IMG/VR virus record: IMGVR_UViG_3300006121_000036
Span: 1 to 28,450 of that record
Length of the DNA stretch: 28,450 nt
DNA from: a virus
Reading direction: 5' to 3' (one strand)
Part shown: positions 1 through 28,450 of the stretch, in pieces
How positions within the stretch are numbered: the stretch's first letter is position 1
Layout: every line of letters starts with the position of its first letter
Notes under the pieces: generated by a model
Seen by the model: only the letters and a program-made list of their open reading frames with translations
The model's database searches: none
What the model was told of the DNA's origin: nothing
Position numbers and translations under genes: made by a program

Positions 1-2
1 GC

Positions 3-1280
3 TCTAAGGGTCGTGGCAAAGACACGGTGCTGGCTCATATCACACCCCAAGAAGCTGCGTTACTGAAAAAACGAGGCGGTCGTGGTAGTAGAAACCCTGA
101 TACAGGATTGCTTGAGTTTGGCACTGAAGGTGATTTTGTAAGCAGTGACGAATTTATTAGTGGTGGTGATTTATACGGCTCAACACCTGCACCAACTCAA
201 GATATACAAACGCAAGATTTTGGCACTCAATTAAACGCAGCAAGCAGTGGTGCTAGTAATCAAACACCAGCATATCAACCAATGGATTACGCTAATGCAG
301 CGGCTTCACAAGGAGGCGGTGATTTAACGTATGGTGCTGCTGGACAAGCCCCTGATGCGGCATCCACGCCAACAGAATCACCATTTCCAGCAGATACCAG
401 TGCATCGGGTGGAAGTTCAAGCTGGTTAAACAGTTTAATGAATGGTTTAGGCGGTGCGGCTGGTTTAGCTAAATTAGCTGGACTTGGCGGTATTGGTGCG
501 GTTGTTGGTAATCAAGCACAACAGGCGGCGCAACAAGGTCAAGTAGCTGGTCAGCAAGTCGGGGCATTAGCTGATAAAACGCAAGCACAATCAGCCGCAG
601 CACAAGGACAATTAGCTAACATTGCACAACAAGCACAGAAACAAGGACAGACTGCGTCTCAACAAGTCGGTGCTGTGATTCCTCAATTGCAAAGTATTGC
701 TGGCAACATTGCTGCTTACGGTCAGCCGTTGATTGATACGGGTAAGCAACAAATGGACCAAGCCTTAGCGGGGACATTAACACCTGCTAACCAACAGGCT
801 TTTAATGCGCTGAAAGCTCAAGCAGAGCAAGGTGTTGCGTCTAGGGGCGGTGTCGGTGCGATGCAAGCCGGTAACGCTGAATTAAATGCGCTTGGCACAC
901 TGGCACAAAATCAATTCCAAGCAGGTCAAAATACTTATCAAGCTGGTGCTGCGTATGGTGTTCAAGGTCAGAGTTTGATGGCTCAAGCGGCTCAACTTGG
1001 TTTGACACAAGAGCAGATTCAATTGGCTCAGGATAACCTGGCTAACCAGATTCAGATTGGTGCGGTTAACACAGCATTGGCACAAAACGGTATTAGTGAC
1101 CAGTACACCATTCAAGGTATTCAGATGGGTTTGCAAGCGGATCAACAGTTGGCATCACAAATGCAGAGTTTGTATTCTAGTCTTGCATCTATTGCGTTTA
1201 ATAGCCCACAGACACCTAAATACAGTGCAACAACAGGTCAACCGTTATACAACACCAGCACCGGTCAATTGAACGCATAA
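3..1280 (+). CDS. Internal virion-type structural protein, 5' end cut by window edge
   Basis: The frame is open from base 3, so the gene begins upstream; the GTG at 27 is internal to a reading SKGRGKDTVLAHITPQEA rather than a likely start. That opening (GKDTVLAHITP.EA.LLK..GG.G..NP.TGL.EF) is one I associate with phage DNA-transfer or internal virion proteins. About 425 residues are visible. After a Ser/Thr/Pro/Ala-rich stretch (residues ~50-130), a Gly-rich hydrophobic segment (around SWLNSLMNGLGGAAGLAKLAG) is followed by a long Gln/Ala-rich helical region. It ends 9 bp before the next gene of the same operon. The composition suggests a protein stored in the capsid and ejected with DNA; the exact role is inferred. 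Confidence 0.75.
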   Translation, partial: SKGRGKDTVLAHITPQEAALLKKRGGRGSRNPDTGLLEFGTEGDFVSSDEFISGGDLYGSTPAPTQDIQTQDFGTQLNAASSGASNQTPAYQPMDYANAAASQGGGDLTYGAAGQAPDAASTPTESPFPADTSASGGSSSWLNSLMNGLGGAAGLAKLAGLGGIGAVVGNQAQQAAQQGQVAGQQVGALADKTQAQSAAAQGQLANIAQQAQKQGQTASQQVGAVIPQLQSIAGNIAAYGQPLIDTGKQQMDQALAGTLTPANQQAFNALKAQAEQGVASRGGVGAMQAGNAELNALGTLAQNQFQAGQNTYQAGAAYGVQGQSLMAQAAQLGLTQEQIQLAQDNLANQIQIGAVNTALAQNGISDQYTIQGIQMGLQADQQLASQMQSLYSSLASIAFNSPQTPKYSATTGQPLYNTSTGQLNA

Positions 1281-1289
1281 GGAATAGTC

Positions 1290-2792
1290 ATGGCTGATAC
1301 GCAAACAAATAGCAATGTTGATGTTCCTAATTTGCTCGGTAGCTTACCGTCAAGCGTTTCGTCTATGCTCAAAGCGGGTGGCGATGTTGCACAAAAGAAA
1401 GCCGACATTGATGTACAAGCTCAAGATGCACTAGCTCAAAAGTCTGCACCAATTAACCAGGCATATCAAGAGCAGATTAAACAGCAGGGCCAGACACAAC
1501 AGAAAATTGCTGGTCAACTAGCGCAACCTTTTCAAGTGCCGCAAGAAACCGTATCGGATTACGGTCAACTTGGTGGCATGGTGGCTATGCTAGGTGTAAT
1601 GCTAGGCAAATCCGGTAAACAATCGGCTACCAATGTATTGTCTGCAATTGATGGCACACTCAAAGGGTATCAGCAAGGCCGTAAAGACATGATAGCGGCT
1701 TCACAGAAAGAATTTGATACCAACATGAAGCGTTTACAAGCAGAGGCTACAAACGCTGCTTCTATGCTTGAGAACGCTACTAAGTTGCGCTCAATTGATT
1801 TAGAAAAAGCCAATCAAGAAGTGGCTCAACTGAAAGCAAGGGCCATGCAAGGAATTGCATCGAGTGATTACATTATTCAGAACGCTGACAAAGCGATGCA
1901 ATTAGCAGTCAGTCTTAAAAACTCAGCCACTAACGCTGGCAACCTTGCGTTACGCACTAAAGAATATAACGACAGAATTATTCAACAAAACATTGCAAAC
2001 AAAGAAGCATTTATTACAAAAGATGGTCAAACCATTATTTATGATAAAGCTAAACAACAATATACTGATTTAACAGGTAAACCTGTTGACCAACAATTAG
2101 CAAAAGGTGCAACTAAGCAAGGTGCTGCCTCTACAAGAGGTGGTGGATTAAATGACAGATACGCATTTAATATTTTTGAATCAGCAGGTCAGGCTTACAC
2201 CGATTTATTTAATTTAACCAGTATGCCAGCAGATACTGTTTTAGGTACGTTTGCAGGAATGACTGGTCAAACAGGCAACACACTAATTAGTTCGTTATCA
2301 AACACGCTGACTAGAGAAATCACTAATGAAGATAAACGAGTGATGCAACAATTGGTTAGTGGTTTTGAAAACAATATGTCAAGAGCGTTAGGCGGTGGTT
2401 ATGCTAATTCATCAGCCAAAGGTGCAATTGAAGCGTACAAACAACAAGTTGCCCAAGAAGGCGATACACCACTGAATCAAGCAATATTTTTAGCAAGAGC
2501 TAAACAAGAATTAGGTATTTTAGCTAAGAGCTTTGCTAATCATCCTGGTGCAAATGAAGGTTACATACAAGGTTTCAAAGATTATCAAGACGAATTAAAT
2601 GAAGCTGTACCATTTACAGTTAGTGATGTGTTGACTGCCTCTCGTGCTGGTCGATCAACTGTTTCTGAAGATTTAAGAAATTTAACGCAACCATCTTCAA
2701 AACCAATACCGACCGACGCTGACCGTGAATATGTAAAAAACAATCCATCGGCTCGTCAAAAATTTATTGACAGATTCGGAGTGCAACCATAA
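1290..2792 (+). CDS. Hypothetical Gln/Ala-rich helical virion protein
   Basis: 500 residues, ATG with AAGGAATAG upstream. The N-terminal half is helical and rich in Gln, Ala and Lys (AQKKADIDVQAQDALAQK, repeated QQKIAGQLAQ). A short hydrophobic Gly/Met segment lies near residues 95-110 (LGGMVAMLGVMLGKSGK). The C-terminal half is more globular and ends in YVKNNPSARQKFIDRFGVQP, a tail common in phage proteins of unknown role. It sits between two similarly built genes and shares one base of its stop codon with the next ATG (TAATG). By position, after tail genes and before lysis, it is probably an internal-virion or ejection protein. I do not recognise a named family. Confidence 0.75.
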   Translation: MADTQTNSNVDVPNLLGSLPSSVSSMLKAGGDVAQKKADIDVQAQDALAQKSAPINQAYQEQIKQQGQTQQKIAGQLAQPFQVPQETVSDYGQLGGMVAMLGVMLGKSGKQSATNVLSAIDGTLKGYQQGRKDMIAASQKEFDTNMKRLQAEATNAASMLENATKLRSIDLEKANQEVAQLKARAMQGIASSDYIIQNADKAMQLAVSLKNSATNAGNLALRTKEYNDRIIQQNIANKEAFITKDGQTIIYDKAKQQYTDLTGKPVDQQLAKGATKQGAASTRGGGLNDRYAFNIFESAGQAYTDLFNLTSMPADTVLGTFAGMTGQTGNTLISSLSNTLTREITNEDKRVMQQLVSGFENNMSRALGGGYANSSAKGAIEAYKQQVAQEGDTPLNQAIFLARAKQELGILAKSFANHPGANEGYIQGFKDYQDELNEAVPFTVSDVLTASRAGRSTVSEDLRNLTQPSSKPIPTDADREYVKNNPSARQKFIDRFGVQP

Positions 2793-4279
2793 TGGCTACT
2801 GACGTCCCAGATTGGGCCAAAGACACCAGTTCAAGTGTGCCAGATTGGGCGAAAGAATCAACGTCGCCTAAAGAAAGTATTGCACAAAGTCAAAAGCGGA
2901 CTGCTAAAGAATTTCCGTTATCGGAAAGAGCAAGTGCTATTGCTTACGGTGCTGGAACAGGTGCAATCGGTGCAGCAGGTGAATTGGAAAAAATGTTGGC
3001 ATCCACCATTCCAAAAGCTGTTGGATTGCAAAACAAAAATGACAAAGAAAGTTTGTTTGGTCGTGAAACTTTATTGCCAACCGTCTCTGAAGCTCAACAA
3101 CTTGCGTCAAAGATCGGAATTGAGAAACCAAGAAAAGAATTAGGGTTTCAACAAAATATTGGTGAAATGATTGGTGGTTTTGGGGCTGAAGTCCCAAGAA
3201 TGTTAAAAGGTAGTGTTCGTGCTTTTTTAGGTACGCCTTCACAAACCAGTGAAGAAATTGCTCGTCGTGCTGAAACAATGGGTTTTAGTCCAGTTGCGGC
3301 ACAAGTCAAAGCAGATTCACCCATTGCATCAAAAGGCGCATTAGGCGCAACCAAAGACAATCAACGCACTGCAAATACATGGGCATCGTTGTCTACTGGT
3401 GAAGTTGCGCCAGGACGTAATGCTGAAATTAACCGTGATTTTCTCAATAATAGAATCAATAATTTAGGTAAACAATTTGATGAAGTTTATCAAGGTAAGA
3501 CTTTTAATATTGATCCAGAAGCAGTTGATGTCATTCGTGGTATGGCTCAAAATGAACAATTATTACCTAATGTTGCATCAAATTCTCAAGTAAAAAACAC
3601 AGCACAAAGTATTGTTAATAGTTTTGATCGTTTGGCTAATAGAGCTAATGCCATTCCTAATACTTTTGGTATTGAAGGTGACGCATTACAAAGAATAAGA
3701 AACAGTTTGACTCAATACGCTCGGTCAACAAACCCTCAAAATGCCAGAGAAATTTATGGTTTAGTAGACGCTTTGGACGCATCAGTGGCAAGAAATCATC
3801 CTGATGTTGCTGCCACGCTTGAGCAAATTCGCCCGTTTTACCGTAACACAATGGCCCTTGAAGAATTGATGGGACGGGAAGGCATACGACAAGGCAATAT
3901 TAGTTTAGAGCAATTAGGCAATATGCTTGGCAGTCGCAAAGGTCAAATGCGTCGAGACGGTGATGGTCAAGCAGCATTGTTAGATCAATTAGCTGAAATT
4001 GGCTCAGAGTTAAAATTCAAAGCAAGATGGCAAACAAACGGCGGGGAAACGGGTGTTGCTGAAGATACGTTGGGTAAAATTTTACGCACTGGTGGCGATG
4101 TTGCATCAAATTTAACTGGTCGTAGATCAAAAACCGCTAGAGCTTTGCAAAAAAGTTTAGGCCAAGAGAATTTAGATGAACGTGCTTTGGGTTTTGGTTT
4201 TCAAAGTTTGCCAGAAGTGTTGGCTAGTGGTGAAGCGTCACGGCTTTATCAAAAAAAGACAGGAAATGAAAAACAATGA
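2792..4279 (+). CDS. Hypothetical internal virion-type protein with duplicated VPDWAK motif
   Basis: 495 residues. The start is fixed by the TAATG junction with the previous gene. The N-terminus carries a tandem repeat, VPDWAKDTSS then VPDWAKESTS, followed by a Gly/Ala-rich stretch around residues 50-65 (AIAYGAGTGAIGAAGELEK) and long predicted helices. The rest is charged and Asn/Arg-rich, with no signal peptide or catalytic motif that I can see. It is the third of three large proteins read in series upstream of the lysis genes, which suggests a structural or ejected role. The next gene starts inside its stop codon (ATGA). Confidence 0.75.
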   Translation: MATDVPDWAKDTSSSVPDWAKESTSPKESIAQSQKRTAKEFPLSERASAIAYGAGTGAIGAAGELEKMLASTIPKAVGLQNKNDKESLFGRETLLPTVSEAQQLASKIGIEKPRKELGFQQNIGEMIGGFGAEVPRMLKGSVRAFLGTPSQTSEEIARRAETMGFSPVAAQVKADSPIASKGALGATKDNQRTANTWASLSTGEVAPGRNAEINRDFLNNRINNLGKQFDEVYQGKTFNIDPEAVDVIRGMAQNEQLLPNVASNSQVKNTAQSIVNSFDRLANRANAIPNTFGIEGDALQRIRNSLTQYARSTNPQNAREIYGLVDALDASVARNHPDVAATLEQIRPFYRNTMALEELMGREGIRQGNISLEQLGNMLGSRKGQMRRDGDGQAALLDQLAEIGSELKFKARWQTNGGETGVAEDTLGKILRTGGDVASNLTGRRSKTARALQKSLGQENLDERALGFGFQSLPEVLASGEASRLYQKKTGNEKQ

Positions 4280-4476
4280 AAAAACAAAAAGGTGTTAATC
4301 CAGAGCTGGAGAAAGCGATTGCACAGTTGCTATCTGAGGTGATGTCTGACCCAACAGCGTCATTAACAGATAAGTGCCGAGTGCTGGACCGTTCGATCAA
4401 TATTGAAAAATTGAAACAAAAACTCTCGGATGATGAATGGGGTGCTGGATTTATTAACACAGATGATGACGAGTAG
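4276..4476 (+). CDS. Small conserved-looking phage protein (66 aa)
   Basis: Starts by ATGA overlap with the preceding gene. Short, helical and acidic at the C-terminus (DDEWGAGFINTDDDE). The central DKCRVLDRSINIEKLKQKLSDDEWG reads like a small protein often found near podophage structural genes, but I cannot assign a function. No membrane segment and no Cys pair. Confidence 0.7.
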   Translation: MKKQKGVNPELEKAIAQLLSEVMSDPTASLTDKCRVLDRSINIEKLKQKLSDDEWGAGFINTDDDE

Positions 4477-4477
4477 C

Positions 4478-4499
4478 GTTAAACTATGTACTGTTTAAC
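4478..4499 (+). promoter_or_regulatory. Inverted repeat upstream of membrane-protein gene
   Basis: GTTAAAC (4478-4484) and GTTTAAC (4493-4499) form a perfect 7-bp stem with an 8-nt loop. It lies directly before the AGGGG ribosome-binding sequence (4501-4505) of the gene at 4512. No U-run follows, so it does not look like a terminator. It could tune translation of the membrane protein. Confidence 0.45.
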
Positions 4500-4511
4500 T
4501 AGGGGATAACG

Positions 4512-4733
4512 ATGAATGTCATTGCTTTTGTACGGTTAGCGTTGGATGTGGTGATGGGCAGATTGCTTGTCATTTTGTCTTTGGGATTGTCATTCTTTTT
4601 AGCTTGTTGGGTAATGCACGATCCAGGCTGGGAGAGATTAGTCACTATGGCTTTTTTCTCAATATTCTCGTATCTTATTATTAACGTGAAAGAAAGGAAT
4701 ACAAATGTTCAAGGGTCACAAACGTCCGAGTGA
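4512..4733 (+). CDS. Small two-TM membrane protein, holin-like
   Basis: 73 residues with two hydrophobic segments, about 17-34 (LLVILSLGLSFFLACWVM) and 43-58 (LVTMAFFSIFSYLIINV), and a polar C-terminus. AGGGGATAACG precedes the ATG. Its size, topology and position a few genes before the endolysin fit a holin or holin-associated protein acting in the inner membrane. The 3-TM holin at 5409 is the stronger candidate, so this one may be an antiholin, a second holin or unrelated. The last 29 bases overlap the next gene. Confidence 0.7.
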   Translation: MNVIAFVRLALDVVMGRLLVILSLGLSFFLACWVMHDPGWERLVTMAFFSIFSYLIINVKERNTNVQGSQTSE

Positions 4734-4923
4734 AGTTAATCAACAGATTGCCAAGTCTGTTCGTCCACAATTGCCACGGGATGGCTCAAGAGATGGTAAA
4801 AACACGCATACAAGCGGTGAATTACCAGCGGGTTTTATAGCTATCTGGAATTTTGGCGGTCAAACCGACACCAATAAATCGCCAACAACGAAGCCAGAGA
4901 CTAAGCATAAGGTGTACAAGTAA
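4705..4923 (+). CDS. Hypothetical basic protein (72 aa)
   Basis: The start lies inside the previous gene, with AAAGGAATACAA before the ATG. Rich in Lys, Arg, Thr and Pro, with a short hydrophobic patch ELPAGFIAIWNFGG near the middle. No recognised family. It ends in TAATG shared with the next gene, so it is translated within the lysis-region operon. Confidence 0.6.
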   Translation: MFKGHKRPSEVNQQIAKSVRPQLPRDGSRDGKNTHTSGELPAGFIAIWNFGGQTDTNKSPTTKPETKHKVYK

Positions 4924-5258
4924 TGGCTAACAACATTGCGTTTCAACCGATGGGTTTGTCTACCCTACTGAGTGCTACAACCACTACTAGCACGGTATCG
5001 GTGACCGCATCTAGCCCGTCTAATCAACTGATGATTTCAAATACAGGCAACGTCGCTGTGTTTCTAAACATCAGTGCCGCTAGTTCGGTCACAGCGGTGT
5101 TACCTACTGCGGGTACACCCCAGGCTGGTGTATCTATACCGGCTGGTAGCATGAAAGTGATTAGTAACCTACAAATATCCAATACAACTGTGTATGTAGC
5201 TGGTATCACGGCTACTGGTACAGCCTCTGTTTATCTTGTTGCTGGAGAAGGACTATGA
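4923..5258 (+). CDS. Small beta-rich structural protein
   Basis: 111 residues, dominated by Ser, Thr, Ala and Val with alternating hydrophobic pattern (MISNTGNVAVFLNISA, TTVYVAGITATGTASVYLVAGEG), typical of a compact beta-sandwich. It resembles in texture the small proteins after the capsid gene (23630 and 23993) and could be a head decoration or fibre-type component. This is inference from composition only. Overlaps flank it on both sides (TAATG before, ATGA after). Confidence 0.65.
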   Translation: MANNIAFQPMGLSTLLSATTTTSTVSVTASSPSNQLMISNTGNVAVFLNISAASSVTAVLPTAGTPQAGVSIPAGSMKVISNLQISNTTVYVAGITATGTASVYLVAGEGL

Positions 5259-5407
5259 ATATCAAAGAAAAATTGCAAGCTGATTTAGATGCTGCCAGAG
5301 CGCAAGTTGCTATTCTTGAACAACAAATTGCTAACCTGCCTTTAGAGATTGAAACCCTTGCTGTCGAGTCTTGGGACAAAATTAGAGATTTTTTTAAGGG
5401 GCTATAA
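5255..5407 (+). CDS. Short coiled-coil protein (50 aa)
   Basis: Starts by ATGA overlap with the upstream gene and ends one base before the next ATG. The sequence (LQADLDAARAQVAILEQQIANL, quoted as LQADLDAARAQ...LEQQIANL) has heptad spacing of Leu/Ile/Val, so one coiled-coil helix of about 30 residues, then a Trp-containing amphipathic end (SWDKIRDFFKGL). No membrane segment. Tight packing within the lysis region argues that it is real. Role unknown; a spanin-like part is possible but there is no lipobox or TM. Confidence 0.6.
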   Translation: MNIKEKLQADLDAARAQVAILEQQIANLPLEIETLAVESWDKIRDFFKGL

Positions 5408-5408
5408 C

Positions 5409-5810
5409 ATGGACCCGATTACCGCTATTGTTACTGTTGGTTCACAACTGATCGAACGCTTGTTTCCTGATCCTGCTCAAGCAGCAGAGGCCAAGCTCAA
5501 ACTGGTTGAATTGCAACAAAATGGTGACCTAGCGGCTATTGCAGGTCAAATGGACATCAACAAAGTTGAAGCGTCTAACGCCTCGGTGTTTGTATCAGGC
5601 TGGCGGCCTTTTGTGGGCTGGGTGTGCGGGTTTGGACTTGGTTATGTAGCCATCATTGAGCCAATTGCTCGGTTTGTAGCAACCATGACGGGTTACACCG
5701 GTGCATTTCCAGCAATTGATACGACACTCACCATGCAAGTGCTGATTGGTATGCTTGGTTTAGGTGGACTGCGTTCGTTGGATAAATTTAATGGTGTAGC
5801 GGCTAAATGA
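5409..5810 (+). CDS. 3-TM holin (GTA_holin_3TM-type)
   Basis: 133 residues from the ATG at 5409, which has AAGGGG at a good distance. An earlier in-frame start would overlap the upstream gene by 59 bases and adds no family sequence. After an amphipathic N-terminal part (FPDPAQAAEAKLKLVELQQNGD) comes the typical SGWRPFVGWVCGFGLGYVAIIEP block, then two more hydrophobic segments near residues 80-95 and 110-125. This matches the architecture I know for the Pfam 3-TM holin family found in phages and gene-transfer agents. It forms the membrane lesion that releases the endolysin encoded by the overlapping next gene. Confidence 0.85.
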   Translation: MDPITAIVTVGSQLIERLFPDPAQAAEAKLKLVELQQNGDLAAIAGQMDINKVEASNASVFVSGWRPFVGWVCGFGLGYVAIIEPIARFVATMTGYTGAFPAIDTTLTMQVLIGMLGLGGLRSLDKFNGVAAK

Positions 5811-6325
5811 TTAGTAATTGGGATCAATCGTTTGAGTATTTGCTGCAATCAGAAGGTGGTTTTGTTAATGATCCAAACGATCCTGGTGGCATGACCAATT
5901 TAGGGGTGACCAAAGCGGCTTGGGAAAAGTATGTTGGTCATGCAGTCAGTGAAGCAGATATGCGGGGGTTAACCCCTGACGTAGTTAAACCATTCTACAA
6001 AAAGGAGTATTGGGATGCTGTGCAAGCTGATGTACTTCCTGTTGGGATTGACTATGTTTGCTTTGACTTTGCTGTCAACGCTAATCCTATGCGCTCTATA
6101 CTATTACTACAAAGATGTGTGAATGTAAAAGATGATGGCATCTTAGGTAAGCAAACCTTATCGGCTGTCACGGATGCGTATTCAGCTAACAAAATTGCTT
6201 TGATTGAGCGTTTTTCTGATGAAAAAGAAGCGTTCTATCACACACGGCCCACGTTCCCTATTTACGGGCGGGGCTGGGTAAATCGTATTGATATTGTGGA
6301 GAATCGAGCCAAAATTATGGTTTGA
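5807..6325 (+). CDS. Endolysin, glycoside hydrolase 108-type N-acetylmuramidase
   Basis: 172 residues, normal length for the GH108/PG_binding_3 family. The catalytic signature is EGGFVNDPNDPGGMTNLGVT, with Glu16 as the expected acid. The C-terminal part (CFDFAVNANPM...LLQRCVNVKDDGILGKQTL) is the peptidoglycan-binding half, and the protein ends in the usual F..GW.NR sequence. It hydrolyses peptidoglycan once the holin opens the membrane; there is no signal peptide. It starts by ATGA overlap with the holin. Its last 11 bases overlap, tail to tail, the opposite-strand methyltransferase. Confidence 0.92.
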   Translation: MISNWDQSFEYLLQSEGGFVNDPNDPGGMTNLGVTKAAWEKYVGHAVSEADMRGLTPDVVKPFYKKEYWDAVQADVLPVGIDYVCFDFAVNANPMRSILLLQRCVNVKDDGILGKQTLSAVTDAYSANKIALIERFSDEKEAFYHTRPTFPIYGRGWVNRIDIVENRAKIMV

Positions 6326-6902
6326 TTTTTTGGATACCAAGCTGATAACCAATCAATACGACTTGTAATTTGTCAGAAAAGAGCGTGGTGAACGCATCAA
6401 TTGCAATCTTAGGCCGTTGCAAGATACCAGGCATATCTAACCAAGCGTAGTCATCAAACAATATGATGCCGCCTGTTTTAAGCAATTGCCATGCCATGCA
6501 AGCGTCAGTCATTACGTCCGGTGCTTGGTGTGAGCCATCAATGTAAATAAAATCAAACAATTGATCTTCATGGATGAGCTGCGCCATCGCCAGGCTGGAC
6601 CGGCCCTTGTAAGCCGTCACCATTTGACCTTGCTGGCGCACCCAATCAACGTTCTGTTTCCAGCGTTCAAAGAGTAAGGTCAGCGTCAAATTTTCGTGTT
6701 CTGCTGACCCTTCAAACGTGTCAATACAAGTCATGCGACCATCATGGGGCAACATATTCTCAAGCATCCAGCAGGTTGCCCGACCTTCAAAGCAACCAAC
6801 CTCAAGGATATTCGAGCAGTCAGGGATAAGTCCTTTCAAGTATTGAAAGTTTGGTATGTTGTGACTAAACCAATCCTGACTGAATTCCATTTGTCTTTCC
6901 AT
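6315..6902 (-). CDS. Class I SAM-dependent methyltransferase
   Basis: 195 residues. Motif I is NILEVGCFEGRATCWML (Glu34, Gly36, Gly40), followed by an acidic residue at the end of strand 2 (CIDTFEGSAEH). The strand-4 region FDFIYIDGSHQAPDVMTD and GGIILFDDYAW match the Methyltransf_24 (TylF/CmcI-like) type. That family acts on sugars or small molecules, so the target is more likely glycan than DNA. It is the last gene of the minus operon, its start shares one base with the glycosyltransferase stop (TAATG), and its end overlaps the endolysin convergently. Confidence 0.85.
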   Translation of the reverse strand: MERQMEFSQDWFSHNIPNFQYLKGLIPDCSNILEVGCFEGRATCWMLENMLPHDGRMTCIDTFEGSAEHENLTLTLLFERWKQNVDWVRQQGQMVTAYKGRSSLAMAQLIHEDQLFDFIYIDGSHQAPDVMTDACMAWQLLKTGGIILFDDYAWLDMPGILQRPKIAIDAFTTLFSDKLQVVLIGYQLGIQKIKP

Positions 6903-7642
6903 TATGGTGCTGGAATCAACCGACCCTCAAACATATATGTTCCGATGTGAGCCAGTTGCGCCCAAGGTGCTGCGTAAATGCGACCACCAATCTTGCGATA
7001 AATAGCACAAAAGTGATAGTCCTCAGATAACAAACGCTCTGTTTCTTCTTCAATAGAAGTGGCAAAGTATTCATATATCTGTTCTCTCGCTTGCATTGTA
7101 TTACCTAAGTCAGCAACATCATTCATATAATAGGGAACGTGTTGTTTTAATGCTTCAAATACCTCACGCTTAATCAACATAAACCCTGTGCCACCGTTCT
7201 GAATCTCGACTGGCTGGTCCACTGGCACGGTGACCGACTCTTGATAGCCAACCAGGTTAACCACAAAGCTACCGGTGTATTGTTTGAGGTCAGCATTATC
7301 AACACCGTTATCCATTGCCTGTTTGACAGTGTTCCAGTTGATTTCTTTCTTGGGATAAATACCGCAAATGATTTCCTTGTCTGCCTTGAGCATGGTCAGG
7401 ATGTCATGCGGATTAAACCGGATGTCCGCATCAATGAACATCATATGGGTGCAATCTGACTTCATAAATGCCGTGGCAAGAGCGTTCCTCGCACGTTGAA
7501 TGAGTGATTCATTGAACATAAAAGACATCAAGACTTCAATGTCCTCTTTCGCCATAATGCTTGGCAAGTTAAGCAGTGATTGGGTGTACGCACCGGTACA
7601 CATACCGCCATACATGGGTGTTGCAATAAATAATTTAGTCAT
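6902..7642 (-). CDS. GT-A-fold glycosyltransferase (Anp1/GT2-like)
   Basis: 246 residues. It opens with a beta-strand plus TP.YGG motif (KLFIATPMYGGMCTGAY), then RARNALATAFM, and a DxD metal and nucleotide-sugar motif FIDADIRFNP (Asp71, Asp73). CGIYPKKEINW and NGGTGFMLIKREVFE are further elements that I associate with phage-encoded glycosyltransferases of this group. Together with the coupled methyltransferase it probably builds or modifies a glycan. The acceptor could be virion, host surface or DNA, and the sequence does not say which. Start by overlap with the small upstream gene. Confidence 0.82.
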   Translation of the reverse strand: MTKLFIATPMYGGMCTGAYTQSLLNLPSIMAKEDIEVLMSFMFNESLIQRARNALATAFMKSDCTHMMFIDADIRFNPHDILTMLKADKEIICGIYPKKEINWNTVKQAMDNGVDNADLKQYTGSFVVNLVGYQESVTVPVDQPVEIQNGGTGFMLIKREVFEALKQHVPYYMNDVADLGNTMQAREQIYEYFATSIEEETERLLSEDYHFCAIYRKIGGRIYAAPWAQLAHIGTYMFEGRLIPAP

Positions 7643-7799
7643 TTTCTAGTGCCTCGATAAGGTGTGACAGGATAAAAGAAACATTGGTAAGCATCCTTTC
7701 CTCTTGCGATTGAAGGTATGAAACAAATGCAATGTAGGCTTGCAGCTCTTTCTGAGCTTCCTTGGCCTGAATGATTAACTGCTCTTGGTCTACGACCAT
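7635..7799 (-). CDS. Small helical protein (54 aa)
   Basis: ATG at 7799 preceded by AGGGGATCATC; the stop overlaps the glycosyltransferase start by 8 bases. The product is helical (EQLIIQAKEAQKELQAYIAF) with no Cys, no clear TM and no recognised family. The placement of start, ribosome site and overlap supports it as a real gene coupled to the glycosyltransferase. Confidence 0.65.
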   Translation of the reverse strand: MVVDQEQLIIQAKEAQKELQAYIAFVSYLQSQEERMLTNVSFILSHLIEALEND

Positions 7800-7827
7800 G
7801 ATGATCCCCTATAAGATTGAGTAAGGT

Positions 7828-7910
7828 GGTGGCTGTCCTAAATACCAGGCCACCGGCTGGCTCTCAACACCGTTAGGACTCGGCTAGGGGCTGCCCTCCA
7901 TTGCGGAGGG
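7828..7910 (-). other. Structured RNA segment between RusA gene and 54-aa gene
   Basis: Three inverted repeats are packed here. CCCTCC/GGAGGG (7894-7910, 5-nt loop) lies at the end of the RusA gene. GTCCTAA/TTAGGAC (7835-7841 with 7873-7879) is a perfect 7-bp closing stem. GGTGGC/GCCACC (7828-7833 with 7849-7854) competes with that stem. The 84 bases between genes are otherwise empty, in an operon where most junctions overlap. No U-run follows, so it is not a simple terminator. Confidence 0.4.
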
Positions 7911-8264
7911 TGAAGCGTTCTCTACTACTACAATACATCCACCGCCCCCCTTCTTCACAAGCCCCCTTGTGATAGATACTTGGTGTACTTGTCTATCATT
8001 GTCAAACATTCCTGCATCCTGCATGGCATCCAAGATAGGCTTGATGCAATTATCAATGTCCATCAACCGCGCATCTCGTGGTCTCAATACTATATCAATA
8101 ACTACCTGCCCATCCCCAAAAGATTCTAATTGGTGCAGTGCAACATACTCTTGTACCGCTAACTTAAAATCACGACCACGCTTAGAAACAAACCGACGGT
8201 TACCCGATGCAATCCAGTAATTATTGATGCTTGGCGGGTATGGCAAATGCAGGATATGTCTCAA
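7884..8264 (-). CDS. rusA: RusA-family Holliday-junction resolvase
   Basis: 126 residues, the usual RusA size. PPSINNYW at the N-terminus and the acidic centre MDIDNCIKPILDAMQDAGMFDNDRQV are diagnostic. Asp69, Asp71 and Asp90 sit almost exactly where the catalytic Asp70, Asp72 and Asp91 of E. coli RusA are. It cleaves four-way junctions formed during phage recombination and helps debranch DNA for packaging. The start is TTG at 8264, with GGAGGGG 7 bases upstream; no better ATG exists. It lies just downstream of the annealing and SSB-like genes, forming one recombination module. The C-terminal NASPSAMEGSP is outside the fold and coincides with an RNA hairpin. Confidence 0.9.
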   Translation of the reverse strand: MRHILHLPYPPSINNYWIASGNRRFVSKRGRDFKLAVQEYVALHQLESFGDGQVVIDIVLRPRDARLMDIDNCIKPILDAMQDAGMFDNDRQVHQVSITRGLVKKGGGGCIVVVENASPSAMEGSP

Positions 8265-8284
8265 AATGTCTCCCCTCCGTCAAG

Positions 8285-8298
8285 AAAAACCGGTTTTT
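8285..8298 (-). other. 14-bp palindrome after SSB-like gene
   Basis: AAAAACCGGTTTTT is a perfect palindrome placed 2 bases after the stop of the SSB-like gene and just before the GGAGGGG site for rusA. On RNA it could form a short stem with a U-run inside it, so a weak terminator or processing site is possible. A protein-binding site is the alternative. Confidence 0.35.
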
Positions 8299-8300
8299 GG

Positions 8301-8582
8301 CTAGAAAGGTACGTCATCTTCGTCAATATTGACTTCACGGGGATAATTCTCAGCTTTGGCCTGTTTAACAAACTCGGCTTGCAGAACCGTTTCGTAAATA
8401 CTGACGTATGGCGCACCTTTTTTAGTTTTCGACATATAGGCCCTCATGGTGAGCTTATCGCCTTTTTTGTAGTCCTTTTGCAGAACAATATCCCCCTTAA
8501 AATCGGGATCGGTTTCCTTGTTTTTCTGCTGTTGCCAGAGATAGCCCCGCCCTGGTGGAATGATAAAATCGCCTTCAGCCAT
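8301..8582 (-). CDS. Putative phage ssDNA-binding protein (SSB-like C-tail)
   Basis: 93 residues from the ATG at 8582, which has TGTGGGGG in place; a longer in-frame version would lie deep in the recT-like gene. The body (GDIVLQKDYKKGDKLTMRAYMSK, split here as GDIVLQKDYKKGD and KLTMRAYMSK) is beta-rich, as for an OB fold. The protein ends NIDEDDVPF, an acidic tail with terminal Pro-Phe like the DDDIPF tip of bacterial SSB that recruits replication proteins. It starts 8 bases inside the RecT-like gene and precedes rusA, the expected neighbourhood for a recombination SSB. The fold assignment is inference; the tail is directly visible. Confidence 0.65.
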   Translation of the reverse strand: MAEGDFIIPPGRGYLWQQQKNKETDPDFKGDIVLQKDYKKGDKLTMRAYMSKTKKGAPYVSIYETVLQAEFVKQAKAENYPREVNIDEDDVPF

Positions 8583-9420
8583 TATTGCCCCCACAATTTC
8601 CAATTGCTTGATTAACAACCATTTTCTGCGCTACTGTGAATGTTTCCATATAGCCTTCATTAGCTCTAGCAAGAGCTTTGGCTTTTTCCCGTTTCTCAGT
8701 AAAGCTGTACTTAGTAGAAGTACCAATACGCTCACACATTTCAGCAAAAGCATAGATCCAGTCCTCGACGTTAGACAGATATTTGTAGGGTGCATCAATA
8801 CCGGGTACGAAAAGCGGTATTGTTGGCTCTGGTTTGGATTCAACCACGCCCATATCGTCTAAAACGACTTCTGAGACGGTTTCTGCGCTTGGCAATGGCT
8901 CTAAGTGCGACGCATCAATTTTGCCCATAAACTTCGGTTTTGCTGGCTCGAAATCCGCAACTTCCTCTGGACTATAAAAACCTGTAACTGATCCTGGATA
9001 CACGCTCCTAATGCCCTCGCTAATACACCGACTGCGTAACATTGCACGCGGAAATTTCTGCCAACCAGAACCAGGCTTAACAAGGCCAATGCGAGATGCT
9101 TGCTCAATAGTCCAAGTGACCGCCAGTTCTCCGCCTGACGGATGCGAAAACACTCCTGTAACGACATCATCTTTGTACTCCGTCCAGACAACTTTACCGC
9201 CAGCAGCTTGAAACCGTGCCATCATTGCGTCAGCTTTCAGGGCTGGTCTGCCTTGTATGACATGATAATCCCGTGCTGCCGTTGCAAAAGCATGACCTTC
9301 AGCCTGAGCCACCATGCCAAGGGCCAGTACTTGGTTTACATCATTCAAACCAAACAGCTTTGAGTCTGCAATGGCTTTCGCCATTTGTTGCATTTCCTGA
9401 AACGGAACAATATTGCTCAT
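8575..9420 (-). CDS. recT: RecT-like single-strand annealing recombinase
   Basis: 281 residues. The segment LKADAMMARFQAAGGKVVWTEY (residues ~61-82), HPSGGELAVTWTIEQASRIGL (~93-113) and WQKFPRAMLRSRCISEGIRSVYPG (~120-143) is the core that I associate with phage RecT-family annealing proteins. The C-terminal third, after ~190, is variable. The protein anneals resected strands for recombination and concatemer formation. It is directly downstream of its natural partner, a YqaJ exonuclease, 9 bases away, and upstream of the SSB-like gene. AGGGGTTTATC precedes the ATG. Confidence 0.8.
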   Translation of the reverse strand: MSNIVPFQEMQQMAKAIADSKLFGLNDVNQVLALGMVAQAEGHAFATAARDYHVIQGRPALKADAMMARFQAAGGKVVWTEYKDDVVTGVFSHPSGGELAVTWTIEQASRIGLVKPGSGWQKFPRAMLRSRCISEGIRSVYPGSVTGFYSPEEVADFEPAKPKFMGKIDASHLEPLPSAETVSEVVLDDMGVVESKPEPTIPLFVPGIDAPYKYLSNVEDWIYAFAEMCERIGTSTKYSFTEKREKAKALARANEGYMETFTVAQKMVVNQAIGNCGGNNG

Positions 9421-9429
9421 GATAAACCC

Positions 9430-10329
9430 CTATTTAATGAGAAAACGTCTACTACCAGGTGATTCTACTACAAACTTCTCGTACATATCAGGCATCTTCG
9501 ACTTAAACAATGTTGCATCAAAGCGTTTTGTACTTTTACTCGACTTCCAACTTACTAATGTACTACCGTCAATTGAGCGTACCTCTGAATTGTCAGCCAT
9601 GTAATTGCGTATTGCGACTTCCAATGCTTCGGCTTGGCTTTCAGCTTCTTTGATGCGCTCTTTGTACTGTTTTAACAACTGGATATGTTGTTCGATCTGG
9701 GCCGTGGCGGTGACCACGCCTTCTGTCGAGGCCGGATAGACAAGTTTTGTCTGCTCAACCGTCTCCGGTGCTGGTACAGTGTTTGAAACAACGTAGGACC
9801 AGAATACAGCCATTTCTGAGATGAGTTCGACTTTCTCGCTCTCCGTAATTGTATAGACGAAATACTTAAATTCCTGTCCACCGAACAGCACAGCCAGACA
9901 GATTTTGTCGAGATTGTGTACAGCCGCTTCATGCACAAGTTGAGCGTAATCTGCCGGTGGTATTCTGCCCGTCTCAAAATCAAATTTGTTTCGGACCGAC
10001 GCATTGTAATTCTTTGCTTCGACAAGCATTTTTCCATCGACCGTGATCCCGTCAAAATGACTTCTAAGCCAACTTTCTTTGGGATGGGTAAGAGCGTAAT
10101 CGGCATCTTTAATCTCCTGTTGTAAAGCGTTTTGAGCCAGTCTGAGTACCACTGGTTGCATAACATGGCCCATCTGCACTGCTTCTACTTGTGACAGGTC
10201 TGGAATTTCCATTTTGCCTTGTTTAGTTAAAATAGCGTCAATGGCTCGACCATTAGCGGCTTTGCGAGAATCACCGGACCACCAGGCACTATTACGGACT
10301 TCTGGTGCAAAATCTTGTTGGTCATTCAT
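9430..10329 (-). CDS. YqaJ/lambda-exonuclease-family recombination nuclease
   Basis: 299 residues. After an N-terminal helical part (WWSGDSRKAANGRAI and MGHVMQPVVLRLA) comes the PD-(D/E)xK core: SHFDGITVDGKMLVEAKNYN, with Asp93, Glu104 and Lys106. PADYAQLVHEAAVHNLDKICLAVLFGGQEF follows, the helix that in this family contacts DNA. Residues ~205-245 form a coiled coil often seen at the C-terminus of YqaJ phage nucleases. It resects duplex ends 5' to 3' and hands the strand to the RecT-like protein. Start by ATGA overlap with the upstream gene. Confidence 0.87.
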   Translation of the reverse strand: MNDQQDFAPEVRNSAWWSGDSRKAANGRAIDAILTKQGKMEIPDLSQVEAVQMGHVMQPVVLRLAQNALQQEIKDADYALTHPKESWLRSHFDGITVDGKMLVEAKNYNASVRNKFDFETGRIPPADYAQLVHEAAVHNLDKICLAVLFGGQEFKYFVYTITESEKVELISEMAVFWSYVVSNTVPAPETVEQTKLVYPASTEGVVTATAQIEQHIQLLKQYKERIKEAESQAEALEVAIRNYMADNSEVRSIDGSTLVSWKSSKSTKRFDATLFKSKMPDMYEKFVVESPGSRRFLIK

Positions 10330-11027
10330 GTGTTTTTCTCCTTGAGTTTGGCATCTCTCGCCTCAAGATATGCAGTAATGTCCAGCCAAGTTTTTTCATC
10401 CAGTTCGATTTCTTCTTCATCCGTCAGCCCTACCCGTTCTTTGCGTGGTGGTGTTGTGTAGAGTGGAACACAGTCGGGACAAAAATCGTTCATCGCTTCT
10501 GGCTCAATAAACTTTTCATCGTCCTCACCTTTCTTGTGCCAATATAAAACAGGCTCTTGTTCAGGCTCTTGCTCAGGCTTGGATAACTCTTGGCGCGGCG
10601 GTGCTAAGTCAATCACGGCAATCATTCGCTGTAAGTCAGACGCATACACCGTTGCCTTGCCATCATGCACGCTCATGCCTTTTGGGTTGATTGCCGAGTC
10701 AATAGCTTCTTCAATACGTTTTCTCATAAAAGACGGAAAAGGAACAACGCCTTGCTCAGGCTTGGCTAACTTAGCCGCTACATATTCATCCATCATTTTG
10801 CCGATGTCACCCCAGTTTTCAGCGTGACGTTCAATTAAATGCCAAGCCACAGCACCGTCAAGTTTTGCCCAGTCCTGCGATGCGTCCTCAATGTTTGGAG
10901 TCAGGTTGGCTAACTCAGCGTTAATTGCATCAATAACACCATCAATCTCAAAATATTCATCTGCGTATGCGCCACGTTGCCAAGACTCAATCAAATACAA
11001 CACTTCTTTTAATAGTTCACGGTTCAT
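10326..11027 (-). CDS. Modular accessory phage protein (233 aa)
   Basis: No catalytic family recognised. The N-terminal half is helical (LLKEVLYLIESWQRGAYADEYFEIDGVIDA, seen in parts). Then a linker repeat SKPEQEPEQEPV leads to a short module that starts VLYWHKKG and ends PLYTTPPRKERVGLT. That module shape (PV.W...PLYT.PP) recurs in many phage hypothetical proteins and a divergent copy is present at 12162 (PVAWMDW...TPLYALDE). The C-terminus is an acidic helix. It looks assembled from exchangeable segments. The start overlaps the upstream gene (ATGA). Confidence 0.7.
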   Translation of the reverse strand: MNRELLKEVLYLIESWQRGAYADEYFEIDGVIDAINAELANLTPNIEDASQDWAKLDGAVAWHLIERHAENWGDIGKMMDEYVAAKLAKPEQGVVPFPSFMRKRIEEAIDSAINPKGMSVHDGKATVYASDLQRMIAVIDLAPPRQELSKPEQEPEQEPVLYWHKKGEDDEKFIEPEAMNDFCPDCVPLYTTPPRKERVGLTDEEEIELDEKTWLDITAYLEARDAKLKEKNT

Positions 11028-11299
11028 TTGTTATCCCTGTAAGCATTGACAAAAAATATGGCGGTTTTTATTTCACTCAGGTTCTGCCAAAAATAAGAAC
11101 CGTTACATTTAAATTCAACACACAAACCTTCTGTGCTGTCGGTAAAATTAACTACTGGCTCAGGTTTGGCTAACTCTGCTTCTATCCTGCGAATGATGTT
11201 TAAATAATATCCAGTTTGCCCTGTACCAAACTCTCTACCAAGCATTAACGAACGCATTGCATCACGGGCGAGTTGTAATAGGTCATGTTCTAAAGTCAT
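11024..11299 (-). CDS. Hypothetical accessory protein (91 aa)
   Basis: The N-terminal helix is EHDLLQLARDAMRSLMLGRE. An IIRRIEAELAKPEPV linker, the same ELAKPE sequence used in the next gene, leads to a C-terminal beta-rich part with two Cys (GLCVEFKCNGSYFW). Function unknown. ATGA overlaps at both ends place it in a translation-coupled string of small genes. Confidence 0.65.
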   Translation of the reverse strand: MTLEHDLLQLARDAMRSLMLGREFGTGQTGYYLNIIRRIEAELAKPEPVVNFTDSTEGLCVEFKCNGSYFWQNLSEIKTAIFFVNAYRDNK

Positions 11300-11547
11300 T
11301 TTGTCACCCCCGCTTTAACAATTGCTGCTCTAGCTGACTCTACTGCTTGCGCCACCTTATCGCCTCGCTGATACGCAACATCCATATCAATAAGAGCTTT
11401 CAACGCCTCAACCAACTCAGTATTCACCTCATGCAAGCGGCGGAGTTCGGCGGCAGCAGACACGCAATTTTGAATGCGATCTATGCTGCGAACATCAAGC
11501 GAATCTAGAAATGCTGCCAAGCGCAACGCTTCGGGTTGTGTGTTCAT
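11296..11547 (-). CDS. Hypothetical helical protein (83 aa)
   Basis: Almost entirely helical with heptad-like spacing (NCVSAAAELRRLHEVNTELVEALKALIDM, seen in parts), ending AVESARAAIVKAGVTK. The phrase AAELRRLHEVN.EL.EALK is common in phage accessory proteins of unknown role. ATGA overlap at both ends. Confidence 0.65.
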   Translation of the reverse strand: MNTQPEALRLAAFLDSLDVRSIDRIQNCVSAAAELRRLHEVNTELVEALKALIDMDVAYQRGDKVAQAVESARAAIVKAGVTK

Positions 11548-11741
11548 TTCGTTACCTCGTCACCGAAAAAGTCAATGTCAATATCTTCGCTAGGTTCGGG
11601 TAGCCTTTCTGCAATGAAATAATTAGCCTTCAACTCACGGGCCGCGGCTAGGGCTGATTTATGGTTCAAATGATTATCATATCCTGGATATGGTTCGGAA
11701 TTTTCAAGCGCACCAATAATCAAATCAAGTTTGTCTTTCAT
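11544..11741 (-). CDS. Small accessory protein, LDLIIGALE family, copy 1 (65 aa)
   Basis: Reads MKDKLDLIIGALENSEPYPGYDNHLNHKSALAAARELK and ends FFGDEVTK. The N-terminal LDLIIGALE, the central AL.AAREL and the C-terminal DEVTK are shared with the gene at 12162, so the two are diverged paralogues. It starts 3 bases after an 8-codon mini-ORF, with GAGGAGTAAACC before the ATG. Function unknown. Confidence 0.65.
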   Translation of the reverse strand: MKDKLDLIIGALENSEPYPGYDNHLNHKSALAAARELKANYFIAERLPEPSEDIDIDFFGDEVTK

Positions 11742-11744
11742 GGT

Positions 11745-11771
11745 TTACTCCTCGATCTCGATTCTTATCAT
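11745..11771 (-). other. 8-codon mini-ORF ending IEIEE
   Basis: ATG at 11771 overlaps the stop of the upstream gene (ATGA) and encodes MIRIEIEE, with TAA 3 bases before the next start. Its last 16 bases match the end of the 32-aa ORF at 12067, which also ends IEIEE. It may be a deletion remnant, or simply a duplicated ribosome-binding segment (ATCGAGATCGAGGAGT). Confidence 0.4.
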
Positions 11772-12064
11772 GGAAGTAACTCTCCGCTAACAAGGTTTCC
11801 GTGCCACCCGCAACGATTGGAGCAATTGATGCTGGGTGTTAGCGTCGGTGTATCTAAATTTCCGTCCCAGTGCCAAACTGGATGATCGGCAGGAGCCGTT
11901 GAGATACGCACGATACATCTATCAAACCGACCGCCACGGCACGGCAGTGCAATCGCTGACATATCGGCATTAAACGCAAATTCGTCTGGTTGATAAAGAT
12001 TCATGTTTTCAGACTGATCTGCTCGTAACTGTTGGTGTGTGCGTTCGCTTCTACGTAGTTTCAT
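11768..12064 (-). CDS. DUF6527-like small phage protein (98 aa)
   Basis: The start is taken at the ATG at 12064, which follows GAGGAGTGATT; 20 further upstream residues would come from the neighbouring frame. The C-terminal part HPVWHWDGNLDTPTLTPSINCSNRCGWHG matches the W.W.G....PTL.PSI......C.WHG pattern that I know from DUF6527-type phage proteins, with Cys and His placed as possible metal ligands. Role unknown. The next short ORF begins in its stop codon. Confidence 0.65.
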   Translation of the reverse strand: MKLRRSERTHQQLRADQSENMNLYQPDEFAFNADMSAIALPCRGGRFDRCIVRISTAPADHPVWHWDGNLDTPTLTPSINCSNRCGWHGNLVSGELLP

Positions 12065-12066
12065 AA

Positions 12067-12165
12067 TCACTCCTCGATCTCGATTGGATAAGCCTTGCCG
12101 CCGATTCGTTTGGGGTTGTCCCATTGTTTTGTATCGTTTGCAAGCAATTCATATTTTTTGTTCAT
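12067..12165 (-). CDS. Micro-protein (32 aa) ending IEIEE
   Basis: ATGA overlap with the gene at 12162, and the next start follows 2 bases after its stop. Encodes MNKKYELLANDTKQWDNP, then RIGGKAYPIEIEE. The opening (KKYELLANDTK) resembles the first residues of a larger phage protein type (.KYTLL.DDTK), so it may be a shortened relative. Tight coupling on both sides supports translation. Confidence 0.5.
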   Translation of the reverse strand: MNKKYELLANDTKQWDNPKRIGGKAYPIEIEE

Positions 12166-12380
12166 TTCGTCACCTCGTCTAGTGCGTAAAGTGGTGTTCC
12201 GCAACTTGTTTCCCTATCGCTGTACGAAGGGCCATCCATTGACCAATCCATCCACGCCACAGGTTTCATATCCCGCAGCTCACGGGCGGCGTCTAATGCT
12301 TCTTTTCCAAGGTCATAAAAGCTAGGCGTAAATGCAATATATTTTTCAAGCGCACCAATAATCAAATCAAGTTTGTTCAT
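12162..12380 (-). CDS. Small accessory protein, LDLIIGALE family with PVAWM module, copy 2 (72 aa)
   Basis: Start at the ATG at 12380, fixed by ATGA overlap with the small membrane-protein gene and a GGGGC site; a longer reading would run through that gene in another frame. It begins MNKLDLIIGALE, carries EALDAARELRDMKPVAWMDW and ends GTPLYALDEVTK. It shares both ends with the gene at 11544 and its PVAWM...PLY module with the gene at 10326. Function unknown; it looks built by recombination of modules. Confidence 0.65.
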   Translation of the reverse strand: MNKLDLIIGALEKYIAFTPSFYDLGKEALDAARELRDMKPVAWMDWSMDGPSYSDRETSCGTPLYALDEVTK

Positions 12381-12505
12381 ATCAATGCCCCATAAATAAT
12401 TAAACAAAATGCGCCAGCCGTAATGAACAAATAATCCACGGGGCCTAGTGAATATCCGCCAATGTAAATAAACGCAAAACCTGCGATGTTCCAAAAATGT
12501 TTCAT
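12377..12505 (-). CDS. Tiny membrane protein (42 aa)
   Basis: ATG at 12505 overlaps the preceding stop (ATGA), and its own TGA overlaps the next ATG. The sequence MKHFWNIAGFAFIYIGGYSLG, continuing VDYLFITAGAFCLIIYGALI, has two short hydrophobic helices split by a Pro-Val-Asp turn. It probably sits in the inner membrane. Too short for a family call. Confidence 0.6.
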   Translation of the reverse strand: MKHFWNIAGFAFIYIGGYSLGPVDYLFITAGAFCLIIYGALI

Positions 12506-12753
12506 GGCTTATCCTTTAGTTGTCTGATTTCATCAATACAATCACTAACCTCTAGTAAACATTGATTGGTCTGCTCTAATTCCAACTCTTCAAGCAATCT
12601 AATCGCTTCTTCTAACGCATCAGCACGGACTAGGGCGGCAAAGCGTTCTAACTGATCTGGAAATGAGTACACGATATATTTTGTCCCCAACGTGCCTATT
12701 TCAGTAATTTCCATCCCCGCTTGTTTAACAAGTTTTTCCAGTCGCTTATTCAT
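12502..12753 (-). CDS. Hypothetical helical protein (83 aa)
   Basis: Start at the ATG at 12753 behind GGAGGAGAATATCT; earlier in-frame starts lack a site. Contains KRLEKLVKQAGMEI, a beta-strand segment GTKYIVYSFPDQLERFAALVRADALEEA and a C-terminal acidic helix. The FAALVRADALEEA phrase is frequent in phage accessory proteins. No function known. Overlaps the HTH gene by 8 bases. Confidence 0.65.
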   Translation of the reverse strand: MNKRLEKLVKQAGMEITEIGTLGTKYIVYSFPDQLERFAALVRADALEEAIRLLEELELEQTNQCLLEVSDCIDEIRQLKDKP

Positions 12754-12952
12754 AGATATTCTCCTCCAGAACATACTGAGCAACGATCTTGCCTGATGGC
12801 GTAATCATTGACCTGGTGGTGATGTTGTGGCCCATATCCTTTAGATCACGAATACGGGCTGCTAGACGAAAACACCCACAACCCTCTAATGCTTCTAAGG
12901 GTGTAAGTGGTTTCTCCTTCAGAGCTGCGAGAATCCACTCATTCTGTGTCAT
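12746..12952 (-). CDS. HTH_39-type winged-helix DNA-binding protein (68 aa)
   Basis: WILAALKEKPLTPLEALEGCGCFRLAARIRDLKDMGHNI fits the small helix-turn-helix family (Pfam HTH_39) of LTP.EAL...GC.RLAARI.DLR..G. The rest, MITPSGKIVAQYVL, forms the wing. It is the second gene after the probable promoter at about 13270, so it could regulate this operon or the divergent one. Start by ATGA overlap. Confidence 0.8.
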   Translation of the reverse strand: MTQNEWILAALKEKPLTPLEALEGCGCFRLAARIRDLKDMGHNITTRSMITPSGKIVAQYVLEENIYE

Positions 12953-13167
12953 TTTGCTTGACCTCCGAATGGAATTTCCTCAATGGATTCGATTGGCTCA
13001 AAATGCTTGCCAGCAGCCCCACAACCAGTCAGGTCCAATGATCGTTCTACTTCGGCAATCAAAGTATTGAACGTCATTTTGCCAGTCACTAAGCTAATGT
13101 TCCACGGTCTGCGGCAACGCAAAGTGTCTTGTTCTAAATGCTTGCAATTGATGCAATATTTGCTCAT
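12949..13167 (-). CDS. Small Cys-containing protein, probable Zn-binding (72 aa)
   Basis: First gene of the minus operon. Cys5-x2-Cys8 (YCINCKH), Cys18 (LRCRRP) and Cys49 (LTGCGAAGKHF) suggest a zinc site of the type C-x2-C...C...C. The phrase C.NC.H.....LRCRRP and GCG..GK.FE is typical of phage small Cys proteins of unknown role. AGGGGTATCAA precedes the ATG. Confidence 0.7.
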   Translation of the reverse strand: MSKYCINCKHLEQDTLRCRRPWNISLVTGKMTFNTLIAEVERSLDLTGCGAAGKHFEPIESIEEIPFGGQAK

Positions 13168-13273
13168 TTGATACCCCTATTGTGTTGAGTTGATAATCAT
13201 AATTGGTACTACGGTTACTACTGTACAGCATATAATCAGTTAATGCAATAGCTTTGTTGTACTTTCACACACT

Positions 13274-13302
13274 GATATATTCTTTAGACAATACAAGGTC
13301 AA
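13274..13302 (-). promoter_or_regulatory. Candidate sigma-70 promoter for the 13167-to-6315 operon
   Basis: On the minus strand TTGACC (13302-13297) and TATATC (13279-13274) are 17 bases apart, giving a predicted start near 13267 and a leader of about 100 bases before the first ATG. The -35 matches 5 of 6 and the -10 4 of 6. It sits in the 512-bp gap where an operon start is needed. Confidence 0.5.
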
Positions 13303-13315
13303 CAGTAAAGATGAT

Positions 13316-13327
13316 GACTATATAGTC
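13316..13327. promoter_or_regulatory. 12-bp palindrome upstream of the promoter
   Basis: GACTATATAGTC is a perfect palindrome about 14 bases upstream of the -35 element. That is a normal position for an activator or repressor dimer. No second copy was found by eye. Confidence 0.4.
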
Positions 13328-13340
13328 TCGTCTATTACTT

Positions 13341-13371
13341 CAACCTTACGGTTGTCCTGGTTCACAACCAG
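13341..13371. other. Tandem hairpins
   Basis: CAACC-TTAC-GGTTG (13341-13354) and CTGGTT-CAC-AACCAG (13357-13371) are two perfect stems 2 bases apart. GGTTGT (13350-13355) can also pair with ACAACC (13364-13369), an alternative that would break both. Their strand and role are unknown; the surrounding 13372-13566 holds no gene and no other feature that I can support. Confidence 0.4.
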
Positions 13372-13566
13372 TGCCAATGCTTTATTTATCGGGTGCGGTA
13401 TATGTAGGCCGCTACTACTTAACATCAATTTTACTTAACCCGTTTATCTCTTGACTTGGCAATCTCAAGCACCCGTTATCCTTGACTCTAGGTGATTCGC
13501 TTTCCTCCCACGCAAGCACGAACATGGCTTCTTATTAACGTATGGGGTACGGTTGCGTAAGACAAT

Positions 13567-13648
13567 AAAAAAGCCGCTATGGTGTGCATCTTGGTGACGA
13601 ATCCCTTGTGAGATTTCCCTTTTCGGGCAAGATACACAACATAACGGC
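13567..13648 (-). ncRNA. Structured minus-strand RNA with terminal U-run
   Basis: Arms 13648-13628 and 13593-13573 pair over 21 positions: 18 Watson-Crick, two G-U and one mismatch. Inside, CCC-GAAAA-GGG (13627-13617) and AAUCUC-ACAA-GGGAUU (13615-13600, with a third G-U) make a three-way junction. Six U's follow (13572-13567). On the plus strand the three G-U pairs become A-C mismatches, so the structure belongs to the minus-strand RNA. It lies 31 bases after the last gene of the methyltransferase operon, so it at least terminates that transcript. The elaborate apical part suggests a stable small RNA or 3'-end element. Confidence 0.6.
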
Positions 13649-13679
13649 CTGTTTGATCGTCACAATCAACGACTACAAT

Positions 13680-13853
13680 TTATTCGATTATTTTATCTCT
13701 GTCAAGCGAGGGCGGTACAAACCCAAACCGTGCGAAGGTTTTAGCAACATTGGTTTCACTGGCCCGAACATATACGAAATCCGTATTGAGCAGACTAGCA
13801 TTATGCGCCTGGACACGTTGTAAATGTTCTATCTCTTGTTCAAATTCATCCAT
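13680..13853 (-). CDS. Small protein after the methyltransferase (57 aa)
   Basis: ATG at 13853 overlaps the methyltransferase stop by 8 bases. Encodes MDEFEQEIEHLQRVQAHNAS, continuing to NVAKTFARFGFVPPSLDRDK. The N-terminal part is a charged helix. No family recognised. The close coupling suggests a partner or regulator of the methyltransferase region. The opposite strand also holds an open frame here, which I take as incidental. Confidence 0.6.
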   Translation of the reverse strand: MDEFEQEIEHLQRVQAHNASLLNTDFVYVRASETNVAKTFARFGFVPPSLDRDKIIE

Positions 13854-14733
13854 GATTATTTCCTTTTAATAAATTCCATGCTGTTCTTGCCACTTCTGGA
13901 ACTTGTCCATTTCCAATGGATTTAAGTCTGTCCACCCTAGCGGCCACCCCATCAGCCACTCGACCCACGTTGGGTTCAACTGTCCACCAGTTTTGTGTTG
14001 ATTGTCCGTGTGCTGAACCGCTACATCCAGCGTGTCCCAGCTTATTTTTCCGTCCCTGATCCTGCCCCCTATGTAACCCCCTTTGTAATCCCTCGTTGAT
14101 GGTGTTGGCCACATACGATGGGGTGGTGGGTACACAACTTGTTCTCGCAACGTCGCGTGAGTCGATCTGCCCTGCCTGTTTTTGTCGTACTGCCTCTTGA
14201 GTGCTTCTGGTGATCGTGGTGCCAGCCCGTCCATCGCTGTGGGGGTGAGCCACAATCCAGATTCGCTCTCTTTGATGGGGCGCACCAACGTCTGCTGCTG
14301 ATACAATTCCCCACCTTGCGTCATACCCCAGCGTGGTAAGGTCGGCAAGGACTCGGTCAAGTCCCCGAACAAGGAGCATTGGGCTGTTTTCCACATAGAC
14401 GTATTGTGGTCGTACTTGGCCCACGATGCGCGCCATATGTTTCCACATACTGGATCGCTCTCCGTCCAATCCATCACCTCGTCCTGCGATTGAGATGTCC
14501 TGGCAGGGAAACCCGCCCGATACAACATCAACAATTCCTCGCCAAGGTTGTCCGTCAAAGGTTTGTACGTCATCCCAGATCGGGAAAGACGGGAGAACTT
14601 TGTCATTTTGTCGGGCGCACAATATGCTTGCTGGGTATGGTTCCCATTCAACGGCACAGACTGTTCGCCATCCAAGCAAATGTCCCCCAAGTATTCCTCC
14701 ACCAGCACCTGCGAAAAGAGCCAACTCATTCAA
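13846..14733 (-). CDS. Cytosine-C5 DNA methyltransferase (Dcm type)
   Basis: 295 residues from TTG at 14733 (MNELALFAGAGGG, the usual start of phage Dcm proteins). Motif I is LFAGAGGGILGG. Motif IV is GGFPCQDIS, with the catalytic Cys. Motif VI is VYVENSP. Motif VIII is QRERIWIVAH. The C-terminal RVDRLKSIGNGQVPEVAR is motif X. Between VIII and X lies the variable target-recognition region (~170-250). It methylates C5 of cytosine in a short site using SAM, probably to protect phage DNA from host restriction; no partner nuclease gene is visible. The whole gene is also read in a second frame (13866-14729). The start lies 24 bases after a terminator. Confidence 0.93.
   Translation of the reverse strand: MNELALFAGAGGGILGGHLLGWRTVCAVEWEPYPASILCARQNDKVLPSFPIWDDVQTFDGQPWRGIVDVVSGGFPCQDISIAGRGDGLDGERSSMWKHMARIVGQVRPQYVYVENSPMLLVRGLDRVLADLTTLGYDARWGIVSAADVGAPHQRERIWIVAHPHSDGRAGTTITRSTQEAVRQKQAGQIDSRDVARTSCVPTTPSYVANTINEGLQRGLHRGQDQGRKNKLGHAGCSGSAHGQSTQNWWTVEPNVGRVADGVAARVDRLKSIGNGQVPEVARTAWNLLKGNNHG
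13866..14729 (-). CDS. Overprinted protein in alternative frame of the methyltransferase gene (287 aa)
   Basis: The ATG at 14729 is 4 bases after the methyltransferase TTG and 8 bases from the shared GGAGGT. The frame stays open for 287 codons inside the Dcm gene. The product does not look random. NLGEELLMLYRAGFPARTSQSQ, WAKYDHNTSMWKTAQCSLFGDL, LPRWGMTQGGELY and LNPTWVEWLMGWPLGWTDL are phrases I know from a widespread group of phage proteins of unknown role. Here the last of these is encoded by the bases that give EPNVGRVADGVAARVDRL in Dcm. I infer that both frames are used. The alternative is that only Dcm is made and the family is a recurrent annotation of its shifted frame. Confidence 0.6.
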   Translation of the reverse strand: MSWLFSQVLVEEYLGDICLDGEQSVPLNGNHTQQAYCAPDKMTKFSRLSRSGMTYKPLTDNLGEELLMLYRAGFPARTSQSQDEVMDWTESDPVCGNIWRASWAKYDHNTSMWKTAQCSLFGDLTESLPTLPRWGMTQGGELYQQQTLVRPIKESESGLWLTPTAMDGLAPRSPEALKRQYDKNRQGRSTHATLREQVVYPPPHRMWPTPSTRDYKGGYIGGRIRDGKISWDTLDVAVQHTDNQHKTGGQLNPTWVEWLMGWPLGWTDLNPLEMDKFQKWQEQHGIY

Positions 14734-14756
14734 GAGTACCTCCGATATCAAAAGAT

Positions 14757-14798
14757 AAAAAAAACCCCTAGAACGTCCATTAAATCAATTCTAGGGGT
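14757..14798 (-). terminator. Intrinsic terminator between 14809 gene and methyltransferase
   Basis: On the minus strand ACCCCTAGAA (14798-14789) and TTCTAGGGGT (14773-14764) make a perfect 10-bp stem with a 15-nt loop, followed by a run of T (14764-14757). It stops or attenuates transcripts from the divergent region before the methyltransferase, leaving only 24 bases for any separate promoter. Confidence 0.85.
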
Positions 14799-14808
14799 AT
14801 TGTGATTG

Positions 14809-15087
14809 TTAATATTCAGTATACAAAGCAGAGCGATCTTCTTTTGTGCGCTCGCCAATCCAACGCACCCATAGTTCTGGATTCTTTTCCAACAACACCC
14901 AAGGATCGCAATAGTGCCACATTTGATTCCAGTTGCCGCTAATCATGTCTAGCGTCTCTGGATCAATTGGCGTTGACCATACGACCAACTCTGGCATGTC
15001 GTCGAGGTGAAACACTCGGTTTTCTGCAATCAACATTTCAAGAAACTCGATCACTTTTTTATCTGAGTTAATGCGTAATTTTTTCAT
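14809..15087 (-). CDS. Hypothetical protein (92 aa)
   Basis: AAGGGAAATC precedes the ATG. Trp-rich (VVWSTPIDPET, NWNQMWHYCDPW, ELWVRWIGERT) with an N-terminal basic helix. No family recognised. It ends 11 bases before a strong terminator, so it closes a short transcript starting in the divergent region. Confidence 0.7.
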   Translation of the reverse strand: MKKLRINSDKKVIEFLEMLIAENRVFHLDDMPELVVWSTPIDPETLDMISGNWNQMWHYCDPWVLLEKNPELWVRWIGERTKEDRSALYTEY

Positions 15088-15096
15088 GATTTCCCT

Positions 15097-15192
15097 TTAA
15101 TTTGAAAGAATGTCAACGATCCAAAAGGTTATACAGAACACCATAACAACTAAAATGATTGAGCCAAGAATCTCTTTTTGCTTATCAGTCAT
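15097..15192 (-). CDS. Tiny single-TM protein (31 aa)
   Basis: ATG at 15192 with GAGGTATCAGC upstream. MTDKQKEILGS is followed by one hydrophobic helix IILVVMVFCITFWIV and a short tail, so a single-pass membrane peptide. It lies 9 bases upstream of the next gene. Too short for a family. Confidence 0.6.
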   Translation of the reverse strand: MTDKQKEILGSIILVVMVFCITFWIVDILSN

Positions 15193-15201
15193 GCTGATAC
15201 C

Positions 15202-15459
15202 TCACAAAAAAACAATGGTTGAAATGTCATCAGTTTCGAGAATCTGTGTTAATGAGCCATCGTCCTCTAAACGTGACACACAATATCTTTTTTCACGACC
15301 TTCACGTTTGTCCGGATCGACGTAATCAACCCATAATTTTATGTTAGTACGTTTGTTAAACATTGACGGGCATACATCATTGTGCCAGCTATCATCAACA
15401 AAACCTTCGATAACTGGCAGCTCGCCGTCATAGTCTGGAAACTCGTATTTGTAACCCAT
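15202..15459 (-). CDS. Hypothetical acidic protein (85 aa)
   Basis: First gene on the minus side of the divergent region, with AGGGGTTTAATC before the ATG. Very acidic (PDYDGELPVIEGFVDDSWH, LEDDGSLTQILETDDIS). Beta-rich, no motif recognised. Such small acidic proteins at the head of an early operon are often host-takeover factors, but here that is only a guess. Confidence 0.65.
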   Translation of the reverse strand: MGYKYEFPDYDGELPVIEGFVDDSWHNDVCPSMFNKRTNIKLWVDYVDPDKREGREKRYCVSRLEDDGSLTQILETDDISTIVFL

Positions 15460-15485
15460 GATTAAACCCCTAATTGGTTGAGATA

Positions 15486-15523
15486 ATATGCGTCGTTGAG
15501 TTAACGCATATACACACTATAAC
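15486..15523 (+). promoter_or_regulatory. Candidate plus-strand promoter with overlapping inverted repeat
   Basis: TTGAGT (15496-15501) and TATAAC (15518-15523), 16 bases apart, make a plausible promoter for the packaging operon. A perfect 8-bp inverted repeat, ATATGCGT (15486-15493) and ACGCATAT (15504-15511), straddles the -35, as an operator would. TATAAC occurs again at 15526-15531. The same repeat lies in the leader of the minus gene at 15459. Confidence 0.45.
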
Positions 15524-15576
15524 GGTATAACACTATATAACTAAATAGGTACAAACCCTAATAAGTAATCCTTAGT

Positions 15577-15595
15577 CCTATATATTATATATAGG
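15577..15595. other. AT-rich 19-bp palindrome in divergent region
   Basis: CCTATATAT and ATATATAGG are perfect 9-bp arms around one base. The surrounding 15530-15780 is extremely AT-rich with repeated TATATA and holds no convincing gene. It could be an operator or an unwinding element. Confidence 0.35.
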
Positions 15596-15784
15596 TAGTT
15601 ATATATATAAATATATAAGGGGTATATATAAACTATTCTTTATATATTAAGGGACACTATGTTTTTCTTAAAGTACTAAGATACATACTACTTCCTTACA
15701 GCAACCTGAATAATGGGTATGGACTACTGTATATCTATACATATACTGTATATAACACCACTGTATATAAACCTAGTGCCAGGA

Positions 15785-15818
15785 GGGATTGAGATGGGCA
15801 TGGAGGGTGTGTGGGGGG
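15785..15818 (+). other. Potential G-quadruplex
   Basis: Four G-runs, at 15785-15787, 15796-15798, 15805-15807 and 15813-15818, are separated by 8, 6 and 5 bases. The last run can instead pair with the C-run at 15833-15840. The G-richness stands out against the AT-rich region just upstream. Confidence 0.4.
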
Positions 15819-15910
15819 AGCCCCATTCCTATCCCCCCCCAAAAGAAAAACGGGTTTATGGTATTATTGTGATTATTGCCACAGGAGGTATATATGCTAA
15901 GTGTAGATAA
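15794..15910 (+). CDS. Doubtful short ORF (38 aa) ahead of packaging operon
   Basis: ATG at 15794 has a perfect AGGAGGG six bases upstream, the best ribosome site nearby. The product (MGMEGVWGEPHSYPPP, then YGIIVIIATGG) has odd composition and is read through a G/C-run hairpin. It overlaps the next start by 17 bases. It may be a real leader peptide coupled to the next gene, or chance. Confidence 0.3.
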   Translation: MGMEGVWGEPHSYPPPKEKRVYGIIVIIATGGIYAKCR

Positions 15911-16106
15911 GGGAATAGAAGTACCAAAGAGTGTTAATCGTAATAGGTATCCATATAAGATGATGGAGATAGGGGATTCATTCTTTGTACCTGACGGGAA
16001 GCTGAATCAGATATGTAATGGTAATTACCGTGCTGGTAAGCAGCTTGGTCGTAAGTTTGTTGCACGGACAGAATCTAATGGAGTTAGAGTTTGGCGAACT
16101 GAGTAA
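15894..16106 (+). CDS. Small conserved-looking phage protein (70 aa)
   Basis: Start at ATG 15894 behind AGGAGGT. YPYKMMEIGDSFFVPDG and LGRKFVARTESNGVRVWRTE match a small phage protein type (YP...M..GDSFFVP...GRKF..R....GVRVWR) whose function I do not know; a beta-barrel nucleic-acid binder is possible. First solid gene of the plus operon. Confidence 0.75.
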   Translation: MLSVDKGIEVPKSVNRNRYPYKMMEIGDSFFVPDGKLNQICNGNYRAGKQLGRKFVARTESNGVRVWRTE

Positions 16107-16135
16107 CAGTTTGTCTACCGAACGGGAGAGAGGTT

Positions 16136-16300
16136 ATGGAGGACAGAATAAATGCTTTGATTGACAAGTTGATGCTATGCCGCCTAGAGGAGGTGATGGA
16201 TCTACTTGAAGGTGAAGATACCAATGAGGATAATGAAGGTGTCTATGAGGCTGCTAAGTGCCTTTATGCGTATTTTGGAGGGGATATAGATGAGTATTAA
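16136..16300 (+). CDS. Small acidic helical protein (54 aa)
   Basis: ATG at 16136 with GAGAGGTT upstream. Encodes MEDRINALIDKLMLCRLEEV and an acidic stretch DLLEGEDTNEDNEG. Its last 11 bases overlap the next gene. No family recognised; the overlap and ribosome site support it. Confidence 0.6.
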   Translation: MEDRINALIDKLMLCRLEEVMDLLEGEDTNEDNEGVYEAAKCLYAYFGGDIDEY

Positions 16301-16511
16301 GACAAACGGTAATGACATTACTTACGTTGAGTCACCAGGTGAGATACAGAAGCGTCAATATTTGGACATGGTATGGAATATGTCTAAGGAGCAGATGTTT
16401 CAAGAATTGATGCGTGTTCATGCTGAGTCGACTAAGATGATGACGATGGCTCAAGCTGAGTTAGATGAGCTTCGTGCAACCCTTGCCAAACTGGATAAGT
16501 CTCTACACTGA
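16290..16511 (+). CDS. Small helical protein upstream of terminase (73 aa)
   Basis: GGAGGGGATATAG precedes the ATG. The C-terminal half is a likely coiled coil (ESTKMMTMAQAELDELRATLAKLDK). It immediately precedes TerL (TGATG overlap), where a small terminase subunit is often found, but the sequence shows no clear HTH, so that role is only possible. Confidence 0.65.
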   Translation: MSIKTNGNDITYVESPGEIQKRQYLDMVWNMSKEQMFQELMRVHAESTKMMTMAQAELDELRATLAKLDKSLH

Positions 16512-18289
16512 TGGCTGCTTTTAATCTCCAGCATTTTTATCACTTCTGCAAACAGCTCAAGATTGAGACAAAAGAGCATGGTTTGAAGAAGATGGATAAG
16601 CTCTTAGGTACGCAAACCTATGTCATGGGTGAGATTGCTAAGGGGCTGGAGGAAGATATTCATTTCTTTACTATTCTGAAGGGCCGGCAATTAGGGATTA
16701 CGACAATCTCTTTGGCCTTGGATTTGTATTGGCACTTTGTTAACCCTGGCTTGCAGGGGACACTCACGACTGATACAGAAGAAAACAGGGATATGTTTAG
16801 GTCAACCCTATCCATGTATATGGAAGGATTACCAAAAGAGTACAAGATACCGTTAATTGCTCACAATAGAACACAGATGAGTCTGCGTAACCGTAGTCGT
16901 TTGTTTTATCAGGTGGCTGGCACAAGAAGCAAGGGAACATTAGGTCGTGGCAAAGCAATTACCTTTTTACATGGAACAGAAACAAGTAGTTGGGGTGATG
17001 AGGAAGGTCTGGCATCCCTCTTGGCTTCGCTTGCTGAGACTAATCCGATGCGGATGTACATCTTTGAGTCCACAGCACGGGGCTTCAATATGTTTCACGA
17101 TATGTATACGACATCTAAACGGGCTAGAACACAAAGAGCTATTTTTTGTGGCTGGTGGAGGAACGAGCTGTATTCACTCGACCCTGCTGGTCAAACCTAT
17201 AAAGTCTATTGGGATGGCAAGCTAACCGGTGAAGAAAAAGAATGGGTGCGTGACATTAAAAAACTCTACGGAATAGAGATTAACAGTAGACAAATAGCAT
17301 GGTGGCGATGGAAACTCTACGAGGGCATCAAGGATGATTCTCTGATGTACCAAGAATTTCCCCCGACTGAGGACTATGCGTTTGTCATGACAGGGACCAG
17401 TTACTTTTCTAATGCAAGGTGTACCGATGCAGCCAAGATTGCTAAAAAGACCACGCCGGATTACTACCGCTATTTGTTTGGTGCAAATTTTCAGGACACA
17501 AATGTCCTCAAGTCAACTGAGAGATTATCAACGCTCAAGGTATGGGAAGAACCCATTGACACAGCCTACTACGTTATTGGGGCAGATCCTGCTTACGGTA
17601 GCTCTGATTGGGCTGATCGTTTTTGCATACAAGTGTATCGAGCTTATTCCGATGGACTAGAACAAGTCGCATCCTTTGCAACAAGCGAAATGAACACCTA
17701 TCAATTCGCTTGGGTGATCGCTCACCTAGCCGGTGCGTACAAAAACTCAACCCTTAACCTAGAAGTTAATGGCCCAGGCCAAGCCGTTATCAATGAATTG
17801 CGTAATCTCAAACGTCTAGCTGCCAACATGGGCGGTCAAATGGGCGCAGATTTGATGAACGTCTATGGTTCAATGTCCAATTACATTTGGCGCAAGAACG
17901 ATTCGCTTGGCGGGATGTCAAGTTCTATGGGCTGGCTGACTACGTCTGCTACCAAAGAACGGATGTTGTCTTACATGAAAGATTACTTTGAACGGGGCAT
18001 GATGAGTATTCTGGATATGGATACCATTGAAGAAATGAAAACCGTTGTGCGTGACGGGGGTTCAATTGAAGCGTCTGGGCGCAATAAAGATGATCGGGTC
18101 ATTGCAAGTGCCTTGGCAGCGGCAGCGTATGCTGAACAAGTCCAGCCGCAACTCATTGGCAGACGTATTTCTCGTGATGTCAGCAAAAAACAGGAAGAAT
18201 TAACGCCTGAAGAAGTTGCTATGGGTCGAAATGTGTCTGATTACTTGAAAAAGATTGGCATTTATGGCGCAAACCAACGTCCTGTCTAA
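16511..18289 (+). CDS. terL: Terminase large subunit
   Basis: 592 residues. The N-terminal ATPase carries a Walker A of the terminase type, LKGRQLGITT (residues 56-65), with DEEG near residue 164 as a probable Walker B end. The C-terminal nuclease begins at VIGADPAYGSSDWADRF (Asp359) and has a late acidic pair, DDRVIASALAAAAYA (Asp527-528). The enzyme cuts concatemers and pumps DNA into the prohead through the portal encoded at 19224. The length is normal. The next gene starts 26 bases inside it, in another frame. Confidence 0.93.
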   Translation: MAAFNLQHFYHFCKQLKIETKEHGLKKMDKLLGTQTYVMGEIAKGLEEDIHFFTILKGRQLGITTISLALDLYWHFVNPGLQGTLTTDTEENRDMFRSTLSMYMEGLPKEYKIPLIAHNRTQMSLRNRSRLFYQVAGTRSKGTLGRGKAITFLHGTETSSWGDEEGLASLLASLAETNPMRMYIFESTARGFNMFHDMYTTSKRARTQRAIFCGWWRNELYSLDPAGQTYKVYWDGKLTGEEKEWVRDIKKLYGIEINSRQIAWWRWKLYEGIKDDSLMYQEFPPTEDYAFVMTGTSYFSNARCTDAAKIAKKTTPDYYRYLFGANFQDTNVLKSTERLSTLKVWEEPIDTAYYVIGADPAYGSSDWADRFCIQVYRAYSDGLEQVASFATSEMNTYQFAWVIAHLAGAYKNSTLNLEVNGPGQAVINELRNLKRLAANMGGQMGADLMNVYGSMSNYIWRKNDSLGGMSSSMGWLTTSATKERMLSYMKDYFERGMMSILDMDTIEEMKTVVRDGGSIEASGRNKDDRVIASALAAAAYAEQVQPQLIGRRISRDVSKKQEELTPEEVAMGRNVSDYLKKIGIYGANQRPV

Positions 18290-18671
18290 ATTTGAGCTGC
18301 AAACCGTCATGGATCGGTTTATTGCCGACAAAAAACGGGGTATTAGCATCAATATGTTCTGTGAAGTGTGTGGTGTGCCATCTTCTACGTTTAATTTGAT
18401 GTTTATTGAAAAAACATACCCAATTAACGAGATTATGCAGTTAAGAGTGTCAAAAGGCTGGAACGCATGGAAAAATGGCGAAATAGCTATCATGCAGAAC
18501 CAAAACAACACAAAATACTTTGAATATCGCAAAGTACCTAAACCAAAAATTGCCCGTGGCTATGGGTTAGAGGTGGTTGATAGCCAGATTAAACTCAAGA
18601 TAGGAATTATTAACCGATCTGACTACGGGGAAACCCTAGAAGATCAATTAGGGGATAAAGTAAATGTCTAG
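18264..18671 (+). CDS. Hypothetical protein with N-terminal HTH-like region (135 aa)
   Basis: Start at ATG 18264 rather than the TTG three codons earlier. The segment ISINMFCEVCGVPSSTFNLMF resembles a helix-turn-helix, followed by MQLRVSKGWNAWKNGEIAI and a beta-rich C-terminus (GYGLEVVDSQIKLKIGIINRSDYGE). It overlaps TerL and is followed by the Zn/AT-hook gene. A packaging or DNA-recognition role, such as a small terminase function, is possible but unproven. Confidence 0.65.
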   Translation: MAQTNVLSKFELQTVMDRFIADKKRGISINMFCEVCGVPSSTFNLMFIEKTYPINEIMQLRVSKGWNAWKNGEIAIMQNQNNTKYFEYRKVPKPKIARGYGLEVVDSQIKLKIGIINRSDYGETLEDQLGDKVNV

Positions 18672-19227
18672 AATACTGAAAGATTACAAATGCCAAGAAC
18701 ACGGCTACTTTGAAGGTTACTCACCAACTTGCCCACAAGGATGTACTGATTATGTTCTCCAAGTTTTTCTCCAAGCTCCTGGGTTCAAGAGCGACAAAAC
18801 CAAAAACGCCGACGCAAACCTTAAAGGACTTGCCGCCGAGTTTGGAATGTCCAACATCAAGTCTACCCGTGAAGGCGAAAACCAAAGCGGATACCTTACC
18901 CGTAACAACAAATTCTCCGAAAAAGAATACGCAGAAGCCGCCAAGTACGCCACGCCCAAAAAGCGAGGCCGCCCCCGCAAAGACCAAGCCCCACAGCAAC
19001 TCCCCATCCCGCAAGAAGCCCCGCAACAAAGGGCGGGTGACGCAGCAATCTGGGGCGGTGGTTTCCAAGGGATGAACATGGCCTCAGTCTTAGCCGGACG
19101 TTTTGGTAAATCCGTTCAAGGTGAACCTGTGGGCTTGACACCAAGGGACGCTGGGATCAATAATGGCCCTACCGTTGATCCTCGCTCAACCATACAAGAC
19201 CCCGAAAACTTGAAGATTAAGACATGA
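18664..19227 (+). CDS. Zn-finger plus AT-hook protein between terminase and portal (187 aa)
   Basis: AGGGGATAAAGTAA precedes the ATG. Residues 10-27 (Cys10, His13, Cys23, Cys27) form a likely zinc site. Residues 99-106, KKRGRPRK, are a textbook AT-hook with the RGRP core, followed by a Pro/Gln-rich stretch and a Gly-rich segment IWGGGFQGMNMASVLAGRFG. The middle is disordered-looking. It probably binds AT-rich DNA in the minor groove; a packaging-related role is suggested by position. ATGA overlap with the portal gene. Confidence 0.7.
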   Translation: MSRILKDYKCQEHGYFEGYSPTCPQGCTDYVLQVFLQAPGFKSDKTKNADANLKGLAAEFGMSNIKSTREGENQSGYLTRNNKFSEKEYAEAAKYATPKKRGRPRKDQAPQQLPIPQEAPQQRAGDAAIWGGGFQGMNMASVLAGRFGKSVQGEPVGLTPRDAGINNGPTVDPRSTIQDPENLKIKT

Positions 19228-20858
19228 GAATCCCACCAAACCACGACGAGCGTGAAAATTTCTATCTGGAATTGGCTCAGAAGTGCATGGTGTCACGGGA
19301 AGAACGCAAAGAAGATTATCGTGTCCTGCGTTCTTATTTCTTGTTTGGTGCAGGTTCAGAAGAACCGCCAGCGTATTTCAACAAGATTCATCCGCACATT
19401 GACCAACTTACATCGTTCTTGTATTCGGCTGAAACCACTCGCTTCTCTATCTCGCTTGGCGCATCAGCTCACAAGGACGAACAACGCAAGACACCCGTAC
19501 TCACCAACGCCTTGAATGACGAGTGGCTTAACTCCAACGCTGACCAAGTATTCTCAACCGCACTCACTTGGTCACTGGTCTTTAACACCACCTTTGTCAA
19601 ACTGGTTTACAACAACGGCATCCACCCGTACATGATTGAACCAGGTGCAATGGGTGTCTTGCGAGAAGATACGCCCTACACAGACCGACAAGAAGCCATT
19701 GTTCAACGCTACTACATCACTAAGTCCGAGCTGTACGCACGGCTCTACTCACACCCTAAGCGTGAGAGCATTGTGGCACGGGTCACAGGCGGCATCCGTA
19801 ACACCACTAACGATGGCGCAAACGGTGGCGATGGGGTAGCACGAGTGATTATGTCAGCAACCAACCCAACCATCTACGGTAACGTCGAGATGGACTTGTA
19901 CGGGATGAACCGTTACCAAGCAAGGGTGGCTGAAGAAACCATTGAGATGCAGGAGTTATGGTGCTGGAATGATGAAACAATGGATTACCAAGTTGTTACC
20001 ATTGCCTCACCCGATGTCATTATTTATGACCGCCCAGGCGCATCCCTATTCCTCAAAGGTGAGTGTCCCTTTGTGCAGATTTGCCCCAACCCGCAATACG
20101 ATTATTTTTGGGGACAATCCGAAGTACAAAAACTTATGCTCTTGCAAGGTCTGCGAAATAATCGGATGACTGAAGTTTTAGACATTCTTTCTAAGCAAAC
20201 CTCGCCCCCTACTGCGCTCTCTGGTTTTACCGGCATCTTGGATGAGAAAAACTTTGCGTTAAATCGTGCCGGTGGCTTGCTCTCAAGCGATATGCCTAAC
20301 GCCAAAGTTGAGCGTCTTGCCCCTGAGATGCCCAATAATCTCTTTGAGGTGATACATGAGATTGACGATATGTTCTCTGAAGTATCAGGGATCAGTAACG
20401 TCTTATCCGGCAAGGGTGAGGCAGGGGTACGGTCAACGGGCCACGCTTCTCAATTGGCTCGTCTTGGTTCGTCAAGAGCAAAGAAACGGGCATTGATTGT
20501 TGAGGATAGCCTTGAGAAAGTAGCCACCATGTATTTGAAACTTATGCAAGCGTATGACGCAACGCATTTCAAAGACACAGAAGGTGTGCCGTTCATTGCT
20601 GAACAGTTTACAAGAGATTTTGTTGTCAAGGTTGATGCTCACTCGAACAGTCCAATCTTTACAGAAGATACCAAACAGTTAGCGTTTAATTTGTTTAAGG
20701 CCGGTGCAATTGACAAGAAAGAATTGCTTGATTTGGTCGAACCACCTATGAAACAATTGCTCAAGGAAAACCTTGAGAAACGGGAACGCTTGGAAGCGTC
20801 GCAACCTAAACCTGCGCCAGCACCTAGCAAACCCAAAGCTGTTCCAAAGGCGGCGTGA
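19224..20858 (+). CDS. Portal protein
   Basis: 544 residues, located after TerL. The fold elements are visible: an N-terminal helical wing (ERENFYLELAQKCMVSREERKEDYRVLRSYFLFG, in parts), KIHPHIDQLTSFLYSAETTRFSI, and ECPFVQICPNPQYDYFWGQSEVQKLMLLQGLRNNRMTE. The stem and crown follow, with SGISNVLSGKGEAGVRSTGHASQLARLGSSRAKKRA. It ends with a Pro/Lys-rich tail (PKPAPAPSKPKAVPKAA). The dodecamer forms the DNA channel of the prohead and docks terminase and the tail adaptor. Start by ATGA overlap. Confidence 0.88.
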   Translation: MRIPPNHDERENFYLELAQKCMVSREERKEDYRVLRSYFLFGAGSEEPPAYFNKIHPHIDQLTSFLYSAETTRFSISLGASAHKDEQRKTPVLTNALNDEWLNSNADQVFSTALTWSLVFNTTFVKLVYNNGIHPYMIEPGAMGVLREDTPYTDRQEAIVQRYYITKSELYARLYSHPKRESIVARVTGGIRNTTNDGANGGDGVARVIMSATNPTIYGNVEMDLYGMNRYQARVAEETIEMQELWCWNDETMDYQVVTIASPDVIIYDRPGASLFLKGECPFVQICPNPQYDYFWGQSEVQKLMLLQGLRNNRMTEVLDILSKQTSPPTALSGFTGILDEKNFALNRAGGLLSSDMPNAKVERLAPEMPNNLFEVIHEIDDMFSEVSGISNVLSGKGEAGVRSTGHASQLARLGSSRAKKRALIVEDSLEKVATMYLKLMQAYDATHFKDTEGVPFIAEQFTRDFVVKVDAHSNSPIFTEDTKQLAFNLFKAGAIDKKELLDLVEPPMKQLLKENLEKRERLEASQPKPAPAPSKPKAVPKAA

Positions 20859-21019
20859 TGGCTATTTCAGTTGCACCTAAATCCGATCAACCTAGAGTTA
20901 CAACAGAAGCTCTAAAAAGAGGTGACTCGTCACCAACTTTGCAGTATCGTAATACTGCACCCAAAGATTACACACGTAATTCAGCATCAACCAGAAGTTA
21001 TGGACGTATGAAGCGGTAA
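20858..21019 (+). CDS. Small basic Ser/Thr-rich protein (53 aa)
   Basis: ATG shares one base with the portal stop (TGATG). Encodes MAISVAPKSDQPRVTTEALK and ends TRNSASTRSYGRMKR. Likely disordered and basic. No family; coupling to the portal gene supports translation. Confidence 0.6.
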   Translation: MAISVAPKSDQPRVTTEALKRGDSSPTLQYRNTAPKDYTRNSASTRSYGRMKR

Positions 21020-21096
21020 AGAATTCCTCGTTCAGGGAATAGGGTTTGGCTGCCTTCCCTTTGATTTGGTGGCCGTCTTTCTTTTAGGAGAGCACT

Positions 21097-21135
21097 ATGC
21101 GTAAAAGCCGCAAAGGTCGTAAATCACGCAAGTAA
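21097..21135 (+). CDS. 12-residue Lys/Arg peptide
   Basis: AGGAGAG lies 3 bases before the ATG at 21097. The product is MRKSRKGRKSRK, eight of twelve residues basic, followed by TAA. It stands alone between the 53-aa ORF and the next head gene. Its composition suggests nucleic-acid binding or charge neutralisation in the capsid. It is too short to prove by reading, but start and ribosome site are well formed. Confidence 0.5.
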   Translation: MRKSRKGRKSRK

Positions 21136-21172
21136 TCCGTAAGGGTTCTTGTGGGTGACCACTTAGTCCTGC

Positions 21173-21205
21173 GGGGGAGGCGGGAAACTAAAAACTACCT
21201 CCCCC
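21173..21205 (+). terminator. GC-rich stem-loop before the next head gene
   Basis: GGGGGAGG (21173-21180) and CCTCCCCC (21198-21205) pair perfectly over 8 bases with a 17-nt loop. Only TATTGACTTTT follows, so termination would be weak; a processing or stabilising hairpin is as likely. The remainder of 21136-21260 holds nothing else that I can support, except a lone TTGACT at 21208. Confidence 0.45.
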
Positions 21206-21260
21206 TATTGACTTTTAGCAATTTAGTATTAACCTACACACATTCTGATAGGAAATCGCT

Positions 21261-21800
21261 ATGGCTGTTGCTCCCGACCAGTTGATGCAAATGATTAAAA
21301 GTCAAAAAGATGCGGCTACGCCTGGTGGCGTTCCTTCTGCTGACGGCGCACCAACTTCCATGTCGGACAGTGCAACACCCCCTATGGGTTCTCCCATGTC
21401 TACGCCAGAACCCAAGATGGGTAATCGTGAAGCATCCATGATTAACATTGGTATGGCAACTGACCTGCTTGAGCAAGCCCTACCTGCTTTGGGTAGCGAA
21501 TCGCCTGAAGGTCAAAAGATTCTTAATGCCATCCGCACAATTTCTGGCATCATTGGACCACGCAAAGCAAGAACCGGTGAGCTGCAACAATCCGAGATTC
21601 TGCAATTGCTACAAAATTTACCGCAAGCGGGTGGATTATCACCCGAAGCAAAAGTAATGGCTGGTGCGCCTGCCGTACCCGGAATGTCTCCAACAGGCCA
21701 GCCCACGCCACCACCTCCTCTTGCGCCACCAGGCGGCATGAAGCCACCGGGCGGTGCTGGACTTCCCCCTCCAGGAGGCGGTTTGCCTCCACCTATGTAA
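21261..21800 (+). CDS. Pro/Gly-rich head protein (179 aa)
   Basis: The ribosome site is weak (AGGAAATCGCT). Residues 1-60 are Pro/Ser/Met-rich. Residues ~65-130 form a helical core (MINIGMATDLLEQALPALGSESPEGQKILNAI, in parts). The end is a low-complexity Pro/Gly tail with repeated PPGG. It lies between portal and capsid, where scaffold or head-completion factors are found, so it probably assists prohead assembly. Confidence 0.65.
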   Translation: MAVAPDQLMQMIKSQKDAATPGGVPSADGAPTSMSDSATPPMGSPMSTPEPKMGNREASMINIGMATDLLEQALPALGSESPEGQKILNAIRTISGIIGPRKARTGELQQSEILQLLQNLPQAGGLSPEAKVMAGAPAVPGMSPTGQPTPPPPLAPPGGMKPPGGAGLPPPGGGLPPPM

Positions 21801-21807
21801 AGGAAAA

Positions 21808-21996
21808 ATGATGGACTTGTTCAAACCCCGTGGTGCTTCAGCCCCTCGCAATCCAACTGACAACAACCAGAAAAACGGTCAAATTGTCAACACCCCACGT
21901 TATTCACAATTTGGTGGCTTGAGTTCAGCACCAAAAGGCGGTCATAAAAACATGATGACCACTTCTCGCCCAGGCGATACCAAAAAAGTTATTTAA
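21808..21996 (+). CDS. Small disordered head-region protein (62 aa)
   Basis: ATG at 21808 behind AAAGGAAAA; a longer in-frame reading runs into the previous gene and lacks a site. Basic, Asn/Gly/Ser-rich (FKPRGASAPRNPTDNNQKNG). It ends 18 bases before the scaffold-like gene. Function unknown. Confidence 0.6.
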   Translation: MMDLFKPRGASAPRNPTDNNQKNGQIVNTPRYSQFGGLSSAPKGGHKNMMTTSRPGDTKKVI

Positions 21997-22014
21997 TGCT
22001 GTTAGGGGATAAAC

Positions 22015-22548
22015 ATGAGTAGCTTAGAAAATATGGATCAAGCGCAGATTTACGAATTGGCTAAATTGACCAAAACGTTATCTGACAATCCAATCACACG
22101 CAAAAGACTTTTGCAAATGACTAGAGAAGTTAATCCTGATCTCGTCATTCCTGAGTTGGAAATTGAAGATTACACTCGCACTAAAGTGTCTGAAGCTGAA
22201 CAAAAAGTGATGGCTTTGGAAAACAAATTGCATGAGCGTGATATCCGGGAACAACTCGAAGCAAAACGTGCAAAGATTAAATCAACATACAACGTGGATG
22301 ATAATGCCGTGAGCGAAATTGAAAAGATTATGCTCGATCAAGGCATTACTAGCCACGATACGGCTGCCCAGCATTGGGAGTGGATGAAGCAAGCCGCTGA
22401 ACCCACGCCAACTGGTTACAATCCAAACACATTAAACAAATTTGATTTGTCCAAGTATTGGAAAAGCCCACAGCAAGCAGCTCGTAATGAAGCCGCTACT
22501 GCATTGAACGAAATTAGGAATATTGGTCGTAGACCAATTGGTGTATAG
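22015..22548 (+). CDS. Putative scaffolding protein (177 aa)
   Basis: AGGGGATAAAC precedes the ATG. Highly charged and mostly helical, with a coiled coil about residues 57-95 (SEAEQKVMALENKLHERDIREQLEAKRAKI, in parts) and a basic C-terminus (NEIRNIGRRPIGV). Size, composition and position directly before the major capsid gene fit an internal scaffold that organises coat subunits. Sequence identity with a named family is not visible. Confidence 0.65.
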   Translation: MSSLENMDQAQIYELAKLTKTLSDNPITRKRLLQMTREVNPDLVIPELEIEDYTRTKVSEAEQKVMALENKLHERDIREQLEAKRAKIKSTYNVDDNAVSEIEKIMLDQGITSHDTAAQHWEWMKQAAEPTPTGYNPNTLNKFDLSKYWKSPQQAARNEAATALNEIRNIGRRPIGV

Positions 22549-22583
22549 TTTTGGGGATAAAACTGTTTGGCGGCGTTTTGCCG
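22522..22583 (+). promoter_or_regulatory. Three hairpins in the leader of the capsid gene
   Basis: ATTGGTC-GTA-GACCAAT (22522-22538), AGTTTT-GGGGAT-AAAACT (22547-22564, containing most of the scaffold stop codon) and CGGC-GTTTT-GCCG (22571-22583) follow one another, ending 23 bases before the capsid ATG. They leave AAGGAG free. mRNA stabilisation or processing for high capsid yield is a reasonable inference. Confidence 0.5.
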
Positions 22584-22606
22584 TTTATTAACTAAGGAGA
22601 TTTATT

Positions 22607-23617
22607 ATGCCTATTGGCGGCGGAATTCTCCCGGCAAGTGGTACGTCTCAGTATAATGAGCTTACCTACGTCACACGCCGGGCATTTATACCCAAGCTGG
22701 TTGTCCAGCTTTACAACTCAACCCCTTTGATGGCTGCGCTTATTGCAAACAGCCAACAAGCATCAGGCGGTGTGAGCCAAGTGACTGTACCTGTTCAGGG
22801 TGCTGGTTTTGTTAATGCACAATGGTCTGATTATTCAGGCTCATTTAACCAACCATCAGTCCAGCAAGGTGCGTTTAACGCTGAATTCAACCTAAAATTG
22901 ATGATTGCACCTGTACCATTCCTTGGTATGGAAGGTGCAGTGCAACAAGACTACGCTATTATCCCTCTGATCGAAGCTCGTATGAATGATGCGACCAACG
23001 TGATGATGGATGCGATGGCAACAGCCTTGTACACCAATTACACCAACACCCAACAATTCATCGGCTTGCCTGGTGCAATTGATGACGGTACTAACTTGGC
23101 AACCTACGGTAACATCAACCGTTCGACATACACTTGGTGGAAATCCAAAGTGTACGCAGCGGGTAACGTCAACCCAACCCGTCAAAACACGCTTCAGTAC
23201 ATCTCTGGTACAGTCAAATACGGTGCTGAAGTACCGACATTTGGTGTATGCGGTTTTGGTACATGGACATTGTTAGCTCAAGACTATGTTGGTCAAGAGC
23301 AATACGTTATCACCCCAGGCCACGGTTTTGATGGTGACAACAACGGCCCTCAAGCAGCGTTTCGTGCTTTGATGGTTGCTGGTGTGCCAATCTATCCAGA
23401 CCCATATTGCCCTGAAGGTACTGTCTACTTCATCAACAGCAACTACTTGTCGTTGTACATCCATGAGCAAGGCTCATTTGTGTTCACTGGCTTTGAATCG
23501 ACGCTGCCTAACTGGCAGATTGGTTATGTAGGTGCGGTGTTGATGATTGCGGAATTGGTATCGACCAAACCCAAGACCATGACCCGTGTGTCTGGTTATA
23601 ACTCAATCGCACTCTAA
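22607..23617 (+). CDS. Major capsid protein
   Basis: 336 residues with the strongest ribosome site in the operon (TAAGGAGATTTATT). It follows the scaffold-like gene. Typical features are an N-arm leading to FIPKLVVQLYNSTPLMAALIANSQQ, a beta-rich VSQVTVPVQGAGF and an extended loop around QWSDYSGSF. A spine-helix region IEARMNDATNVMMDAMATALYTN and a late axial-domain part (AALRALMVAGVPIYPDPYCPEGTVYFINSNY-like sequence, seen in parts) follow. This suggests an HK97-type coat protein. Its assignment rests on position, length and pattern. Confidence 0.85.
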   Translation: MPIGGGILPASGTSQYNELTYVTRRAFIPKLVVQLYNSTPLMAALIANSQQASGGVSQVTVPVQGAGFVNAQWSDYSGSFNQPSVQQGAFNAEFNLKLMIAPVPFLGMEGAVQQDYAIIPLIEARMNDATNVMMDAMATALYTNYTNTQQFIGLPGAIDDGTNLATYGNINRSTYTWWKSKVYAAGNVNPTRQNTLQYISGTVKYGAEVPTFGVCGFGTWTLLAQDYVGQEQYVITPGHGFDGDNNGPQAAFRALMVAGVPIYPDPYCPEGTVYFINSNYLSLYIHEQGSFVFTGFESTLPNWQIGYVGAVLMIAELVSTKPKTMTRVSGYNSIAL

Positions 23618-23629
23618 GGAGAAATAGTC

Positions 23630-23983
23630 ATGGCTCTCGGCTTAAACAAAATCCTCCTTTCCTCTGCTGGTTCAAACACACCAGGTGCTTATTGGCAGTT
23701 AACAACACTGAGCGCAAATAACGCTACCGTGCTGGTTCCTGCTGGTACATACTTGTTGTTCCCAACAGCAAACGTGACAATTGAAGCAGTGTCGGCTTAC
23801 AACACCAATACTGCTTGCACAACGCCATCAACTTGGTCAACACTCATTGCCAATAACACGGGTGGTGTGTTGCTGTCTGACGGTGTAAACGTTCGTGCAA
23901 ACGTTATTGTTGCAACCGCTACAACGATTACTCTTGCTACTGTTAACGGTGGTCAAGCAGTAAGCGGCACATACAACAGTTAA
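23630..23983 (+). CDS. Small beta-rich protein after capsid (117 aa)
   Basis: AAGGAGAAATAGTC before the ATG. Thr/Asn/Ala/Val-rich with alternating pattern (NATVLVPAGTYLLFPTANVTIEAVSAY, in parts), no Cys bridge motif. Immediately downstream of the capsid gene, so a decoration or head-fibre protein is likely. The name is an inference from position. Confidence 0.65.
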   Translation: MALGLNKILLSSAGSNTPGAYWQLTTLSANNATVLVPAGTYLLFPTANVTIEAVSAYNTNTACTTPSTWSTLIANNTGGVLLSDGVNVRANVIVATATTITLATVNGGQAVSGTYNS

Positions 23984-23992
23984 GGAAACAAT

Positions 23993-24457
23993 ATGTCTAA
24001 TGCAGATTCAGTCGCACAATATACTTTAGACAGTTTCGGCAATGGTCGTATTGGCGTTGTTAAAACCGCTTCACTTGCTACCACCGGTAATGCGGTAGTC
24101 ACCATTCCATTGTTAAATGGTGGCTTAACCAATTCCGGTGCAATAGCAGGTTCTGGTGCGGTGATTGTACGGAGAATTACTGTACAAAATCCAACTGGTA
24201 ACGTCAGTGCGGCTAACGTGGCAATCAGTATTTCCAGCACAGGTAACGTAGCAACTGCCAATGCGGTCGTTGCTAACGTGGTGTTAACCAACTTGACAGG
24301 TGCTGGCACTTATCAAGATTTAACGATTGCTGGTGGTTTTGCTGCCAATACCGTTGTCAGCGGTTATCAAACGCAATGCTTGTATGTAAACATCAATACT
24401 GGATCGTCTAACGGTACAGTTGATATTGCCGTGTACGGCGATGTTGTGAGTTTCTGA
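23993..24457 (+). CDS. Beta-rich structural protein (154 aa)
   Basis: AAGGAAACAAT before the ATG. Short repetitive beta segments (GNAVVTIPLLNGG, SAANVAISISSTGNVATANAVVANVVL, in parts). Similar in style to the previous protein and probably a second decoration or fibre component. Its stop overlaps the next ATG by one base (TGATG). Confidence 0.65.
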   Translation: MSNADSVAQYTLDSFGNGRIGVVKTASLATTGNAVVTIPLLNGGLTNSGAIAGSGAVIVRRITVQNPTGNVSAANVAISISSTGNVATANAVVANVVLTNLTGAGTYQDLTIAGGFAANTVVSGYQTQCLYVNINTGSSNGTVDIAVYGDVVSF

Positions 24458-24792
24458 TGATTTCAATATTCGTAACCAATTTAACTGAAAAGAAACTGGT
24501 AGATGGTTTTGCTGGCGTGAAGTATACCTTTTTGCCAGGTGAACCCGTTGAAGTTCCTATTGACGTTGCCAAGCACGTTTTTGGTTACGGAGATGAAAAC
24601 AAAGAACCTTATTTGGCTCGGCTTGGCTGGATTAAGACCACAAACGATATTGAGGATGGTTTAGCTATCCTTGCTAAGTGGACTTTTTCCGACAAGCCAC
24701 CAGAAAAGAACCATTCGTTATCCCCGGTGGTGGAAAGAGTACCTCTGCGAGCTGTTAAGCAGACAGAGGGAAAAGTCCGATCTGTTGCTTAA
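24457..24792 (+). CDS. Conserved podophage-type protein (111 aa)
   Basis: Reads like a small protein regularly found just before the head-tail adaptor: DGFAGVKYTFLPGEPVEVPIDVAKHVFGYGDENKEPYLARLGW, in parts, with the FGYG..NKEP...RLGW phrase. The C-terminus is basic. The function is unknown; a head-completion role is plausible from position. Confidence 0.7.
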   Translation: MISIFVTNLTEKKLVDGFAGVKYTFLPGEPVEVPIDVAKHVFGYGDENKEPYLARLGWIKTTNDIEDGLAILAKWTFSDKPPEKNHSLSPVVERVPLRAVKQTEGKVRSVA

Positions 24793-24806
24793 ACTATGGA
24801 ACGTAA

Positions 24807-25688
24807 ATGTCGAAAACCCTCTCCGGTTATATTACGGAAGTCAGACGTTTATTGCATGATGCCAACGCTAATTTTTACACGGATCAGCAACTAACGGACT
24901 ATATTAACGCTGCCCGAAACCGGTTAGTGCGTGATACAGGCTGTCTGCGTACTATCCAGGTTATACAAGCCCCCGCACCACCTGCAACAACAATTAACAG
25001 TGTCACAGCAACAAACCCTGTGACTTGGCAAGCAAGTACCGCTTATACAGCCGGTCAATTCTTGTTTAGCAACATTTTTACTTATCAAGTCACGACTGCT
25101 GGCACAACCGGCACAACTGCGCCCCCGTATCCGTTAAGTAGCAGCTCAAGCTACAACAACTATCCACCATCCACAGAATTTTTTAATGGAACGTGCGGAT
25201 TAACGTATGTTGGCAATGTTGAGCAGATTCCGTTTAGCACCTTGCCACAAGGCCAGCAAACCCTAGACATTTTGAACATCAATTTGTATTGGGGTAATAG
25301 TCGTGTGCCATTAGATTACTTGGCTTGGACAGATTTCAACGCCAGGTTGCGGTTTTGGCAGAATTACATTGGTAGACCGTGTGCTTTCTCGGTTTATGGT
25401 CAAAATACCATTTATATTGGTCCTATACCGGATCAAATTTATCAAATTGAGATTGATACGGTGATTTTGCCGACTGATTTGGTATTAACCACGCCAACGG
25501 TTACAGATTCCATTCAAGACCCGTATACAAGTCCTGTTCAATTCTATGCGGCGTATTTAGCCAAGTATTACGAGCAATCGTTTGGTGAAGCAGAAATTTA
25601 CAAGCAAGAATATTCAAAACAAGCTATTTCTGTGTTGAATACTGTCTTTAATCGTCGTATTCCTTCTGCTTACAGCAACATTTATTAA
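24807..25688 (+). CDS. Head-tail adaptor with an inserted carbohydrate-binding-like domain
   Basis: 293 residues. The N-terminal helices SGYITEVRRLLHDANANFYTDQQLTDYINAARNRLVRDTG, in parts, and the C-terminal part (DPYTSPVQFYAAYLAKYYEQSFGEAEIYKQEYSKQ, in parts) are the adaptor pattern of podophages (gp11/gp4-like) that binds under the portal. Residues ~72-136 interrupt it with WQASTAYTAGQFLF, TYQVTTAGTTGTTAP and a Ser-rich loop, which resembles the small W..ST.Y..G......Y.. carbohydrate-binding fold of phage tail proteins. The insertion is an inference; the adaptor call is firmer. Confidence 0.8.
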   Translation: MSKTLSGYITEVRRLLHDANANFYTDQQLTDYINAARNRLVRDTGCLRTIQVIQAPAPPATTINSVTATNPVTWQASTAYTAGQFLFSNIFTYQVTTAGTTGTTAPPYPLSSSSSYNNYPPSTEFFNGTCGLTYVGNVEQIPFSTLPQGQQTLDILNINLYWGNSRVPLDYLAWTDFNARLRFWQNYIGRPCAFSVYGQNTIYIGPIPDQIYQIEIDTVILPTDLVLTTPTVTDSIQDPYTSPVQFYAAYLAKYYEQSFGEAEIYKQEYSKQAISVLNTVFNRRIPSAYSNIY

Positions 25689-25689
25689 G

Positions 25690-27678
25690 ATGGCTACGGC
25701 AGAGCAAAAAAAATCATATCAAGTTGTCAAAACCTTTCGTGGCCTTGACACACAAGCCAATCGCACTGCTATCAAAGATGATGAGTTTTCTTGGCTGGAA
25801 AACGCTCAACCCATTGGTTATGCCAACTTAAAAATTATTCCCAATTACAACACGGTGAGTATTTCCAATACCGCTGTGACATGGGCTAATACCGCTACAA
25901 CACTTGCGTCTGGCAGCATCAATGTTAAAGATTACATTGTGGCGTTTGAAGCAGACGGTAGTGCTGAGTATTACAACGCTACTGACGGAACAAAAGGCAC
26001 AGTTGCTGCATCCGGTACGTTTAGCGGTTCAGGTGTACAAACTGCACAATGGAAAAACAATAATTTATTGATTCTTGATCCGTCCAAAGGTTATTTTGCT
26101 TGGGATGGCAATAATGTTGTAACCATTGGTTCTGTTGGCATCATTGCGGTGACTAACGGCGGTACTAGTTACAGCAGTCCAAGCGTGAGTATTGGCGCAC
26201 CTGGCACAAACGGTACGCAAGCCAATGCGGTGGCAACGGTGTTATCCGGTGTAGTCAAAACCGTATCGCTCTCTGATGCTGGCTCAGGATATAACTCAGC
26301 CTCCCCGCCAAGCGTCACCATTCTGGATAGTGCTGGTAGTGGTGCAACGGCAATTGCAGGAGTCGTGACGTTTGCAACCGGTACGGCATCAGCGGTAGTG
26401 GTAACAGGTGGTAAAGGGTATACCAACTCAGCTAATACGGTTGTGTCATTCTCAGGCGGGGGTGGTTCAGGTGCGGCAGGTACGGCTGTTCTGTCCGGTG
26501 GTCAGGTTGTTGAAGTAGTGATTACTAATCCAGGTTCAGGTTACACCAATGCGTCTAATTTAACGGTGACTGTATCAGGCGGTGGTGGAACAGGCGCAGT
26601 GCTTAAAGGTATTGTCAATTCTGATTCTAATGTTGGGATTGCATCGTTTAGCGGCAGGGTATGGATTGCGGCTGGGCGTACCATTTATTATTCAGCAGTC
26701 AATTCTTATACAGATTTTACGTCTGTATCGGCTGGTTCGTTTGTGTTGACCGACGAAACCTTGCACGGAAATATCCAGCAAATTATTTCTGCTAATAATT
26801 TCTTATATATCTTTGGTGATGACAGTATTAACGTGATTTCTAATGTCACGGTGGATACGAGTGGTGTGACGGTGTTTACGAACACCAACATCTCAGCATC
26901 AGTTGGATCAAAGCGTCCTTACGCAATATTCCCGTATTTTCGGTCTATTTTGTTCTTAAACGACTATGGCGTGTACGCTTTAGTAGGAAGTACGACAACT
27001 AAACTGTCTGACCCGCTTGATGGATTGTTCCCTAATATTGACTTTACTTATCCCATTTATGCGGGACAAGTATTGCTAAACAATATTTTGTGTGCTGCGT
27101 TTAACTTTAGATATTATGACGCAACGTTTACGCAAACGTATCGGTATATTCAGGCGGTGTTTTTTGAAAAGAAATGGTTTTTAACGTCACAAGGCGATAA
27201 CTTAAAATACATTACTTCTGTGCCATTGAACGGTAAAATTACATTGTTCGGCACGGATGGATCAACGCTTTATCAGTTGTATCAGAATACGTCTGGATCA
27301 ATCACCAGTCGGATACAAACGGCTTTGTTGCCAATGACTGATCCCATACGGACTAAGCAAGCGTTAAAGATTGGCATTGAAGCAACGGCTACCAATATTA
27401 GCTCAGTAACGATGTCAGCCACGGTGGATTCTGAGACGGGTTCAAGTCCAGCGTATACGTTGAGTTCTTTAGTGGCTTGGCAAAATAATAATTTGACAAC
27501 GATTACCTGGACAAATAACAGCAGTACGACGATTGGCTGGGGTCAGATTGGATATAGTTTGTACAAAACAGACGCATCACAGTATGGAAAATATCTTGGC
27601 ATTACAGTAACATCAAGCAATCCCGCTTTTACTGTAAATGGATTTGAATTTGAACATGAATTAAGAGTGAGGTTCTAA
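25690..27678 (+). CDS. Tail nozzle/tubular protein with four internal beta-repeats
   Basis: 662 residues. The N-terminus KTFRGLDTQANRTAIKDDEFSWLENAQPIG and the body (VWIAAGRTIYYSAVNSYTDFTS, HGNIQQIISANNFLYIFGDDSINVI, SILFLNDYGVYALVG), in parts, are of the podophage nozzle type that extends the tail below the adaptor. Residues ~148-308 contain four tandem units of ~40 residues, each V.V...G.GY......V...GGGG.GA, inserted in the chain. It follows the adaptor with one base between. Its stop overlaps the next ATG. Confidence 0.8.
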   Translation: MATAEQKKSYQVVKTFRGLDTQANRTAIKDDEFSWLENAQPIGYANLKIIPNYNTVSISNTAVTWANTATTLASGSINVKDYIVAFEADGSAEYYNATDGTKGTVAASGTFSGSGVQTAQWKNNNLLILDPSKGYFAWDGNNVVTIGSVGIIAVTNGGTSYSSPSVSIGAPGTNGTQANAVATVLSGVVKTVSLSDAGSGYNSASPPSVTILDSAGSGATAIAGVVTFATGTASAVVVTGGKGYTNSANTVVSFSGGGGSGAAGTAVLSGGQVVEVVITNPGSGYTNASNLTVTVSGGGGTGAVLKGIVNSDSNVGIASFSGRVWIAAGRTIYYSAVNSYTDFTSVSAGSFVLTDETLHGNIQQIISANNFLYIFGDDSINVISNVTVDTSGVTVFTNTNISASVGSKRPYAIFPYFRSILFLNDYGVYALVGSTTTKLSDPLDGLFPNIDFTYPIYAGQVLLNNILCAAFNFRYYDATFTQTYRYIQAVFFEKKWFLTSQGDNLKYITSVPLNGKITLFGTDGSTLYQLYQNTSGSITSRIQTALLPMTDPIRTKQALKIGIEATATNISSVTMSATVDSETGSSPAYTLSSLVAWQNNNLTTITWTNNSSTTIGWGQIGYSLYKTDASQYGKYLGITVTSSNPAFTVNGFEFEHELRVRF

Positions 27679-28196
27679 TGACTGTCCCCTATACTTTTGC
27701 TACGGCAACCACTGCAATCCCGTTATCACAACTGGATTCTAATTTTGCGACAGGCATCACTCTTGGTAACACCACGGTGTATCTGGGTAACACCACAACA
27801 TCGTTTGGTAACGTCACCCTGACAAACGTCACCGTCTCAAGCGGTAATTTATCGTCTGGTGTGACAGTCACTAATCCAACTATCACCAACTATGTAGAAA
27901 CGCTCTATACAGCGACGGGCAACACAACGGTATCGCTGAGTAACGGAACGATACAAAAGATCACTACAAGCGGTTCTACGACGATTACGCTACCTTCTAG
28001 CGTATCAGGTAAGAGTTTTACTGTTCTGGTGTCGTATGCAGGTTCTGATGCGCTAACGTGGGCGGGTGGCACAACATTAAAATGGGCGGGTGGTACAACG
28101 CCAACGCCAACATCTACGTCAGGCAAGATTGATATTTTTAACTTTTATCAAGATGGCACAAATACTTACGGTGCTATCTATGGACAGAGTTTCTAA
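27678..28196 (+). CDS. Tail fibre-like protein (172 aa)
   Basis: The N-terminus has repeated short units (LGNTTVYLGNTTTSFGNVTLTNVTVSSG, in parts) typical of a fibre shaft. The C-terminal part TTITLPSSVSGKSFTVLVSYAG, LTWAGGTTLKWAGGTTPTPT and FNFYQDGTNTYGAIYGQSF is a module common at fibre tips. Probably a short receptor-binding or accessory fibre. Starts by overlap with the nozzle gene and ends in TAATG. Confidence 0.7.
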   Translation: MTVPYTFATATTAIPLSQLDSNFATGITLGNTTVYLGNTTTSFGNVTLTNVTVSSGNLSSGVTVTNPTITNYVETLYTATGNTTVSLSNGTIQKITTSGSTTITLPSSVSGKSFTVLVSYAGSDALTWAGGTTLKWAGGTTPTPTSTSGKIDIFNFYQDGTNTYGAIYGQSF

Positions 28197-28450
28197 TGTT
28201 TAGTGCTGCTAAGATTGCCGCACCTACGTCAAGTGGGTACAACCTCACGAATTCCTTGCGGTTTCGTGCCAGTGCGTCTGCTAACTTAACCCGTACATTT
28301 ACAACACCGACATCTTCAACGGTTTTTACTTGGTCAGGGTGGGTTAAGAGAGGGTTGTTAGGGACAACACAGTATTTGTTCGGGGCAAGTACAACTACTA
28401 ATTTTGGGTTTAACTCAAGCAACCAGTTGGTATTGACCCTTAGCGGAACA
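28196..28450 (+). CDS. LamG/concanavalin-like tail protein, 3' end cut by window edge
   Basis: ATG shares one base with the previous stop. 85 codons are visible: NLTNSLRFRASASANLTRTF and TVFTWSGWVKRGLLGTTQYLFG are the opening strands of a jelly-roll (LamG-like) glycan-binding domain as in phage tail fibres. The gene continues beyond the window. Confidence 0.65.
   Translation, partial: MFSAAKIAAPTSSGYNLTNSLRFRASASANLTRTFTTPTSSTVFTWSGWVKRGLLGTTQYLFGASTTTNFGFNSSNQLVLTLSGT

Follow-up and report, generated by a model that had tools for sequence, protein, structure and literature searches.

Over the full length of a phage gene for a C5-cytosine methyltransferase, a second reading frame on the same strand also remains open. 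This raises the question of whether the second frame is maintained as a gene and, if so, whether its product is an unrelated protein overprinted on the methyltransferase or a part of the same enzyme. The window (the whole stretch of DNA that was analyzed) is the 28,450-base virus record IMGVR_UViG_3300006121_000036 of IMG/VR, positions 1 to 28,450.

Locus and shared start

The two frames lie on the minus strand at 13846-14733, with frame 2 being +1 relative to frame 1. The first-pass annotation had reported same-strand frames of 295 and 287 codons together with a set of quoted motifs; both frames were confirmed to be open on this strand, and every one of the motifs was found in them. Frame 1 encodes the alpha chain (13846..14733, 295 codons), a C5-cytosine methyltransferase with motifs I-VIII and X. 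An alternative extent of this frame runs from an upstream TTG (13846-14751), and the alpha start is probably the TTG at 14733-14731, which is the one matching relatives. Frame 2 encodes the beta chain (13866..14729, 287 amino acids), which is supported by a PHROG 1008 match, a stop deficit, and purifying selection and has an ATG start 4 nt past the alpha start. The two start codons and a common ribosome-binding site were read from the sequence as GGAGG-tactc-TTG-A-ATG (14727..14743).

In 137 of 165 loci, the beta ATG is preceded at a distance of exactly 4 bases by the alpha NTG (ATG, GTG or TTG), giving NTG-A-ATG-AG, and 130 of the 165 have a Shine-Dalgarno-like string upstream of the double start. 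Beta also has its own conserved start, M-S-W. As read from this arrangement, one ribosome-binding site would load both frames. The extension of beta to the alpha start is a feature of the window's lineage; many distant bacterial relatives have a shorter beta in which the recognition/motif IX part is open.

Directly upstream of the common start, a perfect 9-base inverted repeat (CCCCTAGAA/TTCTAGGGG) precedes a run of eight T on the minus strand (14757..14797). It resembles an intrinsic terminator and may end transcription of the upstream gene or act as a leader element. RecT- and RecE-like genes share the strand of the locus and lie downstream of it, terminase and portal genes are encoded on the opposite strand, and no restriction enzyme was recognized among the neighboring window genes searched. 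A DUF6527 protein is encoded at 11768-12124 of the window.

Stop codons and selection in both frames

Eighty viral loci were fetched with the frame-1 protein and were therefore not picked for frame 2. Frame 2 was open over nearly its full length in all but about one of these, with 0-3 stops located at the edges (about 5-10 were expected from codon shuffles), and the third frame held about 20 stops per gene. Expected counts per region were obtained by synonymous resampling of 68 distinct Dcm genes picked by frame 1. The core contained 1 frame-2 stop against 237.6 (sd 12.3) expected, and the middle contained 0 against 89.3 (sd 8.9); stop-broken copies of frame 2 in homologous dcm genes, which would have spoken against the overprinting proposed by the first-pass annotation, were nearly absent over these two regions. 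Monomeric C5-methyltransferases from 143 gammaproteobacterial genomes served as a negative control. Their frame-2 stops mostly came to about the expected number (a few genes were significantly below), in none of them was frame 2 open full-length, and many showed the canonical motif IX in frame 1. The openness of frame 2 is not due to chance.

Selection was measured with an overlap-aware test that classes each difference in 78 independent pairs as synonymous or non-synonymous in either frame. Among changes that are non-synonymous in frame 1, the frame-2 ratio of non-synonymous to synonymous rates (dNN/dNS) was 0.50 in the core, 0.27 in the middle, and 0.15 at the end; part of this sample, which consists mainly of metagenome contigs, was picked via frame 2, and the loci picked by frame 1 only agreed (0.47, 0.21, and 0.13, respectively). 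Controls gave ratios above 1: 1.6-4.8 for the third frame, 1.05-2.4 for simulated selection on frame 1 only (a second parameter set being covered only in part), and 1.48 for 58 pairs of ordinary non-overlapping flanking genes (95% interval 0.99-2.16). Frame 1 was constrained everywhere in the same 78 pairs, most weakly in the middle (core 0.07, middle 0.40, end 0.10). Purifying selection acts on frame 1 and on frame 2.

A core ratio of 0.5 could in principle be a mere effect of stronger constraint on frame-1 codon position 2. This artefact was discarded because of the simulation and the flanking-gene controls.

Conservation of the two frames by region

Because module clusters built from frame-2 similarity are biased towards frame 2, pairs of modules were re-picked only by nucleotide identity (55-65%). 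In these pairs, amino-acid identity in the middle was 0.65 for frame 2, 0.29 for frame 1, and 0.31 for the non-coding frame 3. The order was reversed in the core, where frame 1 reached 64% and frame 2 reached 35%. Since the identities reverse between regions, the core (motifs I to VIII, 14257..14733 on the minus strand) is written in frame 1, with frame 2 less conserved there, and the middle is written in frame 2. Conservation in the middle third resides in frame 2; frame 1 there is a filler that is no better conserved than the third frame. The end region is written in both, frame 1 giving motif X and frame 2 giving LNPxWVEWLMGWP. Secondary overprinting appears to be limited to the part of frame 2 that lies over the catalytic core.

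Assignment of the two chains

Alpha matched Pfam PF00145 (DNA_methylase, 2.6e-31), limited to the N-terminal two thirds, as well as PHROG 363, and it matched M.HhaI across motifs I-VIII. Motifs I, IV (PCQ), VI (ENS/ENV), and VIII (QRxR) are present. Motif X (GNxV) occurs as IGNGQVP within VDRLKSIGNGQVPEVA (13888..13935, minus strand), where the columns are nearly invariant among relatives. Canonical motif IX was absent from frame 1 (3 of 56 alphas passed P<0.05 with a motif IX matrix), and the alpha middle was predicted to be disordered (pLDDT about 40 in structure prediction).

Beta matched PHROG 1008 at 2e-25, a family labeled 'DNA methyltransferase', and also several families with no known function. 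Frame-2-like proteins are represented in databases by PHROG 1008, 26627, 35493, and 27243; these entries and the record of Paenibacillus phage Sitara are labeled as an internal gene, as a DNA methyltransferase, or as having no known function, and the descriptions seen made no mention of a split enzyme. Searches of Pfam and NCBIfam with beta returned nothing, a sequence search of the PDB returned one match at chance level, and profile-profile comparison with monomeric C5-methyltransferases gave no homology. A fold search with the beta structure model gave no match and was uninformative, because the model was too poor (pTM 0.29).

Putative recognition modules and a motif IX-like end in beta

The beta middle consists of 1-6 segments that each start with WPTP or similar, and 445 distinct modules were cut from 197 betas. 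The window beta has two on the minus strand: putative recognition module 1 (14112..14252, beginning WLTPTAMDGLAPRSPEALKRQ) and putative recognition module 2 (13983..14111, beginning WPTPSTRDYKGGYIGGRIRDGKISWDTLDV). Module 2 was 70-86% identical in enzymes with cores only 32-41% identical to that of the window. For module 1, 24 matching modules were found, and the ten in the most distant enzymes were 50-54% identical with cores at 36-40%. Modules are common to enzymes with very different cores, which is the behavior expected of target-recognition domains.

Beyond the modules, a motif IX-like segment (LNPTWVEWLMGWPLGWTDL) is located at 13923..13979 on the minus strand, and its columns are nearly invariant. 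A motif IX matrix built from 14 monomeric enzymes scored highest at LNPxWxEWLMGWP in 64 of the 77 betas; among the 56 alphas, its best window fell on the LMG motif once. Scores in beta were about -2 bits, against mostly 25-58 bits for real motif IX, and 46 of the 77 betas passed P<0.05. The segment has the place and spacing of motif IX. From its sequence, the end of beta is likely to be motif IX, an identity kept at that strength because of the low matrix scores, the lack of a profile-profile match, and the poor beta model. An origin in which motif IX was shifted out of frame via a compensated pair of frameshifts is consistent with these data.

Homopolymer tracts were observed inside the alpha/beta gene of ten loci (G9-G14 and C11; L045-L051, L053, L057, and L059), lying within about 30 nt after motif VIII in L045-L051 and L053. 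L047-L051 carry natural in-frame fusions of the core with a recognition module and motif IX, located at tracts of 9-14 G. In one of these (L051, G9), the core, recognition module, and motif IX share one frame; in its near-identical sister (L053, G10), the beta frame is continuous. The difference between the two may reflect phase variation or a homopolymer assembly error.

Distribution and annotation

Beta matches occurred in 351 loci. In 346 of these, the match sits over a C5-methyltransferase ORF at a relative frame of +1, and two more (L306 and L325) were found on inspection to lie over a C5-methyltransferase gene as well, for a total of 348. Beta lies over alpha remnants in another two (L363 and L364). 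The sole beta-like tail found apart from a methyltransferase gene in the 351 loci was in L362. There, a 443-amino-acid ORF (1-1329) combines an N-terminal part that appears HNH-like by eye with a beta-like C-terminal tail (LNPEFVCWLMGFPKEW) and has no alpha frame. Judged by eye, the alpha/beta remnant of L363 is a degenerate C-terminal one and comes after an ORF for an adenine/N4-type methyltransferase.

Bacterial loci, classified by title, came from Proteobacteria, Verrucomicrobia relatives, Actinobacteria, Cyanobacteria, Bacteroidetes, Nitrospirae, Eubacteriales, and others. In three classes, beta matches were found in 9 of 274, 10 of 240, and 11 of 245 genomes (each count includes the center genome, already known to match). 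Stops within the beta matches from these genome searches fell near both alpha ends in most loci examined, outside the recognition/motif IX part. E. coli chromosomes yielded only two partial DNA matches to a Peduoviridae relative (L070).

The first-pass annotation had held that this protein family arose by overprinting of phage dcm genes or is maintained in that form, and that it is not an independent gene. Maintenance by overprinting stands, given the near-constant position over a C5-methyltransferase gene (348 of 351) and the purifying selection on frame 2. The restriction to phage dcm was too narrow, as the loci span many bacterial phyla and the middle third is conserved in frame 2.

Annotation usually calls alpha alone (e.g., in plasmid records). 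The beta frame is annotated and the alpha frame is left without annotation in Kosakonia phage Kc259 (L066 1441-1932), and the second frame is annotated as 'g59 internal gene' in Paenibacillus phage Sitara (L065 1150-1854). The annotated examples looked at were orphan phage or prophage genes with no recognized restriction enzyme adjoining. No description of this widespread phage group was found in the open-licence papers searched.

Interpretation

The most probable product of the locus is a C5-cytosine methyltransferase of two chains whose reading frames overlap completely, with beta giving the recognition modules and motif IX. Alpha would be the catalytic chain with motifs I-VIII and X, beta would supply the target-recognition modules and motif IX, and both would start 4 bases apart from one ribosome-binding site. 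The chains would then assemble and methylate DNA as an orphan enzyme. We infer that both chains are produced, that alpha and beta form a complex, and that the DNA target is recognized by beta. A role for frame 2 within the same enzyme, suggested by the recognition modules, the motif IX-like end, and the parallel with M.EcoHK31I, had been missed in the first-pass annotation.

A wider generalization is more tentative, and we consider it possible but on balance doubtful. It would describe a large, cross-phylum class of C5-methyltransferases with recognition modules in an alternative frame, each beta comprising 1-6 shuffled modules with their own targets. Overprinting in this class would be mutual (beta over the core, an alpha linker over the modules), and some lineages would use slippery G tracts where core and modules meet to toggle between two separate chains and a fusion of core and module.

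A functionally unrelated protein (e.g., counter-defence or regulatory) that was overprinted on dcm and retained for a function of its own is probably not what frame 2 encodes. This explanation, which we regard as unlikely, would suit the beta half over the catalytic core, for which there is no known methyltransferase counterpart, and the lack of a recognizable fold in beta. It is countered by the finding that beta is virtually never away from a C5-methyltransferase gene and that its conserved part lies exactly between motifs VIII and X, where a recognition domain and motif IX belong. Module swapping, the natural in-frame fusions to the core, and the precedent of M.EcoHK31I (PMC3404938) also argue against it.

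Ribosomal or transcriptional frameshifting from frame 1 into frame 2, giving one chain with the core, modules, and motif IX, is judged rather improbable, even though L047-L051 carry fusions of exactly this composition at their G tracts. A frameshift product would need neither the stop-free and selected frame 2 over the core nor the separate M-S-W start. M.EcoHK31I consists of two polypeptides (PMC3404938), and the loci whose gene contains a long homopolymer tract do not include the window.

That only Dcm is functional and frame 2 is open through codon bias is refuted as stated by a stop deficit of over 200, by frame-2 selection measured against three controls, and by the greater conservation of frame 2 than frame 1 in the middle, even with frame-2 runs of up to about 180 codons (longer in very long genes) being reached in monomeric enzymes.

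If the locus does encode a two-chain methyltransferase, the specificity determinant of a widespread phage/prophage group is missing from most annotations, and the methylation targets of such enzymes could not be predicted correctly from the annotated 'Dcm' protein. The locus is a clear long same-strand overlap in bacteria and phages with selection measurable in both frames. It offers a test case for one DNA stretch serving two proteins that are predicted to interact.

Comparison with known methyltransferases

The multispecific methyltransferases of Bacillus phages (SPR, phi3T) carry several exchangeable recognition modules in a single frame and a single chain. The modules described here are instead in an alternative frame, and an individual target for each is only putative. 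M.AquI, a two-subunit C5-methyltransferase, is a natural split enzyme, as is proposed for the locus here.

M.EaeI is also a two-polypeptide C5-methyltransferase, as is M.EcoHK31I, the target of which is YGGCCR. Lee, Kam and Shaw reportedly described in 1995 that the small chain of M.EcoHK31I is encoded in an overlapping, different frame; the second chain here is likewise encoded in an overlapping frame of the first. The two polypeptides of M.EcoHK31I divide the motifs so that I-VIII and X are in the larger chain and IX is in the smaller chain, and its predicted recognition domain was placed in the larger chain (PMC3404938). Alpha here similarly has motifs I-VIII and X without IX. In contrast to that placement for M.EcoHK31I, the predicted recognition modules are in the second chain here. 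Beta moreover equals alpha in length, with the two starts 4 nt apart, and the annotated examples looked at are orphans rather than neighbors of a recognized restriction enzyme. By layout, the locus is probably a member of the M.EcoHK31I-type two-polypeptide methyltransferases.

Follow-up and report, generated by a model that had tools for sequence, protein, structure and literature searches.

The window analysed here, the whole stretch of 28,450 bases, is a virus record that carries terminase, portal, major head, RecE-like and RecT-like genes, indicating that it derives from a tailed phage. On its minus strand two genes overlap over almost their entire lengths. The first, in the Dcm frame (13846..14733, minus strand, 295 aa), is predicted from its matches to PF00145 and phrog_363 and from its motifs to encode the catalytic (alpha-like) subunit of a C5 DNA-methyltransferase. 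The second, overprinted in the +1 frame (13866..14729, minus strand, 287 aa), is supported as a gene by a match to phrog_1008 and by a depletion of stop codons and is proposed to encode a target-recognition (beta-like) subunit.

Both genes begin immediately downstream of a single Shine-Dalgarno (SD) sequence, GGAGGT (14738..14743, minus strand), and the junction reads TATCGGAGGTACTCTTGAATGAGTTGGCTC on the minus strand. The earlier note had described GGAGGT followed by two start codons in two frames, and re-reading the sequence confirmed this exactly: the TTG that opens the Dcm frame (14731..14733, minus strand) lies four bases past the T of GGAGGT, and the ATG that opens the overprinted frame (14727..14729, minus strand) lies eight bases past the same T. 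A TGA in frame with the second gene (14732-14730) abuts its ATG, so that this ATG is the earliest possible start of the second gene. When both strands of the window were searched, GGAGG followed after 3-7 nt by NTGAATG occurred only here, compared to 16 occurrences of NTGAATG when no SD was required.

The upstream neighbor of the pair ends at 14809 and is followed by an 11-pair hairpin (CCCCTAGAA..TTCTAGGGG) and a run of eight T (14757..14798, minus strand), which lie directly upstream of the SD. This hairpin, which is absent from the list produced by our pattern scan (loop limit of 8), is probably the intrinsic terminator of the preceding gene. The gap between the eight-T hairpin and the SD is 13 nt, too short for an intervening promoter. 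The Dcm/second-gene pair is probably transcribed via read-through or antitermination.

The Dcm-frame protein matched phrog_363 (9.7e-70) and PF00145 (1.8e-31), the latter over residues 4-187 only and reaching position 182 of the 324 positions in the profile. Motifs I, IV, VI, VIII and X occur in order (FAGAGG at residue 7, FPCQ at 75, ENS at 115, the QRER region at 153 and GNGQV at 274), and an in-frame motif IX pattern was not found in this chain. The structural model of the protein contains a confident catalytic domain, whose fold resembles those of M.HhaI and M.HaeIII over approximately 175 residues, and a confident motif X helix (residues 279-290). Residues ~175-271 are disordered in the model, with pLDDT values of 35-49 in the part encoded by 13989..14252. 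Together, sequence and model suggest that the Dcm chain lacks a target-recognition domain of its own and is not an enzyme of the one-chain C5 type.

We found that the second frame behaves as a coding gene across relatives. Its first 163 codons contained 5 stops versus 391 expected in 127 non-redundant loci, and in the same loci its translation showed an identity of.56 to the window's protein, compared to.35 in codon-shuffle controls. Counted by frame, the +1 frame contained 10 stops versus 419 expected, and the third frame contained 1229 versus 993 expected, showing no depletion. In loci collected by a scan with the Dcm alignment, the second frame extends nearly as far as Dcm itself and contains 0-1 stops in almost every locus, and shuffling synonymous codons in these loci produced a mean of 2-9 stops. 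Because relatives share codons by descent, we used other genes of the same loci, namely their non-overlapping longest ORFs, as the control for four-fold sites, and found that four-fold third-base identity was.62-.64 in Dcm versus.37 in single-frame genes (at 60-80% protein identity). An earlier synonymous-constraint control, which used uncleaned ORFs including wrong-frame ones, yielded no clear difference. These comparisons show that both frames are coding and under selection, so that the overprinted protein, which the earlier note had listed as unknown, is by sequence comparison the product of a real and conserved gene; the dual-coding part of the earlier interpretation is well supported at this level. 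Four loci have one frame broken by a single stop or break and the other intact (the Dcm frame in L083, L107 and L186, the second frame in L205), reflecting sequencing error or recent loss.

Comparison of the two reading frames in 142 non-redundant loci indicated that constraint alternates along the overlap. Across the block encoding motifs I-VIII (14242..14733, minus strand), constraint lies in the Dcm frame, with amino acid identities of.81 for Dcm and.58 for the alternative frame and third-position differences of.36. The reverse holds across the block at the target-recognition position (13989..14252, minus strand), which carries xTP motifs at residues 159 and 207 and in which the alternative frame reaches an identity of.87 versus.54 for Dcm. 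Difference rates at Dcm codon positions 1, 2 and 3 in this block are.41,.11 and.07, respectively, a distribution typical of coding in the second frame. A further conserved block of the alternative frame, GGQLNPTWVEWLMGWPLGWTDLNPL (13914..13988, minus strand), occupies the motif IX position, with identities of.85-.87 over codons -15 to 0 ahead of motif X; here the second frame encodes LNPxWVEWLMGWPLGWTDL following the target-recognition position, and the block preceding motif X has an identity of.87 in the second frame versus.67 in Dcm. Constraint returns to the Dcm frame in the motif X block, RVDRLKSIGNGQVPEVARTAWNLLK (13864..13938, minus strand), where identity after GN is.83 for Dcm versus.48 for the alternative frame and which includes the modeled helix. 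Along the DNA, the parts thus follow one another as in a one-chain C5 enzyme: catalytic part, recognition part, motif IX position and finally motif X, the middle two being read in the other frame. The early end of the Dcm profile match and the disorder in the middle of the Dcm model follow from this arrangement, because selection on the inner part lies in the second frame.

Database comparisons of the second protein yielded a match to phrog_1008 (2e-25, residues 37-270), a family whose label, 'DNA methyltransferase', is uninformative as to which frame was meant. NCBIfam and Pfam searches with the second protein returned nothing, Pfam matched none of 117 members of its family, hhalign of the family against 12 one-chain enzymes returned nothing, and a search of the PDB by sequence returned nothing usable. 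With a strict motif IX profile, the LNPxWVEWLMGWP site did not stand out (mean z 0.34). Modeled alone, the second protein gave a poor structure (pTM 0.32), too weak to use, and fold comparison matched it to no known fold. In relatives, the middle corresponding to residues 160-245 spans from ~20 to 165 codons and holds 0-5 [W/L]xTP motifs, most often 2-3. Some relatives (e.g., L039 and L051) have near-identical ends and differing middles, as expected for exchange of recognition modules.

The overlap is widely distributed. In 20 bacterial genomes, the second frame was present in 17 of 17 truncated-type Dcm homologues and in 0 of 12 other C5-MTase ORFs, a split that is not a blind census because the truncated Dcm genes were found partly by profile. 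Searching with the second protein retrieved 80 bacterial loci from many phyla, and every one of them overlaps Dcm in the same relative frame. The arrangement recurs on a Leptospira plasmid and in 36 of 38 more distant viral loci, of which the remaining two are contig ends. In most records just one of the two frames is annotated. In Pseudomonas phage phPA-G (L064) and Vibrio phage 1.236.O (L070), it is the second frame that is annotated, as hypothetical, and Dcm that is omitted, the reverse of the usual situation. In the literature that we searched, we found no earlier report of this overlap in phages; the record of Paenibacillus phage Diva marks a 'g49 internal gene', indicating that annotators had already seen it.

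We then compared the junction among relatives. The place of the second-frame start holds ATG in 204 of 209 distinct relatives, GTG in 1 and no start in 4. Of 209 distinct genes, 202 have Asn as Dcm residue 2, and every one of these 202 uses AAT for it, compared to 487 AAC and 275 AAT codons for Asn elsewhere in the same genes; as these AAT and ATG counts come from related sequences, they are not to be read as a probability. Two genes have His at residue 2, encoded by CAT, which keeps the ATG, and one has Arg encoded by CGT, which keeps GTG. Dcm itself makes no demand for AAT at its second codon. A scan queried with the Dcm alignment only, and hence unbiased for the second frame, found ATG at +4 in 71 of the 72 distinct loci it returned. 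When viral contigs were scanned with the second protein, 61 loci were obtained, of which 58 include its N terminus; in all 58 the ATG (or the equivalent position) follows a start-like codon and an A. Judged from these sequences, conservation of the junction is far greater than chance would give.

Conservation of the two starts together is more restricted. A Dcm start codon (ATG in 88, GTG in 39 and TTG in 23) lies 4 nt ahead of the second start in 150 of 177 distinct junctions, which form one clade. Of these 150, 126 carry an SD of at least 4 nt, whose commonest register, also that of the window, puts it 4 nt ahead of the Dcm start and 8 nt ahead of the second one. The other 27 junctions have TTA, CTT, GTT or TTT where the Dcm start is expected, and in most of them a Dcm start is found a few codons upstream. 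The ATG has an SD of its own, ~5-6 nt away, in 19 of these 27, and in 4 junctions of the CTT class it has no preceding SD. In distant relatives the second gene starts 100-260 nt inside Dcm, in some cases with its own SD. The single shared SD is a trait of one clade and not universal. The earlier note had looked to related phages for both start codons and their spacing; retention of both starts and of the 4-nt offset across the clade supports dual initiation at the level of conservation, and the distant relatives, with their second start inside Dcm, do not follow this arrangement.

Two further features of the junction vary among relatives. In L101 and L112, Dcm residue 2 is Arg and there is no ATG; the second frame starts upstream of Dcm, so that the order of the starts is reversed. 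Among 188 junctions, 114 have an upstream ORF (at least 50 codons) whose stop is one of the two TGA of NTGAATGA, such that three genes meet within eight bases; this stop is the TGA abutting the ATG in 70 and the TGA within ATGA in 44.

To place the spacing of the window's starts, we used 60 control genes whose start is unambiguous and whose SD is good, in which the distance from the last G of GGAGG has a median of 5, quartiles of 4-7 and a 90th percentile of ~8. The TTG of the window lies at 5 nt and the ATG at 9 nt, so it is the TTG that is better spaced, contrary to the earlier note's description of the ATG as the better-placed start. The ATG is the stronger codon and the TTG the better spaced one, and sequence does not decide which of them wins. 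The shared arrangement places the SD at the usual spacing for the Dcm start and farther from the second start, at a long but usable distance. The earlier suggestion that Dcm is kept low by design is not supported, as TTG is not conserved and is used in only 23 of the 150 two-start junctions.

Taken together, these data make it probable that 13846-14733 contains two same-strand genes that each encode one part of a single C5 cytosine methyltransferase, with both starts near one SD. The Dcm frame would supply the catalytic domain (motifs I-VIII) together with motif X, and the +1 frame would supply a protein conserved exactly at the position of the target-recognition domain and motif IX of one-chain enzymes. 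A ribosome bound at the shared SD, at 5 and 9 nt from the two codons, could start in either frame, such that both subunits would be made from one message. We infer that the two proteins bind each other, that both are needed for methylation and that both starts are used.

An alternative that we consider unlikely accepts both proteins as real and holds that ribosomes arrive at the ATG chiefly through termination-reinitiation or coupling, and not by independent initiation at the shared SD. It would account for the upstream ORFs of at least 50 codons that end on the TGA before the ATG (70 of 188 junctions) or on the TGA of ATGA (44 more), for the 4 CTT-class junctions with no SD before the ATG, and for the second starts that lie inside Dcm in distant relatives. 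The window, however, has no upstream ORF ending at the junction, and coupling to the upstream gene does not apply there because that gene ends at 14809, before the hairpin and its U-run. A good SD also lies at a usable distance from both codons, and of the 27 junctions in which Dcm has its start at another place, 19 retain a separate SD for the ATG. Coupling to an upstream ORF may nevertheless operate in other relatives.

It is also rather unlikely, in our estimation, that the second protein is conserved for a function of its own, for example as a methyltransferase regulator or an anti-restriction factor, and is not a recognition subunit. Such a function would be compatible with the lack of any sequence or fold link between the second protein and a known target-recognition domain or motif IX, and with the ~100 N-terminal residues that overlie the catalytic part. 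However, the strongest constraint on the second protein falls exactly on the stretch corresponding to the recognition domain and motif IX, in which Dcm is unconstrained and disordered, and the protein was found only over truncated Dcm (80 of 80 bacterial loci) and never with other C5 enzymes.

Fusion of the two frames into one chain by frameshifting, with poly-G tracts serving as slippery or phase-variable sites, is very improbable: although a minority of relatives carry G/C tracts of 8-15 and in several of them the frames exchange exactly at the tract, no such tract is present in the window's gene or in most relatives, fusion would come at the cost of either motif X or the second start, and tract lengths in assemblies are possibly wrong. 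Tracts were found in L044, L046-L050, L052, L055-L058, L119 and twelve more loci. Runs of 8-15 G/C are approximately nine times denser in Dcm and the second gene than in the flanks (18 per 140 kb versus 9 per 656 kb) and recur at nt ~260 and ~505-515. In frame-exchanged loci the exchange sits at the run, and L050 (G9, exchanged) is closely related to L052 (G10, intact). Frame exchange at these runs looks like phase variation and could be just that, or could arise from assembly error. Finally, we give almost no credence to the idea that the second frame is untranslated and open only through the codon and amino acid make-up of Dcm, since, even though a strongly conserved Dcm makes any overlapping frame look alike among relatives, this is refuted by the stop counts, by constraint at synonymous (four-fold) sites, by the AAT bias and by the mid-gene reversal of codon-position rates.

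Returning to the reading of the pair as two parts of one enzyme, we tentatively extend it to a broader proposal that is somewhat less likely than not: the very large and widespread class of 'orphan Dcm' genes of phages and prophages would encode not a one-protein enzyme but the catalytic chain of an enzyme with an overprinted specificity chain, SD-NTGAATG would set the ratio of the two in one clade, G-tracts would switch specificity in some lineages, and the second protein would be missing from most annotations. If the pair is indeed one enzyme, cloned phage Dcm genes would have been assayed or read without their specificity part, and their target sites would be unassignable. The overlap of ~860 nt is a rare one in which the division of labor between frames can be read from where each is constrained, and the junction offers a clean test case for one ribosome-binding site feeding two starts.

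The same overlap is annotated in Paenibacillus phage Diva, in which the DNA-cytosine methyltransferase g49 contains the internal gene g50 in the +1 frame, and the second frame matches this family. Unlike in the window, the second gene of Diva starts far inside Dcm with no shared SD, and its annotation proposes no function. Among characterized enzymes, M.EcoHK31I has a small polypeptide that is coded inside the large one in a different frame, and the second chain of the phage pair is likewise coded in an overlapping frame. In contrast to M.EcoHK31I, the second phage gene is offset by 4 nt from the start of the first and covers almost all of it, with one SD for both; the pair is also phage-borne, with no restriction enzyme seen. 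According to PMC3404938 (citing Lee, Kam and Shaw 1995), M.EcoHK31I (YGGCCR) comprises two polypeptides, a large one with motifs I-VIII and X and a small one with motif IX, and the second polypeptide is required. The phage Dcm chain resembles the large polypeptide so described in having motifs I-VIII and X and no motif IX. The large subunit of M.EcoHK31I is said to hold the predicted recognition domain, unlike the phage Dcm, in which that part is unconstrained and disordered. With respect to the small chain with its motif IX, the phage has its LNPxWVEWLMGWPLGW block at the motif IX place, with negative results from the motif IX profile and hhalign. M.AquI (CYCGRG), a two-subunit C5 methyltransferase whose small subunit has motifs IX and X (PMC3404938), is like the phage pair a C5 enzyme split naturally into two polypeptides, but motif X of the phage stays in the Dcm frame, and by this description the pair is not of the M.AquI type. 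Because the motif IX tests were negative, the phage pair is a candidate member of the M.EcoHK31I-like group, and by analogy it is best read as a two-polypeptide C5-methyltransferase like M.EcoHK31I.
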